Shown one piece after another: positions 1 to 64,000 of a DNA stretch of 64,000 nt. The DNA lies in assembly GCF_900111195.1 (NCBI RefSeq), contig NZ_FOGL01000022.1, forward strand, positions 1-64,000. The letters run 5' to 3'. The stretch comes from Gracilibacillus ureilyticus. Its GTDB lineage: Bacteria; Bacillota; Bacilli; Bacillales; Amphibacillaceae. The position numbers and the translations under genes are program-made. Position 1 is the stretch's first letter. Each line of letters begins with the position of its first letter. A model generated the notes under the pieces. The model worked only from the letters and a program-made list of their open reading frames with translations, was not told the origin of the DNA and did no database searches.

Positions 1-1
1 C

Positions 2-217
2 TTACAGTACAAACTAAAAGAACAAGGGAAACAACTGATCAAAATTGACAAATGGTTTCCATCTACTAAAACTTGTTCGTGTTGTGGAAATACCCAACCA
101 ATGCCTATGAATGTTAGGATGTATGTTTGTTCTTGCGGACTAAATCTTGATAGAGACTACAATGCTGCGCTAAACATAAAAAAAGAAGGCATTCGCATAT
201 TAACAAGTGCCGAATGA
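2..217 (+). CDS. tnpB: TnpB (IS200/IS605 family), C-terminal part, cut by window edge
   Basis: An open frame from base 2 to a TGA at 215-217 encodes 71 residues with the C-terminal signature of TnpB RNA-guided nucleases: a CSCCG and CSCG zinc-finger pair followed by NLDRDYNAALNI, where the Asp after R is the last RuvC-like catalytic residue. The 5' part lies outside the window. Family knowledge: TnpB uses an omega RNA made from the element's 3' end to cut donor sites. It is related in its right-end sequence, but not identical, to the second tnpB at 38077-39210. Whether the full protein is intact cannot be seen. Confidence 0.9.
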   Translation, partial: LQYKLKEQGKQLIKIDKWFPSTKTCSCCGNTQPMPMNVRMYVCSCGLNLDRDYNAALNIKKEGIRILTSAE

Positions 218-343
218 AAGGATAAACTCTTGGAACAAGAGGGTTAGCTTGGTCTATTTCGTCAGCTGCCAAAAGGGACGATTACCCAAGAAGCCCCCAC
301 TTCAAGCAACCCGTAAGGGTGGTAAGTGGTGGGAGTAGTTCAC
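218..343 (+). ncRNA. IS605-type right end / omega-RNA 3' region of the first TnpB element
   Basis: Non-coding sequence after the tnpB stop. About 45 bases (284-330) are nearly the same as bases 39305-39350 behind the second tnpB, including CCCACTTCAA and a later AAGTGG that can pair as a hairpin. TnpB elements express this 3' region as the guide-RNA scaffold. The likely right end is TTCAC at 339-343, by comparison with TTCAA at 39357-39361. Sequence from about 344 would then be the guide segment. Ends are inferred. Confidence 0.6.
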
Positions 344-379
344 TTGGTTATGGAAGTTTCGATAAAGGAGAATGGACAT

Positions 380-940
380 ATGAAAACAGAAAAAGAAATA
401 ATGCTCGCAGGGGAAATGTACAATCCTGCTGATCCGCAATTAATGGGGGAACGGGAGAATGCGCGCCGTCTTGTAAGACTATATAACCAAACGTTAGAAA
501 CAGAGATTGATAAGCGGACAGAAATGCTGAAAGAATTGCTTGGCTCTACGGGAGAGACTGTTTATATGGAGCCGAATATTCGGTTTGATTATGGCAGTAA
601 TACATATGTTGGGGAAAATTTTTTCGCAAACTTTGACTGTACGATACTCGATGTTTGTGAAGTGAGAATTGGAGATAACTGTATGCTGGCACCCGGTGTG
701 CAGATTTACACAGCAACACATCCAATTGATCCAACAGAACGCAATTCGGGAAAAGAGTATGCCAAGCCGATTACAATAGGTGATAATGTCTGGATTGGCG
801 GAAGTGCGATCATAAATCCAGGGGTGACGATTGGCAACAATGCGGTTATTGCTTCAGGTGCTGTCGTGACAAAGGATGTACCGGATAATACAGTAGTTGG
901 CGGCAATCCTGCCAGAGTAATCAGGCAGATTGAAGTATAA
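380..940 (+). CDS. maa: Sugar (maltose/galactoside-type) O-acetyltransferase, LbH family
   Basis: A 186-residue left-handed beta-helix acetyltransferase of the Maa/LacA/NodL type, which moves acetyl from acetyl-CoA to sugar hydroxyls in the cytosol. Residues 1-55 form the usual helical N-terminal domain. Hexapeptide repeats (IGDN, IGNN, VGENFF) fill residues 70-180, and His114 in TATHPID is the catalytic His position. Length fits the family. The start at 380 is chosen over the in-frame 326 because AAGGAG lies at 365-370 and family members begin there. It sits directly downstream of the TnpB element, so its original promoter may be displaced. Substrate is not predictable. Confidence 0.9.
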
Positions 941-949
941 TTTTTCTGC

Positions 950-1453
950 CTATTCATTCAGAAATAAAACCATCTGTTCTTCGTCATAATAAGTATCTTC
1001 GAATTTCATGGCATTTTTTTCGAAAGAAATTACTTGAAATCCTTTGGTGGAATATAGGTTTTTCGCACGTTCATTTGTTGCAACAACAGATAAATAAACT
1101 TGTTCAAGTCCTTCCAGCTGCCTTGCATGCTGGAGGGTTTTTGTTAATAATGCTTTTCCAATTCCTTTTCTCTGATGACCTGGCTTGACATAAAAAGCAA
1201 CGATAATTGCGCGGTGATGTAACTTGATTAATGATTCTCTTCTCAGTGTGATCATTCCGATAAGAGATGTTTTGAGAAAAGCACCAAAAGTGTAGCTGCC
1301 CGTATTTTCTAAAAACTGACTGTACCTATCGATATTATTTTTCTTCTCTTCTTCATAGCTGACGGCAAATGCGGTAGGGCAGCTTTGCAATGCTTCGAGA
1401 CGCAGGGTGCGATATTTTTCTGAATCTCCTGCTGAAAGCTGTCTGATTTCCAT
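950..1453 (-). CDS. GNAT family N-acetyltransferase
   Basis: A 167-residue GNAT protein (acetyl-CoA-dependent N-acetylation). The acetyl-CoA-binding motif A reads QRKGIGKALL near residues 94-103, followed by the conserved NERAKNLYSTKGF helix and strand near residues 125-140. The ATG has AAAGGAATG upstream. It converges with the sugar acetyltransferase, with only 9 bases between the stops. The substrate is unknown. Confidence 0.88.
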   Translation of the reverse strand: MEIRQLSAGDSEKYRTLRLEALQSCPTAFAVSYEEEKKNNIDRYSQFLENTGSYTFGAFLKTSLIGMITLRRESLIKLHHRAIIVAFYVKPGHQRKGIGKALLTKTLQHARQLEGLEQVYLSVVATNERAKNLYSTKGFQVISFEKNAMKFEDTYYDEEQMVLFLNE

Positions 1454-1476
1454 TAGATCATTCCTTTAACTGGTTT

Positions 1477-1863
1477 CTAGTTCCCTGATACACTGGTAAA
1501 AGCTGTCTCAGTTCCGTTGATAAACAGTCTGACCGTTTCATAATTCTTATCAACGTCCACTTTATAAAATCTTTCAGGATTTAAGGAAGTGCCGGAAATT
1601 TCACCTTCATAAAGAAGATCCAATGTATCCTCATTTACTTCCAGTGAGAAAGATTCATCACTGTAAGCGACATCGGAACCTTTGAAATAGACAAACAATG
1701 ATTCATCTTTATTATCATAATAAAGGTGGACACCATTTTCATCAAATGATTGTATATCAACAGGCGGCGCTTGTTTGCTCACTTTTTCGACAGACTCATA
1801 TGGGTTAGCATTACAACCTGTCATGTACAAAATGCTAAGCAGTAGAATCAATAATTTTTTCAA
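1477..1863 (-). CDS. Small secreted lipoprotein, unknown function
   Basis: Read from a TTG at 1863, which follows AAGGGGGA by seven bases. This gives 128 residues starting with two Lys, a hydrophobic stretch and the lipobox YMTGC near residue 16, so a type II signal peptide and membrane-anchored lipoprotein are expected. An in-frame ATG at 1890 would put nine polar residues before the Lys pair and is less likely. The mature part is acidic and shows no domain I recognise. It lies 23 bases upstream of the GNAT gene on the same strand and may be co-transcribed with it. Confidence 0.75.
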   Translation of the reverse strand: MKKLLILLLSILYMTGCNANPYESVEKVSKQAPPVDIQSFDENGVHLYYDNKDESLFVYFKGSDVAYSDESFSLEVNEDTLDLLYEGEISGTSLNPERFYKVDVDKNYETVRLFINGTETAFTSVSGN

Positions 1864-2030
1864 TAAAAATCCCCCTTGGAAGCGATTCATTACATGAATG
1901 TATTATATCATAATGGTAAGGTGATTTTTGGTGAAAGTTTCTTATGAATGCGCGCTCACGCTATGGGGAGGTGAGGGTGTGGGCGGATGTTCCTTACTTG
2001 CACCATTAGGATACCGTTTTTTGGAGGTTT

Positions 2031-2102
2031 ATGTTGAAAAAAACTAGATACTTTAAGAAGATATTCGAGTTTGATGGTAAGATGTTTATAGGGAGGGGGT
2101 AA
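2031..2102 (+). CDS. Possible 23-residue leader ORF
   Basis: ATG at 2031 follows GGAGG with five bases of spacing and opens a short basic ORF (begins MLKKTRYFKK) that ends two bases before the ATG of the membrane protein at 2105. The close stop/start spacing suggests translational coupling. There is no homology evidence, so this could be a leader peptide or chance. Confidence 0.35.
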   Translation: MLKKTRYFKKIFEFDGKMFIGRG

Positions 2103-2104
2103 CT

Positions 2105-2443
2105 ATGAATAAGATAGATATTGTTATGATGATATATGTAACTTTTATGATTTTAGCTACTGTTATAAGCGTTAAGTATGGTTCGGCAATGATTAAGAAA
2201 ACAGGATTATTTCTACCGCAAACTCTTATTGCAGGCACTGTTAACTTAGTATTAGGTGTGTTCGGAATAATAGGATGGCTTTTCTATTCTTGGGGAGTTA
2301 ATGAATTCCTTTTCTTTGGAGGATTAGTGTCAGGGGTGGGTTTATTGGTTGTTGGAGAAGTTGTTTTGCTTTCCATCCTATTTTCAAGGCGTAATAAATG
2401 GATACAGATATACCATGATAGTTTAAATGGAAGCAGCAGGTAA
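2105..2443 (+). CDS. Small membrane protein, unknown
   Basis: 112 residues with three hydrophobic segments at about residues 6-24, 38-62 and 68-93 and a basic C-terminal tail (SRRNKW). The start is preceded by GGGAGGGGG. I do not recognise a family. It follows the short ORF at 2031-2102 immediately, and nothing is annotated downstream for about 570 bases. Confidence 0.65.
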   Translation: MNKIDIVMMIYVTFMILATVISVKYGSAMIKKTGLFLPQTLIAGTVNLVLGVFGIIGWLFYSWGVNEFLFFGGLVSGVGLLVVGEVVLLSILFSRRNKWIQIYHDSLNGSSR

Positions 2444-3011
2444 ACTTGGAATTCGAAATAAAAGCCTTCTGAATTGCTGCAAAAAACTATATTCAACTTA
2501 ATCTTTGAAAATAAATTAAAATCGCTATAGCGGGTACGAATATCTAATTTAGAAACCAGACAAACATGGATCGAATGTTATTTTTGCCTTTCGAATCAGC
2601 TGGAAAAATACAAAAAATGGTTCCGAGCTTTTAAATTAGCTTAGAACCATTTCTGTCACTTGTGGTGCCCTTGGTGTTATAATCCTCCCAGTTTAGTATG
2701 CTGAAATCTTTAGTTCTGAGGTGGGGACTGAAGAAAATAAGATTAATAATTGAGAATACCTGAAAGTGTGCAGGCATTCCAATGGTCTCCAACGGCACTC
2801 AGCCGCCGTCCGAAAACCTTGAGCACCGAATTTTAATCAGCGAAGGCATTCAAAACCTGTCCAAAAGCCATGAGCACTGAATTTTTAAACACGAAGGCAT
2901 TCGCGCCTGACCTTCAGCTAGAGCTGTTCCCGCACGATGCTGAATATCTCAATCCAGTGCAATTTCCTTATCTCTCAGTCAACTGTTTTTACTATGTTCT
3001 TTAGCCATTCA
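2444..3011. other. Gene-free interval with a hairpin and a 51-bp direct repeat
   Basis: No convincing ORF. The strand-symmetric element AAATGGTTC (2615-2623) / GAACCATTT (2644-2652) can form a hairpin. A 44-base unit occurs at 2808-2851 and again at 2859-2902, 51 bases apart, each holding GAGCACYGAATTTT and ending AAGGCATTC. A weaker third echo ends near 2800. Confidence 0.6.
2808..2902. repeat. Two-copy 51-bp-period direct repeat
   Basis: Copies at 2808-2851 and 2859-2902 differ at roughly ten of 44 positions. Shared blocks are GTCC, AAAA, GAGCAC, GAATTTT and GAAGGCATTC. It lies between convergent genes; no function is evident. Confidence 0.7.
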
Positions 3012-3998
3012 TTAATATTTAAATAGCATGGCAATCATTTCGTGGCCGGCACCGATTGTCCAGAATAGTACAGTATCTCCCCGCTTGATCTGGCCGGATT
3101 TTATTCCTTCATAAAGACAGATGAGTGGGCTGCTTGTTGTGGTGTATCCGTATTTGTCCCCAACATAAATGATCTTTTCCCAATTCATATCAAAATGATT
3201 CTGGATTTTTTTAATGTTGGATAATGCAAATTGAGAAAAACAGAAGGAATCGACATCATGAATAGTTAATCCGTTTCTCTCCAGCAATTCCTCTATCATT
3301 TCACACGCGACTGGAATAGCCATGGCACCATCGAATGGAAGGAAATCAATGTAGTCCTCTATGCCTCTTGATTGGGAGAACCCTTTCGGAGGATAGACAA
3401 TGTTATCTTTATTGCTCGAATCCACTTCATAAATAGAGTCAATAAATCCAGTGTTTTCTTCTTCTGTCTTCACCAGAATAACGGCTGCCGCAGCATCGGC
3501 GAAGTTAGCATATGTAATTTCCTGTTCTGGGTTTGCGATTAAACTGTTCGCATCTGATCCAATAACAAGTGCTGTATTTAGTTGATCGTTTGTCATCATA
3601 TACCGTGCAGCTGTATCAATGGAAGCAGTCATTCCCGCACAGCATGCATTTGTATCAAGGATCATTGTACGGTTATGGGCACCGATCGCATTATGTACAT
3701 ACATGGCATTGGTAGGTAACGTTTTTTCGGGAACTTGTGTGGAAAATAGAATCATGTCAATATCTTTCCCGGTTAGTTCTGCCTGTTTTAATACTCTTTC
3801 AGCAGCTTCAATTCCCATTGTTAACGTATTTTCTTTGTCATTATCGATAATATAACGTTCGTCTCTTCCCATCACTTCAAGAAAATGCCGAATGTCTTTA
3901 CCCTGCTTTTCAAAATGCTTGTAATAGAAATCGTTTGTTACGACATTATCTGGGTGATAAACCGCAACTTCTTTAATCTGGATGTTGTTCTTTTCCAT
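3012..3998 (-). CDS. KAS III-like (FabH-fold) protein with substituted His and Asn
   Basis: 328 residues with the thiolase fold of 3-oxoacyl-ACP synthase III. The nucleophile Cys is kept (Cys120 in NACCAG). Aligning the C-terminal third to E. coli FabH without gaps puts Ser255 (FSQFALSNI) where FabH has the catalytic His of PHQANLRI, and Tyr285 (YGYTTTSS) where FabH has the Asn of HGNTSAAS. The triad is therefore Cys-Ser-Tyr. Decarboxylating condensation normally needs the His and Asn, so acyl transfer or another role is more likely (inference). The start has AAAGGAGAAAGAG upstream. It follows a STAS-like gene on the same strand, with a terminator between them. Confidence 0.85.
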   Translation of the reverse strand: MEKNNIQIKEVAVYHPDNVVTNDFYYKHFEKQGKDIRHFLEVMGRDERYIIDNDKENTLTMGIEAAERVLKQAELTGKDIDMILFSTQVPEKTLPTNAMYVHNAIGAHNRTMILDTNACCAGMTASIDTAARYMMTNDQLNTALVIGSDANSLIANPEQEITYANFADAAAAVILVKTEEENTGFIDSIYEVDSSNKDNIVYPPKGFSQSRGIEDYIDFLPFDGAMAIPVACEMIEELLERNGLTIHDVDSFCFSQFALSNIKKIQNHFDMNWEKIIYVGDKYGYTTTSSPLICLYEGIKSGQIKRGDTVLFWTIGAGHEMIAMLFKY

Positions 3999-4050
3999 GT
4001 TTCTCTTTCTCCTTTTTCTTCTCAGAAATTTCTCTGTTAATAATAAAATG

Positions 4051-4077
4051 AAGAGCCACTCAGCAAGAATGGCTCTT
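4051..4077 (-). terminator. Rho-independent terminator after the STAS-like gene
   Basis: AAGAGCCA / TGGCTCTT stem with an 11-base loop, followed on the minus strand by a T-rich run. It lies between the STAS-like gene and the KAS III-like gene, so the latter needs its own promoter or partial read-through. Confidence 0.75.
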
Positions 4078-4089
4078 ATTCTCTATAGA

Positions 4090-4440
4090 TTAAGATGCAG
4101 CTTCTGTTACTTCTGATATTGCCTGAAGGCCTGCATTTCTTGATATTCTGGTTAATTGCATTTTTAAAATATTATTCTCTTTAATCATATAGGTGATCTT
4201 TTTAAAGCCTGTGTTTTTATACATTTTCATTACTTCTTCCAAATTTGCACCCATCTCTGGTGTTAGGACTTTCATCTCGGTACAATCTACCATTAGTTCA
4301 AATTCCTCGCCATTTATCGGACCAATTTTAGCGTTATATTCCTTAACAAACAGCTCCGCATCTTCCATAGTCATTTTCCCCGCTACGGCCATATTGACTA
4401 CTTTTTTTGATGGATCTACTAAAATTGTGGTTTTACTCAT
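4090..4440 (-). CDS. STAS-like domain protein (SpoIIAA-like fold)
   Basis: 116 residues with the alternating beta-alpha pattern of STAS/SpoIIAA-like proteins: a first strand near VNMAVAGKM, a central strand FELMVDCTEM near residues 47-56, a helix NLEEVMKMY and a strand FKKITYMI. There is no enzyme motif. The start follows AAAGGAG. It is upstream of the KAS III-like gene and could be its partner, but that is inferred only from the neighbourhood. Confidence 0.65.
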   Translation of the reverse strand: MSKTTILVDPSKKVVNMAVAGKMTMEDAELFVKEYNAKIGPINGEEFELMVDCTEMKVLTPEMGANLEEVMKMYKNTGFKKITYMIKENNILKMQLTRISRNAGLQAISEVTEAAS

Positions 4441-4838
4441 TTTCTTATTTTCTCCTTTTATGTATGATTATATAGACCTAAATCATTATACCATACGTTT
4501 TATATTTTGGGATAAAAAATGTCGAAAAAATGAATAAAAAGTAGTTTTATTTTCCCTTAATAGGTATAAAGGCACATTTTTTGAGGGGTCAGTCTATTTT
4601 TATATCTGGATTCTAACATTTCTGTCAAAAGAATAATAAAGTTATTCATCATCACTAAAAGCAGTGGGGAGGCCTTGTTTGAAGAATAAGTCGGGTTTGA
4701 TCATCAAAGGAGGTAGTGAAATACTCGGGTTTGAAGAATAAGTCAAATAGCCGGACGGTTCAATGAAGAATACATCCGGCGTGCTTTTCTGTCCATCAAC
4801 TGAGGCAATTTTTTCTAAAAAATCGAGCAGATTAATGG

Positions 4839-5936
4839 TTATTGATATGCTTTCATACTTTTACGGTAGTAAATTATTATCCGGAGAAAATGATACAGCC
4901 AGAATAATAATCCCGCCAGTAACAGTGTTCGGGTAATCCCTGATAAGCTCCAGGAGATGAAGGGCTCCTCATAATCGAGGGTGTTGGCGTACAGTGCAAT
5001 AGATGAGATCAGGATAATATAGATGCTCATACTAATATTCATTTTAAAAGCCCGTTTTATTGATTGTTTTTGTTCTTTCATATCATATGAAAATTGCGGA
5101 ATAGGCTCATTCTCCCTATATGGCATTGCCCAAATCGAGTAATTTAACACTGTGACATTTGAAGAATATTTCAATTGCCATCCGACTTCTTTATGTGCAG
5201 AAAAAAAGGATGGCTGCACTTTGTATTCAAAAACACATTCATATTTTATTGTGGTGGGCGCTGTCTTCCGAAAAGTAAAGAGTGTTGCTGTTACTTTTTC
5301 AAGTACATAACCTTCCAATGCCAGCTGTTCCAGCCACTTGCTGGTTTCCTCGAGACGATACATCCATCCTGGCTTTAGTTTCCACACTTTTTTTCCATTG
5401 GATACTGGATCAATTGTTGCATCCATCTCAAGGACTTCAAATCGCCGGTAGGATTTGAAAATGTAAGCAGCAATACAGGCAAGTGCTATCGCTTCACCGA
5501 GAAATAACAATAAAAGCCAGATATTTTGCTGATCCATGAATGATAAAATAATGAAGCTGATCAGCAAAATTGGCATCTGCAAGGCAAGCTGGAATATTAC
5601 TATAGCTACAGCTGTATATGCATGCGTACGATTCCGCTTCAAGATAGAGTCTCTAGGTGGATATATTTGAATAATTTCAGTTACATTAGAAACGAATAAC
5701 CACTTTCCTGCAGATGCAGCGATATTCCATCCTTCATTTTTAAGAGTTTCAGGTAAAGTTTTGGCATATTGTATCCGGTAATGGATCTTCTTTTTCTCAC
5801 CTTTTTCAAAAGTAAATACTCTTGACCACAGATTAACATCAGTGACATGCCAGCCTTGTTCTGCCATGATGGAGAGCCATTGTTCGGTCTTGTTGATCTG
5901 ATAACTCCAAAATAATCTTGCTTTTTTTATGATCAT
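4839..5936 (-). CDS. DUF2812 domain membrane protein
   Basis: 365 residues. Two DUF2812-like blocks (EQWLSIMAEQGWHVTDV near residues 18-35 and SKWLEQLALEGYVLEKV near 200-216) alternate with four hydrophobic segments at about 105-130, 138-160, 300-320 and 330-355. Its ATG overlaps the stop of the upstream PadR gene by four bases, a translationally coupled pair. In Firmicutes such genes are usual PadR targets. The molecular role is unknown. Confidence 0.85.
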   Translation of the reverse strand: MIIKKARLFWSYQINKTEQWLSIMAEQGWHVTDVNLWSRVFTFEKGEKKKIHYRIQYAKTLPETLKNEGWNIAASAGKWLFVSNVTEIIQIYPPRDSILKRNRTHAYTAVAIVIFQLALQMPILLISFIILSFMDQQNIWLLLLFLGEAIALACIAAYIFKSYRRFEVLEMDATIDPVSNGKKVWKLKPGWMYRLEETSKWLEQLALEGYVLEKVTATLFTFRKTAPTTIKYECVFEYKVQPSFFSAHKEVGWQLKYSSNVTVLNYSIWAMPYRENEPIPQFSYDMKEQKQSIKRAFKMNISMSIYIILISSIALYANTLDYEEPFISWSLSGITRTLLLAGLLFWLYHFLRIIIYYRKSMKAYQ

Positions 5937-6256
5937 TTGAAATCCTCCTCGTAACGTAAGACATTGGCATGAACTTCTTTTAATCGTTCCATTTCCACCT
6001 GGATTAACTGTTTTCCCAACTGGGTAATTTCATAAATGGTTTTTCTTTTTTCATCTGCATAAATGGTGATAACTTGATCCCTTTGCATTTTCGTCAAGGT
6101 TCCATAAATAGTTCCAGAACCTACCTTTACTCTGCCATTTGTCATTTCCTCTACACGTTTGATGATGCCATATCCGTGTCTTGGTTCTGTTAATGACAAT
6201 AAGATGTAGAAAGCAGTTTCTGTCATTGGCACATATTTTTTTATCACTTTTTTCAA
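5933..6256 (-). CDS. PadR family transcriptional repressor
   Basis: 107 residues with the PadR winged helix: TETAFYILLSLTEPRHGYGIIKRV, then the recognition region VGSGTIYGTLTKM, and a C-terminal helix for dimerisation. Translation starts at TTG (6256-6254) nine bases after AGGAG. It is first in a two-gene operon with the DUF2812 protein. Two TATGTC-type dyads lie just upstream, which fits autorepression. Confidence 0.9.
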   Translation of the reverse strand: MKKVIKKYVPMTETAFYILLSLTEPRHGYGIIKRVEEMTNGRVKVGSGTIYGTLTKMQRDQVITIYADEKRKTIYEITQLGKQLIQVEMERLKEVHANVLRYEEDFK

Positions 6257-6269
6257 AATATTCAGCTCC

Positions 6270-6326
6270 TAATATGTCGTGTTGTGACATATATCGTAAA
6301 TTGACTATATCACACTGTGACATAGT
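6270..6326 (-). promoter_or_regulatory. PadR operon promoter with two inverted-repeat operators
   Basis: Two dyads precede the padR start: TATGTC-N7-GACATA (proximal) and TATGTCACAGTGTGATA (distal). Both resemble the ATGTNA..TNACAT sites bound by PadR proteins. A TTGATC / TATAGT pair spaced 18 bases apart overlaps the distal dyad on the minus strand, so binding would block RNA polymerase. Confidence 0.6.
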
Positions 6327-6448
6327 TGATCAATAAAAAGTGAGCAAAAGTATGGAAGAAAGATCCATCATATTATCTTATGTTTAGGTTTTTGGCATGT
6401 TTTCCCTGACATTCTTTCAAATTCTGTCTAATATAGACGTTTGCAGGG

Positions 6449-6477
6449 CACACCTCTTCTCACGCTGTCATATGATA
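6449..6477 (+). promoter_or_regulatory. Sigma-K promoter of gerE
   Basis: CACA (6449-6452), 16 bases, then CATATGATA (6469-6477). This matches the Bacillus sigma-K consensus mACm-N16-CATAnnnTA, and B. subtilis gerE is sigma-K dependent. The -10 ends 61 bases before the start codon. Confidence 0.75.
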
Positions 6478-6538
6478 CATTGACTAAGTAATACCCTCTT
6501 ACTATAACGCCCTAAAGTCAGCAAGGAGGGGTTCACAT

Positions 6539-6763
6539 TTGAAAGACAATGACTACAAGCCGAAGCAATTACTAACGAAACGAGAAAGAGAAGTATTCGA
6601 ATTACTAGTACAAGACAAAACAACGAAGGAAATCGCCCAGGAACTTTTTATCTCACAGAAAACGGTGAGAAATCATATCTCAAACGCAATGCAGAAGTTG
6701 GGTGTTAAGGGGCGCTCACAAGCTGTAGTAGAATTGTTGCGCATGGGCGAATTAGAGCTTTAA
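6539..6763 (+). CDS. gerE: Spore regulator GerE (LuxR-type HTH)
   Basis: 74 residues, the same length as B. subtilis GerE. The stretch from LLTKREREVFELLVQDKTT to LLRMGELEL matches it almost residue for residue as I recall that protein. It is a stand-alone LuxR-type four-helix HTH with no receiver domain. GerE acts late in the mother cell to switch on and off coat genes. TTG start follows GGAGGGG. The sigma-K promoter upstream and the terminator downstream make it a single-gene unit. It marks the host as an endospore former. Confidence 0.97.
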   Translation: MKDNDYKPKQLLTKREREVFELLVQDKTTKEIAQELFISQKTVRNHISNAMQKLGVKGRSQAVVELLRMGELEL

Positions 6764-6775
6764 CTGAACTAACCG

Positions 6776-6813
6776 AAAACCAGTTATCACTTTTGGCGGA
6801 TAGCTGGTTTTTC
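6776..6813 (+). terminator. Terminator of gerE
   Basis: AAAACCAGTTATC pairs with GATAGCTGGTTTT (one wobble), followed by a T-run. Confidence 0.8.
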
Positions 6814-6829
6814 TGTTATAGAAAGAAAA

Positions 6830-6859
6830 GACCAGTGATCCCATCCATGATCACTGGTC
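6830..6859 (-). terminator. Terminator of the chemoreceptor gene
   Basis: Perfect 11-bp stem GACCAGTGATC / GATCACTGGTC with CTTTTCTTTC after it on the minus strand. Confidence 0.8.
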
Positions 6860-6868
6860 CTTCTGATT

Positions 6869-8548
6869 TTATACTTCGAATTTTTTTACTAAAAGCTGCA
6901 GTTCTTCGGCTAATCTAGCTAATTCCTCTGAACTTGAGGAAACTTCCTGCATTGTACTTGATGATTGTTGAGCGGAAGCAGATGTTTCTTCAATTCCTGC
7001 TGCGGATTGTTCTGAAACAGAAGCAATTTCCTCAACACTTGTACTCATTTCCTGTGTATTGGAAGTAATTTCTGCTAATGTTTCGGAAATGCTTTGAACA
7101 TTAATCCCCATCTTGCTTACCGCATTTGTGATTTGGTCAAAAGTCTGCCCTGTCTGCTGAATCTGGTTCGTTCCTTTTTCTACTTCGTTATACCCATTTT
7201 CTAATGCACCCACAACATGCGTTGTTTCCGACTGGATAGCTGTAACAATTCCGGTGATTTCGCCAACCGATTCTGATACTTGCTCTGCCAGTTTTCTTAC
7301 TTCATCTGCCACAACTGCGAAGCCTTTTCCATGTTCCCCGGCACGGGCTGCTTCGATCGCTGCGTTTAATGCTAATAAGTTGGTTTGTTCGGCGATTTCT
7401 TCGATCACACCTACAAGCTTTGTTACTTCTTTTGATTTATTGTCCAATCCTTTCACACTTTGGACGGAACCTTGAATCAACTCATCAATGACTCCCATCT
7501 GGGATACAGAGGAACGCATCATGTCGCTTCCCTGCTCGGTTAATGCAATGACATCATTAGACGAATTCGTTACTTGTTCACTCTGACCAGAAGATTGATT
7601 TACTTTTTCGACAAAAGTACTCATATTGTCTGCCAAATCACTTGCATGATTGGCCTGTGATTCCGCACCTGATGACAATTCTTCCATTGTTGTGGAAATT
7701 TGTTCAGATCCCTGCATCACTTCATTGGCTGATTGTGTCAGTTCTTCGCTTGATCCCAGCACTTTATCTGTCGCATCGGTTACAGAAGTAATCAATGTTT
7801 TTAACTGGGACTGCATTTCATTTGTTGCACGGACTAATTCTCCGATTTCGTCTTTACGTTTGCTCTTAAGTGTCTCGCCACGGAGATTTCCTGCAGCCAC
7901 TTCTTTTAACCGCGTAGCAAGCTGTGTCATGGGTTTACCGATTGCACGGCCCATGAAAATACCGACAGCGATTGCTATAATGACTGCTATGATACTAATT
8001 ATAATGATAAATGTTTCTAAGATATTAGAAAGATTTTGACTTTCTTCAAATGCTTCTTCGGCAAGTTCATCATTCAACGTCCTTAATTCCTGTAACTCTG
8101 CTCTTGCTGCACGGAAAACTTCCCCACCTTGCTGTATCCCTTGAATAGCGGTATCATATTCCTCTGCCTTTATGGCTGCAACATTTGCCTGCACGATTTC
8201 AGAAAAGGCCTGCCAGTTTTGGATAAAATCATCAAGGACACGCTCTTCCTTCATAAATTCATAGGAACCGTAACTTTGCAGAATTTCATTTAACTGCTCA
8301 ATATTCTCTAAAGCTTTCTCGGTCCTCTCTGTATCCTCATCCACAACACTTGTCAGCATTTGAACTCGTGTGTTTTCCATTAATTGAGTCATATCAATTA
8401 AATAAGAGGTAGACTTTAATCTTTCATTATACATACTATCTGTACTACTGTTGATTGCAGTTAATCCAAGAAACGCTGCAACTCCCAGTATTACAACTAC
8501 CACTGCCAAAATCATGTACGACATTACCAATTTCCCTGTTATTTTCAA
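6869..8548 (-). CDS. Methyl-accepting chemotaxis protein
   Basis: 559 residues. TM1 is at about 8-30, an extracytoplasmic four-helix-bundle sensor (4HB_MCP type) at about 31-178, TM2 at about 180-199, HAMP at about 200-253, then a long cytoplasmic coiled coil. The hairpin tip carries the invariant [19 protein letters not shown] followed by [14 protein letters not shown]. It would signal through CheW/CheA to the flagella. The ligand cannot be predicted. It is monocistronic, ending at a strong terminator. Confidence 0.95.
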
Positions 8549-8695
8549 TATTGTACCCCCAATTTTAGTTTCACGGTGTAATTGACGACTGTAACTTTAG
8601 ATCTAGTAAAATCATCACTAAAAATATATCGACATATTATGACAAATGTTTAGTATATTCAGTATATTTTTTCAGGGAAACCTATTTGTTCTTAC

Positions 8696-8722
8696 ACGTG
8701 AAACTTCAGATAGCATATGATG
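8696..8722 (+). promoter_or_regulatory. Possible sigma-K promoter of the appendage-like genes
   Basis: CATATGATG at 8714-8722 matches the sigma-K -10 CATAnnnTA in all but the last base, with AC at 8696-8697 near the right -35 distance. It lies 33 bases before the ATG at 8756. Confidence 0.4.
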
Positions 8723-8755
8723 ACAATATGGACAAATGCTAAAGGAAGAACTGTG

Positions 8756-9601
8756 ATGAAAGAGAATTCTCGGCAACACTGTGTAAAGGTGCTAAAACTA
8801 TATGACTGGATTAATAAAGTCAGCGGCATCCAATTAAAAAAACCGATCAATAATCAAAAGCTTGTGACAGATAAAATATGCGGGAACTTTTCCGTTTCAT
8901 GCGAGAATAATCAACAGTTATGGTCAGTAAAAGGAAAACTATCTGTTTCCGGTTCTGTGACGGTATATCATCAAATCGGTTCTGATCAGCTCGACGTTAT
9001 CGTCAATGGGGTAACTGTGGCGAAGGTAGGAAAAGGCGAAGAGATCGCTCTCGATTTTTAAAGTTTAAAGTCGCTTGAGCTCCGTTGCAGTGGACGGAGG
9101 AACAAAACATGCAAAGGGAAATACTGTATTAGCATTTTTTATACATTATCAAAATTTAATCCAAAGTATTGTCATTTATTTTGCTTTTTATCTGATAAGG
9201 ATGGTAATCCGGCAGAAACACTGTTATGTGAAGAAGTCAGTCAACGATCGGGAAGAACCACTGTAGAAATGGTGCACCAGAATGGGGAAAAAGTTACACT
9301 GCAAAAGGTGACTGTTTCTAAAAAGGGATATATTACGGTACAAATATGGCAGAAAGGGAAACTTTGTAAGATTGGTACAATCCCGTTTCAACTGGTGGAA
9401 GAATTAATCCTTTGTGCTCCTACTGGAACGCATATCGAATGTGAGGTTACTGATTTCATGTGTTCAGCAGAAATAACGAAGGATTGTATCAATATAGAAA
9501 TTCGAGTTTGTCAGCAGGTAAAAGCAGTGGCAGAGGCGATAATAGAAGTGGAAGCTGATTTATGTCAGCCTCGTTCTTTTACTGAATCAAAACTTATCTA
9601 G
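8756..9601 (+). pseudogene. DUF3992/Ena-like spore appendage protein with an in-frame TAA
   Basis: ATG at 8756 follows AAGGAAG. The frame reads 101 residues to a TAA at 9059-9061, then continues open without another stop to 9601. The first part has CVKVLKLYDW, then the DUF3992-like core DKICGNF and VSGSVTVYH. The expected end of that domain appears only after the TAA, as GKYCISIFYTL, matching GKYCLTLHYQT in the neighbour at 9691. About 140 further residues follow, Cys-rich at the end (CAPTG, DFMCSAE, VCQQV, ADLCQPR). This is either a nonsense-mutated gene or a read-through/recoding case. The downstream frame shows no other damage. Confidence 0.65.
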
Positions 9602-9631
9602 TCGGATGCTCAGTCAAGCTATCCCCATACA

Positions 9632-9640
9632 CATATATTA
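9632..9640 (+). promoter_or_regulatory. Possible sigma-K -10 element
   Basis: CATATATTA fits CATAnnnTA. No clear -35 AC was found at the right distance. It lies 50 bases before the ATG at 9691. Confidence 0.3.
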
Positions 9641-9690
9641 ATAGTGACAGCCATCAATTTGTTCTTTGACCTGAAGAAAGGAGTCCTTTT

Positions 9691-10017
9691 ATGTGTGGAG
9701 GAGGATGTTGCCCGGATCGTCCGTTTGTTAGTGACGAAATTTGCGGGAATTTCAATACAACAGAAGCGGCGGTACCATTAACCGTTTATACAAAAGAAGC
9801 GACTGTGTTTGTATCAGGGACAGTAAGTGTTTTTTATGATCGTGGTACAGATGCTACGATCACTGCGACAGTGACGGATAGTGCAGGAGTTACCACAGCG
9901 CTTACGATTCCACAGGGAAATACGATTTCACAAACTTTTGATGATATTGCTTCATTATCCATTGATACAGCAGCTGCTACCGGTAAGTACTGTTTAACTT
10001 TGCATTATCAGACTTAA
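9691..10017 (+). CDS. S-Ena-type endospore appendage subunit (DUF3992-like)
   Basis: 108 residues. The N-terminus has CC followed by ten residues and another Cys (CCPDRPFVSDEIC), matching the CC-X10-12-C connector described for Ena subunits as I recall it. In Ena fibres these Cys residues cross-link neighbouring subunits by disulfides. The core is beta-rich and ends GKYCLTLHYQT: ICGNFNT, VFVSGTVSVFYDRG, ITATVTDS. GAAAGGAG precedes the ATG. It is probably made in the mother cell and assembled on the spore. The sequence is short, so a search is needed to confirm the family. Confidence 0.65.
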   Translation: MCGGGCCPDRPFVSDEICGNFNTTEAAVPLTVYTKEATVFVSGTVSVFYDRGTDATITATVTDSAGVTTALTIPQGNTISQTFDDIASLSIDTAAATGKYCLTLHYQT

Positions 10018-10021
10018 GCGA

Positions 10022-10058
10022 AAGCCCATCTGAGTTTCTCGTTTCAGGTGGGTTCTTC
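10022..10058 (+). terminator. Weak terminator or attenuator between appendage-like genes
   Basis: AGCCCATCTGA / TCAGGTGGGTT (two wobbles) followed by TTCTTC. The tail is weak, so partial read-through to the gene at 10103 is plausible. Confidence 0.5.
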
Positions 10059-10102
10059 ACTTCAGAAAAATGGACAACTATCCTGAAGAAGGGGGAATTA
10101 TT

Positions 10103-10573
10103 ATGGGAAATTGCTGTTGTGGCACCTCATCTTCTTTTTCCCAGAACCAGTTTTTCTCAACCCAGACAGAAGGATCAATAAATATCCCGTTTGGCGTCAA
10201 TATGGAAACAACGGTTTTGACACTTCCCGTCACGACAACCTTTGACTTGCAAAATGTAAAACTGGATTATGCAGTACAGCTTGCATTTTCACTTGCGGCT
10301 GGCAATCCGCAATATGATTACGGAGTGAGAGCCCGATTAAGAAGGGATGGAATTCTGTTAGTGACACAAACTCTGCAGCAAAGCGGATCAAGACCTGGCG
10401 GAGCGGGAGCGAGTGTGAGGCGGGAGCATATTCCTAATACATGGGCAGATGATGAGGCACTGGCAGGTGCACAAACATATACCGTGACACTGGAATTTTT
10501 TCAGCGTGCCAATGCCAATACTACTTTAGCAGCAGAAACCCGTTCCTTAAATGCAATCATGTTTGGATTATAA
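10103..10573 (+). CDS. Cys-led beta-sandwich protein of the appendage-like cluster
   Basis: 156 residues from the ATG at 10103, which follows AGGGGGAATT; the in-frame ATG at 10070 lacks this. The N-terminus is MGNCCCGTSSS, a Cys cluster like that of the neighbouring subunit. The rest alternates strands (TTVLTLPVTTTFDL, LDYAVQLAFSLA, YGVRARLRRDG, TYTVTLEFFQRA), compatible with a jelly-roll or C1q/BclA-like fold. Position after two DUF3992-like genes suggests a tip, anchor or decorating subunit, which is inference. I do not recognise the family by sequence. Confidence 0.6.
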   Translation: MGNCCCGTSSSFSQNQFFSTQTEGSINIPFGVNMETTVLTLPVTTTFDLQNVKLDYAVQLAFSLAAGNPQYDYGVRARLRRDGILLVTQTLQQSGSRPGGAGASVRREHIPNTWADDEALAGAQTYTVTLEFFQRANANTTLAAETRSLNAIMFGL

Positions 10574-10805
10574 CAGAAAGCAGGATATCCTGTTCATGAT
10601 ATTGGGACAATCCCCCATCCAGGCTATAGTTCACTATCATAATTCCTCTTTGAAAGGTTAATAATATTTTTAAATAAGCTTTCCATGAGCTTCATTTTGA
10701 CTTATTTCCATCATTCCCATATAATAGATGGTCTGTGATTTAAACGTAAATACTAAATAACTTAATGATAGAGGTTATGTGGAATTAAAACTTAGGAGGA
10801 ATGTA

Positions 10806-12344
10806 ATGGAGGACCAGAAGAAGAAGAAAAGACTGGATTGGATCGGATTGGTAATAAGCGGAGGGCTGTTAGTTCTGTTTGTTATTGCTACACGATTAAA
10901 TAAAGGTTTAGTGGATCAGTTGATTAGTGATTCATTTTCATTTACAGTAAAATATTTCGGAGCATATTGGCAAGTGTTATTGCTGGTCATGTTTGTGATT
11001 GGATTGATCTTAGCTTTTTCTAAGTATGGAAAAGTACGACTTGGTAAGATCGAACGGCCGGAAAATAGTAATTTTCGCTGGATTGCGATGATTTTATGTA
11101 CACTTTTAGCAAGCGGGGGAGTATTCTGGGCGGCGGCAGGACCGATGTATCATTTTCTGACAACGCCCCCTCAGTTTTCTGGTGTAGAATCAGGATCAAT
11201 GGAATCCGCTTATCCTGCAATGGCACAGAGTTATTTACACTGGGGCTTTTCGGCATGGGCAAGTTTGGGAACATTGACGACAATTGTGCTGATGTATGCT
11301 CATTATCATAAAGATCAGCCGCTCAAGCCGAGAACGCTTTTATATCCTATGTTTGGCCGAAAAATTAATAAAAAGAGTTTTATCGGCTCATTAGCTGACA
11401 TTGTATCAATAGTGGCGGCAGCAGCTGGAACGATCGGACCAATCGGCTTTCTTGGACTGCAGGTTGGTTACGGATTGCAGCAAGTGTTCGGGTTTTCGAA
11501 TACGTTTCTGACACAGTCGCTGATTATACTCTTTTTGGCTGTGATAGCTTCGATTTCCGCTGCTACAGGGGTGGAGCGCGGCATTCAGTGGCTAAGCCGG
11601 ATAAATGTCGGGCTTGTCGTTGTTTTAATGGTAATTATGCTGATTCTTGGGCCGACGATGTTTATAATCGATTTATTTATCGGATCGGAAGCTTTTTACA
11701 TACAAAACTTTCTGACAATGAGCTTGTACAGGCTGGATGAAGCCTGGCTGGGAGCATGGATCATTTTCTTCTGGGGGTGGTTTATCGGTTATGGGCCGAT
11801 GATGGCGATATTTATCAGCAGGATTTCCCGCGGAAGAACGATAAGAGAGCTGATTATTGCCGTTTCTCTGATTGCACCGATCGTGAGCAATTTCTGGTTT
11901 ACGGTTGTTGGGGGATCGGGTATCTTTTATGAAATGGAAAAACCGGGATCTGTTTCAACTGCGCTGAACGAAAGTGGCATGCCGGCTGCTGTAATGGCGA
12001 TTCTTAATCAGATTCCAATGGGTATCGTTTTGGCGATCGGCTTTATCATTGTGTCAGTTATATTTGTAGCTACAACGGCTGACTCGATGTCCTATACTGT
12101 CGCAGTTACATTAAGCGGATCAGATGAACCGGACCGTTTTAACCGTGTTTTCTGGGCATTGATGTTTGGAATTGTCGCTGTGGCATTGTTAGCGATCGGT
12201 GGTGAGTCGACTGTCGGCACTCTGCAGAACTTTATTGTAGTCACAGCTGCCCCGGTTTCTTTACTTCTGCTTCCATCATTATGGGATGCACCGAGGATTG
12301 CTGCGAGAATGGCGAAAGAACAGAATATCGTGGAGAAAAAATGA
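10806..12344 (+). CDS. BCCT family transporter
   Basis: 512 residues with about twelve TM segments. ATG at 10806 is chosen because AGGAGG lies at 10794-10799. The BCCT signature region is present as WGWFIGYGPMMAIFISRISRGRTIREL, and MSYTVAVTLSG matches the DSMSYT-type TM10 region. The family usually moves betaine, choline or carnitine with Na+ or H+. The box normally reading W-x-W-x-I-S-W is W-G-W-F-I-G-Y here, so the substrate is uncertain. Single gene ending at a strong terminator. Confidence 0.92.
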   Translation: MEDQKKKKRLDWIGLVISGGLLVLFVIATRLNKGLVDQLISDSFSFTVKYFGAYWQVLLLVMFVIGLILAFSKYGKVRLGKIERPENSNFRWIAMILCTLLASGGVFWAAAGPMYHFLTTPPQFSGVESGSMESAYPAMAQSYLHWGFSAWASLGTLTTIVLMYAHYHKDQPLKPRTLLYPMFGRKINKKSFIGSLADIVSIVAAAAGTIGPIGFLGLQVGYGLQQVFGFSNTFLTQSLIILFLAVIASISAATGVERGIQWLSRINVGLVVVLMVIMLILGPTMFIIDLFIGSEAFYIQNFLTMSLYRLDEAWLGAWIIFFWGWFIGYGPMMAIFISRISRGRTIRELIIAVSLIAPIVSNFWFTVVGGSGIFYEMEKPGSVSTALNESGMPAAVMAILNQIPMGIVLAIGFIIVSVIFVATTADSMSYTVAVTLSGSDEPDRFNRVFWALMFGIVAVALLAIGGESTVGTLQNFIVVTAAPVSLLLLPSLWDAPRIAARMAKEQNIVEKK

Positions 12345-12348
12345 TAGA

Positions 12349-12377
12349 AAGCTGCCTGTGATCCGGGCAGCTTTTTT
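12349..12377 (+). terminator. Terminator of the BCCT gene
   Basis: AAGCTGCC / GGCAGCTT stem followed by seven T. Confidence 0.9.
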
Positions 12378-12412
12378 TGTTTGTGAAGTGGTGATAGATT
12401 CCCACAGGCCTG

Positions 12413-13246
12413 TTAAAAATACATCTGCCTGTACTTCGTCGGTGTCATCCCTTCGTTTTCGAGAAACAGTTTGTTAAAATAACTCGGATTCGCATAACCG
12501 GAACGTTCAGCAATCTCCTTGACGGTTAAATTCCGATCCTCCAAAAGCAGCTGCTTGCTCCATTGCAGCCGGCATAAAGTAATAAAAGCCATTGGCGTCA
12601 TTTGCGTGACCCGTTTAAATAATCGGCAGAAATAATACGTGCTGACGCCGGTTTCTTTAGCCCAGTATTCCAGATCAAACGGTTCCGGCGCTTTTTCCTG
12701 CATTTTCGGTAACAGCGCCTGAATACGCAAATCCAATTCCTGTTTCGAGCCTGACTCTTTTGGTACAGCAAGGTTAATAAAATTGGACAAAAATGCATAA
12801 GTGAGTGTGGATAGCTGGGTTAACTGCAGAAAGCTGTGTTGCTCTGCTTCCTGTAACAGTTGCTCGTGCGCTTTTTCCAGATGATCAATTGTCGGCAGTC
12901 TCCATAAAGTGAACCGGGCAAATCCAATCTCTGATAAGAAGCTGTGTAACGTTTTTCCGTAAAAATGGATCCAGCGAATACTCCATGGGTCATCAGTGCT
13001 GCTGTAATACTTTTGTTCCTGCTGGGGAAAGAACAGAAAAGCATCCCCTTTTTGTAACGTATATCTTTTCCCGTCCATCTCGACAAAACCCGTGCCACCA
13101 ATGACAAAATGTATGCTGATATTATCGAGTGAGCCTGCATCCCTGTATACTTCATGCTCTGCTGCTGACAAATAACAGCCGACCGATTCAGGCAGGATCA
13201 TATATTCATGTTTTTTTAATGTTGGCAATAATACTTGGCGGTTCAC
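12413..13246 (-). CDS. AraC family transcriptional regulator
   Basis: 277 residues. An N-terminal cupin ligand-binding domain (SIHFVIGGTGFVEMDG, KGDAFLFFP) occupies about residues 40-110 and two AraC HTH motifs the last 100: WAKETGVSTYYFCRLFKRV and VKEIAERSGYANPSYFNKL. It is divergent from the Gfo/Idh/MocA - aldo/keto reductase operon with about 110 bases between starts, so it most likely controls that operon in response to a sugar or polyol (inference). Confidence 0.92.
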   Translation of the reverse strand: MNRQVLLPTLKKHEYMILPESVGCYLSAAEHEVYRDAGSLDNISIHFVIGGTGFVEMDGKRYTLQKGDAFLFFPQQEQKYYSSTDDPWSIRWIHFYGKTLHSFLSEIGFARFTLWRLPTIDHLEKAHEQLLQEAEQHSFLQLTQLSTLTYAFLSNFINLAVPKESGSKQELDLRIQALLPKMQEKAPEPFDLEYWAKETGVSTYYFCRLFKRVTQMTPMAFITLCRLQWSKQLLLEDRNLTVKEIAERSGYANPSYFNKLFLENEGMTPTKYRQMYF

Positions 13247-13300
13247 TTTATCACACTCCAGGAGGACAATATTGTGTTAGCTTACAGCAAAAAGCTTCTA

Positions 13301-13329
13301 TTTCCATATTAATAGGAATCGCTTATAAT
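13301..13329 (+). promoter_or_regulatory. Promoter of the Gfo/Idh/MocA operon with a small dyad
   Basis: TTTCCA, 17 bases, TATAAT at 13324-13329. The spacer contains the imperfect inverted repeat TTCCATATTAATAGGAA, a candidate AraC-regulator site. Confidence 0.5.
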
Positions 13330-13358
13330 AACAACAAAGTTATAGAGGAGAGTGAAAA

Positions 13359-14360
13359 ATGACAGTGAAATGGGGAATTATCAGTACAGCCAATATTGCG
13401 CAACGGGCGGTCATTCCTGGCATAAAAGAATCAGAAACAGGAGAAGTGTACGCGATTGCGAGCCGGAATGTTGACAATGCCAAAGAAACGGCGGAAAAAT
13501 TAGCGATTCCTGTTGCTTATGGTAGCTATGAAGAGTTATTAGCTGACCCTGATATTGAAGCCGTTTACATCCCGCTGCCGAACCATTTACATAAAGAATG
13601 GTCGATCAAAGCAATGGAGGCAGGCAAGCATGTACTCTGTGAAAAGCCGATAGCGCTAAATGCGAAGGAAGCAGAGGAAATGATCGATGCAAGCAAAAAA
13701 GCTGGCGTCATATTGGCAGAGGCGTTTATGTACCGTTATCATCCAAGATACCGGATGATTGAAGAAAAGATTCAGTCAGGCGCAATCGGGGAAATCCGCG
13801 GAATTCATGGTGTGTTCACATTCAACAGTGCGGGAGCGAAGGAGAATGTCCGTTTTAAAAAAGAATGGGGCGGAGGATCTTTGTATGATGTTGGTGTATA
13901 CCCGATCAGTGCGGCGAGAATGATTTTAAAACAGGAGCCAGAAGCGGCAACAGTTCATGCCTTGTTTTCCGAACAGCATGGAGATGTAGATATGATGGCA
14001 TCAGGCTTACTGGAATTCGAAAATGGGGTGGCACTAACATTTGATTGCGGCATGTGGGCAGATTTCCGCAACCGGTTGGAAATCCTGGGGACAGAAGGCA
14101 AAATCGAGGTTCCATCCGCTTTTGTTGTCAATCAGAATGAACAGGATCATTTTTATGTTCACACCTCTGAAGGAACGGAAGAAGTGGAAGTGCCATATGT
14201 GAATCAATATGCACTGCAGGCAGATGTGATTGGCCAGAGTATCCGGAGTGGAGAAGAATTACCGTTTCCTTCAGATGATGCGATCCAGAATATGAAGGTG
14301 CTTGACGCATGTCTTGCTTCAGCTGAACAAAGAAAACGAGTAGAAATTAAGAAAGGATGA
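13359..14360 (+). CDS. Gfo/Idh/MocA family oxidoreductase
   Basis: 333 residues. An N-terminal Rossmann fold starts KWGIISTANIAQRAVIPGI, an NAD(P)-binding variant. The EKPIALN motif near residue 94 holds the family Lys used in catalysis, and a C-terminal alpha/beta domain has GGGSLYDVGVYP. Such enzymes oxidise or reduce sugars and inositols. GAGAGTG precedes the ATG. The stop overlaps the next gene's region (operon with the aldo/keto reductase). The sugar cannot be named. Confidence 0.92.
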   Translation: MTVKWGIISTANIAQRAVIPGIKESETGEVYAIASRNVDNAKETAEKLAIPVAYGSYEELLADPDIEAVYIPLPNHLHKEWSIKAMEAGKHVLCEKPIALNAKEAEEMIDASKKAGVILAEAFMYRYHPRYRMIEEKIQSGAIGEIRGIHGVFTFNSAGAKENVRFKKEWGGGSLYDVGVYPISAARMILKQEPEAATVHALFSEQHGDVDMMASGLLEFENGVALTFDCGMWADFRNRLEILGTEGKIEVPSAFVVNQNEQDHFYVHTSEGTEEVEVPYVNQYALQADVIGQSIRSGEELPFPSDDAIQNMKVLDACLASAEQRKRVEIKKG

Positions 14361-14365
14361 TCAGA

Positions 14366-15304
14366 ATGAAAACGATCCAGATTAACGGGCTCGATAAGCC
14401 TGTAACCACCTTAATTCAAGGTTCTGATTATTTTAAACCAGATATTTATGAAAAAGTTTGTCAGGTGCTCGATCGTTATGTAGCCATTGGCGGCAATACG
14501 ATCGATACTGCCTATGTTTACTGTGGCGGGGAAAGCGAGGTAGCGATTGGCATGTGGTTAAAAGAACGGGATAACCGCGAGGATATCGTGATTTTAACAA
14601 AAGGTGCACACCATGACCAAGATGGACCGCGTGTGAATCCGGATGCAATCAATCATGATCTTTTCGAAAGCCTTGAGAGACTTGGTACCGAATATATTGA
14701 TTTATATGCATTGCACAGGGATGATCCCGATGTTCCGGTAAGTGTAATTATCGATGCACTGAACGAACATATCGAGGCAGGCAGGGTAAAAGCAATTGGT
14801 GCATCGAACTGGACAACCGCACGAATCGAGGAAGCTAATGAGTATGCTTCCGCAAACGGTTTAGTCGGATTTTCATTCAGCAGTCCGAACCTGAGCCTTG
14901 CTAAAGTAAACGAGCCATTTTGGAAAGGTTGTGTATCCACAGACCGCAATGGTTTAAAGTGGCATGAGAAAACACAAATGCCGATTCTTTCCTGGTCTTC
15001 CCAGGCGCGAGGATTTTTTACCGGCAAATTTACACCAGATGACAGAAGCAACAAGGATCTTGTCCGCGTATTTTACAGTGAGGCCAATTGGGACCGTATG
15101 AAGAGAGCAGAGCAAATGGCCGAAGAAAAAGGTGTTACCGTTATCCAGATTGCTTTGGCATATGTACTAAATCAGGCTTTTCCGACATGTGCATTAATTG
15201 GCGCAAGAAATGATCACGAACTTGTCTCCTGTTTCGAAGGATCGGAAATTGAATTAACACGTGAAGAAGTAGAATGGCTGGAAAATGGCGAGCTGGCAGA
15301 TTGA
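14366..15304 (+). CDS. Aldo/keto reductase
   Basis: 312 residues from the ATG at 14366 (AAAGGA eight bases upstream; the ATG at 14357 overlaps the upstream stop and is too close to the SD). TIM-barrel AKR motifs: NTIDTAYVYCGGESEVAIG with the catalytic Asp and Tyr, LTKGAH with the Lys, DLYALHRDDP, and a C-terminal cofactor region. It is the second gene of the AraC-flanked operon and probably acts on the same carbohydrate as the oxidoreductase. Confidence 0.92.
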   Translation: MKTIQINGLDKPVTTLIQGSDYFKPDIYEKVCQVLDRYVAIGGNTIDTAYVYCGGESEVAIGMWLKERDNREDIVILTKGAHHDQDGPRVNPDAINHDLFESLERLGTEYIDLYALHRDDPDVPVSVIIDALNEHIEAGRVKAIGASNWTTARIEEANEYASANGLVGFSFSSPNLSLAKVNEPFWKGCVSTDRNGLKWHEKTQMPILSWSSQARGFFTGKFTPDDRSNKDLVRVFYSEANWDRMKRAEQMAEEKGVTVIQIALAYVLNQAFPTCALIGARNDHELVSCFEGSEIELTREEVEWLENGELAD

Positions 15305-15318
15305 TTGTCAGCTTTTTT
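15291..15318 (+). terminator. Terminator after the aldo/keto reductase
   Basis: AGCTG / CAGCT stem overlapping the stop codon, followed by seven T. Confidence 0.65.
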
Positions 15319-15488
15319 TATGTTCGATTTTAACTTAGCTTTTTCGCATAATAAGCATGATCTCCGCCATCTCCTCGCGTTAAGTTTGTCCCTAAATATT
15401 CTCCTCCAAAAAATTTCTGCATTTTTTTTAAAAATTGACGCTCCCTTTCGCCGATTAGTTTTGATTATAGATATGAAAGGAGGTTGTA

Positions 15489-17855
15489 ATGGGACAGGAA
15501 AAGAAAGCTGCATTACAAAAAGTTGTCACTCAACTCAAGCGGAAAGGATACTGCATTGATTATGCCAAATCTTTTGTCAATAGGAGGAGTATTTATATGA
15601 ATTCTAACCATTTCCCCTCATCGCAAAAACCACTCAAAGTAATTAAGCTCGTCGGTTATTCTGATTTAAACAAGGACAATGATTACAGTGTTGCCAAACG
15701 GCCATGCATGAAGCAGTGGCAGGATCTGGACAAACCAGGCTTAACAGAGCAGGAAGCTGACCAATGGCTCAAGCAGTCTGGATGGACCGGTTTTGTCATC
15801 CCTGATGGCTATATTGTGATCGACATTGATGAAAAAAAGGAAGGGAAGGCAATATTTGACGCACTGCTTTCCGCAAATTTTCAGTTCCATGCAATCAAAA
15901 CAGTTAGAGGATATCAGTTCTTTTTCAGATCGACAGGAAAAGTGACCGGCCAGGATGCGAAAGTGCTCATGGCAGGTGGCTTTATTGGTGATTACCGACT
16001 TGCCGGGAAAGGGCAGGTCGTTCTGCCAAGCGTGAATACAGAAGGGCGCGAGTGGGTCCATCTCGCTGAAAAGGAATTAGATGAAATGCCTGTCTTTTTT
16101 GAAAAATTAAAGAAGCTGACAGATGAACGTCCATTTCCGATCCCTGTTGTAGAGGGCACGCGCAATAATACGATATACAGCCATTGCTGCCGGTTGATTG
16201 AGTACGGATATGCCAAGAAAGAAGTCACCTATATTTGCAGTTTTCTGAACCGGTTTTTTTGCACCCCGCCAATGAATCACAAGGAATTGACCAATACATT
16301 AAAAAGCGCGCTCCATTTCCAGCCATCAGGCACCAATTATCAGGTACAGCCCGCAGCAATGGAACAGCCGAAAAAATTTAACCGGACAGAAATGGGCAAT
16401 GCGGAACGTCTCGTTCACCGCAATGGAAAGGATTTAAAATATTGTGTCGAATTTGATGGCTGGCTTATTTGGGATGGAAAGACATGGGGCGAAGATAAAC
16501 GGAAAAAAGTCGAGCGGATTGCGATTCAAACATTTCGTGAAATGTATGGCGAGGTGCAGCAATTAACCGATACTGATGAGCGGAAAGATTTATGGAGATG
16601 GGCACAGTCAAGTGAGAGAAGCTCAGTTTTTCTTAACAGTATTGCAAGAGCGGAGGCCATGCTGCCAGTTAATCAGGCAGAGTTAAATAAGGATAGCTTC
16701 AAACTGAACTGCGAAAATGGTGTCGTTGACCTTAGGACAGGGGAGCTGCTTGAACATCAGCGCGACTATTTGATGACAAAAAATACCCACATCCCCTATG
16801 ATCCGGAGGCAGAATGTCCGAATTGGCTGGCTTTTCTTCATAGTATTTTCAAAGATTCCAATGGACGGGTAATGGTGGAACTGATTGAATTCATCCAGCG
16901 CTCTGTCGGCTATGCACTAACAGGGGACACGAGTGAACAGGTTGCCTTTTTTCTCTGGGGAACAGGCAGAAACGGAAAAAGTACCTTAATGAATACAATC
17001 AAGCAGCTTTTGGGAGATTACGGCAAGCAGACGAATGCTGATACGTTTACTACAAGAAATAATGAAGGTGGTGCGAACAATGATATAGCAAGGCTTCACG
17101 GGTCGCGCCTCGTGTCAACGGTAGAATCAGATGATGGGCAGAAATTATCAGAGGCCTTAATCAAACAGCTGACAGGCGGAGAACCGGTCACTGCACGTTT
17201 TTTGCGCAAGGAATTTTTCGAATATGTGCCGGAATTCAAGATCTTTTTCACAACCAACCATAAACCGATCGTAAAAGGTGATGATGAAGGGATCTGGCGA
17301 AGGATCCGCTTAATTCCGTTCGATTATACGATCCCAAAAGAGGAAGTGGACAAGCATCTCCCGGAAAAACTGCAGCGAGAATTGCCAGGTATTTTGAAAT
17401 GGGCAGTGGACGGCTGTCTGGCATGGCAAAAAGAAGGACTCGGTGAACCGGATGAAGTGAAACATGCGACAGATGAATACAAAGAAGAGATGGATTTGTT
17501 ATCGAGTTTTATTGAGGAATGCTGTGTGATGCATGGAGATGCGAAAGTTTTAGCGAATACGCTCCATCAGGAATATATGGAATGGGCAGAGAAGAATGGA
17601 GAATATCCGATTAGAAAGCGTCCATTTAATAAACGGATGGTGATGAAAGGATTCCATAAAAGAAAATCCACAGGCAATAAGACTTACTTTTTCGGAATCG
17701 AGTTAGCAAAAACAAGTTACCAAATTACCGAAAATGACCAAAAAAGTGGTAAACCGCCACATAGAGAAATATATGAGGGGAATAGGGAAAACCGATCACT
17801 TTTAGTAACGAATGGGCAGAAAGGTAACTCTGGATTAATCGAGGAGGAGTTTTAA
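15489..17855 (+). CDS. Phage/plasmid primase-helicase (prim-pol plus D5/P4-type helicase)
   Basis: 752 residues from the ATG at 15597 (strong GGAGGAG), or 788 from 15489, which also has AAAGGAGG, so the true start is open. Using the 752 numbering: a prim-pol-like domain with VIDIDEKK near residue 73, then a primase C-terminal segment, a D5_N-like region, and an SF3 helicase with Walker A GTGRNGKST near 456, sensor IFFTTNHKP and arginine finger WRRIRLIPF. It would prime and unwind DNA at a replicon origin. The usual prim-pol His appears as Gln in VRGYQFFF. No integrase or capsid gene lies nearby. Confidence 0.88.
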   Translation: MGQEKKAALQKVVTQLKRKGYCIDYAKSFVNRRSIYMNSNHFPSSQKPLKVIKLVGYSDLNKDNDYSVAKRPCMKQWQDLDKPGLTEQEADQWLKQSGWTGFVIPDGYIVIDIDEKKEGKAIFDALLSANFQFHAIKTVRGYQFFFRSTGKVTGQDAKVLMAGGFIGDYRLAGKGQVVLPSVNTEGREWVHLAEKELDEMPVFFEKLKKLTDERPFPIPVVEGTRNNTIYSHCCRLIEYGYAKKEVTYICSFLNRFFCTPPMNHKELTNTLKSALHFQPSGTNYQVQPAAMEQPKKFNRTEMGNAERLVHRNGKDLKYCVEFDGWLIWDGKTWGEDKRKKVERIAIQTFREMYGEVQQLTDTDERKDLWRWAQSSERSSVFLNSIARAEAMLPVNQAELNKDSFKLNCENGVVDLRTGELLEHQRDYLMTKNTHIPYDPEAECPNWLAFLHSIFKDSNGRVMVELIEFIQRSVGYALTGDTSEQVAFFLWGTGRNGKSTLMNTIKQLLGDYGKQTNADTFTTRNNEGGANNDIARLHGSRLVSTVESDDGQKLSEALIKQLTGGEPVTARFLRKEFFEYVPEFKIFFTTNHKPIVKGDDEGIWRRIRLIPFDYTIPKEEVDKHLPEKLQRELPGILKWAVDGCLAWQKEGLGEPDEVKHATDEYKEEMDLLSSFIEECCVMHGDAKVLANTLHQEYMEWAEKNGEYPIRKRPFNKRMVMKGFHKRKSTGNKTYFFGIELAKTSYQITENDQKSGKPPHREIYEGNRENRSLLVTNGQKGNSGLIEEEF

Positions 17856-18269
17856 ATGCTAAATAACCTCCTTGATAAGATATATGCTCATAATATCCAA
17901 ATCGTATTAACTAAAAATAAAAGAATAAAAATCATCTATAAAAAAGATAAAAAAATAGAAAAATTAAAACAAGAGATAAAAGAGAATAGGAGAAACATAG
18001 CCAAAAGATTAGCAGAAAATCAGAAAGCAATCGACAAAGGGTTTCATCTTTATGAACATGGAGATCTGTACGAATACCGCTATGGCTATCTTTCCTATTT
18101 GTATATAGAGAGGAATGGGGATAAGCTGGTTCTCGTGTATCGCCTGAATTATCACAAGGGGAGCAGCAAGCCATACCGCACTGTTATCATCGGAGAATAC
18201 TGTTCCTTTGAGGAGGGATTTAACGAAGCAGTCGGCTTTCTTAATTGGCTCGAGGATGTAAGAAAATGA
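17856..18269 (+). CDS. TubC_N-like docking protein, primase partner
   Basis: 137 residues starting one base after the primase stop, with GAGGAGGAG as SD inside the primase end. The N-terminal 55 residues (LLDKIYAHNIQIVLTKNKR then a Lys/Glu-rich helix) resemble the TubC N-terminal docking fold often coded next to mobile primases. Residues 60-137 form a separate beta-rich domain (YEYRYGYLSYLYIERNGDK). The very basic central helix could bind DNA or RNA. The partnership with the primase is inferred from coupling. Confidence 0.55.
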   Translation: MLNNLLDKIYAHNIQIVLTKNKRIKIIYKKDKKIEKLKQEIKENRRNIAKRLAENQKAIDKGFHLYEHGDLYEYRYGYLSYLYIERNGDKLVLVYRLNYHKGSSKPYRTVIIGEYCSFEEGFNEAVGFLNWLEDVRK

Positions 18270-18279
18270 ATATAATATT

Positions 18280-18297
18280 GGAATATTATGCTATAAT
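18280..18297 (+). promoter_or_regulatory. Shared promoter-leader motif, copy 1 (before yrvL)
   Basis: GGAATATTATGCTATAAT, 57 bases before the yrvL start. The 14-base core GGAATATTATGYTA recurs at 46752, 49045, 51342 and 52484, always on the + strand and 50-100 bases before a small gene. Confidence 0.6.
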
Positions 18298-18353
18298 TAA
18301 TGGGTGAATGGAAATAAATCAAATTGAAAAATAATTGAAGGAGATTCATAGAG

Positions 18354-18836
18354 ATGTCAAATAATGATTCAGATTCTTTTCGTGATATGAATGGCAAAGA
18401 AAAAATAGTAACAGTGCTGGCGATTGCGCTTTTGATTATCTTTGCAGTCGGTTTTGTCATCGGACTGTACTTTTTCGGAATCGCCGGAGTGTTTCAACTG
18501 CTCGGAGTCCAATATACTTCGATTTGGGCCCTGGTCATTTTTGTTGTAAGTTACTTCCTGTTAGGCATCATCGCGGAATTATTTTTCAAAGTTTTCTATA
18601 AATTAACTGTAAGAAAAATAACAGGAAAAGCACAGCGATTCTTTATCCGCATAGGTTTCGAAAGCACATCTAACTGGCTCGTCCTGTTCACCGTCGATGA
18701 GTTTATGAACAGTATCACCATCTCGTTCCAAACCGAGCTGATAATCGCACTACTGCTCGGAGTGCTGGAGTGTGTGCTAGATAAGGAAGATGATAAGAAA
18801 GAGATGGAGAAGATGGAAGGGTATGCTGATCAATGA
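18354..18836 (+). CDS. yrvL: YrvL family regulatory protein
   Basis: 160 residues. N-terminal DSFRDMNGKEKI leads into TM segments at about 20-42, 52-78 and 125-140. This N-terminal signature and the transmembrane pattern match YrvL, which in B. subtilis acts on SigX-dependent unsaturated-lipid and lta stress responses (family knowledge). GAAGGAG precedes the ATG. The acidic C-terminal tail (KEDDKKEMEKMEG) runs up to the minisatellite. Confidence 0.75.
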   Translation: MSNNDSDSFRDMNGKEKIVTVLAIALLIIFAVGFVIGLYFFGIAGVFQLLGVQYTSIWALVIFVVSYFLLGIIAELFFKVFYKLTVRKITGKAQRFFIRIGFESTSNWLVLFTVDEFMNSITISFQTELIIALLLGVLECVLDKEDDKKEMEKMEGYADQ

Positions 18837-18870
18837 GGATCAGCAAGCTGGATGAATGAGAGGATGGAAA

Positions 18871-19310
18871 GTTGCAAGATGAGAGCAGAAGTTGCAAGTA
18901 AGAGGCGAAAGTTGCAAGAAGGGAGCGGAAATTGCAAGTAAGAGGGAAAAGTTGCAAGAAGAGAGCAGAAGTTGCAAGTAAGAAGGAAAAGTTGCAAGAA
19001 GAGAGCAGAAGTTGCAAGAAGAGAGCAGAAGTTGCAAGTAAGAAGCGAAAGTTGCAAGAAGAGAGCAGAAGTTGCAAGTAAGAAGCGAAAGTTGCAAGAA
19101 GAGAGGGAAAGTTGCAAGATGAGAGCAGAAATTGCAAGTAAGAGGGAAAAGTTGCAAGATGAGAGCAGAAGTTGCAAGTAAGAGGCGAAAGTTGCAAGAA
19201 GGGAGCGGAAATTGCAAGTAAGAAGGGAAAGGTGCAAAAAGAGAGCAGAAGTTGCAAATAAGAGGGAAAAGTTGCAAAAAGAGAGCAGAAGTTGCAAATA
19301 AGAATTGGAA
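18871..19310. repeat. 20-bp minisatellite, 22 units
   Basis: Twenty-two contiguous 20-base units, phase exact over 440 bases. Consensus GTTGCAAG followed by 12 purine-rich bases. Two main variants alternate (AAGAGAGCAGAA and TAAGARGCGAAA), giving a partial 40-bp higher-order pattern. The last units drift to GTTGCAAA. Because 20 is not a multiple of three, all three minus frames stay open and give repetitive Leu/Ser/Cys peptides, which I regard as artefacts. Confidence 0.95.
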
Positions 19311-19391
19311 GTTGAAAAAGATTATTAATCTATCGGCTGCCGTCTCTCTGTTTTTGCATCCATCAATAAGAGATTAAGAGAAGGGATATCT

Positions 19392-19691
19392 ATGTTTATT
19401 GGTCAGGAGTATTCTGTAATTAGTATTATTATCACTGTAGCAATTGCGATAACAGCATTTTTAAATTCTGAAAAATTGTTAAAAAATAAGTTTCTGCGTT
19501 ATTTGCAATGCAGTCTGTTTGTATTTATATTTTTTTCAATGAATTCTTTTTTTATTTATTACATGCTTGTTAATAATCTTTTTGCTTTTAATATTCATAC
19601 TTTCGCTTTGATTTCAATTTTAATGCTCCCCTCCATTTTACTTATAAGACGCTTAATTGCAACACTTAAAATATCTGAAAAGGATAATTGA
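19392..19691 (+). CDS. Small membrane protein, unknown
   Basis: 99 residues with hydrophobic segments at about 8-26, 37-62 and 68-90. GAGAAGGGATAT precedes the ATG. It lies just downstream of the minisatellite. No recognised family. Confidence 0.5.
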   Translation: MFIGQEYSVISIIITVAIAITAFLNSEKLLKNKFLRYLQCSLFVFIFFSMNSFFIYYMLVNNLFAFNIHTFALISILMLPSILLIRRLIATLKISEKDN

Positions 19692-19726
19692 AATCAACAA
19701 TGTTGACTATCTTTCAGTTCATAATG

Positions 19727-19981
19727 CTACTTATTTAAAATAAAAGAAATAATGAAAATATATAAATATACCGATATCGACAACAGGAGCATTCCGGAGC
19801 TGATTACAGCTGTTCCCATTCCACCCCAGCCGCCAATAACAAAGGAAGCTAAAAAAACAATACCAAAAGATACTAATGAGATATTCGCAGCTTTTTTTAA
19901 ATCCTTCATGATTAGCATAAAAATACCGAAAATAACTAGATTAGAAACAAAACCAATTCCAACAGGTATGAAAATATCCAA
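19727..19981 (-). CDS. YesK-like small membrane protein
   Basis: 84 residues from a TTG start with AGGAGG upstream. Three TM segments (about 5-25, 33-52 and 57-80) with the loop GGWGGMG between the second and third, as in YesK-type proteins. Function unknown. Confidence 0.6.
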   Translation of the reverse strand: MDIFIPVGIGFVSNLVIFGIFMLIMKDLKKAANISLVSFGIVFLASFVIGGWGGMGTAVISSGMLLLSISVYLYIFIISFILNK

Positions 19982-20259
19982 CCGATCTTCCTCCTATCAT
20001 ATTTGTAATCAGAACACTCATGTATGTAACGGATGATCCTTTTTAAAATATTGTGTGCGATTATCAACAATACACTGAATAAAGCTAGCAATTCTGAAGA
20101 TTATTTAACATTTTTATCCATTCTATCACCATATCTTATGGTAAATCAAATATTTTCTGTGTCATAGTTTAGATGATGATTGCTCGAATTTAGTATCATT
20201 ATCATCTGCAGAACGAATCTTTTGCTAGATGAAAAAATCCAGGGAGTGAAACCAAGAAT

Positions 20260-20679
20260 ATGGAATATAATGAATTTAAAATTAGTGATGATCCGTCTTT
20301 AATAAATTTGGATACCATTTATGAATTTTTGCAGAAGAGTTATTGGGCGAATAAAAGGCCTAAGGAAAAAATCAGGAAGTCTATCGAAAATTCATTATGC
20401 TATGGGGTGTATCATGGGGAAAAACAAGTCGGTTTTGCCCGTGTGATTACTGATTATGCAACGATGTATTATCTTGCTGACGTATTTATTGACGAAGAAT
20501 ATCGAGGAAACGGAATTGGAAAAAAGTTAATCGAGGCGATAATTAATTCAGAAGATTTAAAGGATTTATTTGGTCATCTGTGTACAAAGGATGCTCACAC
20601 TCTTTATGAACAATACCATTTCAACCGGGAAACAGAAAAAGTGATGATTCGTCAGCCTGATTTTTTGCGAAATAGATAA
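20260..20679 (+). CDS. GNAT family N-acetyltransferase
   Basis: 139 residues. CoA-binding motif EEYRGNGIGKKLIEA near residues 86-100; strand YYLADVFID precedes it. The short ending YEQYHFNRE is the usual beta-bulge region. SD GGGAGTG. Resembles the GNAT at 56437 in the motif order CYGVYH..VGFARVITD, so the two may be paralogues. Substrate unknown. Confidence 0.85.
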   Translation: MEYNEFKISDDPSLINLDTIYEFLQKSYWANKRPKEKIRKSIENSLCYGVYHGEKQVGFARVITDYATMYYLADVFIDEEYRGNGIGKKLIEAIINSEDLKDLFGHLCTKDAHTLYEQYHFNRETEKVMIRQPDFLRNR

Positions 20680-20746
20680 GAAAGCTCCACTTTAAAGGAA
20701 GTGAAACCTGTCATCAGGGAAGTAGATCTAAATTAAGGAGGCTGTT

Positions 20747-21592
20747 ATGGATTGGAACTGGCAAGATTCTGAGAAAATTAAACCTCGTAGAAGAAGCAGA
20801 TTTAGAATATATCTTGGCACAAAATACTACCGGATCAAACGGAGAATCGAATGGTTCACCACTAAAAAAAAGTATGCCACCACCATCGATGAAAAACCAT
20901 ATCCATTCCTCATCAAAAAACATCAATCCATCATTAGAAGACAACTAAAGGATGTAGACTTATGGTATCAGGAGAACAAAATTGTTAATTTAAAAATTGC
21001 TGTGAAAAAGATGAATGGAATCATTATCCATCCTGGAGAAACCTTTTCCTACTGGAAACTGATCGGAAACACCACAAAACTTAAGGGATACAAAAAAGGG
21101 ATGGTTCTCTATTACGGAACTTTTAAAGCAGGAACAGGTGGCGGGCTGTGCCAGCTGTCGAATCTCATCTACTGGATCACTCTCCATACACCGCTGACAG
21201 TAATCGAGCGTCACCGCCACAGCTACGACGTTTTCCCAGACTCCAATCGGACCCAGCCATTTGGCAGTGGGGCCACTTGTGCCTACAATTATTTAGATTT
21301 ACAAATCCAGAACCGGACTGATAATAGTTTTCAGCTTTGCTTGGATGTAACGGAAACTCATTTGGTGGGCGAGTGGCGTGCTATAAATGCAGAACCGATG
21401 ACCTACGAAGTATATCAAAAAAGCCACAGAATTACACATGAACATTGGGGCGGTTATGTCAGGCATAATACGATCTACAGAAAGGTTTTTAACGGGAAGC
21501 GTGAGCAAACAGATGATCAATACATTACGGAAAACCATGCGCTGATGATGTATAACCCGCTTCTTCATTATGAAGACAATGACCAAAAATAA
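20747..21592 (+). CDS. VanW family protein
   Basis: 281 residues. The VanW domain fills most of it: IIHPGETFSYWKLIG near residues 88-102, GTFKAGTGGGLCQLSN near 124-139, then HSYDVFPD. VanW occurs in some glycopeptide-resistance clusters, but the stand-alone protein has no proven reaction; no vanHAX genes are here. AAGGAGG precedes the ATG. Confidence 0.88.
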   Translation: MDWNWQDSEKIKPRRRSRFRIYLGTKYYRIKRRIEWFTTKKKYATTIDEKPYPFLIKKHQSIIRRQLKDVDLWYQENKIVNLKIAVKKMNGIIIHPGETFSYWKLIGNTTKLKGYKKGMVLYYGTFKAGTGGGLCQLSNLIYWITLHTPLTVIERHRHSYDVFPDSNRTQPFGSGATCAYNYLDLQIQNRTDNSFQLCLDVTETHLVGEWRAINAEPMTYEVYQKSHRITHEHWGGYVRHNTIYRKVFNGKREQTDDQYITENHALMMYNPLLHYEDNDQK

Positions 21593-21733
21593 ACGGGGGA
21601 AGAGGTCATACCAGTTGAATTCTATTTGGAGATCATCTGTACTCATTCATCTTTAAATTAATTACTTTCGGTTCTAAGATCAGGCAGCTGTTAGCAAGCA
21701 TAAGTCGCATTACTAGAAAAGGAGAATTTTTTC

Positions 21734-22417
21734 ATGGGAAATTTTAATAGACAGAAATCTATCAGCCAACCAAAATTAGTATTACATCTCATCATTTTTT
21801 TAATCTGTTTCATCAGTGTTATCCTGCATGTCATATACTCGCCTGTACCTTTGGTCTCAATAACAAAGTTTACGATTCAATCGAATTTGATCGTTTCCTT
21901 AACATTTTTATTCAGCAGCTTCACTCTTTTGAAGCGGAAGGACGACGATTCTTTACTCGCATATTTTAAAAATGCTTCGGTTCTTTTTATGGCTGTATGT
22001 ATTCTTACCTACCACTTCCTGCTTGCCAGTGGCGGGGAGTATGAGGGATTCAGGATTATCACTAATTTTACATTGCATTATCTTATACCGATACTCGTAT
22101 TTCTGAATTGGCTGCTATTTGAAAGTAAGCAAAAATACCGTTTCCGATCTATCTTATACTGGATGATTTTCCCTGCCATTTATACTGCTGTTTCACTGTT
22201 AAGAGGATTGGTGGATGGTTTTTATCCGTATTTCTTTTTTAATCCGAACGGCGAAATTCCTGCAGGTGTCGGCAGTTATGCCAATGTCGGGCTGTTCATT
22301 GTCGCTTTTTTACTCGTTCTGGCCGTTTTTGGTGCAGTATTGATCATATTTAACAGACTGTTTATCTATTTCAGCCGAACTCCTCAACAGGAAGTAAAGA
22401 AAACGAAAGTGCTGTGA
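21734..22417 (+). CDS. Pr6Pr family membrane protein
   Basis: 227 residues with six TM segments, the topology of the Pr6Pr (FAR-17a/AIG1-like) family. Characteristic pieces are FTIQSNLIV near residues 48-56, a THY-like LTYHFLL and NFTLHYLIP. AAAAGGAG before the ATG. Function unknown. Confidence 0.75.
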   Translation: MGNFNRQKSISQPKLVLHLIIFLICFISVILHVIYSPVPLVSITKFTIQSNLIVSLTFLFSSFTLLKRKDDDSLLAYFKNASVLFMAVCILTYHFLLASGGEYEGFRIITNFTLHYLIPILVFLNWLLFESKQKYRFRSILYWMIFPAIYTAVSLLRGLVDGFYPYFFFNPNGEIPAGVGSYANVGLFIVAFLLVLAVFGAVLIIFNRLFIYFSRTPQQEVKKTKVL

Positions 22418-22445
22418 ATGCGGAGAGAAAAGGGTTTATGCTAAA

Positions 22446-23192
22446 ATGGAAGTAATTATTCAGGCAGGAAGGATGAAACCAACAATGGACTTCGACACAG
22501 TGATGCAGGAACTTGAAGCATTAGGAAAAGAACGCACGAAAAAAATCTACCTTTCCAATGGGGCACGTGAGCCGCTTTTTGGCGTGGCTACAGGTAAGAT
22601 GAAACCGATCGCCAAGAAAATTAAAATAGATCGGGACTTAGCAGAGGAACTTTATGCTACTGGGAATTATGATGCGATGTACTTTGCCGGCATTATTGCT
22701 GACCCAAAAGCTATGACAGAGGCAGATTATGATCGCTGGATGGATGAAGCCTATTTTTACATGCTGTCCGATTATGTCGTTGCAGTAACCTTATCAGAAT
22801 CCGATATTGCACAAGACGTTGCCGATAAATGGATCGCAAGTGGTGAGGAGCTGAGAATGTCAGCAGGCTGGAGCTGTTATTGCTGGCTTTTGGGGAATCG
22901 AAAAGACAGTGAGTTTTCTGAAGGTAAGCTCTCTGATATGCTCGATATGGTAAAAAATACGATCCATCATGCACCAGAGCGAGCACAGATATCAATGAAT
23001 AATTTTCTGTATACTGTAGCAATTTCATATGTTCCACTAAATGAAAAAGCACTTGAAACCGCAAGGGAAGTTGGCCCCATAGAAATCAAGCGGGAAAAGA
23101 AAAAAAGCAGCATACTTCATGCGTGTGAAAATATCCAAAAAGATATGGATAAAGGCAGACTCGGTTTCAAGCGCAAGTATGTGAGATGTTAA
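22446..23192 (+). CDS. DNA alkylation repair (AlkD-like HEAT repeat) protein
   Basis: 248 residues of helical HEAT-like repeats as in AlkC/AlkD glycosylases that remove alkylated bases: VMQELEALGKERTKKIYLSNGA, LYATGNYDAMYFAGIIADP and the Trp-rich SAGWSCYCWLLGN region. Start 22446 is used, though a later ATG at 22485 is possible. A terminator follows. Confidence 0.75.
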   Translation: MEVIIQAGRMKPTMDFDTVMQELEALGKERTKKIYLSNGAREPLFGVATGKMKPIAKKIKIDRDLAEELYATGNYDAMYFAGIIADPKAMTEADYDRWMDEAYFYMLSDYVVAVTLSESDIAQDVADKWIASGEELRMSAGWSCYCWLLGNRKDSEFSEGKLSDMLDMVKNTIHHAPERAQISMNNFLYTVAISYVPLNEKALETAREVGPIEIKREKKKSSILHACENIQKDMDKGRLGFKRKYVRC

Positions 23193-23229
23193 CGGGTGGC
23201 TTTAACTCGAACTTTTTCAAAAAAATCAG

Positions 23230-23264
23230 AGCATTTCTTCTAATATGGAAGAAGTGCTTTTTTT
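23230..23264 (+). terminator. Terminator of the alkylation-repair gene
   Basis: AGCATTTCTTC / GAAGAAGTGCT stem (one wobble) followed by seven T. Confidence 0.85.
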
Positions 23265-23464
23265 AGAAGGTGAAGTATGTTATTTCAATGGCTATGTTTT
23301 AGCATATTACCACATTTCAAGGTACGTAACCTTCATCCTGCTCTCAGGATATTTTGTGGTTTCTATCTATAGAAGTAAACGATAAAATAGAGAATGCACG
23401 TTCGTGTAAATAGTGATATAATAGAAAAGGATAATGTTCTTTTAAGGCAAGGTCGGCTAATCCC

Positions 23465-23480
23465 CGTTAGAAAGGGGATG
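23465..23480 (+). promoter_or_regulatory. Hairpin sequestering the Shine-Dalgarno of the 44-residue ORF
   Basis: CCCC-GTTAGAAA-GGGG places the SD core (AAGGGG) in the 3' arm of a stem, nine bases before ATG 23487. An extended -10 TGATATAAT lies at about 23413-23421. Confidence 0.45.
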
Positions 23481-23486
23481 ACACTT

Positions 23487-23621
23487 ATGAGTATGTATGA
23501 AAGCTTTATGGAGGCCTTCTGGAGGAAGGTCATGCAGGCGTTGCCACAGGACTTGGCGAAATTAGCCTGTAAACCTTTCTTGATTGCATTGCTCGCATTG
23601 ATCCATTTCTTTGATCAATAA
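23487..23621 (+). CDS. 44-residue hydrophobic peptide, possible type I toxin
   Basis: From ATG 23487 the ORF begins MSMYESFMEAFW and ends with a hydrophobic helix FLIALLALIHFF and DQ. The MxxYESxM start is like the TxpA/BsrG holin-like toxins, although the hydrophobic segment is later here. The SD is held in a hairpin and two strong hairpins follow the stop, an arrangement common in type I toxin-antitoxin loci. No antisense RNA can be proved from sequence. An upstream in-frame ATG at 23394 lacks an SD. Confidence 0.45.
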   Translation: MSMYESFMEAFWRKVMQALPQDLAKLACKPFLIALLALIHFFDQ

Positions 23622-23624
23622 AAA

Positions 23625-23669
23625 ATAGACCTCCCTATTTGCCCTGAACATTAATTAGGAGAGGTCTAT
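23625..23669. other. Inverted repeat after the 44-residue ORF
   Basis: ATAGACCTC / GAGGTCTAT, nine perfect pairs with a 27-base loop. Confidence 0.5.
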
Positions 23670-23711
23670 CACCCTTAATAGAGTCGATCCCTTTGGGGGA
23701 ACCGCTTATCC

Positions 23712-23745
23712 ATAACCCGCAGTTCCAGCTGCGGGTTATTAGTTT
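23712..23745 (+). terminator. Strong hairpin terminator
   Basis: ATAACCCGCAG / CTGCGGGTTAT, 11 perfect pairs with a 6-base loop, followed by TAGTTT. Could serve the peptide gene or an RNA around it. Confidence 0.65.
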
Positions 23746-23810
23746 ATACATTTATATTCAAATCATAACATAAAAATGAACTCAAGTCATATCTAGCGAG
23801 GGAAACAAAT

Positions 23811-24644
23811 ATGAACATTAAAATAAAAGAAATAATGGCAAAAAAGATACTAACAGAAGCAAAAGGGTATTTAGATGTGGGATTTACCCATTCGCTAAAC
23901 CCGTATAGTGGCTGCGGTTTTTCCTGCTTGTATTGCTATGTCAGAGAAATGCCGATTCAAAAATTCAAAGACGTTCCATGGGGAGAGTGGGTCGAATTGA
24001 AAACAAACGCTGCAGACAATTACCGAAACGAAATCCAGAGACTTCGCAAGAAAACGAAGCCTGTGAATATCTTTATGTCCTCAGCAACCGATCCTTACCA
24101 GCCTATTGAACGTGAAGCAAATATCACACGTGGATTATTGCAGGCGATGATCGAGTCACCTCCTGAATTTCTCCAGATCCAAACAAGAGGCCCGCTGATC
24201 AAAAGGGATTTAGATTTGCTGCTTCAATTAAAAGAGAAATGCAAAATCCTTGTTTCCATGACAATTGAAACAGATAGAGAGGATATCAAAAGGCTGTTTG
24301 CGCCATATGCCCCTGGAATTAAATTACGTTTGACCGTTTTGCAGGAACTTCACGATGCGGGCATCCCGACCCAAGCATCCATTTCTCCTGCTTTGCCATT
24401 CACTCGCGATTTTCCAAAAGTATTGGAGGGGAAGGTTGACCATATTTGGATTGATACATTGAGCATAGGGGATGGTTCAATGGGAAAACGCTCCGAAAGA
24501 TTAGGAATGCCTCGGTTATTCAAGGAAAACGGACTGGAAAAATGGTATCAGAGAGATTTACATGTAAAGGTAGAAAAGTATTTTAAGAAATATTTTCCCA
24601 GTGAAATGGTAAGAGTTTCGAAGCATGAAGCATTCCCAAGGTAA
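23811..24644 (+). CDS. SplB-like radical SAM protein
   Basis: 277 residues. The 4Fe-4S/SAM motif is CGFSCLYC (Cys35, Cys39, Cys42). Other family marks are NPYSG before it, FMSSATDPYQPIE near residues 86-98 and IQTRGPL. This resembles the Rv2578c/SplB-like radical SAM group; the reaction is not established for this subgroup. AGGGAAACAAAT precedes the ATG. A short hairpin with a T-tail follows. Confidence 0.85.
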   Translation: MNIKIKEIMAKKILTEAKGYLDVGFTHSLNPYSGCGFSCLYCYVREMPIQKFKDVPWGEWVELKTNAADNYRNEIQRLRKKTKPVNIFMSSATDPYQPIEREANITRGLLQAMIESPPEFLQIQTRGPLIKRDLDLLLQLKEKCKILVSMTIETDREDIKRLFAPYAPGIKLRLTVLQELHDAGIPTQASISPALPFTRDFPKVLEGKVDHIWIDTLSIGDGSMGKRSERLGMPRLFKENGLEKWYQRDLHVKVEKYFKKYFPSEMVRVSKHEAFPR

Positions 24645-24645
24645 A

Positions 24646-24676
24646 GCGACCTCAGTTATTTCGGTCGGTTTTTGTT
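24646..24676 (+). terminator. Terminator of the radical SAM gene
   Basis: CGACC / GGTCG stem followed by GTTTTTG. Confidence 0.55.
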
Positions 24677-24881
24677 AAATATGTTAAAATATAGAAAACA
24701 ACCATTTTGGAGAACTTTTCATTTCAGTTTGCGCTGAAGCATGACTCCCAGGGTGAAGCAAGGCACTTTATACTGGGCAGAAGAAAAACTCTTGCGATGA
24801 TGAAAGGTATATATAGATTGTTTAGATATTTTTGTATGGACTTGGATGAAAATGATGTAATGAAAGAAGGGGGCGAAATGA

Positions 24882-25343
24882 ATGATCATCAGGCTTGCTG
24901 AAGAGAAAGATATGGAACAGTTAACTAAGATGAGATGGGACTTTACCATGGAGTATGATGTTAGTAAAAAGGGTGCTTCATATACGGACTTTGAGACAGA
25001 ATGCCACTCATTTTTGAAAAGCGTGATTAAAAATAATCAGTGGTACATTTGGGTAGCAGAGGACAATAAAGAAATTGTCTCGCATATTTACATCAATTTA
25101 GTTCAAAAAGTACCACGCCCTGGCAGAGTAACTTATCCTTTTGCATATATGACAAATGTGTATACCACTCCAGCTTACAGGAATAAAGGTATTGGAAGTA
25201 GAGTTCTTTCCACAATCAACAGATGGGCTAAGGAAAATAATATTGAGTTTGTTATTGTATGGCCAAGTGAAGAAGGAACAAATTATTACAAGAAAAATGG
25301 TTACCAACATTGCACTGAGCCAATGGAATATTTTCCTTCTTGA
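24882..25343 (+). CDS. GNAT family N-acetyltransferase
   Basis: 153 residues. Motif A is TPAYRNKGIGSRVLSTI near residues 94-110, followed by WPSEEGTNYYKKNGY, the usual C-terminal strand/loop. GAAGGGGGCG is the SD. Substrate unknown. Confidence 0.85.
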   Translation: MIIRLAEEKDMEQLTKMRWDFTMEYDVSKKGASYTDFETECHSFLKSVIKNNQWYIWVAEDNKEIVSHIYINLVQKVPRPGRVTYPFAYMTNVYTTPAYRNKGIGSRVLSTINRWAKENNIEFVIVWPSEEGTNYYKKNGYQHCTEPMEYFPS

Positions 25344-25416
25344 AAATTTCCATTCAAGCTTATCGTAAACAAGCGAAGTCTCTCACTTAAATAAACCATA
25401 TCCTAGGAGTGAAAAA

Positions 25417-26160
25417 ATGCCATTGACTTTTGCACATCCAGCAGCAGTATTACCTTTTTCAAAGAACAGTAAATACATAGATTTTCTAGCTTTAGTATTG
25501 GGCAGTATGGCACCAGACTTTGAATATTTTCTTCGAGGGAGACCGGCAGGAGAGATTGGACATACACTCGCTGGTTTTTTCGTTTTCAATTTACCTATCA
25601 TTGCGATCGTTTACTTGATTTATAGAATTGCCATCCATCGAACGTTATTTAGTCACTTGCCAGCAGTTTTGGCAGTTGCTTCTCCTCAAATAGCAAGTTC
25701 ATCTATTTTGCTGAAGCTCATTGTTTTCTTGTATTCTGCCATATTTGGAATGATAACACATGTAGTCTGGGATTCTTTCACTCATTTAGACGGTTTCATG
25801 GTGAGGAATTTATCGATACTTAATTATACCGTTGATATTTTCAATTATAATATTCCTGTCTTTAAATTCCTGCAGCATGGTGGCACGATTGTTGGTATTA
25901 CTGCGATAATCGGATATATGTACATTCGTGCAGCGAAGAATAGGATGAACGGAGAACGGGTGGTCAGCCCCAAACAGAAACTGGCATATTGGAGTCAAAT
26001 CTCAATAATATCCATACTCATATTTGGTGTCTGGTACCTGATTGATAAAGTATCGATAGCATCCTATGGTATTTTGGTGGTTAGGATTATCGATTCAGCT
26101 TTAATTGGATTGTTGCTTGTTTCCATATATTTCAACTATCGCTATGGCAGAATTGATTAA
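25417..26160 (+). CDS. DUF4184 family membrane protein
   Basis: 247 residues. The opening PLTFAHPAAVLPF followed by LVLGSMAPDFEYFL is the DUF4184 signature, and His/Asp residues in HPA, PDFE, GHTL and HVVWDSFTH resemble those of YdjM-type membrane-bound metal hydrolases. Six to seven TM segments. AGGAGTG precedes the ATG. Function unknown. Confidence 0.85.
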   Translation: MPLTFAHPAAVLPFSKNSKYIDFLALVLGSMAPDFEYFLRGRPAGEIGHTLAGFFVFNLPIIAIVYLIYRIAIHRTLFSHLPAVLAVASPQIASSSILLKLIVFLYSAIFGMITHVVWDSFTHLDGFMVRNLSILNYTVDIFNYNIPVFKFLQHGGTIVGITAIIGYMYIRAAKNRMNGERVVSPKQKLAYWSQISIISILIFGVWYLIDKVSIASYGILVVRIIDSALIGLLLVSIYFNYRYGRID

Positions 26161-26184
26161 TTTTAAAAGGAAAGGCGGATATTT

Positions 26185-26631
26185 ATGAAAGTTAACATGT
26201 TATCGTTAGAAAACATTGAGGAATGCACCAGACTGTACACGGAAGTATTTAATGGTGAACCTTGGAATGATGGTTGGGAGGTAGAAGATGCCAGGGAGAG
26301 ATTGTTAGAAATTTTTAGTAATAGAAAATTCCTCGGTATCGGGATATGGGATGATCAACAGGAAATAATAGGGTTTTTAGCAGGTTATACAGAGAAATGG
26401 TTGGATAGCAGTCACTTTAATCTTATCGAGATCTGTGTAAGGTCAGACGTACAGGGTAATGGAATTGGCTCACAATTACTAAATGAATTAGAAGTTCTGT
26501 GCAGGAAAAACAAGGTCAGCCGTGTCTATTTATTAACAGCAAGAGATGGCCAGGCAGAAGCATTTTACAAAAAGAATGGATTTTACGTTAGTCCAAAAAT
26601 GATATTGATGTCTAAAGGGTGGAGCAGATAA
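26185..26631 (+). CDS. GNAT family N-acetyltransferase
   Basis: 148 residues. N-terminal ECTRLYTEVFNGEPWND is typical of one GNAT subgroup; motif A is RSDVQGNGIGSQLLNEL near residues 93-109; YLLTARDGQAEAFYKKNGF follows. Its TAA overlaps the next gene's ATG by one base, so the two are coupled. Confidence 0.88.
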   Translation: MKVNMLSLENIEECTRLYTEVFNGEPWNDGWEVEDARERLLEIFSNRKFLGIGIWDDQQEIIGFLAGYTEKWLDSSHFNLIEICVRSDVQGNGIGSQLLNELEVLCRKNKVSRVYLLTARDGQAEAFYKKNGFYVSPKMILMSKGWSR

Positions 26632-26843
26632 TGGAAAACGAATACTTTGTAGGCTGGGGAACTTTGGCGTTAATTAATGCCGGACTCGCCCAAGGGAAAA
26701 ATCGGACGGGGCTGAACTGGTTTTTACTTTCAATAATATTAGGTCCATTCGCAACACTGATTTTGTTATTTGTTAAAAAAGAGATCAGCACAAAAAAAAT
26801 TAATGCGAGCCAAGCTCTGATAAAACTAAAAAAGGGGCGCTAA
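26631..26843 (+). CDS. Small membrane protein coupled to a GNAT gene
   Basis: 70 residues from the ATG overlapping the upstream stop; SD AAAGGGTGGAG is inside the GNAT gene. A hydrophobic helix WFLLSIILGPFATLILLFV follows GKNRTGLN, then a basic tail. This resembles short bacterial membrane proteins with a G-x-x-WFL-G-P motif and no assigned role. Confidence 0.65.
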   Translation: MENEYFVGWGTLALINAGLAQGKNRTGLNWFLLSIILGPFATLILLFVKKEISTKKINASQALIKLKKGR

Positions 26844-26846
26844 ATA

Positions 26847-27221
26847 TTGAAACTAAGACTGGAATTATTTGTTGAAGACTTAGAGAAATCAGCCGAATTT
26901 TACTGTGATGTTCTGGGCTTTCATGTATCAGAAGAACAGAAGAATAATTATATCCCTGTTAAAAAGGGTGACGTAGTTATAGGGTTAGGACAAATGGAAA
27001 ATTTATCTGCAGACCATCCCGTCAAAGTTTCAGGCAGTGACCAGGCCCCTGGCTTAGGGGTGGAAATCGTTCTGGAAGTGGAGAATATAGAGGGAGCTTA
27101 TCACGATGTAGTTGCCAAGGGATATCCTGTCCAAGCAAAATTAACTGAAAGACCTTGGGGGATGAGTGATTTCAGAGTCATTGATCCTGACGGGTATTAT
27201 TTAAGGCTTACATCAATATAA
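26847..27221 (+). CDS. VOC family (glyoxalase/bleomycin-resistance-like) protein
   Basis: 124 residues from a TTG start after AAAGGGGCGC. A single beta-alpha-beta-beta-beta repeat pair: LRLELFVEDLEKSAEFYCDVLGF at the start and MSDFRVIDPDGYYLRLT at the end, the classic VOC termini with the Glu/His metal-site positions not clearly conserved. It follows the GNAT/membrane pair in an apparent operon. Substrate unknown. Confidence 0.85.
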   Translation: MKLRLELFVEDLEKSAEFYCDVLGFHVSEEQKNNYIPVKKGDVVIGLGQMENLSADHPVKVSGSDQAPGLGVEIVLEVENIEGAYHDVVAKGYPVQAKLTERPWGMSDFRVIDPDGYYLRLTSI

Positions 27222-27247
27222 CCAAATTTTGCAAGGAGGATACTATT

Positions 27248-27601
27248 ATGGTTTCCATTATCATCATTTTAATCGTTATCCTGATTCTGGATCTTATTTT
27301 AAAGAAAACTATTATAAAAATGAGGAATATAGAGGTATTGGATCCAGAGAAAAAGTATGTAAACAAGCTGCATAAATATGGTGAGAGAATACTTTCTTTG
27401 GTAAATATATTGATTATAGTCTTAGCGATGTCAGAATATCCTCATCTGAGACCACTTATTTTTATTGGGCCGGGGATTTTGGTGGCATACCGCACCATCA
27501 TGGAATGGAAGAATGCGAAAGAAACTGGTACATATCTCATAAGTGCGTCAACTAGCGGATTATTTTTTACTGGATCCATCGTTTATGTCATCATTCATTA
27601 A
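27248..27601 (+). CDS. DUF4181 family membrane protein
   Basis: 117 residues. TM segments at about 2-18, 48-64, 68-82 and 96-115. The ILVAYRTIMEWKNAKETGTYLISA block is characteristic of DUF4181. GCAAGGAGG precedes the ATG. Last gene of the run beginning at 26185. Confidence 0.75.
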   Translation: MVSIIIILIVILILDLILKKTIIKMRNIEVLDPEKKYVNKLHKYGERILSLVNILIIVLAMSEYPHLRPLIFIGPGILVAYRTIMEWKNAKETGTYLISASTSGLFFTGSIVYVIIH

Positions 27602-27673
27602 AATATGTGGACACATGATTGGAGCATCTCTCCTCTTCTGAAGAAATGCTCCATTAAGCGTAAGATAACAACT

Positions 27674-28282
27674 TTATAAACTATCAGGAAGATAATGCTC
27701 ATACATTTGAACCGCATTTGTGCTTTCTCGTAATGTGGCAATTGTTTTCTCATTTGGTTTAGTATAGATTACAGGATAATCTTTCTCTTCGAATTCTTCT
27801 TGAACAGAGAATGCTAATTTTTCTTCATTTATTGAAAACTCTGCCTTCACTCCTGGTTTGTTTCCACGGGCATCTATTCTTATCCACCGATTGAGAGAAT
27901 GAAGAAACACTCCATTTAACGTATGTAACGAATAACCCTTCTCTGGAGTGTCAAATAGCATTAATCTTTGGTAACAAAATCCAGTCGGAATCCCTGCTGA
28001 TCTTAATAATGCTGCCAACAAATTAGATTTAGCATAACAAATGCCTTCTTTATTTTTCAGTACTTCTGAGGCTTTACAAGTAACTTTGGTGCTTTGAATA
28101 TCCCAAGAATGAGAAATATGATCCCTTACAAACTCAAAAGCCTTTTTAACTTTTTCTACTTCAGTCTGTTCATCAGTGAAAAGTTCCACTACTTTATCCT
28201 GGATGATTGAATGGGAGTAATCTACCACATCTAATTCTATCAAATAATCTTCTAGACTAACTGATTCTGGTACCAATTGCAT
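27674..28282 (-). CDS. Transglutaminase-like cysteine protease-fold protein
   Basis: 202 residues. The transglutaminase core has Cys82 (EGICYAKS), His120 (GYSLHTLN) and Asp137 (RIDARG), the full triad in the usual order, with the KVTCKASEVL region before the Cys. No signal peptide, so it is cytosolic. Family members include proteases, peptide N-glycanases and cross-linkers; the substrate is open. AAGGAG lies upstream of the ATG. Confidence 0.88.
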   Translation of the reverse strand: MQLVPESVSLEDYLIELDVVDYSHSIIQDKVVELFTDEQTEVEKVKKAFEFVRDHISHSWDIQSTKVTCKASEVLKNKEGICYAKSNLLAALLRSAGIPTGFCYQRLMLFDTPEKGYSLHTLNGVFLHSLNRWIRIDARGNKPGVKAEFSINEEKLAFSVQEEFEEKDYPVIYTKPNEKTIATLRESTNAVQMYEHYLPDSL

Positions 28283-28512
28283 TTATTAAACAACTCCTTC
28301 ATCAACTTGTTGCATAATTATACAACTTAATTAATTTTTATACAATAAAAATGTTGGATGTTTATTTCGATATAGCTTACCTTCATTTGACATCCTGCAA
28401 GCTAATGCGGTGATAAACGAATATTTATAAAGCGGAAAAATGGCCGAACAAGAAGGAACTGATACCTATTGTGTCGAATATAGTATACAGAGCTATAATC
28501 GAAAGGATGAGA

Positions 28513-28905
28513 ATGTTGAATTTATCGATCATTAACAGCACCAGAACGAATAATTTTAATGATAAAGATATCATGCAAAAGATTACTGAACTGTGGAAGG
28601 AAGCCTCTCCACATCTACCTGAAAATGAGAATACATACGGTGTATACCATGAATATGAGAGCGACTATAAAGGTGATTATTCTTTAAGCATAGCAAAGGA
28701 AGATGAGATAGGATCCATAGAAATACCGATGAACGCAAAATACAAAATTTTTTATGTAGACACGACTGATGAGCAAGGTGTTTTTCATGCTTGGAGTAAC
28801 ATATGGGAACAAGAAGAAGCCGGGCTTATAGAAAGAGCCTATACATTTGACTTTGAAAAATACCTCCCAAATGGAGAGATAGAAATTCACATTGCGATAA
28901 AGTAA
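28513..28905 (+). CDS. GyrI-like / AraC effector-binding domain protein
   Basis: 130 residues from ATG 28513, which has AAAGGATGAGA upstream; an earlier in-frame start exists at 28471. The single domain matches the GyrI-like small-molecule-binding fold: ITELWKEASPHL, TYGVYHEYESDYKGDYSLSI, IPMNAKYKIFYV, and the end FEKYLPNGEIEIHIAIK. No DNA-binding part. It may bind a drug-like ligand. Confidence 0.78.
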   Translation: MLNLSIINSTRTNNFNDKDIMQKITELWKEASPHLPENENTYGVYHEYESDYKGDYSLSIAKEDEIGSIEIPMNAKYKIFYVDTTDEQGVFHAWSNIWEQEEAGLIERAYTFDFEKYLPNGEIEIHIAIK

Positions 28906-28915
28906 CCGGCCATTA

Positions 28916-29524
28916 TTATTCTGAAAACCTATTTAACTTTAGAATGTAGATTTCTCCATTGTTATCGTTCTGATAATCCTGCTGGAGAAGCCCATATATC
29001 GCACAGTCTTTGTATTGATTTTTGTAATTAAGGATCATGTGTCTGACTGTGCCCTCTTGTTCCATTCCGGCTTTTCTCATAACTTTTCCTGATGCAGGAT
29101 TATCGGTATTGTGTTTGGCAGATATTTTGTGAATGTTCATGTACCTGAAACCGAACTCTACTACAGCTCTCAATGCTTCCGTTCCATAGCCCTGATTCCA
29201 CCATTGGTATCCGATCGAATAACTGACTTCACAATTACCAGTACTCGTATCAAAATGATCTAAATCAATTTCACCAATCAGTTCACCTGTTGATTTCAGT
29301 TCAATCCCCCAGTAACAAAATTCTTTCCTGTCATATTGGCTGAAAATATGGTTTAACCATATACGTGTATCGCCAGTTGTCTTGTGCGGCGGGCTAATGC
29401 GATTCCGAGAAATCCTTTCATCTGAACGCCAGTTATTAAATACACTCAGCGTATCTGACTGATCCAGCTTTCTGAGGATTAACCGGCTGGTTTCAATTAT
29501 TGGAGAACCAGAATAGCGAATCAT
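28916..29524 (-). CDS. GNAT acetyltransferase, RimJ/RimL type
   Basis: 202 residues from the ATG at 29524 (AAGGTGG seven bases upstream; a GTG at 29530 is possible). The opening ETSRLILRKLDQSD is typical of RimJ/RimL-type GNATs. Motif A is WWNQGYGTEALRAVVEFGF near residues 110-128, then NPASGKVMRKAGM. It converges with the GyrI-like gene, with ten bases between the stops. Confidence 0.88.
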   Translation of the reverse strand: MIRYSGSPIIETSRLILRKLDQSDTLSVFNNWRSDERISRNRISPPHKTTGDTRIWLNHIFSQYDRKEFCYWGIELKSTGELIGEIDLDHFDTSTGNCEVSYSIGYQWWNQGYGTEALRAVVEFGFRYMNIHKISAKHNTDNPASGKVMRKAGMEQEGTVRHMILNYKNQYKDCAIYGLLQQDYQNDNNGEIYILKLNRFSE

Positions 29525-29549
29525 TATCACACCACCTTGAAATTACTTC

Positions 29550-30167
29550 TCAAAAAAGATTTAATAGGTCTTTAAATTCTTTAATAACATAATCATATTC
29601 AGTTACTTCACCGAAACCATACGTTGCATAAACAAATGGAATTCCAGCATATCGTGCCGCATTTAAGTCACCTGATGTATCCCCTATATAAACAGGGCTT
29701 GATAAGTTGTTCCTTCTCATTATAAGTTGAATATTTTCCCCTTTGGAAAGTCCTGTTCTTCCTGGATTTTCATAATCTATAAAATACTTATCCAGATTAT
29801 GAAATTGATAAAAAGATTCAATATATCCATCCTGACAGTTGCTAACGATTAAAAGATTGTATTTTTTTGATAGTTTGATCAATACATTTTCAACATCTGG
29901 ATAAAGATTGCCTCCTTGTTTCTCTATCCATCCTTTTTCTGAAAGAATGAACTCAGATATCACATACCTCCGTTGATCTTCACTTAGATCAGGAAATAAT
30001 TTTCTGCAGATGTCTGGCATTTGTAAACCCATAGTTTTTTCCAGATCTCCCCGTGTTAATTCTCCTTTAATTCGATCATGTCTCCTGATACAGCTATTCC
30101 AGGCATGTAAAACTGTATCAATCGGGTCCCAAATAGTTCCATCCAAATCGAAAATCAGACTATCCAT
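29550..30167 (-). CDS. HAD family hydrolase (phosphatase type)
   Basis: 205 residues from ATG 30167 (AGAGGTG upstream). HAD motif I FDLDGTIWDP (Asp7/Asp9), motif II LIVSNC, motif III Lys near GLSKGENI, and motif IV YIGDTSGDLNAA are all present. A helical cap lies between residues 16 and 85, as in phosphoglycolate phosphatase-like enzymes. It is 25 bases upstream of the RimJ/L GNAT on the same strand, so the two are likely an operon. Confidence 0.92.
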   Translation of the reverse strand: MDSLIFDLDGTIWDPIDTVLHAWNSCIRRHDRIKGELTRGDLEKTMGLQMPDICRKLFPDLSEDQRRYVISEFILSEKGWIEKQGGNLYPDVENVLIKLSKKYNLLIVSNCQDGYIESFYQFHNLDKYFIDYENPGRTGLSKGENIQLIMRRNNLSSPVYIGDTSGDLNAARYAGIPFVYATYGFGEVTEYDYVIKEFKDLLNLF

Positions 30168-30179
30168 TAGTCGATTCAC

Positions 30180-30425
30180 CTCTTATCTCAGTAATCTATA
30201 GAAATCAAATATTCATCCTATTAATTCGCTATTCTCTGTTTTTCCCCTTTCATGAAAAAACGGAAACTTTCATGTAATCCAGTAAGTGAAGTGGCTTTGC
30301 CCATTCCAAAAATCCTTAAATGTCCGTTTTGTTTCCAAAGGGAGTGATTGACAGTTTGTGTTAAAATAGATGGTAAAACGATCTCTAACCTAACCAGATT
30401 TTAACAGAAGGAAGGTAGTTTTTAA
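30180..30425. other. Gene-free divergent promoter interval
   Basis: About 245 bases between the HAD gene and the LprI-like gene. AT-rich, with a GAAGGAAGG SD at its right edge. TTGACA (from about 30348) followed by TAAAAT at about 30361-30366 gives no correctly spaced promoter, and nothing else stands out. Confidence 0.5.
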
Positions 30426-30953
30426 ATGAAAGTTAGAGTGAAAATTTTTATTGGAACGTTATTAGTCTTATTGGTTGCCTGCACCCCGGATGGGGCCGCA
30501 AGTGATAGTACAGATCAACAACCATCTTCCTCGCCGGTGCAAGAAACACCAACCAATGAAACGAATAAAGAAGATACTGACACTTCTGCAGTGAGTTTGA
30601 AGGAGGAATATCTTCAGAAGCTTAATGCTGCCAAACAAGAAATGGATAAAATGCAAGAAAATCCTGAAGATAGTTCTACCTATGCACTTAAAAAAATAGA
30701 AGGTGAACGGTTTGATGTTTGGGATGGATTGTTAAATGAAGTTTACGGAGTCCTTCAAGACCAGCTTTCCCATGATAAGATGGAACAGTTAAGAGAAGAA
30801 CAACGAGAGTGGATAGAATATAGGGATAATACGGCAAAAGAGGCATCGCTTCAATATGAAGGAGGCACGATGGAGCAACTGGAATATGTTGCCGTCATGA
30901 ATGACCTTACAGAAGATAGAACGTTTGAACTAGTGAATAAATATATGAAATAA
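30426..30953 (+). CDS. Lipoprotein with LprI-like (DUF1311) domain
   Basis: 175 residues. Lys/Arg-rich start, hydrophobic stretch and lipobox LVAC at about residues 15-18. A Ser/Thr/Pro/Glu linker runs to residue 55, then a LprI/DUF1311-type helical domain (EYLQKLNAAKQEMDK, then LREEQREWIEYRD). The domain is best known from lysozyme-inhibitor LprI. The usual Cys pairs of some members are absent. It precedes another lipoprotein by 32 bases and probably shares its transcript. Confidence 0.82.
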   Translation: MKVRVKIFIGTLLVLLVACTPDGAASDSTDQQPSSSPVQETPTNETNKEDTDTSAVSLKEEYLQKLNAAKQEMDKMQENPEDSSTYALKKIEGERFDVWDGLLNEVYGVLQDQLSHDKMEQLREEQREWIEYRDNTAKEASLQYEGGTMEQLEYVAVMNDLTEDRTFELVNKYMK

Positions 30954-30985
30954 GTTTTACCAACAAGAAAAAGGAAGTGCAATTT

Positions 30986-31907
30986 ATGAAAAAGATAATC
31001 TTAATGACTCTCACAGCAATCTCATTAATTACTGTCAGCGCTTGTTCCAATCCCACAGAGAGTGGGGAGTCCACAGAACCTGAGGAAACTCCTGACACAT
31101 CCATTACAGAGAATGGAAATGATAACCAAGAGGCAGATCAATCAAATGTTCCAGACAGCAGTTCAACTGATTTTGATCTGAAAAAATATCTGACGGAAAA
31201 TTATCCGTTGGAGCACACCCACTATGTCATTGAGAAGTGGGAGAACGAAGGCACAGAAAGATTAGATTATACAGTAAAGATCGAGCCAGATTCGAAAGAG
31301 TTTGCTCAGGAAATAAATGAGTTTTTTCAAAACGGGACACCTAATGAAGATGAAAGAACCCGGAGCATGTTCGAAACAGCTGAACAAATCATGAATGATT
31401 TTTCGGAAATAGATAATAACGTACACATTGATTCTGTTAACTGGGTATCCAATATTGATGATTATTCTGTCATGCTGATTCAGGATTATGAAAACAGCAA
31501 TCAAGGCGGACAAGATAATGACCCGTTATCCGAGTATTCCAGTGAACAGATTGAATATGCTCGAGTCTGGCTTCAGCTTGGCCCCAATCAGGAAATCGAT
31601 GAATTGAATGTCTGGCATATCGAAGCAGGCGAACCGCTAAATCCAACTGACGAAAAAAGTGCTGCCTATCCGGAAGATGTAATCCAATTAGCAGGATCGC
31701 GCCTTGTTGACGGATCAGTGACATACAGCGGAAACGGCGATGGCACGGCGATTATACAAAAGTAGATGAGAGTTTTTACACAGATATCATAGAAAATACA
31801 GAGCTGGTGTACGTCGATCCAGGAGACGATGAGAAAGTTATAGAATTGATCGGGAGGATATTGAACCATTAACAGGGACGAATGAAATCCATGCAGAAAA
31901 AGATTAA
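30986..31907 (+). pseudogene. Lipoprotein gene with two C-terminal frameshifts
   Basis: ATG 30986 follows AAGGAAG. A lipobox VSAC is at about residues 17-20, then an acidic linker and a beta-rich domain. The frame stops at 31765 after DGTAIIQK, but the next frame continues GDYTKVDESFYTDIIENTE and VYVDPGDDEKV, and a third frame ends with DREDIEPLTGTNEIHAEKD at 31907. Two single-base indels near 31745 and 31840 would explain this. As written, the ORF 30986-31765 encodes 259 residues and may still be made. A terminator begins right after 31907, supporting that as the old end. Confidence 0.65.
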
Positions 31908-31936
31908 GTCGCATTTGAACTAAATGCGGCTTTTCT
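31907..31936 (+). terminator. Terminator after the lipoprotein pair
   Basis: AGTCGCATTT / AAATGCGGCT stem (one wobble), 5-base loop, then TTTTCT. Confidence 0.8.
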
Positions 31937-32024
31937 AATTTTGAAATAGAATAAGCTTATTATAGAAGGAAAGCTCGGATCTACGTAGAACTATATAATA
32001 CAGTCTAAATTAGCAGGTGAAAAA

Positions 32025-32555
32025 ATGCCAAAACCAACTGTCACACTTACTGAATACAACCCAGACTGGGTAAATCAATATAAATATGAAGCAAAGCGGA
32101 TTATAAAAGCGATTGGTGATAAGGCAGCCGGAATAGAGCATATTGGCAGCACGTCGGTCAAAGGGCTTGCAGCAAAGCCGATCATCGATATTTTAGTTGG
32201 CGTGGAAGAATTAAAGATTGTTAACGATTTGATAGCTCCATTAGAAAAGATAGAAAATGAATATGTTCCTAAACCGGAATGGACAGACAGATATTTTTTC
32301 AGAAAAGGCGTATGGGGCAGAGGCACGTGCCATTTACATGTATGTGAAATAAACAGCAGGGAATGGGTGGAGAAGCTGTTATTTCGCAATTATTTGAGAA
32401 AAAATCCACAAACAGCGGAAAAGTATGCTTCGCTTAAAAGGGAACTTGCAGTCGAATATAATGATGACCGGCCGGAATATACCCGGAGAAAAGAACCATT
32501 CATTTATGACATACTTGTAAAAGCCGTATTTGAACAAAAAAAAGAAAGAGGATGA
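32025..32555 (+). CDS. GrpB family (nucleotidyltransferase-fold) protein
   Basis: 176 residues. GrpB/UPF0157 marks: EYNPDWVNQY at the start, IEHIGSTSVKGLAAKPIIDILV near residues 37-58 (the GS motif and Asp pair of nucleotidyltransferase folds), and HLHVCE. First of three closely spaced genes with a RimJ/L GNAT and a broken second GrpB. Confidence 0.88.
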   Translation: MPKPTVTLTEYNPDWVNQYKYEAKRIIKAIGDKAAGIEHIGSTSVKGLAAKPIIDILVGVEELKIVNDLIAPLEKIENEYVPKPEWTDRYFFRKGVWGRGTCHLHVCEINSREWVEKLLFRNYLRKNPQTAEKYASLKRELAVEYNDDRPEYTRRKEPFIYDILVKAVFEQKKERG

Positions 32556-32559
32556 AACG

Positions 32560-33114
32560 ATGAAAATAGAAGATATATATGGTGATTTGCCAACATTAGA
32601 AACTGACAGGCTCATTTTAAGGAAAGTAACAATGGAAGATGTGGAGGATATGTACATATACGGCTCGGATGAAGAAGTCTCGAAATATGTAACATGGGAC
32701 ACGCACCAGTCATTAAAAGATACAAAAGGTTTTGTGCAATTTATATTAAATCAATATGAAACGGGGCAGGTTGCTCCATGGGGCATAGAGTATAAAGAAA
32801 ATAGGAAGTTCATAGGAACGATTGATTTCATCACATGGGAACCGGAACATAATCGCGCCGAGATTGGTTATGTCATTTCGAAACAATACTGGGGGAAAGG
32901 TCTAACTGCAGAAGCGGCCAGGGAAATCATTCGTTTCGGTTTCAACAGCATGGATCTTATCCGCATTCAGGCAAGATGTGTTAGTGAAAATACGGGCTCC
33001 AAACGTGTAATGGAAAAAGCGGGAATGTCGCTCGAGGGGATTATGAGAAAGGGAATGGTGATTAAAGGAAAGCATCGCGATATCAAGCTATATTCGATAA
33101 TAAAAGGGGAGTGA
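32560..33114 (+). CDS. GNAT acetyltransferase, RimJ/RimL type
   Basis: 184 residues from ATG 32560 (AAAGAGG upstream). ETDRLILRKVTMEDVEDMY near the start, motif A QYWGKGLTAEAAREIIRFGF near residues 108-127, then NTGSKRVMEKAGM. It starts five bases after the GrpB stop and is followed by a second GrpB four bases later, so it is an operon. Confidence 0.9.
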   Translation: MKIEDIYGDLPTLETDRLILRKVTMEDVEDMYIYGSDEEVSKYVTWDTHQSLKDTKGFVQFILNQYETGQVAPWGIEYKENRKFIGTIDFITWEPEHNRAEIGYVISKQYWGKGLTAEAAREIIRFGFNSMDLIRIQARCVSENTGSKRVMEKAGMSLEGIMRKGMVIKGKHRDIKLYSIIKGE

Positions 33115-33118
33115 TGCA

Positions 33119-33643
33119 ATGCTGAGTGCAAACAAATGCGAGGTGAAACTTGCTGCACATTCGGATAACTGGGCTAACCTTTTTCAGGAAGAAAAGGAAT
33201 TGCTTAATAATTTGCTCGGGGAACATATTCAGGATATCTAGCATATAGGAAGTACAGCCATTAGCGGCATAGCAGCAAAGCCAGTAATTGACATAGCTGT
33301 AGGAGTTCTTCCAATGAAGGATGCTGGAAATTTTGATAAAGAAAAATTGAAAGCATTCGGCTATTATCATTTGCACCGTGTTCAGATAGAGGGAAAAGTA
33401 GTTTATGCTAAATTTTCAGATATGAAAAATCTCACCAAGACGCACATCCTTCATGTAGTAGAATATCAGGGGAAATGGTGGAATGAACACATTTTTTTCC
33501 GTGATTATCTGCAGAATGATCTTGAAGCTGCCAAAGAGTATGAATCATTAAAGAATAAATTAGCCATGGAATTTCCAGAAGATGAAAAGGCCTATACTGA
33601 CGGAAAAAGGATGTTTGTTGATGAGATACTCAGTAGAAGATGA
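33119..33643 (+). pseudogene. Second GrpB-family gene with premature TAG
   Basis: From ATG 33119 the frame gives 40 residues, then TAG at 33239-33241, then HIGSTAISGIAAKPVIDIAV, which is the conserved GrpB motif in the same frame, and stays open to 33643. The stop falls exactly at the residue before HIGST, where the intact copy has Glu. A single base change (for example GAG to TAG) explains it. The rest shows no damage, so the loss looks recent. Confidence 0.85.
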
Positions 33644-33647
33644 GCAA

Positions 33648-34130
33648 ATGTTGGTTAAAGAGATGGATGAAAAATCAGCAAGAGAAATTCTGAGCTGGAG
33701 ATATGAACAGCCGTATGATCTATATAATAATGAAGCCACCGAAGAATCGTTAAATGAACTGCTCGATGGTTCTTATAAGGTTGTCATTCTTCATGACGGC
33801 ACTGTGTTTGGCTTTTTTTGTACTGGAAAAATGGCACAAGTACCTGCTGGACACAATTTTGGAGCATATAATGATAACTGTGTAGATGTCGATCTAGGCA
33901 TGAATCCTGATTACACAGGAAAAGGCAATGGCTATACGTTTTGTTCATTTATCATTGAATTCGTTGCCAGAATTTTTCCTAATATACCTGTAAGACTGAC
34001 TGTTGCGACATTTAATAAAAGAGCCATTCATTTATACGAGAAACTAGGATTTGAAAAAAAGAACCAATTCTCCAATGGATCAACAGAATTTATTACGATG
34101 CTAACCGTCTGTCAGACTCCCACTGATTAA
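33648..34130 (+). CDS. GNAT N-acetyltransferase with element-derived C-terminus
   Basis: 160 residues from ATG 33648; an earlier in-frame ATG at 33621 overlaps the GrpB remnant. GNAT core: LGMNPDYTGKGNGYTFCSFI, LTVATFNKRAIHLYEKLGF. The last nine residues (LTVCQTPTD) are coded by a palindromic-element remnant at 34099-34144, so the original end has been replaced. Substrate unknown. Confidence 0.82.
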   Translation: MLVKEMDEKSAREILSWRYEQPYDLYNNEATEESLNELLDGSYKVVILHDGTVFGFFCTGKMAQVPAGHNFGAYNDNCVDVDLGMNPDYTGKGNGYTFCSFIIEFVARIFPNIPVRLTVATFNKRAIHLYEKLGFEKKNQFSNGSTEFITMLTVCQTPTD

Positions 34131-34144
34131 AAGTCTCACTATAT
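34099..34144 (+). mobile_element. Remnant of the palindromic mini-element
   Basis: GCTAACCGTCT..AGACTCCCACT joined to GATTAAAAGTCTCACT. The left part matches 55829-55852 and the right part 55952-55967, so this is an internally deleted copy. Confidence 0.7.
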
Positions 34145-34148
34145 CACA

Positions 34149-34715
34149 ATGGAATTTTTTAAAAAGGATGTGACAAGTTTGTCAATCGAAAAGGAGTACT
34201 TAAAAGTGGTTCGCGAAAGGTTTACTAGTATCAAAATGCTGGGAGAAAAAACGATGGAGCAATTATCTGATGAGGATATTTGCTGGTCTTATAATGGAGA
34301 GTCTAACAGTATTGCCGTGATTGTAAAGCATATGAGCGGTAATATGATTTCAAGGTGGACCGATTTTCTTGAGACAGACGGAGAGAAGCCTGATAGAAAC
34401 CGGGATATGGAATTTTCAGAAGATATGCCAACAAAGTCAGAGTTGATGCAAGTTTGGCAAAAAGGATGGGATTGTTTATTACATGCAATAACTAATTTGT
34501 CAGAAGAAGACCTGGTAAAAAAAGTATCCATTCGCGGTGAGAGCCACTCGGTGATCGAAGCAATGGAGAGACAGGTGAGCCATTATTCTTATCATATTGG
34601 TCAAATGGTGTATCTCGGCAAGATGATAAAAAATGACCAATGGAAAAGTTTAAGCATACCAAAAGGACAATCCGAAGAATATCTGAAGCAAATGCTAGAG
34701 AAGCATGGGAAATAA
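34149..34715 (+). CDS. DUF1572 (DinB-like) protein
   Basis: 188 residues from ATG 34149, or 178 from a TTG at 34179 that has AAAGGATG upstream and gives the more usual N-terminus MSIEKEYLKVV. Helical-bundle marks: MEQLSDEDICW, NSIAVIVKHMSGNMISRW with one His, and SHYSYHIGQMVYLGK with a second metal-type His pair. DinB-fold proteins bind metals; some are thiol transferases. The mini-element remnant lies just upstream and may have displaced the promoter. Confidence 0.8.
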   Translation: MEFFKKDVTSLSIEKEYLKVVRERFTSIKMLGEKTMEQLSDEDICWSYNGESNSIAVIVKHMSGNMISRWTDFLETDGEKPDRNRDMEFSEDMPTKSELMQVWQKGWDCLLHAITNLSEEDLVKKVSIRGESHSVIEAMERQVSHYSYHIGQMVYLGKMIKNDQWKSLSIPKGQSEEYLKQMLEKHGK

Positions 34716-35047
34716 CGTTTTTAAGTCAATTAATTGTTGGCTGACGGGACCCCAGATGGCTTACTGACCTTACGGGAAAGTGATGAATATAATGGATACC
34801 ATTAAAAATGCTTTCAACGTCAACAATACTAGATTCTTAGAATAAGAAGAGGTCATTCTTAAGCACTGTTTTCATCGACTATGCATCATTCTGTCGGTAT
34901 CTAGGCGGTATACCCAGGTCGTACATGTACAGTTTTACTGGTGAGATTGTTCCGAGTACTATTCTGGATCAATTTATCCAATATTTAGTATAATGATAAC
35001 TGAGAACAAAAGTGAAACCGTCACTTATAATTGGGGGCATGGGTTAT
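34716..35047. other. Gene-free interval at a composition boundary
   Basis: About 330 bases with no ORF or clear hairpin. It contains the 10-base palindrome GTACATGTAC near 34922 and a TATAAT-like TATAATG just before 35000. It separates AT-rich genes from the GC-richer XRE/SDR pair. Confidence 0.5.
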
Positions 35048-35905
35048 ATGGAAAATCATCATTCTTCATCCGAATTGGGTGAATTTATCAAATCACGCCG
35101 ATATAAGCTTCAGCCAGAAGATACGGGGATCAAGTCATTTCCCAGCCGAAGACGCACCCCAGGACTTCGAAGGGAAGAAGTCGCCTATCTCGCCAACGTG
35201 AGTGTAACTTATTATACCTGGCTGGAGCAGGGTCGCGAGAGGAATCCTTCCCCTGAAGTTTTGTCAAATATCAGCCAAGCGCTGCAACTGAACGAGGATG
35301 AGCGAAAGCACTTGTTCGACCTGGTCAAACGTGATCCGGTTAGTAACCGCACGGCACCGAGGCAAGAACAACCTGATGTCGGGTTTCTGCAAAACCTTGT
35401 CAATCAAATGCGTTATCCTTCTTTTATCGCGAATGAAGTGGCTGATTTGATCGCTTGGAATCGGGGAGCGGAGCTTATTGTTGGGGACTTCGGTCAACTG
35501 CCGGAAAGCAGACGAAACATGGTCATGCTGACGTTTCTGGATTCGGCGTACCGAGAAAGATTGGTGAATTGGGAAGACTTCGCCCGCTATATGACGGCGT
35601 TGACCCGGGCAAGCCTCGTCCGTAATAAAGATAACCCTTCGTTCATGAAAAGATTTGAAAGTTTGAAACGGAGCAGCAAGGACTTCGTGCGTTTCTGGCA
35701 GCAGCATGAAATACGGCAAAAAAGCGCAGTCCCAGTTCGTTATCTTCTTCCCGACGGACAAGAAATGGCGTTCACGATCCATTGTGCGTTGGTGATTGAC
35801 AACGATCCAGGACTGCATTGGTGCTTTTTCGTTCCGACACCAGGTTCGGGAACGGAGGAGAGACTAGCGCTCCTGCTGGCACAAGACACCGATTTGGCCC
35901 CGTAA
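35048..35905 (+). CDS. XRE regulator with MmyB-like ligand-binding domain
   Basis: 285 residues from ATG 35048 (GGGGG nine bases upstream). An N-terminal HTH: LGEFIKSRRYKLQPED, RRTPGLRREEVAYLANVSVTYYTWLEQGRE, the exact style of the MmyB-like family, followed by a PAS-like ligand domain from about residue 105 (PSFIANEVADLIAWN). It precedes an SDR gene, a common pairing in which the regulator senses a small molecule. Codon use is visibly more GC-rich than its neighbours. Confidence 0.93.
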   Translation: MENHHSSSELGEFIKSRRYKLQPEDTGIKSFPSRRRTPGLRREEVAYLANVSVTYYTWLEQGRERNPSPEVLSNISQALQLNEDERKHLFDLVKRDPVSNRTAPRQEQPDVGFLQNLVNQMRYPSFIANEVADLIAWNRGAELIVGDFGQLPESRRNMVMLTFLDSAYRERLVNWEDFARYMTALTRASLVRNKDNPSFMKRFESLKRSSKDFVRFWQQHEIRQKSAVPVRYLLPDGQEMAFTIHCALVIDNDPGLHWCFFVPTPGSGTEERLALLLAQDTDLAP

Positions 35906-36005
35906 GCTTAGCCTGTTAGTCCCTTTAATAGTATAGACATACTGTGGTTAGCATTTACTGATGTTGGTATGATGAATACAACTTCAACTATAAAGGAGTA
36001 TTCTT

Positions 36006-36812
36006 ATGAAACCATATCAATATAAAGGCAAACTGGCTGTGGTCACCGGATCTTCCTCCGGAATTGGCGAGGCGTATGCGAAAGAGTTGGCGTCAAGAGG
36101 CTGCCATGTCGTACTGACCGCGCGTTCCAAAGATAAGCTGGAAGCGTTGGCAGGCGAAATTATACGAAATTACGGCGTACAGGCGCATGCCTTGCCCGTT
36201 GATTTGTCCCAGGCAGGTGCTCCGTGTCAACTGGCCGAACACATCGCCGAACTCGGACTGACGGTCGATATTCTCATCAACAACGCTGGCTTCGGCACAT
36301 ATGGACGTTTTGAGGACATGGATTCGGAGCGCGAGCAGGAAGAGATTATGCTGAACAACGCAGCGCTCATCGACCTGACGCATCGTTTTCTACCCGGCAT
36401 GCTAAAACGTAAGGACGGAATTGTCGTAAATGTAGCTTCGATGGCGGCATTTGTGCCTTGCGCTTATTCAGCTGTTTACGGGGCTACCAAAGCGTTCGTG
36501 TTATCCTTCTCCGAAGCGTTGTGGGCGGAAACCCGCGAACGGGGTGTCCGCGTGCTTGCCTTGTGCCCAGGCGCGACGGATACAGGCTTCTTCGATGCGG
36601 TCGGCAGTCAGGACATGGCGGCAGGCAGCACTATGTCTACCCCGGAGAACGTAGTACAAGCCGGATTTCACGGAATTGACCGGGGAAACAGTTATATCGT
36701 TGACGGGCGCAACAATTACATGGCGGCCCAAATGGGACGTTTTCTTCCTCGTCGCAGAATAGCTTTGATCATGGAACGTATTTCGCGTCCGAAAAAGCAC
36801 ACTGAGGAATGA
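36006..36812 (+). CDS. SDR family oxidoreductase
   Basis: 268 residues. NAD(P)-binding TGSSSGIG at residues 14-21, NNAG at 92-95, catalytic Ser145, Tyr158 and Lys162 (YGATK), and PGATDTGF. AAAGGAG precedes the ATG. GC-rich codon use matches the XRE regulator upstream, so both probably arrived together. A partial dyad AGTATAGACATACT near 35930 may be the regulator's site. Confidence 0.95.
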   Translation: MKPYQYKGKLAVVTGSSSGIGEAYAKELASRGCHVVLTARSKDKLEALAGEIIRNYGVQAHALPVDLSQAGAPCQLAEHIAELGLTVDILINNAGFGTYGRFEDMDSEREQEEIMLNNAALIDLTHRFLPGMLKRKDGIVVNVASMAAFVPCAYSAVYGATKAFVLSFSEALWAETRERGVRVLALCPGATDTGFFDAVGSQDMAAGSTMSTPENVVQAGFHGIDRGNSYIVDGRNNYMAAQMGRFLPRRRIALIMERISRPKKHTEE

Positions 36813-36914
36813 CGCTGGAGAAACACGGAAACACTGGGATGGTTTTCGTACTTCATTGGTGTCTTGTTGAACGAATGGACTAAGTTACTAATAAAGAGAA
36901 AGGAGGCATCAAAA

Positions 36915-37376
36915 TTGCGAGGCTTATCTTTCGAAATCCCAAATGCTTATGGAAAGTACTTATTTGATATATTAAATGGTACTAATTTAAATGAACTAAC
37001 TTGGAAAGTTGGTGGTGGAGAATCATATTTTATTGAAAATAATACTTTAGGAAAGGCCTTATTTCCAACGCCCTGCTTATTAGATGGAAGAGTGCTTTTC
37101 AAAGAAATCTCAAAAGAGAATTATTATCTTATATTTATTGATTTAAAGGGATTCGCAAAAGAGTCAGAGGTAAGAGAAATTGCAACATACCAAGAATTTG
37201 TTGAGAGTGAATGTCAATTTATACTACTGTTAGTCGATTCTTCCTATGTAACTATTTATGCAAAAGACGAAATGATTATAAAGAAAATATTTGCAAAGGC
37301 AGTAACTGCTGGTTATAAAAATATAGAATATATAACAGATGAAAATGATGAAAGAACAACGTTGATAGCTTTTTAA
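36915..37376 (+). CDS. DUF2691 family protein
   Basis: 153 residues from TTG 36915, which follows AAAGGAGG; the longer ORF from 36864 has no SD. The opening LRGLSFEIPNAYGKYLFDIL and WKVGGGESYF match DUF2691. AT-rich again, unlike the SDR before it. Function unknown. Confidence 0.8.
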   Translation: MRGLSFEIPNAYGKYLFDILNGTNLNELTWKVGGGESYFIENNTLGKALFPTPCLLDGRVLFKEISKENYYLIFIDLKGFAKESEVREIATYQEFVESECQFILLLVDSSYVTIYAKDEMIIKKIFAKAVTAGYKNIEYITDENDERTTLIAF

Positions 37377-37466
37377 TTTGAAAAGGTCCTTTAAGGAGAT
37401 TCCGAACCAACTGGAAATTCCTTTGTGGAGAAGCTCTTCAATATATTATAAGAGATGAGGTATTCT

Positions 37467-37712
37467 ATGAAATTTAAATCAATCGTATCTATCATACATA
37501 TTTTCTTAATATTGTTTCTGGTTGGAATGTTTTATGTGGAAATGGCATTATATTCCGTTTTGCCACCAGAGCAAGGTGGCATGAGTTATTGGGTAAGGTT
37601 TCAGAATATTTGGTATAGTTCTCCTGCGTTTTACGGCATTATCATTTTCTTTCTCTCCTTCTTATTTTGGGCTTTTAAAAGAAAAAGCATTCCTGTCTTT
37701 TTGCAGAAATGA
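37467..37712 (+). CDS. Small membrane protein, unknown
   Basis: 81 residues from ATG 37467 (GATGAGG upstream). Two TM segments at about 6-30 and 54-72, with the outside loop PPEQGGMSYW between. No family recognised. Confidence 0.55.
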   Translation: MKFKSIVSIIHIFLILFLVGMFYVEMALYSVLPPEQGGMSYWVRFQNIWYSSPAFYGIIIFFLSFLFWAFKRKSIPVFLQK

Positions 37713-37783
37713 CCCTATAGGTGGGAAAAAATATTACTTTCTTTTCACTATTATATAACTAACCATTATGTTTGAGTGTAAAA

Positions 37784-37858
37784 TTATTTGGAAGCTAAAA
37801 TAGTGAATTCCCATGGAATATTTTCATTTTTCCAGCCACGATGCTCATCAAATTTTTT
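37784..37858 (-). pseudogene. C-terminal fragment of the split methyltransferase
   Basis: On the minus strand, 37858 to the TAA at 37784-37786 reads KKFDEHRGWKNENIPWEFTI and LASK, the usual end of the methyltransferase family whose N-terminal part lies at 39362-39968. It abuts the tnpA remnant directly, so about 40 residues of the methyltransferase and the left end of the IS appear to be lost. Confidence 0.7.
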
Positions 37859-38066
37859 GTTCAAAGCACACCTTAATACAGAATTGTCAAAGTTCATAAA
37901 TGCTTATAAAAGTGCAAGTTCTCGTCTGATAAAACGTGACTTCCTACAAATAAGAAAAAAGCTATGGAAAGAAATGTTTTGGTCGAGAAGTTTTTGCTTA
38001 CTAACTACTGGTGGATCTCCAATCGATGTAGTTAAAAAGTACATTGATAATCAAGGTCTAAAGTGA
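37859..38066 (+). pseudogene. tnpA: TnpA (Y1 transposase) C-terminal remnant
   Basis: The frame from about 37859 gives LFKAHLNTELSKFINAYKSA, WKEMFWSRSFCLLTTGG and VKKYIDNQG. This is the end of an IS200/IS605 TnpA, including the helix with the catalytic Tyr (KKYIDNQ). The N-terminal half with the HUH metal-binding motif is missing, so it cannot transpose on its own. Followed by tnpB ten bases later. Confidence 0.8.
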
Positions 38067-38076
38067 GGGGAAAACA

Positions 38077-39210
38077 ATGTTAGTCAATAAAGCGTACAAA
38101 TTTCGTATCTATCCAACCAAAGAACAGGAAATCTTAATTGCTAAAATAATTGGATGTAGTCGTTTTGTATTTAATCGCTTTTTAGGGCAATGGAACGATA
38201 CATACAAAGAAACTGGCAAAGGATTAACTTACCATTCTTGTTCTGCTGAATTGACACAACTAAAAAAGAAATTAGTATGGCTAAAAGAAGTGGATAGCAT
38301 TGCCCTTCAATCCTCACTGAAAAACCTTGCTGATTCTTATACCCGATTTTTCAAGAAACAAAATAAAGCTCCACGCTTCAAGTCTAAAAAGAATAAGGTA
38401 CAATCCTACACGACGAAAGAAACAAACAATAACATTACCATTGTAGACAGCAAAATCAAATTGCCGAAACTTGGTCTTGTTCGCTTTGCCAAAAGTCGTG
38501 AAGTACATGGTCGTATCCTTAATGCTACTGTTAGACGAAATCCCAGTGGTAAATACTTTGTATCCATTCTTGCAGAAATAGAAGTACAGCCATTGGAGAA
38601 AACGGAATTATCTATTGGTATAGATTTAGGTATCACTGACTTTGCCATTCTTTCTGATGGTCGCAAGATTGACAATAATAAATTCACATCAAAAATGGAA
38701 AAGAAACTAAAACGTGAACAGCGAAAACTTTCAAGACTTGCGTTACATGCTAAAAACAATAGTATTAACCTTCTTGATGCAAAAAACTATCAGGAACAAA
38801 AACGTAGAGTAGCTAGATTGCACGAAAGAGTAATGAACCAACGTGACGATTTTCTTAACAAGTTAAGTACAGAAATAATCAAAAACCACGATATTGTCTG
38901 TATCGAAGACTTGAACACCAAAGGAATGTTACGGAATCATAAGTTAGCAAAATCACTCTCTGATGTATCATGGTCTGCCTTTGTAACTAAATTAGAATAC
39001 AAAGCGAAATGGTACGGTAAAACAATCGTGAAAATAAGCAGATGGTTTCCGTCTAGTCAAATATGTTCCGATTGTGGACATCAAGATGGCAAGAAATCTC
39101 TTGAAATAAGGGATTGGACTTGTCCTGTTTGCCACGAACATCACGATAGAGATATAAATGCCAGCAAAAATATCCTAGCCGAAGGTTTAAGAACCTTAGT
39201 TTTGGATTAA
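38077..39210 (+). CDS. tnpB: TnpB, IS200/IS605 family RNA-guided nuclease
   Basis: 377 residues, full length. N-terminal AYKFRIYPTKEQE and the OrfB helix region come first. The RuvC-like core has Asp at about 183 (IGIDLGITDFA), Glu near 276 (CIEDLN) and Asp near 359 (HDRDINASKN), and a zinc finger CSDCG / CPVC at about 329-350. All catalytic residues are present, so it may be active even though tnpA is broken. GTGAGGGG precedes the ATG. Confidence 0.95.
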   Translation: MLVNKAYKFRIYPTKEQEILIAKIIGCSRFVFNRFLGQWNDTYKETGKGLTYHSCSAELTQLKKKLVWLKEVDSIALQSSLKNLADSYTRFFKKQNKAPRFKSKKNKVQSYTTKETNNNITIVDSKIKLPKLGLVRFAKSREVHGRILNATVRRNPSGKYFVSILAEIEVQPLEKTELSIGIDLGITDFAILSDGRKIDNNKFTSKMEKKLKREQRKLSRLALHAKNNSINLLDAKNYQEQKRRVARLHERVMNQRDDFLNKLSTEIIKNHDIVCIEDLNTKGMLRNHKLAKSLSDVSWSAFVTKLEYKAKWYGKTIVKISRWFPSSQICSDCGHQDGKKSLEIRDWTCPVCHEHHDRDINASKNILAEGLRTLVLD

Positions 39211-39361
39211 AAAAAATATAGAACCGCAGGAATCTACGGGGATAGCTTGGTCAATAAGAGAAACCTCTGTTGGCAAAGAAATACGCTAACAAGTACGCTC
39301 TGTTCCCAAGAATCTCCCACTTCAAACAACCCGAAAGGGTGTTAAGTGGTTAGAAGTTCAA
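39211..39361 (+). ncRNA. Right end / omega-RNA 3' region of the second TnpB element
   Basis: Non-coding 150 bases ending in a CCCACTT / AAGTGG hairpin and TTCAA. Bases 39305-39350 match the right end of the first element (284-330). The RNA scaffold of TnpB normally comes from here, and the guide would be read from the interrupted methyltransferase gene just beyond 39361. Confidence 0.6.
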
Positions 39362-39968
39362 AACATACGTCCCCATTTTTTAATTCTTTATCAAAATAAT
39401 TAGCTTGGATGTGGTATTGATTTTTCGCATCAGAATCTTTAACGATACATCTTCTTAAGGGATGGAAATCACTTAAGATCAGAACTCCATCTTCTTTAAG
39501 TATGGAAAATAGAATGGACATAAATTTATCAATATCATTAAAATAATGCAAAATTCCACCTTCTAAATAAAGCATATCAAAATGACTTCTATACTTTTCA
39601 ATGCCTATTTCATAAATATCTGTAACAATATAATCGATGGATGTATTAGCACATTCAGCTAATTCCAATGCGTATTTTTGATTTTCCTCTGAAATATCAA
39701 ATACCGTTACTTCAGCACCTAATAGTGCTAATGGTACTGCTTTTCTTCCATTTGAACCACAAATGTTGGCAATATTTTTACCTGCAATATCTTCAAAATA
39801 CTCTTTATGTTTTGTTAGCTGTGCTTTTGGGTTTTCTAATATTTGTTTAGCCTTTTCCTTTGGTGAACCAAATTTTTTGTTCCAAAATTCGTATGCTCGA
39901 TATTCCCAAGCAATTTTATTTTTCATACTTTGTTCATTCACCTTCCCCATATTCCTCCCCATCATCAA
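39362..39968 (-). pseudogene. SAM-dependent methyltransferase, N-terminal part, cut by TnpB element
   Basis: About 200 residues of a class I methyltransferase. The start is one of several Met codons between 39968 and 39924. Conserved: KIAWEYRAYEFWNKKFG, then the SAM-binding ICGSNGRKAVPLALLGAEV and YLEGGILHYFNDI. The frame runs into the IS right end after GDVCF and stops at 39342. The missing end is found at 37784-37858. The product is probably inactive or unstable. Confidence 0.85.
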
Positions 39969-40131
39969 AAATGTCTTAAACCTTCATACTAAGATGATAC
40001 CAGAAAGTTACAAAAAGAACATGGCAGTTTTGGTGAAGAAAAAATTAATTATTAGAATGAAAACGCTCAGAGTAATTTTCCGAGCGTTTTAGTTTGCTGT
40101 TCTTTTATCATTTTTCACTTTTCCATAGAAC

Positions 40132-40173
40132 TTGATCGGAATCAATTTTTATTTCATAGAAACATCCTATACT
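40132..40173 (+). promoter_or_regulatory. FNR-type box and -10 upstream of the metal ATPase
   Basis: TTGATCGGAATCAA at 40132-40145 is a perfect TTGAT-N4-ATCAA. After 22 bases comes TATACT (40168-40173), placing the box centre near -41, the class II activator position. Confidence 0.8.
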
Positions 40174-40229
40174 GGAGTCATCAACAAGGAATACAAATGA
40201 AAATGAATTTGATACTGGAGGGAATCAAC

Positions 40230-42068
40230 ATGCAAAGATATATATTAAGTAAAAAGAACTCCATTACCCTGATCAGTGCAATATTGATTGCACTTGCATT
40301 CTTTGGACGATTTTCCATAGACAATTGGGCGCTTATCATTGCATCTATTCTTGGTGTAGCACCAATTGGAATTCAAGCCTATCAGGCATTAAAAGTAAAA
40401 GTTGTCAGTATTGATGTTTTAGTTACCATTGCAGTAATTGGGGCAGTATTGATTCAAAATTATGAGGAATCAGCCATCGTTACTTTCTTATTCTTATTTG
40501 GTTCTTACTTGGAGCAACGTACCTTGAACAAAACACGTTCGGCCATTAAAGAATTAACAGAGTTGGCACCAGAAAGTGCTTTAAAGCAAATGGAAAATGG
40601 AGAATATGAAGAGGTTGATGTCGATGATGTAGAGGAAGGTGATATTTTATTAGTCAAAACGGGTGCAAAAGTACCTGTAGATGGAACCGTGTTAATAGGT
40701 GAAGGTCACATCAATGAAGCTAGTATTACCGGAGAGTCTGTTCCAGTAAGGAAAAAGGTTGATTCTGAAGTATTTGCGGGAACAATTTTAGAAAATGGAA
40801 CGATCCAGATTCGATCTGACCGTGTAGGGGAGGATACAACATTCGGTAGAATTATTGAATTAGTGGAAGAAGCACAAGATTCCAAATCAGAAGCAGAGCG
40901 ATTTATTGATCGATTCTCTAAATTTTATACACCAGCTGTTTTAGTCCTTGGAATTATTGTTTGGCTATTCTCAAAAGATATAGAACTAGCTATAACCATT
41001 CTTGTCTTAGGGTGTCCAGGTGCATTAGTTATCGGGGTTCCTGTATCTAACGTTGCTGGCATCGGAAACGGTGCACGTAATGGTGTCCTACTAAAAGGTA
41101 GTGAAGTTATCAATGATTTTAGTAGAGTAGATACAATCGTTTTTGATAAAACAGGTACATTGACAATAGGAAACCCTGAAGTTGCCGAAAAAGAATTTTA
41201 CGGAAACAATCCTGAAGATGTTCTAGGATACTTAGCAAGTGTGGAACGTGAATCGGACCACCCACTAGCAAAAGCTGTCTTACAGAATATTGGCGAGACA
41301 ACTCTCTCTACTGTTGAAGAAACCGAAGTCATTAAAGGTGGCGGAATTGTAGCAAAAATAGGTGTTCATCGTATAGCAGTTGGTAACGTAGCTTTAATGG
41401 AAAAAGAAAATGTGAAATTAAGTGAAAAAGCTAAAAAAGACATCGTACGCTTTGAGAAAAATGGGAATTCTCTTGTGTTAGCTGCTGTCGACGGAGAATT
41501 AAAAGTTTTGATGGGTATTCGGGATCAAATCCGTCCAGGGGTTAAAAAAGATCTTCAAAAACTAAAATTACTTGGAGTCAAAAACCTAATCGTTCTTTCA
41601 GGGGACAACCAAGGAACCGTAGATTTAGTTGCTAGAGAACTTGAATTAACAGAAGCACATGGTCATATGCTTCCAGAAGAAAAATCTGCATATATTGAAC
41701 AAATCCAAGCAAAAGGCCAAACCATTGCCTTTGTCGGTGACGGAGTGAATGATAGTCCTTCATTAGCCTTAGCGAATATTGGTATTGCCATGGGAAGTGG
41801 AACAGATGTTGCAATTGAAACATCGGATGTCGTTTTAATGAATTCTGACTTTAGTCGTTTACCACACGCATTAGGATTAACAAAATCAACTTCAAGAAAC
41901 ATGAAGCAGAACATCACCATAGCCGTTGGTGTGGTATTAGTCTTACTTGCCAGCCTACTATTTAGTGAATGGATGAATATGTCAATAGGCATGTTAGTTC
42001 ACGAAGCAAGTATCTTAATGGTCATCTTGAATGGTATGAGATTGCTTCGATACCGGTTGAGAGAATAA
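40230..42068 (+). CDS. Heavy-metal P1B-type ATPase
   Basis: 612 residues from ATG 40230 (GGAGGG upstream; the ORF could start at 40197 without SD). P-type marks: TGES near residue 170, DKTGTLT near 307 with the phosphorylated Asp, HPLAKAV, GDGVNDSPSLA near 503. The TM6 metal-binding motif is CPG (LGCPGALVIG near 260) where CPC or SPC is usual. There is no N-terminal HMA domain; two separate CopZ-like genes follow and could deliver metal. It is under an FNR-type box, so low-oxygen control is expected. The metal is not certain. Confidence 0.93.
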   Translation: MQRYILSKKNSITLISAILIALAFFGRFSIDNWALIIASILGVAPIGIQAYQALKVKVVSIDVLVTIAVIGAVLIQNYEESAIVTFLFLFGSYLEQRTLNKTRSAIKELTELAPESALKQMENGEYEEVDVDDVEEGDILLVKTGAKVPVDGTVLIGEGHINEASITGESVPVRKKVDSEVFAGTILENGTIQIRSDRVGEDTTFGRIIELVEEAQDSKSEAERFIDRFSKFYTPAVLVLGIIVWLFSKDIELAITILVLGCPGALVIGVPVSNVAGIGNGARNGVLLKGSEVINDFSRVDTIVFDKTGTLTIGNPEVAEKEFYGNNPEDVLGYLASVERESDHPLAKAVLQNIGETTLSTVEETEVIKGGGIVAKIGVHRIAVGNVALMEKENVKLSEKAKKDIVRFEKNGNSLVLAAVDGELKVLMGIRDQIRPGVKKDLQKLKLLGVKNLIVLSGDNQGTVDLVARELELTEAHGHMLPEEKSAYIEQIQAKGQTIAFVGDGVNDSPSLALANIGIAMGSGTDVAIETSDVVLMNSDFSRLPHALGLTKSTSRNMKQNITIAVGVVLVLLASLLFSEWMNMSIGMLVHEASILMVILNGMRLLRYRLRE

Positions 42069-42155
42069 TTTTAATAGAAAGCGGTCTTGATGAATGATAA
42101 AGGGGAAGTATTCAGGTAGAAAGAACAAAATACTCCCCTACTTTTTTCTTAAAAC

Positions 42156-42197
42156 TTGATTTGCATCAATTTCATTTCGTTGAACCTGAGCTATACT
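42156..42197 (+). promoter_or_regulatory. FNR-type box and -10 upstream of the CopZ-like/Ric genes
   Basis: TTGATTTGCATCAA at 42156-42169, again a perfect box, and TATACT at 42192-42197 exactly 22 bases later. This is the same geometry as at 40132. Confidence 0.8.
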
Positions 42198-42261
42198 TAA
42201 ATTGTAAAGAAGAAGAGGGAAAACAAAAAAATCAAAGATAAGATGAAAGGAGAAATAATTC

Positions 42262-42495
42262 ATGCAAAAAGCAGTTATTCAATTAGAAACATTATCTTGT
42301 CCATCTTGTATGCAAAAGATTGAAAATGCGGTGAAAGGATTAAACGGGGTTAATCAAGATAGCTTAAAAGTATTATTCAATGCCAGTAAAGTAAAAGTAG
42401 ATTTTGATTCAGAAACGATCACCATTAACGATATCAAAAAGGCAATTGAAGACCTAGGATATCCCGTCGTTAAATCAAAAGTAAAATCTGCCTAA
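42262..42495 (+). CDS. CopZ-like heavy-metal-associated (HMA) protein, copy 1
   Basis: 77 residues, one HMA domain. The metal site is LSCPSCMQKIENAV (CxxC with Ser/Pro between), and the usual NASKVKVDFD and DLGYPV follow. AAAGGAG precedes the ATG. Nearly identical to the copy at 42909 (about ten differences), pointing to a recent duplication around the Ric-like gene. Likely passes metal to the ATPase upstream. Confidence 0.9.
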   Translation: MQKAVIQLETLSCPSCMQKIENAVKGLNGVNQDSLKVLFNASKVKVDFDSETITINDIKKAIEDLGYPVVKSKVKSA

Positions 42496-42542
42496 GACAA
42501 ACACACATAACAAAAATTATTTAAAGAAAGAGGGAAATAATA

Positions 42543-42842
42543 ATGTCTGAACAAACATTTAACGAAATAATAACAAACCATTTTGAAAAACTGGATTTAT
42601 ACACTACTGCGATTACACGGGCCCATGGTAAGAACCATCCAGAAGCCTTTGATGTACGTGAATTATTCGAAAAAATCAGTAAAAAGATAAAAGACGCAGG
42701 TACGAACAAACCTGACTTAGATGCTGAATTTGCTCAATTACGAAAAATCACAGACAACTACACCATTCCTGGAGATGTTTGTGAAACATATGCAGGCACC
42801 TACGAAATGTTATCAGAAGTAGATAATGCCTATCAGGCTTAA
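42543..42842 (+). CDS. Ric-like iron-sulfur repair protein (short form)
   Basis: 99 residues. The pattern AITRAHGKNHPEAFDVRELF, KPDLDAEFAQLRKITDNYTI and CETYAGTYEML resembles the short proteins annotated as iron-sulfur cluster repair di-iron protein Ric, which protect Fe-S clusters against NO and oxidative damage. Only part of the hemerythrin-like His/Glu set is visible, so the di-iron site is unproven. It lies between two HMA genes, under the same FNR-type promoter. Confidence 0.6.
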   Translation: MSEQTFNEIITNHFEKLDLYTTAITRAHGKNHPEAFDVRELFEKISKKIKDAGTNKPDLDAEFAQLRKITDNYTIPGDVCETYAGTYEMLSEVDNAYQA

Positions 42843-42908
42843 AATAACTCAAAAACAAAAGAATAAACTTGGTTTACGGTCGTTAAAATAAGAAAGGGGA
42901 AATGATTC

Positions 42909-43142
42909 ATGCGAAAAGCAGTTATTCAATTAGAAACATTATCTTGTCCATCTTGTATGCAAAAGATTGAAAATGCGGTGAAAGGAGTAAACGGTGTTCA
43001 TCAAGGTAGCTTGAAAGTATTATTCAATGCCAGTAAAGTAAAAGTAGATTTTGATTCGGAAACAATCGCCATTAACGATATCGAAAAGGCAATTGAAGAT
43101 GTAGGATATCCTGTTATCAAATCAAAGGTTAAACTTGATTAA
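42909..43142 (+). CDS. CopZ-like HMA protein, copy 2
   Basis: 77 residues with the same metal motif LSCPSCMQKIENAV as copy 1 and nearly the same DNA. Differences cluster at residues 28-35 and the C-terminus. AAAGGGGAAA lies before the ATG. Same operon as the Ric-like gene. Confidence 0.9.
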   Translation: MRKAVIQLETLSCPSCMQKIENAVKGVNGVHQGSLKVLFNASKVKVDFDSETIAINDIEKAIEDVGYPVIKSKVKLD

Positions 43143-43158
43143 TCGAGTAAACAAAATG

Positions 43159-43188
43159 AAAGCCTAAGAAGCTTTCTTAGCTTTTTAT
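43159..43188 (+). terminator. Terminator after HMA copy 2
   Basis: CTAAGAA / TTCTTAG stem with flanking AAGC..GCTT, followed by five T. It separates the HMA/Ric genes from the regulator. Confidence 0.65.
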
Positions 43189-43205
43189 ATTAAGGAGAGG
43201 ATATT

Positions 43206-43919
43206 TTGGAACAAAACCAATGTTGCCATCACAAACATGGGCATGCAGAATGTATTCGTATCGTTCCCATTTTCAACCATCTTGAAGACTCACAAATGGA
43301 TTTGATTGCGGAATCTGCCAAGACACTTCGTCTGCAAAAAGGAGAAATATTATTCCGTGCAGGTGAGGAAGATGATACCTTATATATTATCAATTCCGGT
43401 AAGGCTAGGATTTACCGCTTATCGGATTCTGGAAAAGAACAACTTGTTCGCATGTTAAATCCCGGTGATTTTACAGGGGAAGTGGCCATTTTCCAATCTG
43501 GAAGTATTCATGAAAATTATGCGGAAGCACTTCAAAATACATCTATTTGTTTAATTAAACGAGAGGATTTACAGAAGTATTTGGTGGAATATCCGCAGAT
43601 CTCAATAAAAATACTGTCAGAAGTAACGGCACGTTTGAAGGATTCTGAAAAACAAACCACACAAGTAGCGATTGAAAACGTAGAATCCCGCATTATATCT
43701 TTTTTAGCTGAAAATGTTGAAAAGGGAAATGGCAATAGTCCAACTGTTACCTTACCAATGTCAAAAAAGGACTTAGCCTCGTATCTTGGTACCACACCAG
43801 AAACAATAAGCCGTAAATTTTCTACACTGGAAGGACTTGAATTGATTAAACAGTTACCGAGGAAGAAAATTAAAATAATGGACTTAGATCAATTGTTACT
43901 TCATGCTAAATATAAGTAG
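43206..43919 (+). CDS. Crp/Fnr family regulator with Cys/His-rich N-terminus
   Basis: 237 residues from a TTG start (AGGAGAGG upstream). N-terminal NQCCHHKHGHAEC carries three Cys and four His that could hold a Fe-S cluster, metal or disulfide. A cyclic-nucleotide-type beta-roll fills about 20-130, and the C-terminal HTH_CRP has LPMSKKDLASYLGTTPETIS, where the helix E..T..R fits recognition of TTGAT half-sites. It is the obvious binder of the two boxes upstream. No box precedes its own gene. Confidence 0.92.
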   Translation: MEQNQCCHHKHGHAECIRIVPIFNHLEDSQMDLIAESAKTLRLQKGEILFRAGEEDDTLYIINSGKARIYRLSDSGKEQLVRMLNPGDFTGEVAIFQSGSIHENYAEALQNTSICLIKREDLQKYLVEYPQISIKILSEVTARLKDSEKQTTQVAIENVESRIISFLAENVEKGNGNSPTVTLPMSKKDLASYLGTTPETISRKFSTLEGLELIKQLPRKKIKIMDLDQLLLHAKYK

Positions 43920-43983
43920 AGTAGCTTAATGTAACAGGTGTGTTTCACTATTTTTTGCTGACTTTATTAAAGAGGGGGATGAA

Positions 43984-44580
43984 ATGAATAGATTATTTAC
44001 AAAACTAATAATAATTTTGTTGTTAGTTGTCTTAAGTGCTTGTAATACAAATTCAAACACTATTTCTGTTGCAGAATTAACTGACAGAGAAAATACTATA
44101 CTTTCGACTACTTCAGATAATTCAATTGTATTTGATTTTGAGATAGATGGTGAATACAAAGAATTAACTGTATGGATTGAAAAATATGAAGCTGGTAAAT
44201 TGGTTGATGATCGAATAAGTAAAATAACAACTCAAATAAACGAAAGTGGGTCCATTATCTTTTCAACCCCCCAGAGCAGTAATACAGAAAACCAAAAAAC
44301 ATTAAATATTGGAATTGGTAGTAATGGTATTATCGGATCGACAAATGGTTACGACGAAAATTCCGATGATTTGGATAATATGGCAAGTGTGATAGGAAAT
44401 TTTCCAGAAAAACTAAGTTTAAATCAAGACAAATTAGTGTTAGCACACATTTGTTATTCTAACGATAAGAATGGGATGCGCTCTCTTGCGACAGAGTTTT
44501 ATGAAGATCCTGCAGGTAATATAAATAAGTTGAAGGAATACGATGTCGCTTATCTTCTTATAGCTGAGTTTATCAAGTAA
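43984..44580 (+). CDS. Lipoprotein, unknown
   Basis: 198 residues. Lys at 7, a hydrophobic stretch, and lipobox LSAC at about residues 17-20. The mature part is acidic and Asn/Ser rich with alternating strands (NSIVFDFEIDGEYKELTVWI). No family recognised. AGAGGGGGATGAA gives the SD. Confidence 0.7.
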   Translation: MNRLFTKLIIILLLVVLSACNTNSNTISVAELTDRENTILSTTSDNSIVFDFEIDGEYKELTVWIEKYEAGKLVDDRISKITTQINESGSIIFSTPQSSNTENQKTLNIGIGSNGIIGSTNGYDENSDDLDNMASVIGNFPEKLSLNQDKLVLAHICYSNDKNGMRSLATEFYEDPAGNINKLKEYDVAYLLIAEFIK

Positions 44581-44717
44581 GGTAATTAAATTAAAGGGTG
44601 CTTATCTGGAACAAGCAGTTGTCGAGAATGGTAGATTTATAATACCCTAAAAATAAATGTTAATATGGAGTAGGAATTACCTCAATCAGATCAATGATAT
44701 TTATTGGGAGTGGTTAA

Positions 44718-45107
44718 GTGAATAGAAAAGCCTTTAACATAATTGGGTGGATTCTTCTTTTAAGTTTAGGTATTTCGTGGATAGTATTTGGCTATTCAAG
44801 TTGGTACTTATTAATCATTTCACTGGCTTATCTTTCTTTTTCAATTAACGATGGCAGTATAAAGAAATTAAAAAAGATAAGACAGATGTCCTTATTGCAG
44901 GTAGTTATTATATTGCTGGCCTTTATTGCATCGGTGGGTATTGTATTTGGTCTAATCCAATTAGCTAATTACCTAATAAACGATATATTCCACTTAACTG
45001 GCGGAATAAAGACAATCAGCGTGATTATTGCTGTAATTCTTGCAATATACCCTGTAAAGTTTACTTTTGGCAGTGTGATTTATAAAGTGATGAATGATAC
45101 AAGATAA
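44718..45107 (+). CDS. Membrane protein, unknown
   Basis: 129 residues from a GTG start (GGGAGTGG upstream). Four TM segments at about 6-22, 25-42, 55-78 and 92-118. A basic loop (KKLKKIRQMS) lies between the second and third. No family recognised. Confidence 0.6.
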   Translation: MNRKAFNIIGWILLLSLGISWIVFGYSSWYLLIISLAYLSFSINDGSIKKLKKIRQMSLLQVVIILLAFIASVGIVFGLIQLANYLINDIFHLTGGIKTISVIIAVILAIYPVKFTFGSVIYKVMNDTR

Positions 45108-45214
45108 CCCGGGGAAAACTAAATAAATTCAACCTGATCTAACACAGGCTAGTTTAAGTAGATTAGGGTTCTGGAGTATAATTGACAAGGATATCACAGG
45201 GGAGATAGTAAATC

Positions 45215-46465
45215 ATGAAAGAAATATATGAATATATAAGTGAACCTCATTTAAGAAAGTATGCAGAACTTGCTGTAAGAGCTGGTGTGAATCTGCAAAA
45301 AAACCAATTATTGATTATTCATAGTGATATACAAAATGCTACATTTGCACGTCTAATCCAAACGATAGCTTACGAGGCAGGAGCTTCAAATGTATTTATA
45401 GATTGGACAGATGAACAGTCTGCCAAAGAATTTTACTTAAAAGCCTCTGATAGTGTGATCGATCACTTTCCTGATTGGCAGGCTGCACGCTTTAAGGAGT
45501 GGGAGGATGCAGGTGCAGCCTACATACATATTATTTCAGAAAACTTAGATGTCTTTAATGAGGTTTCCTCAGAAAGGATAAGTCGTTTCCAAAAAGCAAC
45601 ACGTACCAAATTGAGGGATCATCATGCGAAAATTAGGTCCCATGAGGTACGCTGGTGTCTTCTAACTGTTCCTAACGCTACATGGGCAACGAAAGTATTT
45701 CCCAACCTAAGTCAAGAAGAAGCACTGAAATCATTATGGAAATTGATTTTACAAGGAGCTCGGGCAGATGGGGAAAATCCTGTTCATGATTGGCAGAATC
45801 ACAATAGAGCCTTTGAGTCTCGAAAAAAATTCCTAAACGAAAGCCAATTTAAAGCACTGCGTTTTACAAACAGCCGTGGAACGGATTTATTCGTTGGTCT
45901 GCCTGAAAACCATTGCTACATCGGTGGGCGTGTGAAGGATAAGAATGGAATACCTTTCTTTCCAAACATTCCTACGGAAGAGATATTTACTGCTCCCCAT
46001 AAAAATAAGGTGAACGGAAGATTGATAGGTACGAAACCGCTTATCTATGAGGGAAGTGTCATCGATGATTTTTATCTCATTTTTAAGGATGGACGGATTA
46101 CCGACTATTATGCCGCTAAGGGACAAGAAGTGCTACAGGATCTCATCGAAACAGACGAAGGCTCCCATTATCTAGGTGAAATTGCCTTGGTCTCTAATAA
46201 ATCACCGCTTGCTCAGACAGACACACTTTTTTACAACACCTTGTTTGATGAAAATACAGCCTGTCATATGGGAATCGGAAATGCTTCTCCTTCTAATATT
46301 CAAAATGGCAGTGACCAATCTGAGGAAGAGTTGAAGGCAGCGGGTCTGAATACTTCACTTTTGTTAGTCAATCTGACATTTGGCAGTGAAGATATGAAAG
46401 TGGTGGGCATGAAAGAAGGTGGAACGGAAGTCCTGTTAATGAAAGATGGGGATTTCCAATTCTAA
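45215..46465 (+). CDS. M29-like aminopeptidase with altered metal-site residues
   Basis: 416 residues, the length of AmpS/AmpT. Family blocks kept: NLQKNQLLIIHSDI, FPNIPTEEIFTAPH, GEIALVS and LFDENTACHMGIG, which give two Glu and one His ligand. Three further positions differ from the usual pattern: Tyr of the AYP block is Ser (NASPSN), and the block normally THVDFMIG reads LLVNLTFG, so the last His and Asp are Leu and Asn. Metal binding and peptidase activity are doubtful. SD GGGGAG. Single gene with a terminator downstream. Confidence 0.85.
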   Translation: MKEIYEYISEPHLRKYAELAVRAGVNLQKNQLLIIHSDIQNATFARLIQTIAYEAGASNVFIDWTDEQSAKEFYLKASDSVIDHFPDWQAARFKEWEDAGAAYIHIISENLDVFNEVSSERISRFQKATRTKLRDHHAKIRSHEVRWCLLTVPNATWATKVFPNLSQEEALKSLWKLILQGARADGENPVHDWQNHNRAFESRKKFLNESQFKALRFTNSRGTDLFVGLPENHCYIGGRVKDKNGIPFFPNIPTEEIFTAPHKNKVNGRLIGTKPLIYEGSVIDDFYLIFKDGRITDYYAAKGQEVLQDLIETDEGSHYLGEIALVSNKSPLAQTDTLFYNTLFDENTACHMGIGNASPSNIQNGSDQSEEELKAAGLNTSLLLVNLTFGSEDMKVVGMKEGGTEVLLMKDGDFQF

Positions 46466-46692
46466 ATTGGCCACAGAGATAACGGATTGTTGATGGATTA
46501 GACTTAGTGTAAGTTGTATTGAAAACAAACTTGGCAGCATTTCTACAATAAGTGAAGATTATGTGTTATGTATGTGAATGTATTTAAACAAACGGGGAGC
46601 TTATTTAAAGAAAAACGTATATCTTCTTAGGAATCAATTATTATAAAACTTGATAAAGGGTTAAGGGAATTCAACTATTGAATAGAGCAATA

Positions 46693-46728
46693 GAAGGCGA
46701 TTATCAAAAATGATTGCCTTCTTTTTTT
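46693..46728 (+). terminator. Terminator after the aminopeptidase interval
   Basis: AGAAGGCGATTA / TGATTGCCTTCT stem with a loop, followed by seven T. Confidence 0.85.
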
Positions 46729-46751
46729 GCAGAAATTCAATATCTCCCTTT

Positions 46752-46793
46752 GGAATATTATGCTAATATTGATTTATTGAAAGAAAATGGCAG
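46752..46793 (+). promoter_or_regulatory. Shared promoter-leader motif, copy 2
   Basis: GGAATATTATGCTA followed 24 bases later by GGCAG. It lies right after a terminator and before the GNAT at 46856. Confidence 0.65.
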
Positions 46794-46855
46794 ATTAGTA
46801 GAATGAAAAAGGAAAATGGTATTAATTAAAATATTTGAAAGGAAGTTGTTCGGAT

Positions 46856-47287
46856 ATGATTCGTGAAGCTGAAAGAGCGGATAAAGAGCAGATTTCTGAA
46901 CTATATCGCATGTTGATACCGAATAGTAAGAAAAGAAATGTCCTTGAAGAACAAATAGAGAAAATTAGAAAGGATCCTAATAATTTTTTGCTTGTTTATG
47001 AAGAAGAAGGAGTATTGTTAGGAACTCTGACACTCAATATATGCCTGCAAGCCTTACATGGTGAAAGCCCGTATGGAATTGTAGAGAATATCATTGTTCA
47101 TGAAAAACATCAAAGTAAAAAAGTTGGGAAGAAATTATTACAGTATGTCGAGCGGTATTGTAAGTCAATAGATTGCCATAGAATCATGTTATTAAGTAGC
47201 TCAAAGCGACATAGAGCTCATCAGTTTTTTGAAAGAGAAGGATACAACGGTACAGTAAGCAAAGGATTTAAAAAATATTTGAAATAA
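46856..47287 (+). CDS. GNAT family N-acetyltransferase
   Basis: 143 residues from ATG 46856 (AAAGGAAG upstream). Motif A is HEKHQSKKVGKKLLQYVE near residues 82-99, where the usual Gly of R/Q-x-x-G-x-G/A is partly replaced (KKVGKK). HQFFEREGY follows. Downstream of promoter-leader copy 2. Confidence 0.82.
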   Translation: MIREAERADKEQISELYRMLIPNSKKRNVLEEQIEKIRKDPNNFLLVYEEEGVLLGTLTLNICLQALHGESPYGIVENIIVHEKHQSKKVGKKLLQYVERYCKSIDCHRIMLLSSSKRHRAHQFFEREGYNGTVSKGFKKYLK

Positions 47288-47436
47288 GTTTAATATATTC
47301 GTTTAATTCTGTAATGTATTGGTTCGATTCTTTGAAGAAAGTGGTTTGGAAGGTGCACAATTAACGCCTTAAAGTTTAAAAAGGATTTTGCCAGGTGATT
47401 TTATAAAAGACTGAAATGATTAAGTGGGTGAGGGTC

Positions 47437-47907
47437 GTGGAGGTATGGTTGAAAAGAGCAACAGATAATGATGCAGAGTTAATCTTTGATATGCAAGTTG
47501 AGGCATTTATGCCATTGCTCAATAAGTATGAGGACTATGATACAAATCCAGCAAATGAGACTATTGACAAGGTGTTAATGAGAATAAATAGACGTGATGG
47601 CGGTTTTTATAAAATAATGGCTGATAACAAACTTGCAGGAGCTATCTGTGTTTTTTGGAAAGAAGATGTAAAGTTTTGGATTAGCCCGATGTTTATTTTA
47701 CCTGCTTATCAAGGAAAAGGAATAGCTCAGAAGGCTATAAAATTAATCGAAGAAATCTTCCCTCAAGCCAGCAGTTGGGAACTGGCTACCGTATTAGAAG
47801 AAACAAAAAATTGTTATTTATATGAAAAAATGGGTTATTACGAAACAGGTGAAAAAAAGAAAATAAATGATAAAACTACTGTTGTTTTCTATAAGAAAGT
47901 CCTTTGA
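47437..47907 (+). CDS. GNAT family N-acetyltransferase
   Basis: 156 residues if read from GTG 47437; a TTG at 47449 after GTGGAGG is equally possible. LKRATDNDAELIFDMQVEAF at the start, motif A LPAYQGKGIAQKAIKLIE near residues 90-107, LYEKMGYYETG near the end. A large-loop terminator follows. Confidence 0.82.
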   Translation: MEVWLKRATDNDAELIFDMQVEAFMPLLNKYEDYDTNPANETIDKVLMRINRRDGGFYKIMADNKLAGAICVFWKEDVKFWISPMFILPAYQGKGIAQKAIKLIEEIFPQASSWELATVLEETKNCYLYEKMGYYETGEKKKINDKTTVVFYKKVL

Positions 47908-47929
47908 AAAAACGGGTGTTACAGTTAAA

Positions 47930-48003
47930 AAAGGCAATCATCAACTAACTTGCGATTTCATTAACCAAAAGGAAAGGGTTTACAACGGTCGATTGCCTTT
48001 GTT
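47930..48003 (+). terminator. Terminator with large loop
   Basis: AAAGGCAATC (47930-47939) / GATTGCCTTT (47991-48000), ten perfect pairs around a 51-base loop. Confidence 0.55.
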
Positions 48004-48039
48004 ATAGTTAACGTAATCTTTCAAATGGGGTGAATGGAA

Positions 48040-48069
48040 TGTTTTACCGTCTTGTTCGAAGTATCTAGG
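48040..48069 (+). other. Nine-codon ORF in a gene-free interval (possible leader peptide)
   Basis: GGGGTGAATGG then ATG and nine codons (MFYRLVRSI) to TAG, 162 bases before a methyltransferase gene; a GGCTGG / CCAGCC hairpin follows near 48079-48104. This could be leader-peptide control, but it is weak. The rest of 48004-48231 shows no gene. Confidence 0.25.
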
Positions 48070-48231
48070 TTTTCGGGCTGGAAAAAAACGCGTGCCAGCC
48101 ATCAAGGGAGAAGTATGCCCTTTTTAGAACCTGAATTTTGAACAGTGTCAGTAGTCATTTCTATTACTACGAAAAACAAGGCACTGATTAATAGTGGCTT
48201 GTTTCTTTCCATTTGAGAGGCGGTTAAATTA

Positions 48232-48981
48232 ATGAGTGAATTTGATTATAAGAATTTTTATGAAAAGGTCGGGAACATAAACGGTTGGGACTTTAGCAAT
48301 ATCAAGTCTATCTCTGAAGGTGTAAAGTGGGAGCTTTACGATGAAGTAATTAAAAGATGTAAAAAAACAGATATTCTCTTAGATATTGGAACGGGTGGCG
48401 GTGAAAAGCTACTTAGTATTGCATCATCGCTGTTCCTTTTGATTGGAATCGATTTATCCCGCAGAATGGTGGAAACTGCTTCAGCCAATTTGAAAAAATC
48501 TAAAATTGTGAACGTAAAATTTTTTCAAATGGCTTCTGAAAATTTGCAGTTTCCCACGGGTATGTTTGATATAGTCACAAGTCGTCACGCCCCCTTTTCT
48601 TCCAATGAAATAGTTAAGGTATTAAATACTGGCGGTTGGTTTCTGACACAACAAGTAAGCGAATCAGATAAATGTAATTTAAAAGAAGCATTTGGCAGAG
48701 GACAGGCACATGGAAAAATTGATGGAGAACTTAAAGAAAAGTATATTCACGAACTTAAGGAGGCAGGTTTTTCAAAGGTTCAATCATTTGATTATGATGC
48801 GAAAGAGTATTTTGAAAGACCAGAAGACCTGATTTTTTTACTGACACACACACCAATCATTCCAGACTTTGGAGAAGATAAAAAAGACTGGGAATTACTG
48901 AAGGATTTTATCGAAAATAATAAAAGTGATAAAGGAATACAAACGAATTCCAAAAGGTTTCTTATAATAGCTGAGAAATAA
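48232..48981 (+). CDS. Class I SAM-dependent methyltransferase
   Basis: 249 residues. SAM motif I is LLDIGTGGGEKLLSIA near residues 48-63, motif II GIDLSRRMVETA, then FQMASENLQFPTGMFDIVTSRHAPF. RLQ-like C-terminal part ends KRFLIIAEK. GAGAGGCGG precedes the ATG. Target (small molecule, RNA or protein) unknown. Confidence 0.88.
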   Translation: MSEFDYKNFYEKVGNINGWDFSNIKSISEGVKWELYDEVIKRCKKTDILLDIGTGGGEKLLSIASSLFLLIGIDLSRRMVETASANLKKSKIVNVKFFQMASENLQFPTGMFDIVTSRHAPFSSNEIVKVLNTGGWFLTQQVSESDKCNLKEAFGRGQAHGKIDGELKEKYIHELKEAGFSKVQSFDYDAKEYFERPEDLIFLLTHTPIIPDFGEDKKDWELLKDFIENNKSDKGIQTNSKRFLIIAEK

Positions 48982-49008
48982 GAAGAAGCGATATGAGGCA
49001 ATATTAAA

Positions 49009-49038
49009 AAAGGTGATCATTCATTGATCATCTTTTTT
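49009..49038 (+). terminator. Terminator of the methyltransferase gene
   Basis: AAGGTGATCA / TGATCATCTT stem (one wobble) followed by a T-run. Confidence 0.8.
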
Positions 49039-49044
49039 ACTTAT

Positions 49045-49058
49045 GGAATATTATGTTA
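49045..49058 (+). promoter_or_regulatory. Shared promoter-leader motif, copy 3
   Basis: GGAATATTATGTTA immediately after the terminator and 64 bases before the next start codon. Confidence 0.6.
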
Positions 49059-49122
49059 GGATAGAGTTAATGAATGAGCAAAAGTAGATAAAGAAAGATT
49101 AATCATTTTGGGAGTGATACAT

Positions 49123-49407
49123 TTGGGGAAGAAGGCATTTCATCTATATAACATGATTATTTTGATTGTATTATTATCGTTTAACGCATTAGCATTATTC
49201 GGGGCTGGAATGAGTGAGGGCGGAATTTATTCCTATATGTGGTTTGGTGTCTGGGTTTCATTTGCAGCATGGCTCATTTTTTATATTATTCAATTTCTAC
49301 GTCCAAACAAAATCTGGCGAATTTCCTGGTTTGTCATTATGGTCATATTTCTCTACTTTTGGGAAACAGGTCTTGGTGCAAGGGTCGGTCAGATGGTTGT
49401 TGGTTAA
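49123..49407 (+). CDS. Small membrane protein, unknown
   Basis: 94 residues from TTG 49123 (GGGAG eight bases upstream); the TTG at 49108 has no SD. Three TM segments at about 7-28, 38-58 and 66-82. Conserved-looking core GIYSYMWFGVWVSFAAWL. No family recognised. Downstream of promoter-leader copy 3. Confidence 0.6.
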   Translation: MGKKAFHLYNMIILIVLLSFNALALFGAGMSEGGIYSYMWFGVWVSFAAWLIFYIIQFLRPNKIWRISWFVIMVIFLYFWETGLGARVGQMVVG

Positions 49408-49507
49408 TGACAAAGAGCTATAATACTCTTGCTTAGTGCTTTTGTAATATAAAAGTCGCAGGGCTTTATAAAAAGGTATAATCCATTAATAAATAGGGGG
49501 AGTACTT

Positions 49508-49903
49508 TTGAAGAAAGCATACCTAATATTATTTATAATGATAATTTTTCTAAGTGCTTGCAATAGTAATACATGGGTGTTGGAGAAAGATAGATTAAGC
49601 GAAACGGGAAGTGTAAAAGACTATGTAGAACAGCTGCAAAATGACCAAACAGATTTTCGAGGGTTCAGAGTCTTTACGATATCAGAAGGTAAGAAAATGG
49701 TAGTTGTTTCAACTGGTACGAGTAACCAGACTCTGGAATTTATAGACGCCAATGTAGCCGATAACAGCACAACGATAACAGTTGAGGGAAAAAGTAGTGA
49801 GACGGATGAAGAAAACGCCTATATTCTTATAGGTATTGATGAAATAAAGGGAGAACTTTCGGTGGTTAGTGAGAGCGGGGAAACATATTCAGAATATGAA
49901 TAA
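49508..49903 (+). CDS. Small lipoprotein, unknown
   Basis: 131 residues from a TTG start (AGGGGGAG upstream). Lys-Lys, a hydrophobic stretch and lipobox LSAC at about residues 15-18. The mature part is beta-rich and acidic, ending ESGETYSEYE. No family recognised. Confidence 0.7.
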   Translation: MKKAYLILFIMIIFLSACNSNTWVLEKDRLSETGSVKDYVEQLQNDQTDFRGFRVFTISEGKKMVVVSTGTSNQTLEFIDANVADNSTTITVEGKSSETDEENAYILIGIDEIKGELSVVSESGETYSEYE

Positions 49904-49969
49904 ACGATTTTAAAAAAATGGAATTAGGAATTACATTGACAGGGTAATTTTGAAACGGGGAGTGGTCTC

Positions 49970-50248
49970 ATGCCATTTGCTATAGGTTATGGAATTGCAA
50001 TCTTAGGGGCGATAGTAGCCTCTCAACTAAGCAAGGGAAAGACTAAAAAAAGAAAATACATCGTATGGGGAATCACCCTGATGGTAGCTATATCACCATT
50101 CTTATCTTTTGCACTCGGTTTAACCTACGCGGTAATTGAGAAGAGTGGATTTGCTGCGTTGATTGCATTTTATATTTTTCCGGTAATCTTCTTAATTGGG
50201 CTGATAATGTTACTTGTTGGGATTTTTAAGAAAAATGAAACGGAGTGA
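49970..50248 (+). CDS. Small membrane protein, unknown
   Basis: 92 residues; three TM segments at about 3-18, 30-52 and 60-84, with the basic loop SKGKTKKRK. ACGGGGAG precedes the ATG. No family recognised. Confidence 0.6.
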   Translation: MPFAIGYGIAILGAIVASQLSKGKTKKRKYIVWGITLMVAISPFLSFALGLTYAVIEKSGFAALIAFYIFPVIFLIGLIMLLVGIFKKNETE

Positions 50249-50322
50249 GTAAGGAATTACATGCTGGGGGAAAAAGCTAAACAAGGACATCCATGTCAGG
50301 TTAGTAAATAAAGGGGAGTAAT

Positions 50323-50814
50323 ATGAAACAATTATGGGAAAATTTCATGACGGTAAAAGGCTATTTACTAGAAGGAATTTATGCAAATAAACTTGATACT
50401 TACAAGGTGAGAAATGACATTATTCTTCACTCTGTTGAACCGTTATTGAGTTTTAGAAAAAACAATTCTTCTTCTTCTGACATAAAGTATTGGAAAGTGG
50501 ACTGGATCGAGGACAACACAGGTGACGACATTTTGCTACTTAAAGAACAAGAAACCCCTGAGCCGCTTGAATATGAACTAATAGATAACCCGTTTCATAA
50601 ACATATTATCATGAGTTCTAGTTTCTCGGTTCCACATACATTAGTAAAAAAGGTATCTGGTTACGGTTTTAAGAACGATAATGGTGATAACTTATACTCA
50701 ATTGTGCTGGAACTTGATGATTTGTTCATCACAATCGAGACGGGAGCAGTCATAACAATAAAGATTACAAGTCAGGAACCTGGTGATTTAGGTGATCTGA
50801 TTTTTTCAGCATAA
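50323..50814 (+). CDS. Soluble protein, unknown
   Basis: 163 residues, mixed alpha/beta, no signal or TM segment. Notable stretches are KVSGYGFKNDNGDNLYSIVL and LFITIETGAVITIKIT, with Ile/Thr strands. The size and style recall small immunity-like or housekeeping proteins, but no family is recognised. SD AAAGGGGAG. Confidence 0.65.
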   Translation: MKQLWENFMTVKGYLLEGIYANKLDTYKVRNDIILHSVEPLLSFRKNNSSSSDIKYWKVDWIEDNTGDDILLLKEQETPEPLEYELIDNPFHKHIIMSSSFSVPHTLVKKVSGYGFKNDNGDNLYSIVLELDDLFITIETGAVITIKITSQEPGDLGDLIFSA

Positions 50815-50943
50815 CTTCAATTTTGTATTTTCCCTCAGAAGTGGGCGGTGGAGTTTAACAAAGCAATCAATGATTGTCTGTAAAAATAGCATTGATGTTT
50901 GATAGTAAAAGAGAATTAATACGTTAAGAGAGGGTTAAACAAT

Positions 50944-51279
50944 ATGGAATTTGATTTTGGAAACTTTTCCATTGTTCTTCCACCATTACATATTAGCATT
51001 ATTGCAATAATTGTTATTTTCATGTTAATTAGATGGAGTAAGCAATTAGAAACACGACGTTTCACCGTTTTCTTTTACTTCCTGGTTAGCTGTTACATTG
51101 CTCCAGTTTATTCCCGAGGTACAGATGATGGGGTCTTTGTTTTATGGCTCCCTTTAGGATTTATAGTAATTGTGCTTTACTTGTATAGCAGCAAAAGGAG
51201 TCATCCATCTAAAATAAAAGCAAGTATCTTAGGACTATGCATAGCTGTTTATCAGTTAATTCTTCAATATGCCGGGTGA
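50944..51279 (+). CDS. Membrane protein, unknown
   Basis: 111 residues; four hydrophobic segments at about 15-35, 46-58, 66-80 and 90-108, with a short basic loop KRSHPSKIK. AGAGAGGG precedes the ATG. Followed by a strong terminator. Confidence 0.6.
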   Translation: MEFDFGNFSIVLPPLHISIIAIIVIFMLIRWSKQLETRRFTVFFYFLVSCYIAPVYSRGTDDGVFVLWLPLGFIVIVLYLYSSKRSHPSKIKASILGLCIAVYQLILQYAG

Positions 51280-51287
51280 ATAGTTGA

Positions 51288-51323
51288 AGAAGGAAATCAG
51301 TAAAGATGATTACCTTCTTTTTT
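51288..51323 (+). terminator. Terminator
   Basis: AGAAGGAAATCA / TGATTACCTTCT stem (one A-A mismatch) and a T-run. Related in sequence to those at 46693 and 47930. Confidence 0.85.
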
Positions 51324-51341
51324 AAATCCAATGTTCCTCTT

Positions 51342-51383
51342 GGAATATTATGTTAGCAGTGAACTATTCAAGTAACGGGGCAG
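51342..51383 (+). promoter_or_regulatory. Shared promoter-leader motif, copy 4
   Basis: GGAATATTATGTTA, then 23 bases and GGCAG within ACGGGGCAGGATAGC. It lies after a terminator and 70-100 bases before the next start. Confidence 0.65.
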
Positions 51384-51452
51384 GATAGCACAATAAGCAA
51401 TAATGTCAAATAATTATCAAAAAGTAAAAATTATTTATTGAAGGTGAAAAAA

Positions 51453-51836
51453 TTGAAGATCAAAATTTACTTATTTTTATTGTTTTCTTTAACAATTATT
51501 GGCTTACTCTTTATAACAAAAAGAACATTTAAGTCTAATGTGGGATACGCAATCTTTAAACCAACAGGAGTTAAACACGAATTTACTCTGGTTGATTTAG
51601 AAAAGAAACAAGTGATTGGTACAGTATCTTATAAAAATAAAACATATATGACTGTCGTTGTGGATGTAAGCTCAGATACCGTTCAAGTAGAAGGAAGTGT
51701 TGATGAATTAGGGGATTTATCAATGAACCGTGATTCTTACATAGATATGTTCAAGCAACATGCCAAATTTTTCATTGAAGAAAATATTGCTAATCCTAAA
51801 AAGTATTATGAAGAATTAAAACAACAATCATCTTAA
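51453..51836 (+). CDS. Membrane-anchored small protein, unknown
   Basis: 127 residues from TTG 51453 (AAGGTG upstream; an alternative TTG at 51438). One N-terminal TM segment at about 5-25, then an exported or cytosolic domain with FTLVDLEKKQVIGTVSYKNK and a C-terminal helix FFIEENIANPKKYYEEL. No family recognised. Downstream of promoter-leader copy 4. Confidence 0.65.
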   Translation: MKIKIYLFLLFSLTIIGLLFITKRTFKSNVGYAIFKPTGVKHEFTLVDLEKKQVIGTVSYKNKTYMTVVVDVSSDTVQVEGSVDELGDLSMNRDSYIDMFKQHAKFFIEENIANPKKYYEELKQQSS

Positions 51837-52258
51837 ACAAACTGGTGCAAATTTTCAATAAGGAATTGTCAATGCGGCAGCTCTTATTCAACAAAAGGCA
51901 GTAAAGTTTATTTTATATTTAGTTAGGGATTGTTAGGTAAAGGACAAACCAGATAAATACTTTAGGGAATGAATAATTCTTATGTCTAATTTATTTTGAG
52001 CGTCACGGTAAAGCTGAAGATGGATTCCGTGGTGGTTGGAGCAAAAGAGGACTTACAAGAAGGAGGAACCCAGCAATTGAAAAAAATTGGGTAGCTTTTC
52101 TCCAATAATAATCTATTTTGTTTTTGACTATATGGAAATTTTAGTCTATTCCTACTATCCACTAAGTACAAGAGCGTTCCGACGCCTTCGATCGTTTAAT
52201 CATCAACCGTTTAAACATTATTATAACTATAATAATTGATATTGAAACAGAGTTACGT
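51837..52258. other. Gene-free interval with scattered gene debris
   Basis: About 420 bases with no SD-preceded ORF. A GGCAG leader-like block lies near 51875. Weak coding-like stretches occur but none is continuous. Confidence 0.5.
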
Positions 52259-52369
52259 CTAATCATGAAAAAGAAATCTGAATAAGAAATCTCCATCCAT
52301 TACACCTAACATCACTATAAAAGAAATAATAAATGAATAAATTCCTGTCTTAACTAATACTTTTTTCAT
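52259..52369 (-). CDS. 36-residue membrane peptide, possible
   Basis: Minus-strand ATG 52369 after AAAGAAAGAG reads MKKVLVKTGIYSFIISFIVM and on to HD and stop: one TM helix. It overlaps the end of the truncated ORF at 52350-52481. Confidence 0.4.
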   Translation of the reverse strand: MKKVLVKTGIYSFIISFIVMLGVMDGDFLFRFLFHD

Positions 52370-52481
52370 CAGAAACTCTTTCTTTAGATCTGTTTAAGAT
52401 TTCTATTAACGAATTCTCTTCTTTTATTTTCGCTTCGACTTCCTCAAGATGATTGATTGCCTTTCTTTTTGAAACAATAAA
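52350..52481 (-). pseudogene. 3' fragment of a minus-strand gene
   Basis: The minus frame reads KAINHLEEVEAKIKEEN and ends DEKSIS at 52350. It has no start codon and its upstream side runs into promoter-leader copy 5. This looks like the Glu/Lys-rich end of a gene whose 5' part was replaced. Confidence 0.4.
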
Positions 52482-52483
52482 AT

Positions 52484-52531
52484 GGAATATTATGTTAGTA
52501 TTGAATTAGAGATTTTGAGCAAACGTGGCAG
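52484..52531 (+). promoter_or_regulatory. Shared promoter-leader motif, copy 5
   Basis: GGAATATTATGTTA, then 29 bases and GGCAG. A TTGAAA lies 16 bases before TATGTT. It precedes the VanZ-like gene by 67 bases. Confidence 0.65.
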
Positions 52532-52563
52532 TAATGTTTAGCTATGAAAGGTGAGGGGAGAAA

Positions 52564-53031
52564 ATGAAAAAGGCAATAAAGTTTATCTTTAGTATTAGTT
52601 TTATATTTTATGCATTTGTATTGGCAGTTCTCTTATTCTTAAATAGAGTTGGTGGTATGTGGTCTACTGAACTTTCGTTGTTAGAAACTATAAGATTCAA
52701 TTCCAATTTTGTTCCATTTAAAACAATAAGTACATATATTCAAGCATTTTTGGATGGTAGTATGAATGCTGATATACCTATAAAAAACCTCTTCGGTAAT
52801 TTGTTTATGTTTTTACCAATGGGCATATATTTACCTTTTTTCATTAACAAAGCAAATAAACTGAGGATATTCACTGTATTAATGACTACAGTTTTATTAT
52901 TTATCGAAACAATACAATTAGTTACAAGAAGAGGGAGTTTTGATATTGATGATTTCATCCTAAACATAATTGGTGCGTTCATAGGTTTGGGAATTTGGAA
53001 AACAAAAATTGTTCAGCGAATACTTAAATAA
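52564..53031 (+). CDS. VanZ-like family protein
   Basis: 155 residues; four TM segments at about 8-28, 72-90, 97-115 and 125-143. The VanZ core NLFGNLFMFLPMGIYLPF and the acidic RGSFDIDDFILNIIGAFIG near residues 122-140 are present. VanZ gives low-level teicoplanin resistance in enterococci; most homologues have unknown roles. GTGAGGGG precedes the ATG. Confidence 0.9.
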   Translation: MKKAIKFIFSISFIFYAFVLAVLLFLNRVGGMWSTELSLLETIRFNSNFVPFKTISTYIQAFLDGSMNADIPIKNLFGNLFMFLPMGIYLPFFINKANKLRIFTVLMTTVLLFIETIQLVTRRGSFDIDDFILNIIGAFIGLGIWKTKIVQRILK

Positions 53032-53114
53032 TAATTATTTCTACATAAACAAACGGTAGCGTATTTGAAATAAGCAGATATGCTTTTTACCTACTGAAGT
53101 GAGGAATAATACTT

Positions 53115-53523
53115 GTGAATAACGTTGGGGAAACTATGTTAGAAGAGCGTATGCGGCAATTGCAAGTAGTGCTTTCAACCACAAACAATTCTGATTATCA
53201 GATTGAAAGCTTTGAATTGAGTTATTATGAAATTAAGATAAAGACGGCTTTGTTAAAGTACAGATGGAAACGAAGATAGTCCAGATGTAAAGAAAACGGT
53301 TGGGGCAATACTGGAATGGATACTAGTACAACAACCCGTGCTGGAAGTATGCTGAAACCTGGTGAAATTACGGATTTGGAGCAACTGGTTCATCAATGGG
53401 TCCAGGTGCTACGATATTTTTTTTCATGATCTGTTACTGGTTGTTATATTAAAATTAGTTTCAAAGATTGTCTTAGCGTATTATTTTGTTAAAAAGTTGT
53501 CTATACCTCATAATTATAAATAA
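53115..53523 (+). pseudogene. Degenerate ORF with several frameshifts
   Basis: A GTG at 53115 opens 54 residues (MLEERMRQLQVVLSTTNN region) ending at TAG 53277. The neighbouring frame continues TDGNEDSPDVKKTVGAILEW, then another gives MLKPGEITDFGATGSSMG, and a last one ends KKLSIPHNYK just before the UbiA gene. The sequence reads as one decayed gene, or two, of unknown type. Confidence 0.45.
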
Positions 53524-53537
53524 AAAGGATGTTTGCT

Positions 53538-54467
53538 ATGATTCCAGCTCAAACAGCATTTAGTCTAAAAGGAATTGGTATGTTATTACGTCTAGTTGCC
53601 GTTGTATTCTCCAGTGTAGCAACGATCCTATCTATGCTCCTGCCATTGATTTTCTATTATCAAATTTCATGGCTAACCTTAGTGGCAAATACTTCCGTGC
53701 TTTTGGTAGGTGCTATTTTGATTCATGGTGTTTTAACGCATGTATTAAATGATATAGCGGACCACCAATCGGGAACAGATCAATATAGTCCCGGCATACT
53801 TTCTGGTGGAAGTAGAGTGATTCAAACGAATACAATGACGCTAACCATGCTAAAGCAGATTGGAACATTGATGAGTGTTTTCTTAATATTTATAGCAATT
53901 CTTTTTACGGTATTCGGTTATCTTGAATTCGCCATTTTAACCATAGTTGGTATATGGGGTGCAGTGTCGTATTCTTTGAAGCCATTTCAATTTGCTTATA
54001 TTCCTTTTATAGGAGAATGGTTTAGCTTATTTCCTACTATGCTAGCGATAGCCATTGCCTTGCCATGGATTTTGCTAGAATCGATACCAGTTTGGGCATG
54101 GCAAAATGCGTTCGTTAATGCCGTTTGGTGCATGGGATGGGTCATGGTTCATCATATTCCTGACAGACATGCAGACCAAAAAGCAAAACCAATGAAACGA
54201 ACATCTGTCGTATGGGCAGTAGAACGTATGGGAACGAAAGGAGCTAAATTTCCTGTTTTACTTTACTTCATGATTGCAGGATTGCTGATCATCTGGATTG
54301 CTTTTACTCGCCCGGTTGCTGCAACAGGTGTTGGGATTATCTTAGTTTATGCAATCTGGATTGTCTTAAGAGTAAATGGAGAAGATGTAGAGGAATTAAC
54401 AACAGTTGAGAAGCAGCTGCTTTTGCTCGCTCTTGCTATCGCAATATGGTTAGGTATTTTTGTATAA
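53538..54467 (+). CDS. UbiA family prenyltransferase
   Basis: 309 residues from ATG 53538 (AAAGG upstream). Eight to nine TM segments. First Asp motif NDIAD near residue 71, second DRHAD near 209 (after MVHHIP), both required for Mg-diphosphate binding. MenA- or HepT-like enzymes attach an isoprenoid chain to an aromatic acceptor; the acceptor here is unknown. It lies away from any menaquinone genes. Confidence 0.9.
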   Translation: MIPAQTAFSLKGIGMLLRLVAVVFSSVATILSMLLPLIFYYQISWLTLVANTSVLLVGAILIHGVLTHVLNDIADHQSGTDQYSPGILSGGSRVIQTNTMTLTMLKQIGTLMSVFLIFIAILFTVFGYLEFAILTIVGIWGAVSYSLKPFQFAYIPFIGEWFSLFPTMLAIAIALPWILLESIPVWAWQNAFVNAVWCMGWVMVHHIPDRHADQKAKPMKRTSVVWAVERMGTKGAKFPVLLYFMIAGLLIIWIAFTRPVAATGVGIILVYAIWIVLRVNGEDVEELTTVEKQLLLLALAIAIWLGIFV

Positions 54468-54581
54468 TAAAGTGAGCCTTCCATTGGTCGGGGGGTTGTC
54501 CTGTTAAGTATGTGATTAAAGGAGTAAGGTAGATGAATCAAAGGCAGTGGAAGAAGTGTTTCGAGGGAGGAATGGTAATAA

Positions 54582-55145
54582 ATGAACAAACCTATAAAGG
54601 ATATAAAAATTGTAATCGGAGCCGGAGAATACGTTAATAACCCTGGATGGATTCATACACAGGAAGAAGAATTGAATTTACTAGACGAAAATACCTGGCA
54701 AAACAGGTTTGCTAAGAGTTCCCTTTCAGCAATATTAGCAGAACACGTGTGGGAGCATCTTACATATGAGGAAGGTCTGGAGGGCGCAAAAATATGTTGG
54801 GAATATCTTAAGCCTTCAGGATATATCCGGTGTGCAGTTCCAGACGGATATTTTCCAGATGAATCCTATCAGGAAATAGTTCAGGTAGGTGGCCCCGGGC
54901 CAATAGAGTATCCCGCATCCAGCCATAAAATCGTGCATAATTATCAAACATTAACAAAAATGTTTGAAACCGCAGGGTATGAAGTTAAATTGCTTGAATA
55001 TTGTGATGAACAAGGTGATTTTCGTCAGAATGAACGGAACGGACAAGATGGTGTCATTTTTCGCTCCAAAAAGTATGATCCTAGAAACCAAGGTGATGAG
55101 CTTACTTTTCCTTCATTAATCGTTGATGCTGTAAAATCGGGATAA
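54582..55145 (+). CDS. Methyltransferase-like protein
   Basis: 187 residues. A methyltransferase-type core without a clear SAM loop: KIVIGAGEYVNNPGWIHT at the N-terminus, then LSAILAEHVWEHLTYEEG near residues 48-65 and LKPSGYIRCAVPDGYFPD. It resembles SAM-dependent methyltransferases of the predicted glycosyl-associated type. SD GGGAGG. Activity unproven. Confidence 0.75.
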   Translation: MNKPIKDIKIVIGAGEYVNNPGWIHTQEEELNLLDENTWQNRFAKSSLSAILAEHVWEHLTYEEGLEGAKICWEYLKPSGYIRCAVPDGYFPDESYQEIVQVGGPGPIEYPASSHKIVHNYQTLTKMFETAGYEVKLLEYCDEQGDFRQNERNGQDGVIFRSKKYDPRNQGDELTFPSLIVDAVKSG

Positions 55146-55161
55146 ATGGAAGAAAATATAC

Positions 55162-55482
55162 TTAAGGCAGCGATTCAGCTTTACGCCTATTAAACGTCAT
55201 CCACCAAACGATTAAAAACAAATATCCTATTATGGTAAATACAGACCATATGGCTCCGTTCTGAAACTGACTGACTAAGTGTTCGAATTCATTCATGTTT
55301 TCTGCTCTGTCAACACTGTTAATGACACTAACAACAGGAATGATAACAGCGAACAGAATCGCTAAAATAGATCTATATATTCTTTTCTTTTTAGTAATAG
55401 AAATAATTGCAGAGACGAATGTTGTTAACAGAAACAAATAATAGATAGCCCAAAACCAGTTTGGTAGAGTTTCTCCGTACAT
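55162..55482 (-). CDS. Membrane protein, unknown
   Basis: 106 residues from ATG 55482 (GGAGGGG upstream). Three TM segments at about 9-29, 40-58 and 80-97. A basic loop KKKRIYR follows the first. Convergent with the methyltransferase-like gene. No family recognised. Confidence 0.6.
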   Translation of the reverse strand: MYGETLPNWFWAIYYLFLLTTFVSAIISITKKKRIYRSILAILFAVIIPVVSVINSVDRAENMNEFEHLVSQFQNGAIWSVFTIIGYLFLIVWWMTFNRRKAESLP

Positions 55483-55600
55483 TATCCTATCCCCTCCGAG
55501 TACAAGTAATCCCATTATTAACTATCATAAACATATATTAACAGACTAAGTATTACAATCCCTAATAAACCTAAATTGCAAAAACTCATAAAAAGCCATT

Positions 55601-55636
55601 GTATAATAATTCAAAATTATGTATAATTATTCAAAA
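55601..55636 (+). repeat. Two-copy 16-bp direct repeat in a promoter
   Basis: GTATAATAATTCAAAA (55601) and GTATAATTATTCAAAA (55621), 20 bases apart, each with a TATAAT -10-like core, just before the PaiB-like gene. Possible operator or doubled -10. Confidence 0.4.
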
Positions 55637-55659
55637 CTCATAAGCAGGGAGGATATTGT

Positions 55660-56471
55660 ATGTACATACCAAAAGCATTTGAAGTGAATGAAAAAGGGAA
55701 AATATATGACTTCATCAAACAAAACAGTTTCGGTGTGTTATTTTCCGAGGAGGAAATTGGACCTTCTGCCACCCACTTACCCTTTCTAATGGAAGAAAAA
55801 GAAGATGGAAGTGCCGTGTTTCCACGGTGCTAACCGTCTTTAAGACTCCCACTTCAAGCTTTGAGTACCACAAAGAAGCTAAGTGGGAGTAAACAGACGC
55901 TAACACCCTGATAAGTTTCGCTAATGACCAGTGGGGGTCCAAAACCCCCACTGATCAAAGTCTCACTTTATTAAGCCATATGGCGAGAGCAAATCCACAC
56001 TGGAAAAAATTAGATGAGAAAGAGGTTCTTGTGGTTTTCTCTGGTCCGCATGCTTATATTTCACCAACCTGGTATATGGCTGAAAATGCCGCCCCCACAT
56101 GGAATTATTCAGCAGTCCATGTTTACGGAAGGATAAAGCTGATTAACAACAAGGAAAAACTTTTGATGATGCTCAAAAAAACGGTGAATTTCTATGAAGC
56201 TGCAATCGATGACCCATGGGAAGTTCCATTAGAAAGTGAATTTATCAACGCGTTAATTAATGGAATTGTAGCGTTTGAAATAGTAATTGATAAAGCGGAG
56301 GGAAAATGGAAGCTGAGTCAGAACCACTCGGTCGAGAGACAGAAAAATGTGATCAATCGTTTAAAAAAGAGCAATGCCTACGATTCATTAGAAATAGCAA
56401 ATCTGATGGAGCAAAATTTGAAGGGGGGAGAACGGAATGAAGCTGCAATTCAAGAATACTATCCCAAGTAA
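55660..56471 (+). pseudogene. PaiB-like FMN-binding protein gene interrupted by a mini-element
   Basis: ATG 55660 (GGGAGG upstream) opens MYIPKAFEVNEKGKIYDFI up to EDGSAV at about 55818. The protein resumes with HMARANPHWKKLD from 55977 and runs to 56471: VVFSGPHAYISPTWY, VHVYGRIKLI, IVAFEIVIDK. Joining the parts gives a standard PaiB-type flavin-reductase-fold protein of about 220 residues. The ~150-bp palindromic element between them brings in stop codons. A truncated product could start at ATG 55980. Confidence 0.88.
55820..55970 (+). mobile_element. Palindromic non-autonomous element (IS200/IS605-like mini-element)
   Basis: About 150 bases with no gene. Near the left is hairpin ACTCCCACTT..AAGTGGGAGT (about 55845-55891) and near the right TGACCAGTGGGGGT / ACCCCCACTGATCA (about 55925-55958) with one G-T pair. 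The left hairpin shares CCCACTTCAAGC..AAGTGG with the right ends of the two tnpB elements. Relatives are at 34099-34144 and 61523-61556. No target duplication is apparent, as expected for IS605-type insertion. Likely moved in trans by TnpA. Confidence 0.75.
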
Positions 56472-56844
56472 AACAGACTTTCATCAATTATTTAAAACGA
56501 CAGGCTGGGATGCTCATCGTAAATTTTCCGAAGATAAGCTGATGAATGCGATTAGTAATAGCTGGTACTTGCTGTCTGTTTATCATAACGAGAGGCTGAT
56601 TGGTTTTGGCCGTGTCATTTCTGATGGGGTATATCAAACATTTATATGTGATATGATGGTTCACCCCGACTATCAAAATAAAGGGATTGGAAGCAAGGTT
56701 TTCCGCATGCTGTTAGAAAAATGTGAAGAAAGCGGAATAAAGTGGGTTCAACTATCCTGTGCCAGAGGAAAGACAGGCTTTTATGAAAAATTTGGCTTTA
56801 AGCATAGACCGGCAGATGGGCCAGGTATGCAAAAATTTATCTGA
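56437..56844 (+). CDS. GNAT family N-acetyltransferase
   Basis: 135 residues. LIGFGRVISDGVYQTFICDM then motif A HPDYQNKGIGSKVFRMLLEK near residues 79-98, and FYEKFGFKHRPADGPGM at the end. It overlaps the end of the PaiB-like gene by 35 bases, with SD AAGGGGGGAG inside it. Similar in layout to the GNAT at 20260. Confidence 0.9.
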   Translation: MKLQFKNTIPSKTDFHQLFKTTGWDAHRKFSEDKLMNAISNSWYLLSVYHNERLIGFGRVISDGVYQTFICDMMVHPDYQNKGIGSKVFRMLLEKCEESGIKWVQLSCARGKTGFYEKFGFKHRPADGPGMQKFI

Positions 56845-56864
56845 AAGAGGGGGAGAGATCAGCG

Positions 56865-57373
56865 ATGCTATATGATTTAAAAGGAGAGGCAGGTATGGCG
56901 CCAATTGTCGGCATGTTATATTCCGCCGTAAAAGAAAACAGCCAGCGATTACAATCAATTACTACTGGTATGACACTGGAAGAAATAGATTACAAAGGAC
57001 CGGGCAATCAATTTAATTCAACAGCCCAGCTAATGAGACATATTATGTATGTGGATCTCAACTGGGTATACAGGATAAAAGGTCAGCCGCTTCCTGATCT
57101 GTTACAAGATCATTATGGCCCGATGATAGATAAAGATAATCGCCTTCCCCATATTAATGGGATATCCTGGAACATCATGAAGATGTCATCAATCAGTTGA
57201 AAGAGAGATGTGCGCAATTAACCGATACAGATCTGGATAAGGTGGTTGCATTTGGCCATGAAAAGGAAAAACATGCAACAATCCGCTGGGGCATCTGGCA
57301 TATGGCTGACCATAACCGCTACCATCAGGCACATATTAACCAGCTAAGAAAGTGGTACCGGGATTCTAAATAG
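56865..57373 (+). pseudogene. DinB-family gene with a frameshift
   Basis: ATG 56865 follows GAGGGGGAG. Frame 1 reads 111 residues, with the first metal His in AQLMRHIMYVDLNWV, and stops at 57198. From about 57165 another frame continues LEHHEDVINQLKERCAQL to HMADHNRYHQAHINQL, holding the H-x3-H pair of DinB proteins, and ends at 57371-57373. A one-base indel near 57160-57170 explains this. Function (thiol transferase-like family) is presumably lost. Confidence 0.85.
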
Positions 57374-57510
57374 TAGTAGAAATGTATAAAACCAGCCTTC
57401 AAGCTTAATGTTGATATTATAAATAGAACTTCCAAATGCATGAAAGTTCTAATAGGTAATATAGTCTTATGAAACTAAACTAGCATTAGATGAACAGGAT
57501 GATTGTTTGT

Positions 57511-58068
57511 CTACGCAATCTGTTCTACTCTACACTTCTGGCATAGAGGATATTCAGCTAAGAAAGCAGCCATTCTTTGCTTCATTTCTGCAAATGAAGT
57601 ACCGTAAAAATATAAACCTGAATCTGTTGGACCTCCCCAAAAGCTGTAAAATCGTCCTATACCGTTGAGTTCTTGGTTAATTTTTTCAATCACATAATTA
57701 ATATCACTAGTTTCATACACTTCTTCTGGTAATTCTGTTCCATTTAAATAGAGTGCCAGACCTTCAAGCGTTCCAACAGATTGCTTGAATCCATTGCCTA
57801 GCAGAAGAGATCCCTTTGGTACGCCGATTTCATTAATAATTTGGAGGACTTTATCAACATTTTCCTTCTTGTTATCTTTAAGAATTATTTCTACATCGCA
57901 AGACTCTATTTCGCCTGTTTCCTGTAGCATTGTTCCACCACCGTCCGTGGTACCGCATTGACTATCTTCTAAAGCTTGATTAATAGGATCCTCGAAATAC
58001 TCGTCACGGTCAATAGGTTGTAACCGAGCATTAAGTTGCAGTGTGAAAAGATACTGATTATTTTCCAT
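57511..58068 (-). CDS. Conserved protein, unknown
   Basis: 185 residues from an ATG after TAGGAGG. The N-terminus has CGTTDGGGTMLQETGEIESC near residues 38-57. A helix then leads to EIGVPKGSLLLGN, IGRFYSFWGGPTDSGLYFYG, and the C-terminus has CQKC. No signal peptide or TM segment. The family is not recognised. Confidence 0.7.
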   Translation of the reverse strand: MENNQYLFTLQLNARLQPIDRDEYFEDPINQALEDSQCGTTDGGGTMLQETGEIESCDVEIILKDNKKENVDKVLQIINEIGVPKGSLLLGNGFKQSVGTLEGLALYLNGTELPEEVYETSDINYVIEKINQELNGIGRFYSFWGGPTDSGLYFYGTSFAEMKQRMAAFLAEYPLCQKCRVEQIA

Positions 58069-58405
58069 TTTTACCTCCTATGATTTTTATATTTATTGAA
58101 CCAAACTGCTTCATTAGCTGAAGAAGATCTTACGTTATCACAAATTTAGTTAATCTAATAGTATCATAAGTTTCTCAGTTTTGTAATAATTTCCCTTAAT
58201 TATGTCATTTTTCTTAACTTCTTTCCTTGACATTAGATCCTTTCTATAACGTTTAGCCTTTTCCTGAACAAATTCTTACCTTCGCCCAGTTAAATTATCG
58301 ACTTATGATCGCCATAAAACTATTTTGCATGAAACGGTAAAAAATAGGGTAAGTGTAAAAGAGAAGCAATCAAAATATAAATCTATCGAAATATAGGGAG
58401 GACAT
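58069..58405. other. Gene-free divergent interval
   Basis: About 335 AT-rich bases between the unknown minus-strand gene and the gamma-glutamyltransferase. No ORF with an SD, no clear hairpin and no confident promoter. Confidence 0.5.
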
Positions 58406-60121
58406 ATGAGTTTAGAAGAAGTATTCAAAAACCAGAAAGCATATAAGCAAGCTTCCCACTCAGAAACAACAGAGGGAGACTATGGAATGGTTTCCTGTGC
58501 GATTGAAGAAGCGGCGCAAGCGGGAGAGCAAGTATTGAAAGACGGCGGGAATGCAATTGATGCAGTTGTAGCCATGCAGCTTGCATTAATTCCGACAGAG
58601 GCAATGAACACGAGCATTGGAGCTGGCGGTTTCATTGTTTATTATGATAATGAAAAGAAAGAGACAAAGGTTATCAATGGACATACAAAGGCGCCTTCCG
58701 GGGCGAGACCCGATTTATTCCATAATGAAAATGGAGAGATCATGCCATTTGACGAGCGTTCTACAAGTCCGTTGTCCGTTGGGGTACCCGGTATTATGAG
58801 GGCAATGGAGCTTGCGCTTGAAACATATGGTTCCATGCCGCTGGAACGCCTAATTGATCCAGCGATACAATTAGCGGAAGAAGAATTCGAGATTAACCGG
58901 CTATGGGACCGGACGCTCGATATTTTTAAAGACCGATTAGGAGAAGAAGCCAAGAAACTTTTCGTACCAAACGGAAATCCGCTAAAAGAGGGAGATAAAT
59001 TAAAACAAAAGGACCTTGCAAAAGCATTGAAGATTATCCGTGAAGAAGGTTTTAAAACAGTATATGAAGGCGAACTTGCCGATGCAATGGTATCCACGCT
59101 AGAAAAACAGGGCGGTATTTTAACAAAAGAAGATTTAAAAAATTACAAAGCTACGATTGATGAACCGTTCTGGGGAAGTTACAAAGATTATGATCTAGCA
59201 TTTCCTGGACCCCCTAATGGTGGCGGCTTTGCCGTATCACAGCTTTTGAAAATATTGGAGCCGATGGATATTTCGCAATATGGCATTCATTCGTGGGAAA
59301 AATATCATATTCTAGCCGAAATGCTAAGAATCGTACTTGCTGACCAGCAGACACACTTAGGAGATCCGAATGTGGTAGACATCCCGATGGAAGGGCTGTT
59401 TCATCCTGACTATATTGAGGAAAGACGAAATGTATTTTCCTTTGATCACAGGAAAGAAGATATTCAGGGAGGAGATCCGTGGAAATACCAGCAAGGCGGT
59501 CCGTCAAGGGAAATGAAGAGAGATGATACGAAGAAAGGGATGGATACGACCCACTTCACAGCAGTTGACCGCTGGGGCAATATTGCTGCATGTACTTCAT
59601 CAATTGAGCGGATTTTCGGATCAGGTATTATGGTAGAAGGCTACGGGTTCATGCTCAATAATGACTTGACCGACTTTAATCCGGAACCAGGCACAACCAA
59701 CGAATTGAATGCTAACAAATTTGCGGTAAGTTCGAAATCACCTACGATCGTTTTTAAAGATGGTAAGCCGTTCTTCACACTAGGTTCACCAGGCGCTTCC
59801 ACGATCGTTGGATCAGTTGTCCAAGTATTTCTGCATGTGCTGGAATACAAGATGGATTTACGTGAAGCCATCGCAGAAACGAGAATTTTTAATAACCCGG
59901 ACACTTCGATGGAATGGGAAGATGGAATTAATAATGAAGCGATGGAAAAATTAAAAGAACTCGGCTATAAGTTGGACCGCAGTTTCCAAACCCAGACAGC
60001 TGATGACAGAATTGGTGACATTCAGGCAATTATGATTGATCCGAATACTGGAAAATTATACGGAGCTACTGATTCACCAAGACCTGGACAGGCAATCGGG
60101 TTAAAGAAGGACAGTAAGTAA
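58406..60121 (+). CDS. Gamma-glutamyltransferase family protein, cytosolic type
   Basis: 571 residues. GGT hallmarks: ALKDGGNAIDAVVA-type start near residue 45, the autoprocessing Thr at about 381 in DTTHFTAVD, and LNNDLTDFN and PGASTIVGSV in the small subunit. The protein cleaves itself just before that Thr and acts on gamma-glutamyl compounds or acylated substrates. No signal peptide, so it is like the cytosolic YwrD group rather than secreted GGT. GGGAGG precedes the ATG and a strong terminator follows. Confidence 0.93.
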   Translation: MSLEEVFKNQKAYKQASHSETTEGDYGMVSCAIEEAAQAGEQVLKDGGNAIDAVVAMQLALIPTEAMNTSIGAGGFIVYYDNEKKETKVINGHTKAPSGARPDLFHNENGEIMPFDERSTSPLSVGVPGIMRAMELALETYGSMPLERLIDPAIQLAEEEFEINRLWDRTLDIFKDRLGEEAKKLFVPNGNPLKEGDKLKQKDLAKALKIIREEGFKTVYEGELADAMVSTLEKQGGILTKEDLKNYKATIDEPFWGSYKDYDLAFPGPPNGGGFAVSQLLKILEPMDISQYGIHSWEKYHILAEMLRIVLADQQTHLGDPNVVDIPMEGLFHPDYIEERRNVFSFDHRKEDIQGGDPWKYQQGGPSREMKRDDTKKGMDTTHFTAVDRWGNIAACTSSIERIFGSGIMVEGYGFMLNNDLTDFNPEPGTTNELNANKFAVSSKSPTIVFKDGKPFFTLGSPGASTIVGSVVQVFLHVLEYKMDLREAIAETRIFNNPDTSMEWEDGINNEAMEKLKELGYKLDRSFQTQTADDRIGDIQAIMIDPNTGKLYGATDSPRPGQAIGLKKDSK

Positions 60122-60137
60122 AAAATGATTAGGGGAA

Positions 60138-60174
60138 AAAGGCAGGCTGTTAATGATAGCCTGTCTTGTTTTTA
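60138..60174 (+). terminator. Terminator of the gamma-glutamyltransferase gene
   Basis: AGGCAGGCT / AGCCTGTCTT stem (one wobble), 9-base loop, then GTTTTT. Confidence 0.8.
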
Positions 60175-60324
60175 TATATTGATGATGGCTCGAACCAATT
60201 GTGGATCCGGTCTTTTTTTTAGGAGATTAAATGTTATAATGGGTATATTAGGTAAATATAGGAATTGATTATTGTATAAACAGGTTGAACATTTTATTAA
60301 AACTTGGCCAAGGGAGGAATTAAA

Positions 60325-60501
60325 TTGAGCTTTAGAACTGTCGCTGCACTAATTGGCAGTATTCTAATTTGTAGTTTTGGCTTATTCCGGTTATTGAATG
60401 AAACGCTTTCCGCCACACCTTTGTTTGTTGCCTATGTATTCATTATTACCGGGTTGATTGGAGCAGTTGTTAACGCGGTGAAGTTAGGGAAATCGAAATA
60501 G
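60325..60501 (+). CDS. Small membrane protein
   Basis: 58 residues from TTG 60325 (GGGAGG upstream). Two TM segments at about 4-22 and 30-52, basic tail KLGKSK. No family recognised. Confidence 0.55.
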   Translation: MSFRTVAALIGSILICSFGLFRLLNETLSATPLFVAYVFIITGLIGAVVNAVKLGKSK

Positions 60502-60516
60502 ACGGGAGATCCGTTC

Positions 60517-60852
60517 ATGTATATTAAAACGAGAAGATTATTGATCCGTGATTTTGAAAACTCAGGTTGGGAAGAAGTATATGAACCCCTGTCTTAAAAG
60601 TTTTATTAGATAACATGGTATAACAAGGGAAAGGAGATCCAGACTTTCATAATAGACTGGATACAGCCTTTTATGTTAGTTCTATTAACAGGTGCAATCG
60701 CTTATTTATATATTTTCTGATGCGATTAAAGACAAAATAGTTGAAGAAATTTCATTTGATCGAAAATGCGATGATGGTTTTCGTGTTTCATTAATACCGA
60801 ATGTTTTACTAAGTTCCAATGCAGAGGGAAAAATTACCGTCTCTAACAAATA
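60517..60852 (+). pseudogene. Decayed segment: GNAT start fragment and a frameshifted small membrane gene
   Basis: ATG 60517 begins MYIKTRRLLIRDFENSGWEE, the opening of a RimJ/L-type GNAT, and stops at 60597. After it, DWIQPFMLVLLTGAIAYLYI ends at TGA 60718-60720. A shifted frame from there reads DAIKDKIVEEISFDRK and ends NAEGKITVSNK at 60850-60852. One indel joins the last two. No intact gene remains. Confidence 0.6.
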
Positions 60853-60948
60853 ATAATGGTATTATAATCGCTATTAGGTAAACGTGGTATAATTATGGCA
60901 TTTTAACGTATCGATTGTTGAGTTTTATTGAAGAATAGACGGGGATTA

Positions 60949-61314
60949 TTATCTAGTGTGATTTAGTGCTTTTCGTTTCAGTTTAAAAATTTCTTTATCG
61001 TGGTCAATCAATTTGTGTTGAATATAGTCCATCTTATCTTCCATGTTATCCATCCGTTTTGTTAATTCAGCATGATTATCATCTACCTTCTTGGATAGCT
61101 GGTTAATAGAACTCTGATTTGCATCTACCTTCTTGGATAACTGGTTAATAGAACTCTGATTATCATCTACTTTCTTGGATAGCTGCTTAATAGAACTCTG
61201 ATTATCATCTACTTTCTTGGATAGCTGCTTAATAGAGCCATGATTTTCATCTACTTTATCCGACAATTCTTTAATAGCCTGAAGAATCATATTCACTTCA
61301 TTATTTCCCATCAT
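60949..61314 (-). CDS. Coiled-coil protein with 14-residue repeats
   Basis: 121 residues from ATG 61314 (GGAGG upstream). Five tandem 14-residue units of the type QLSKKVDDNQSSIK fill about residues 16-85, coded by 42-bp DNA repeats. The rest is a continuing helical coil (RMDNMEDKMDYIQHKL). All heptad-like, so it should form a long coiled-coil oligomer. No TM or signal. No functional family is recognised. Confidence 0.75.
   Translation of the reverse strand: MMGNNEVNMILQAIKELSDKVDENHGSIKQLSKKVDDNQSSIKQLSKKVDDNQSSINQLSKKVDANQSSINQLSKKVDDNHAELTKRMDNMEDKMDYIQHKLIDHDKEIFKLKRKALNHTR
61081..61290. repeat. 42-bp tandem repeat inside the coiled-coil gene
   Basis: Unit boundaries at ATCTAC: 61081, 61123, 61165, 61207 and 61249. 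Units differ at a few positions. The period of 42 is a multiple of three, so copy-number changes keep the frame. Confidence 0.9.
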
Positions 61315-61522
61315 ATCTCGCCTCCTTCCAATTTTAACCTGCATGAAAGACCTCTATTTGCTACTATCCACATTTTACTACAAATTTCGTGAATAGTCAT
61401 GTGCTAATTTTTAGGTGAACTGAATGGAACCAAATTTTTTAAAACCTTAATATCTATCAATCCCTCACTGTACAAAATTCTCACTTCATCAGTTATAATG
61501 GAATTAACAGGTAATTACGGAA

Positions 61523-61556
61523 GATCCAAAACCCACACTGATCAAAGTCTCACTTT
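61523..61556 (+). mobile_element. Right-end remnant of the palindromic mini-element
   Basis: GATCCAAAACCCACACTGAT and on to CAAAGTCTCACTTTAT match 55937-55970 with two or three changes. No left part remains. Confidence 0.7.
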
Positions 61557-61628
61557 ATCGAAATATACGAACTGTCCCTATGTTTCCGGAAATTGAGATT
61601 TGTAATAAATTACTTCCGAGGTGATCGA

Positions 61629-62051
61629 ATGGCGATAAAGGGTATCAATCATTTCTTATTTTCCGTAACTGATTTAGAAGTTTCTATTGAATTTTATCGA
61701 CAAGTCTTTGATGCTAGATTGTTGGTAAAGGGGAGAAATACGGCATACTTTGACTTAAATGGGATGTGGTTAGCATTAAATGTGGAAAAAGATATTCCCC
61801 GTAATGAAATAAACCATTCATATACCCACATAGCATTTTCCATTGCAGAAGATGAGTTTGATGACATGTACAAAAAATTAAGAGTATTAAAAGTGAATAT
61901 TTTACCAGGCCGTCTAAGAGATGATAGAGATAAACAGTCAATTTATTTTACGGACCCGGATGGTCACAAGTTCGAATTTCATACTGGCACATTACATGAT
62001 AGGCTTGATTACTACAAGCAAGAGAAAGGATACATGGAGTTTTTCGATTAA
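61629..62051 (+). CDS. fosB: Metallothiol transferase FosB (fosfomycin resistance)
   Basis: 140 residues from ATG 61629 (GAGGTG upstream; the ORF from 61593 is longer but lacks an SD). VOC-fold. Metal ligands as in FosB are His8 (GINHF), His67 (YTHIAF) and Glu117 (FEFHTG). The conserved YFTDPDGHKFEFHTGTLHDRL is FosB-like throughout, and the length is right. The enzyme opens the fosfomycin epoxide with bacillithiol and Mn or Mg. Chromosomal fosB is common in Bacillaceae. Resistance in this strain is not shown by sequence. Confidence 0.93.
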   Translation: MAIKGINHFLFSVTDLEVSIEFYRQVFDARLLVKGRNTAYFDLNGMWLALNVEKDIPRNEINHSYTHIAFSIAEDEFDDMYKKLRVLKVNILPGRLRDDRDKQSIYFTDPDGHKFEFHTGTLHDRLDYYKQEKGYMEFFD

Positions 62052-62131
62052 GAACGTACTCCATTTGAGAGCTAGAAAACTGAAGATGTATAATAAAGTA
62101 AACGAAATTTCCTTTTAGAGATGGTGATTAA

Positions 62132-62677
62132 ATGCAATGGAGTAAAACGAAATCAATTTTAGAAAGTTTTTTGTGTGAAAAATTAAAAGGACGGATCAAA
62201 ATATATGCAACGGTTTATCGAAAATTTCATGATGGACCAAGTAAAGTATGGATTACCTTTGATAACAAAGAAATACTAAGCGCTTCTGACGTTACCTATG
62301 CAGTAAAGCATGAAAAAATGTACCAGCAAATGAAACAAGACAGGAAACTGAAAAGTATTCCTTATAACAAGGATTGGGATGTAATGTTTAACTCTGAAGA
62401 ACGAAAGGAACAAGTTAAGGCTTCAGACGATACCGAAGAGATAATGATCAATCAAAATATATTTGCAAGTTATCATTTATATGCACCTTTCATGGAATAT
62501 GGTTTATTGTCGATAGAGGAAGCGATAAATTCAGAGAATATAATTATTAAGGCATATTCCATGATGGATAGAAGGTTAGGTAAAAGAAGATTAGAAAAGC
62601 TAATATTTGATAAAGATACACATCCATTGATTGTGGATTTTTACAATATAAGATGTGAATCGGAAGGTATGAATTAG
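62132..62677 (+). CDS. SF0329 family protein (unknown function)
   Basis: 181 residues beginning MQWSKTKSILESFLCEKLKG, followed by ITFDNKEILSASDVTYA, which matches the SF0329 family opening. A second half is helical (SIEEAINSENIIIKAYSMMDRRLGKRRLEKL). No motif of known function. GAGATGGTG precedes the ATG. Confidence 0.7.
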   Translation: MQWSKTKSILESFLCEKLKGRIKIYATVYRKFHDGPSKVWITFDNKEILSASDVTYAVKHEKMYQQMKQDRKLKSIPYNKDWDVMFNSEERKEQVKASDDTEEIMINQNIFASYHLYAPFMEYGLLSIEEAINSENIIIKAYSMMDRRLGKRRLEKLIFDKDTHPLIVDFYNIRCESEGMN

Positions 62678-62807
62678 TTTTTTTGTCAATCGGGATAATA
62701 CAGGAATAAGCTTGCTTTTTTTCCTTTGGTGTGGGTGTTTTGAGAAAAGAAGTATTTAGATAAGATACCCTGCGCCATAATAACTTAATAGAATTGGAGT
62801 GATCTCA

Positions 62808-63338
62808 ATGAATACTAAGCCTTATACAAACGAATACCATCCTGCATTGGATAAATATATTCATCTGGTTCCTGATGGAAATCTTGTAGATATCTTAGAG
62901 GAGCAACAAAAAAATTCAATATTAATGTTACAAGATCTTAGTGAACAACAAGCAGAATTTAAATATGCAGAAGGAAAGTGGTCAATCAAAACAGTAGCAG
63001 GACATATAGCTGATGTAGAACGTTTATGGAATTACCGGATCCTTCGCATAGCTAGAGGAGATGCGCGAGAGTTACCAGGCTATGATCGGGACATTTTTGC
63101 AGTGTCAGCTTCTTTTGATAAATTGCCTTTAGTGAATATACTGGAAGATTTTACGGCAGTAAGGCAGTCAACGATCACACTTATAAAAAATCTAGAGGAG
63201 GAAGCATTTTTGCGTCTTGGGCTATTCAATGATCATCCACTTTCTGCACGAGCAGCTGCTTTTGTTATTGCAGGCCATGAAGCCCACCATAGAAAGATTA
63301 TTCAAATGAAATACCTTAGCCAATTAACAATAGAGTAA
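62808..63338 (+). CDS. DinB family protein
   Basis: 176 residues from ATG 62808 (TTGGAGTG upstream). DinB four-helix bundle: KWSIKTVAGHIADVERLWNY with the first metal His, and AGHEAHHRKIIQMKYL with the C-terminal His pair. Possibly a metal-dependent thiol transferase; the substrate is unknown. The full-length counterpart of the broken DinB gene at 56865. Confidence 0.9.
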   Translation: MNTKPYTNEYHPALDKYIHLVPDGNLVDILEEQQKNSILMLQDLSEQQAEFKYAEGKWSIKTVAGHIADVERLWNYRILRIARGDARELPGYDRDIFAVSASFDKLPLVNILEDFTAVRQSTITLIKNLEEEAFLRLGLFNDHPLSARAAAFVIAGHEAHHRKIIQMKYLSQLTIE

Positions 63339-63370
63339 AGTAATATTTTGCAAAAAAGGGGGAGTCACCA

Positions 63371-64000
63371 ATAGCTTCTAAAATAAATAGAAATTATATT
63401 TGGATATATTTTTTGTCATTTTATCTGTTATGGTGTTTAAGAGAGTTATGGCTCGTTCACTATCTGGATCAGCTGGATCCTGTCACAGAAGCCATCACCT
63501 CAGCTATAATAAAAATAACGATTTGGATCATTCCGGTCTTTCTTATAGTGAAAATGCTGGAAAATAGAGACCCGCTATCATATTTAGGATTACGCCACAA
63601 CATCACGAAAGGATTAAAATGGGCAGGCTGGACATCTGCAGTCCTTATTTCCTTTTATGTCATCTTGAATCTCATCATATTAAATAACCCGGTTAACTTT
63701 AAGCTAGGCATTTCCGATTGGCTCAACACCATTTTATTGGTTGGTATTACAGAAGAAATTGTCTTCAGAGGTTTTCTGTTAAAAAAGTTAATGCACTCAT
63801 GCCGTTTCTGGTTGGCTAATACGATAACTGCTTTGCTTTTTGCATCCATACATTTTCCTATCTGGTTTTATAAAGGGTTGTTTGAATTTCCTTACATCAT
63901 CAGCCCGATCATGAACGCCTTTGTGCTCGGATTGATATTTGGTTTCATCTATAAGAAAAGTAATTCGCTCTGGTCTGTAATAATCATTCATTCATTGTAT
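63371..64000 (+). CDS. CPBP family intramembrane protease, cut by window end
   Basis: At least 210 residues. CPBP motifs: GITEEIVFRGFLL (EExxxR) near residues 122-134 and FASIHFPIW (FxxxH) near 156-164, then the third, IIIHSLY, at the edge. Multiple TM segments. A GGGGGAG SD sits six bases before ATA at 63371, and no ATG, GTG or TTG lies between it and the first domain residues, so the start codon is uncertain or changed. Family members handle prenylated peptides or bacteriocin immunity. Confidence 0.85.
   Translation, partial: MASKINRNYIWIYFLSFYLLWCLRELWLVHYLDQLDPVTEAITSAIIKITIWIIPVFLIVKMLENRDPLSYLGLRHNITKGLKWAGWTSAVLISFYVILNLIILNNPVNFKLGISDWLNTILLVGITEEIVFRGFLLKKLMHSCRFWLANTITALLFASIHFPIWFYKGLFEFPYIISPIMNAFVLGLIFGFIYKKSNSLWSVIIIHSLY

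Follow-up and report, generated by a model that had tools for sequence, protein, structure and literature searches.

An Ena domain within a BMQ_0737-type spore-coat protein, interrupted by an in-frame stop codon in Gracilibacillus ureilyticus: a candidate anchor for Ena fibres

Introduction

The attachment of Ena fibres has been described for two types of Ena in the Bacillus cereus group: ExsL, a CotZ joined to a DUF3992 domain, tethers L-ENA, and rings of Ena1C tether S-ENA, the coat receptor of Ena1C being unidentified (PMC12921279). BMQ_0737 is described as an outermost-layer protein (PMC4656864). A literature search, with most subscription papers outside its scope, returned no paper joining BMQ_0737 with Ena.

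Here we describe a gene of Gracilibacillus ureilyticus in which these two kinds of protein appear to be combined. The gene lies in a stretch of 64,000 nucleotides (contig NZ_FOGL01000022.1 of assembly GCF_900111195.1; hereafter, the window) and is interrupted by a stop codon, for which an initial annotation, made from the sequence alone, had offered three explanations: a very recent mutation, a sequencing error or programmed read-through.

Results

Reading frame of the window gene

Translation of the frame at 8756-9601 (+) gave 101 codons, a TAA (9059-9061), 179 sense codons and a terminal TAG (9599-9601), so that the single internal stop previously reported for this frame was confirmed. The pre-stop part of the gene (101 codons plus TAA) occupies positions 8756-9061 (+) and the post-stop part (179 open codons plus TAG) positions 9062-9601 (+). 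A likely ribosome-binding site, AAAGGAAG, recognised by eye, is located at 8741-8748 (+), 7 bases 5' of the ATG at 8756, and an inferred sigma-K-like promoter (AC-N16-CATATGATG) at 8696-8722 (+).

The openness of the post-stop stretch is not due to chance. An order-1 Markov null predicts 11.7 stops over its 179 codons, none of 20000 simulated sequences was open, and each of the other five frames over this stretch contains 6 to 13 stops. By codon usage, the post-stop frame (0.09) scores close to the pre-stop frame (0.10), whereas the other five range from -0.31 to -0.61; the first 90 bases past the TAA, scored separately, gave -0.19.

Domain composition

The Pfam profile PF13157 (Enas) runs across the TAA, matching positions 8843-9145 (+) with 76.7 bits and one TAA inside the match. 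Taken separately, the pre-stop piece aligns with profile positions 6-76 of 112 and passes the cut-off of 22 with 46.2 bits, while the post-stop piece aligns with positions 85-111 and, at 16.1 bits, stays under it. The end of the Ena domain is therefore located past the stop, as had been claimed initially; a complete PF13157 domain in one frame is found in the neighbouring gene (9691-10017) and not in the window gene.

The same annotation had described further open residues with a Cys-rich tail past the end of this domain. The openness stands, but the tail is not an extension of an Ena subunit: about 28 of the 179 post-stop codons complete the Ena domain, and the remainder is mostly a separate domain, that of the spore-coat protein BMQ_0737 (NF052457). 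The post-stop piece passes the cut-off of this family (71) with 113.4 bits, residues 37-172 of its 179 covering profile positions 42-176 of 199, which places a BMQ_0737 morphogenetic spore-coat domain at 9170-9580 (+; 113 bits). The NF052457 profile is not matched continuously over the gene, as the N-terminal part (residues 9-57) reaches only 18.3 bits, well under 71, and the Ena domain lies in between. This weak match falls on an N-terminal HCVKVLKLYDWI motif (8777-8812, +) common to BMQ_0737 proteins; it is of the C-x-V-x-K-x-YDW type, stands also at the start of those proteins, and its D and W are invariant across 24 aligned relatives. All nine columns invariant in these 24 relatives, checked by eye, are kept by the window gene. 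The order YDW motif, Ena domain, coat domain is present in a full-length profile match with one TAA, and the gene departs from 28 of the 31 full-length hybrids listed below in lacking a single open frame. Judged by these profile matches, the Ena domain is placed within a BMQ_0737-type coat protein, between the YDW motif and the remainder of the coat domain.

Profile A2 matches a solved chain, 9t3p (171 aa, E 1.9e-5), which we take to be Ena1C. A search of solved structures with the tail returned one match (E 0.47), taken as chance, and a single-sequence AlphaFold2 model of the tail (mean pLDDT 38) was left unused.

Two genes follow on the same strand. The first (9691-10017, +) is an intact, stand-alone Ena of 108 aa, a putative fibre subunit, which matches positions 2-111 of 112 of PF13157 with 98.2 bits. 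The second (10103-10573, +) encodes a 156-aa protein with a Cys-rich N-terminus, for which no family was found; a similar gene occupies the same place in another genome of the genus, G005. Further along the window, a 788-aa protein (15489-17855) resembles by eye a primase-helicase of phage or plasmid type, so that a mobile element may follow the Ena cluster. In overlapping repetitive ORFs at 18715-19297 (-), LLATSALFLQL-like units recur, which points to a short tandem repeat.

Distribution of the hybrid genes

Searches for the hybrid covered 397 genomes from the order and 159 from the family, with up to five candidates scored per genome, so that all counts are lower bounds. At least 31 full-length hybrid places were found, 27 in the order search and 4 more in the family search; among those listed, all of Bacillales, 28 are uninterrupted and 3 contain stops (the window, G509 and G452). 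Both G509 (L165, 6193-7095) and G452 (L102) are genomes of the order; in G509 the coat domain of the interrupted hybrid and a following Ena domain share one 300-aa frame. The alignment comprised 24 of the 28 uninterrupted hybrids, all of which match both PF13157 and NF052457 at E values up to 0.01, a threshold other than the curated cut-offs; in the four outside it (L146, L162, L163 and L164) both domains are present by custom profiles. In a class-wide search (398 genomes, E 1e-20) full-length matches were listed in three genomes, all previously found, and four genomes outside the order matched the coat domain only. G005, of the same genus and syntenic, has one uninterrupted frame of 280 aa followed by the same two genes. 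On this evidence from profile searches, the Ena-in-BMQ_0737 architecture is considered real and widespread in Bacillales.

Three records of small mobilizable plasmids of Priestia megaterium also matched the hybrid. The two that were opened, NZ_CP071483.1 (L234) and NZ_CP069406.1 (L235), are 8.9 and 12.2 kb in size and carry one hybrid and one stand-alone Ena each, with no annotation beyond "S-Ena type endospore appendage". Both plasmid hybrids pass PF13157; with NF052457 one of them scores 91.3, while the other, at 48.0, stays below the cut-off of 71.

Association with stand-alone Ena genes and with a promoter motif

A stand-alone Ena ORF was found within about 6 kb at 24 of the 31 hybrid loci (the other seven having none nearby, with flanks shorter at some contig ends), compared with 0 of 25 plain BMQ_0737 loci as entered, or 1 of 26 once L044 is added; this count is biased toward the hybrid side, since the Ena profile was partly trained on Ena genes beside hybrids, and the plain controls were hand-picked from the same listings, many from few genera. 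Ten Ena ORFs were compared with Pfam and every one passed; eight of these came from hybrid loci and had weak first scores or short length. Several hybrid loci also contain a plain BMQ_0737 gene. The added control, L044 (G011:C7), encodes a 681-aa BMQ_0737 protein (3941-5986), in which a second YDW motif and repeated domains were noticed by eye, and its Ena ORF (10166-10594) is about 4 kb away.

The pattern AC-N16/17-CATANNNT[AG], which we take to be a sigma-K-like promoter consensus and whose final base was relaxed after the copy in the window, precedes 14 of 27 hybrid genes, where simulation predicts 0.59. For the strict -10 element CATANNNTA, 15 of the 27 upstream stretches contain it, against 3.7 expected, the window gene not being among them. 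These counts omit L150, L164 and two interrupted loci, L165 and L166, and rely on mechanically assigned gene starts except in the window. Sigma-K is argued to be a likely regulator of ena genes (PMC12921279).

Age of the stop codon

The codon at 9059-9061, for which a comparison with relatives had been proposed, is a sense codon in all 24 aligned hybrids, the nearest uninterrupted relative being 42% identical to the window hybrid; many different residues occupy this column, and a stop is found in none. Among columns with conservation in 75% or more of the relatives, the window gene keeps 12 of 13 before the stop and 31 of 33 after it, while the uninterrupted hybrid of G005, treated by leave-one-out, keeps 8 of 12 and 23 of 31. 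The end branch of the window gene has a length of 0.70 in the pre-stop tree (rank 18 of 25) and 0.56 in the post-stop tree (rank 13 of 25); one of these rough trees puts it next to G005, the other next to G325 and G514. No sign of decay was seen after the stop, in agreement with the early description of the tail as undamaged.

About 5.5% of the single changes possible in the frame (138 of 2520) create a stop. Assuming an indel rate of one tenth of substitutions, about 130 lesions are expected per unit of neutral divergence, and the presence of a single lesion suggests that neutral divergence after the break is below roughly 2-3%, a bound that is only rough because there is no close relative. 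Given the conserved tail, and since no aligned relative has this stop, the very recent mutation among the explanations first offered fits best, and a young nonsense mutation is the best reading of the TAA.

Alternative explanations of the stop codon

The strongest competitor is an error of sequencing or assembly, in which the TAA is a wrong base call and the strain has an open hybrid. It is made plausible by the gene-like character and normal constraint of both sides of the TAA. Against it, the stop is unaccompanied by a change of frame, adjacent genes are undamaged, the assembly has a rated completeness of 99.99% and a contamination of 0.11%, and its G/C run lengths, unlike those of G001, are normal; a single wrong base would still be compatible with all of this. 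We regard such an error as unlikely, though it deserves to be kept in mind.

Considerably less probable is that the two pieces work apart, one as a short Ena-like protein and the other as a coat domain with a start of its own. The pre-stop piece does still match Enas (46.2 bits), and in G001 the two domains are in separate, overlapping frames, but the sequence of G001 is doubtful and the pre-stop piece lacks the end of the profile. Moreover, the first in-frame ATG past the TAA, at 9269, lies well inside the coat domain, which begins at about 9170, and the start candidates before it are ATT and CTG. Nor does the syntenic relative G005 have separate genes starting past the stop, an arrangement that had been named as evidence against an interrupted gene; its frame is single.

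Read-through, in which a fraction of the ribosomes would continue past the TAA to yield a short and a long protein, was in its programmed form among the initial suggestions; programmed or tolerated, it finds little room in these data. In its favour, the tail shows no signs of relaxed constraint, and misreading of UAA by a glutamine tRNA has been recorded in E. coli; yet read-through is reported least at UAA, with the strongest signal at UAAU and not UAAA (PMC5289835). TAA is also the main stop here (33 of 50 mechanically called ORFs of at least 150 aa with a stop, 12 of them TAAA), the stop is absent at this variable column from all 24 uninterrupted relatives, and no RNA structure was detected downstream of it (z 0.67 over 120 nt). 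No suppressor tRNA, that is, no stop anticodon, occurs among the 33 tRNA genes found, a set that is incomplete in this draft, in which no 16S was found either. From the short product, the final quarter to third of the Ena profile would be missing, and with it the conserved GKYC region. According to PMC12921279, the C-terminal Cys142 is needed in Ena1C; a cysteine of the window protein presumably corresponds to it. We consider read-through very improbable. Frameshifting around TTTTTAAA, a site noticed by eye, does not reach the tail, because each of the other two frames meets a stop after a few codons. The tail could be translated by some other route.

Loss of the hybrid within the genus

Among 17 genomes from the genus, five contain PF13157; each of these five has a hybrid locus or its remnant, and G005 is the only one with an uninterrupted hybrid. 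In G011 a TGA is present in the tail, with decay further on; G010 has a change of frame and has lost the tail, and its genome has no other PF13157 match; G001 has frame changes both in the hybrid and in a stand-alone Ena.

The G001 locus L047 (G001:C84:123000-139000; also L021 and L030) contains 22 G/C runs of at least 7 bases in 16 kb, and its runs of four to six bases are few; ten other loci of the genus have one such long run or none. The long runs of G001 look as if short ones had been lengthened, by an artefact or an odd mutation process, and this genome was discounted since the pattern appears artefactual. Phase variation at poly-G/C tracts, suggested by G001, was rejected: its runs of 7-8 bases are spread throughout 22.7 kb, with runs of four scarce, which is likely an artefact, and the window has no run of 7 or more.

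With G001 excluded, three of four hybrids are broken, and no two of them at the same place. The pattern is consistent with a repeated loss of the fibre system, of which the window gene would naturally be an early stage.

Discussion

The reading we favour, and hold to be rather probable on the basis of domain content and gene neighbourhood, is that the window gene encodes a two-domain spore-surface protein hit by a young nonsense mutation, and that the hybrid anchors or nucleates an Ena fibre. Since the tail proved to be a known coat-protein domain, the likely role of the product shifts from fibre subunit to fibre anchor, and the most likely function of the hybrid is to anchor or nucleate, embedded in the coat, the fibre of the neighbouring Ena. 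The coat domain would, late in sporulation, incorporate the hybrid in the outermost coat or the exosporium, where the displayed Ena domain would template and covalently catch the first subunits of the fibre formed by the 108-aa Ena. In the window, the nonsense mutation would end the Ena domain short of its last strands and remove the coat domain, and the anchor should be lost. Spores with an intact fibre gene and no anchor would be bald or would shed unanchored fibres. The anchoring function, its loss and this phenotype are deduced by analogy, and the loss applies to the strain only if the stop is real, in which case it would represent a natural loss of the anchor.

The TAA itself is ordinary and of little general interest; the interesting part is the hybrid family, apparently a widespread and undescribed class of fibre-anchor proteins. 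With an Ena domain joined to a known outer-coat domain, and with Ena genes usually nearby, the hybrid is a ready candidate for the anchor in other spore formers. More tentatively, the hybrids may constitute a third, undescribed class of ENA anchors beside Ena1C and ExsL, widespread and present also on mobilizable plasmids together with a stand-alone Ena; lineages such as this genus would then repeatedly knock this anchor out, and the strain would be a natural anchor-null shedding free fibres.

Comparison with known systems

The closest parallel is ExsL, the L-ENA tether of the B. cereus group, in which DUF3992 is likewise joined to a protein of the outer spore layer to serve as a tether (PMC12921279). 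The carrier differs: in ExsL it is CotZ with a C-terminal Ena domain, and in the hybrids it is BMQ_0737, into which the Ena domain is inserted. Ena1C, the anchor ring of S-ENA, is similarly a protein of the Ena fold which anchors and forms no fibres itself, according to the same paper; it has a 33-residue N-terminal linker, no coat domain and a coat receptor still to be identified, whereas the hybrid carries a coat domain of its own. BMQ_0737 of Priestia (Bacillus) megaterium (NF052457) has the same C-terminal domain and N-terminal YDW motif, but plain members of this family lack the Ena domain, and an Ena gene was near only one of 26 plain loci. Finally, F-Anchor of F-ENA also places a fibre-like domain on a spore-surface carrier (PMC11952670), although with different domains, namely DUF4183, a collagen-like stalk and an exosporium leader.
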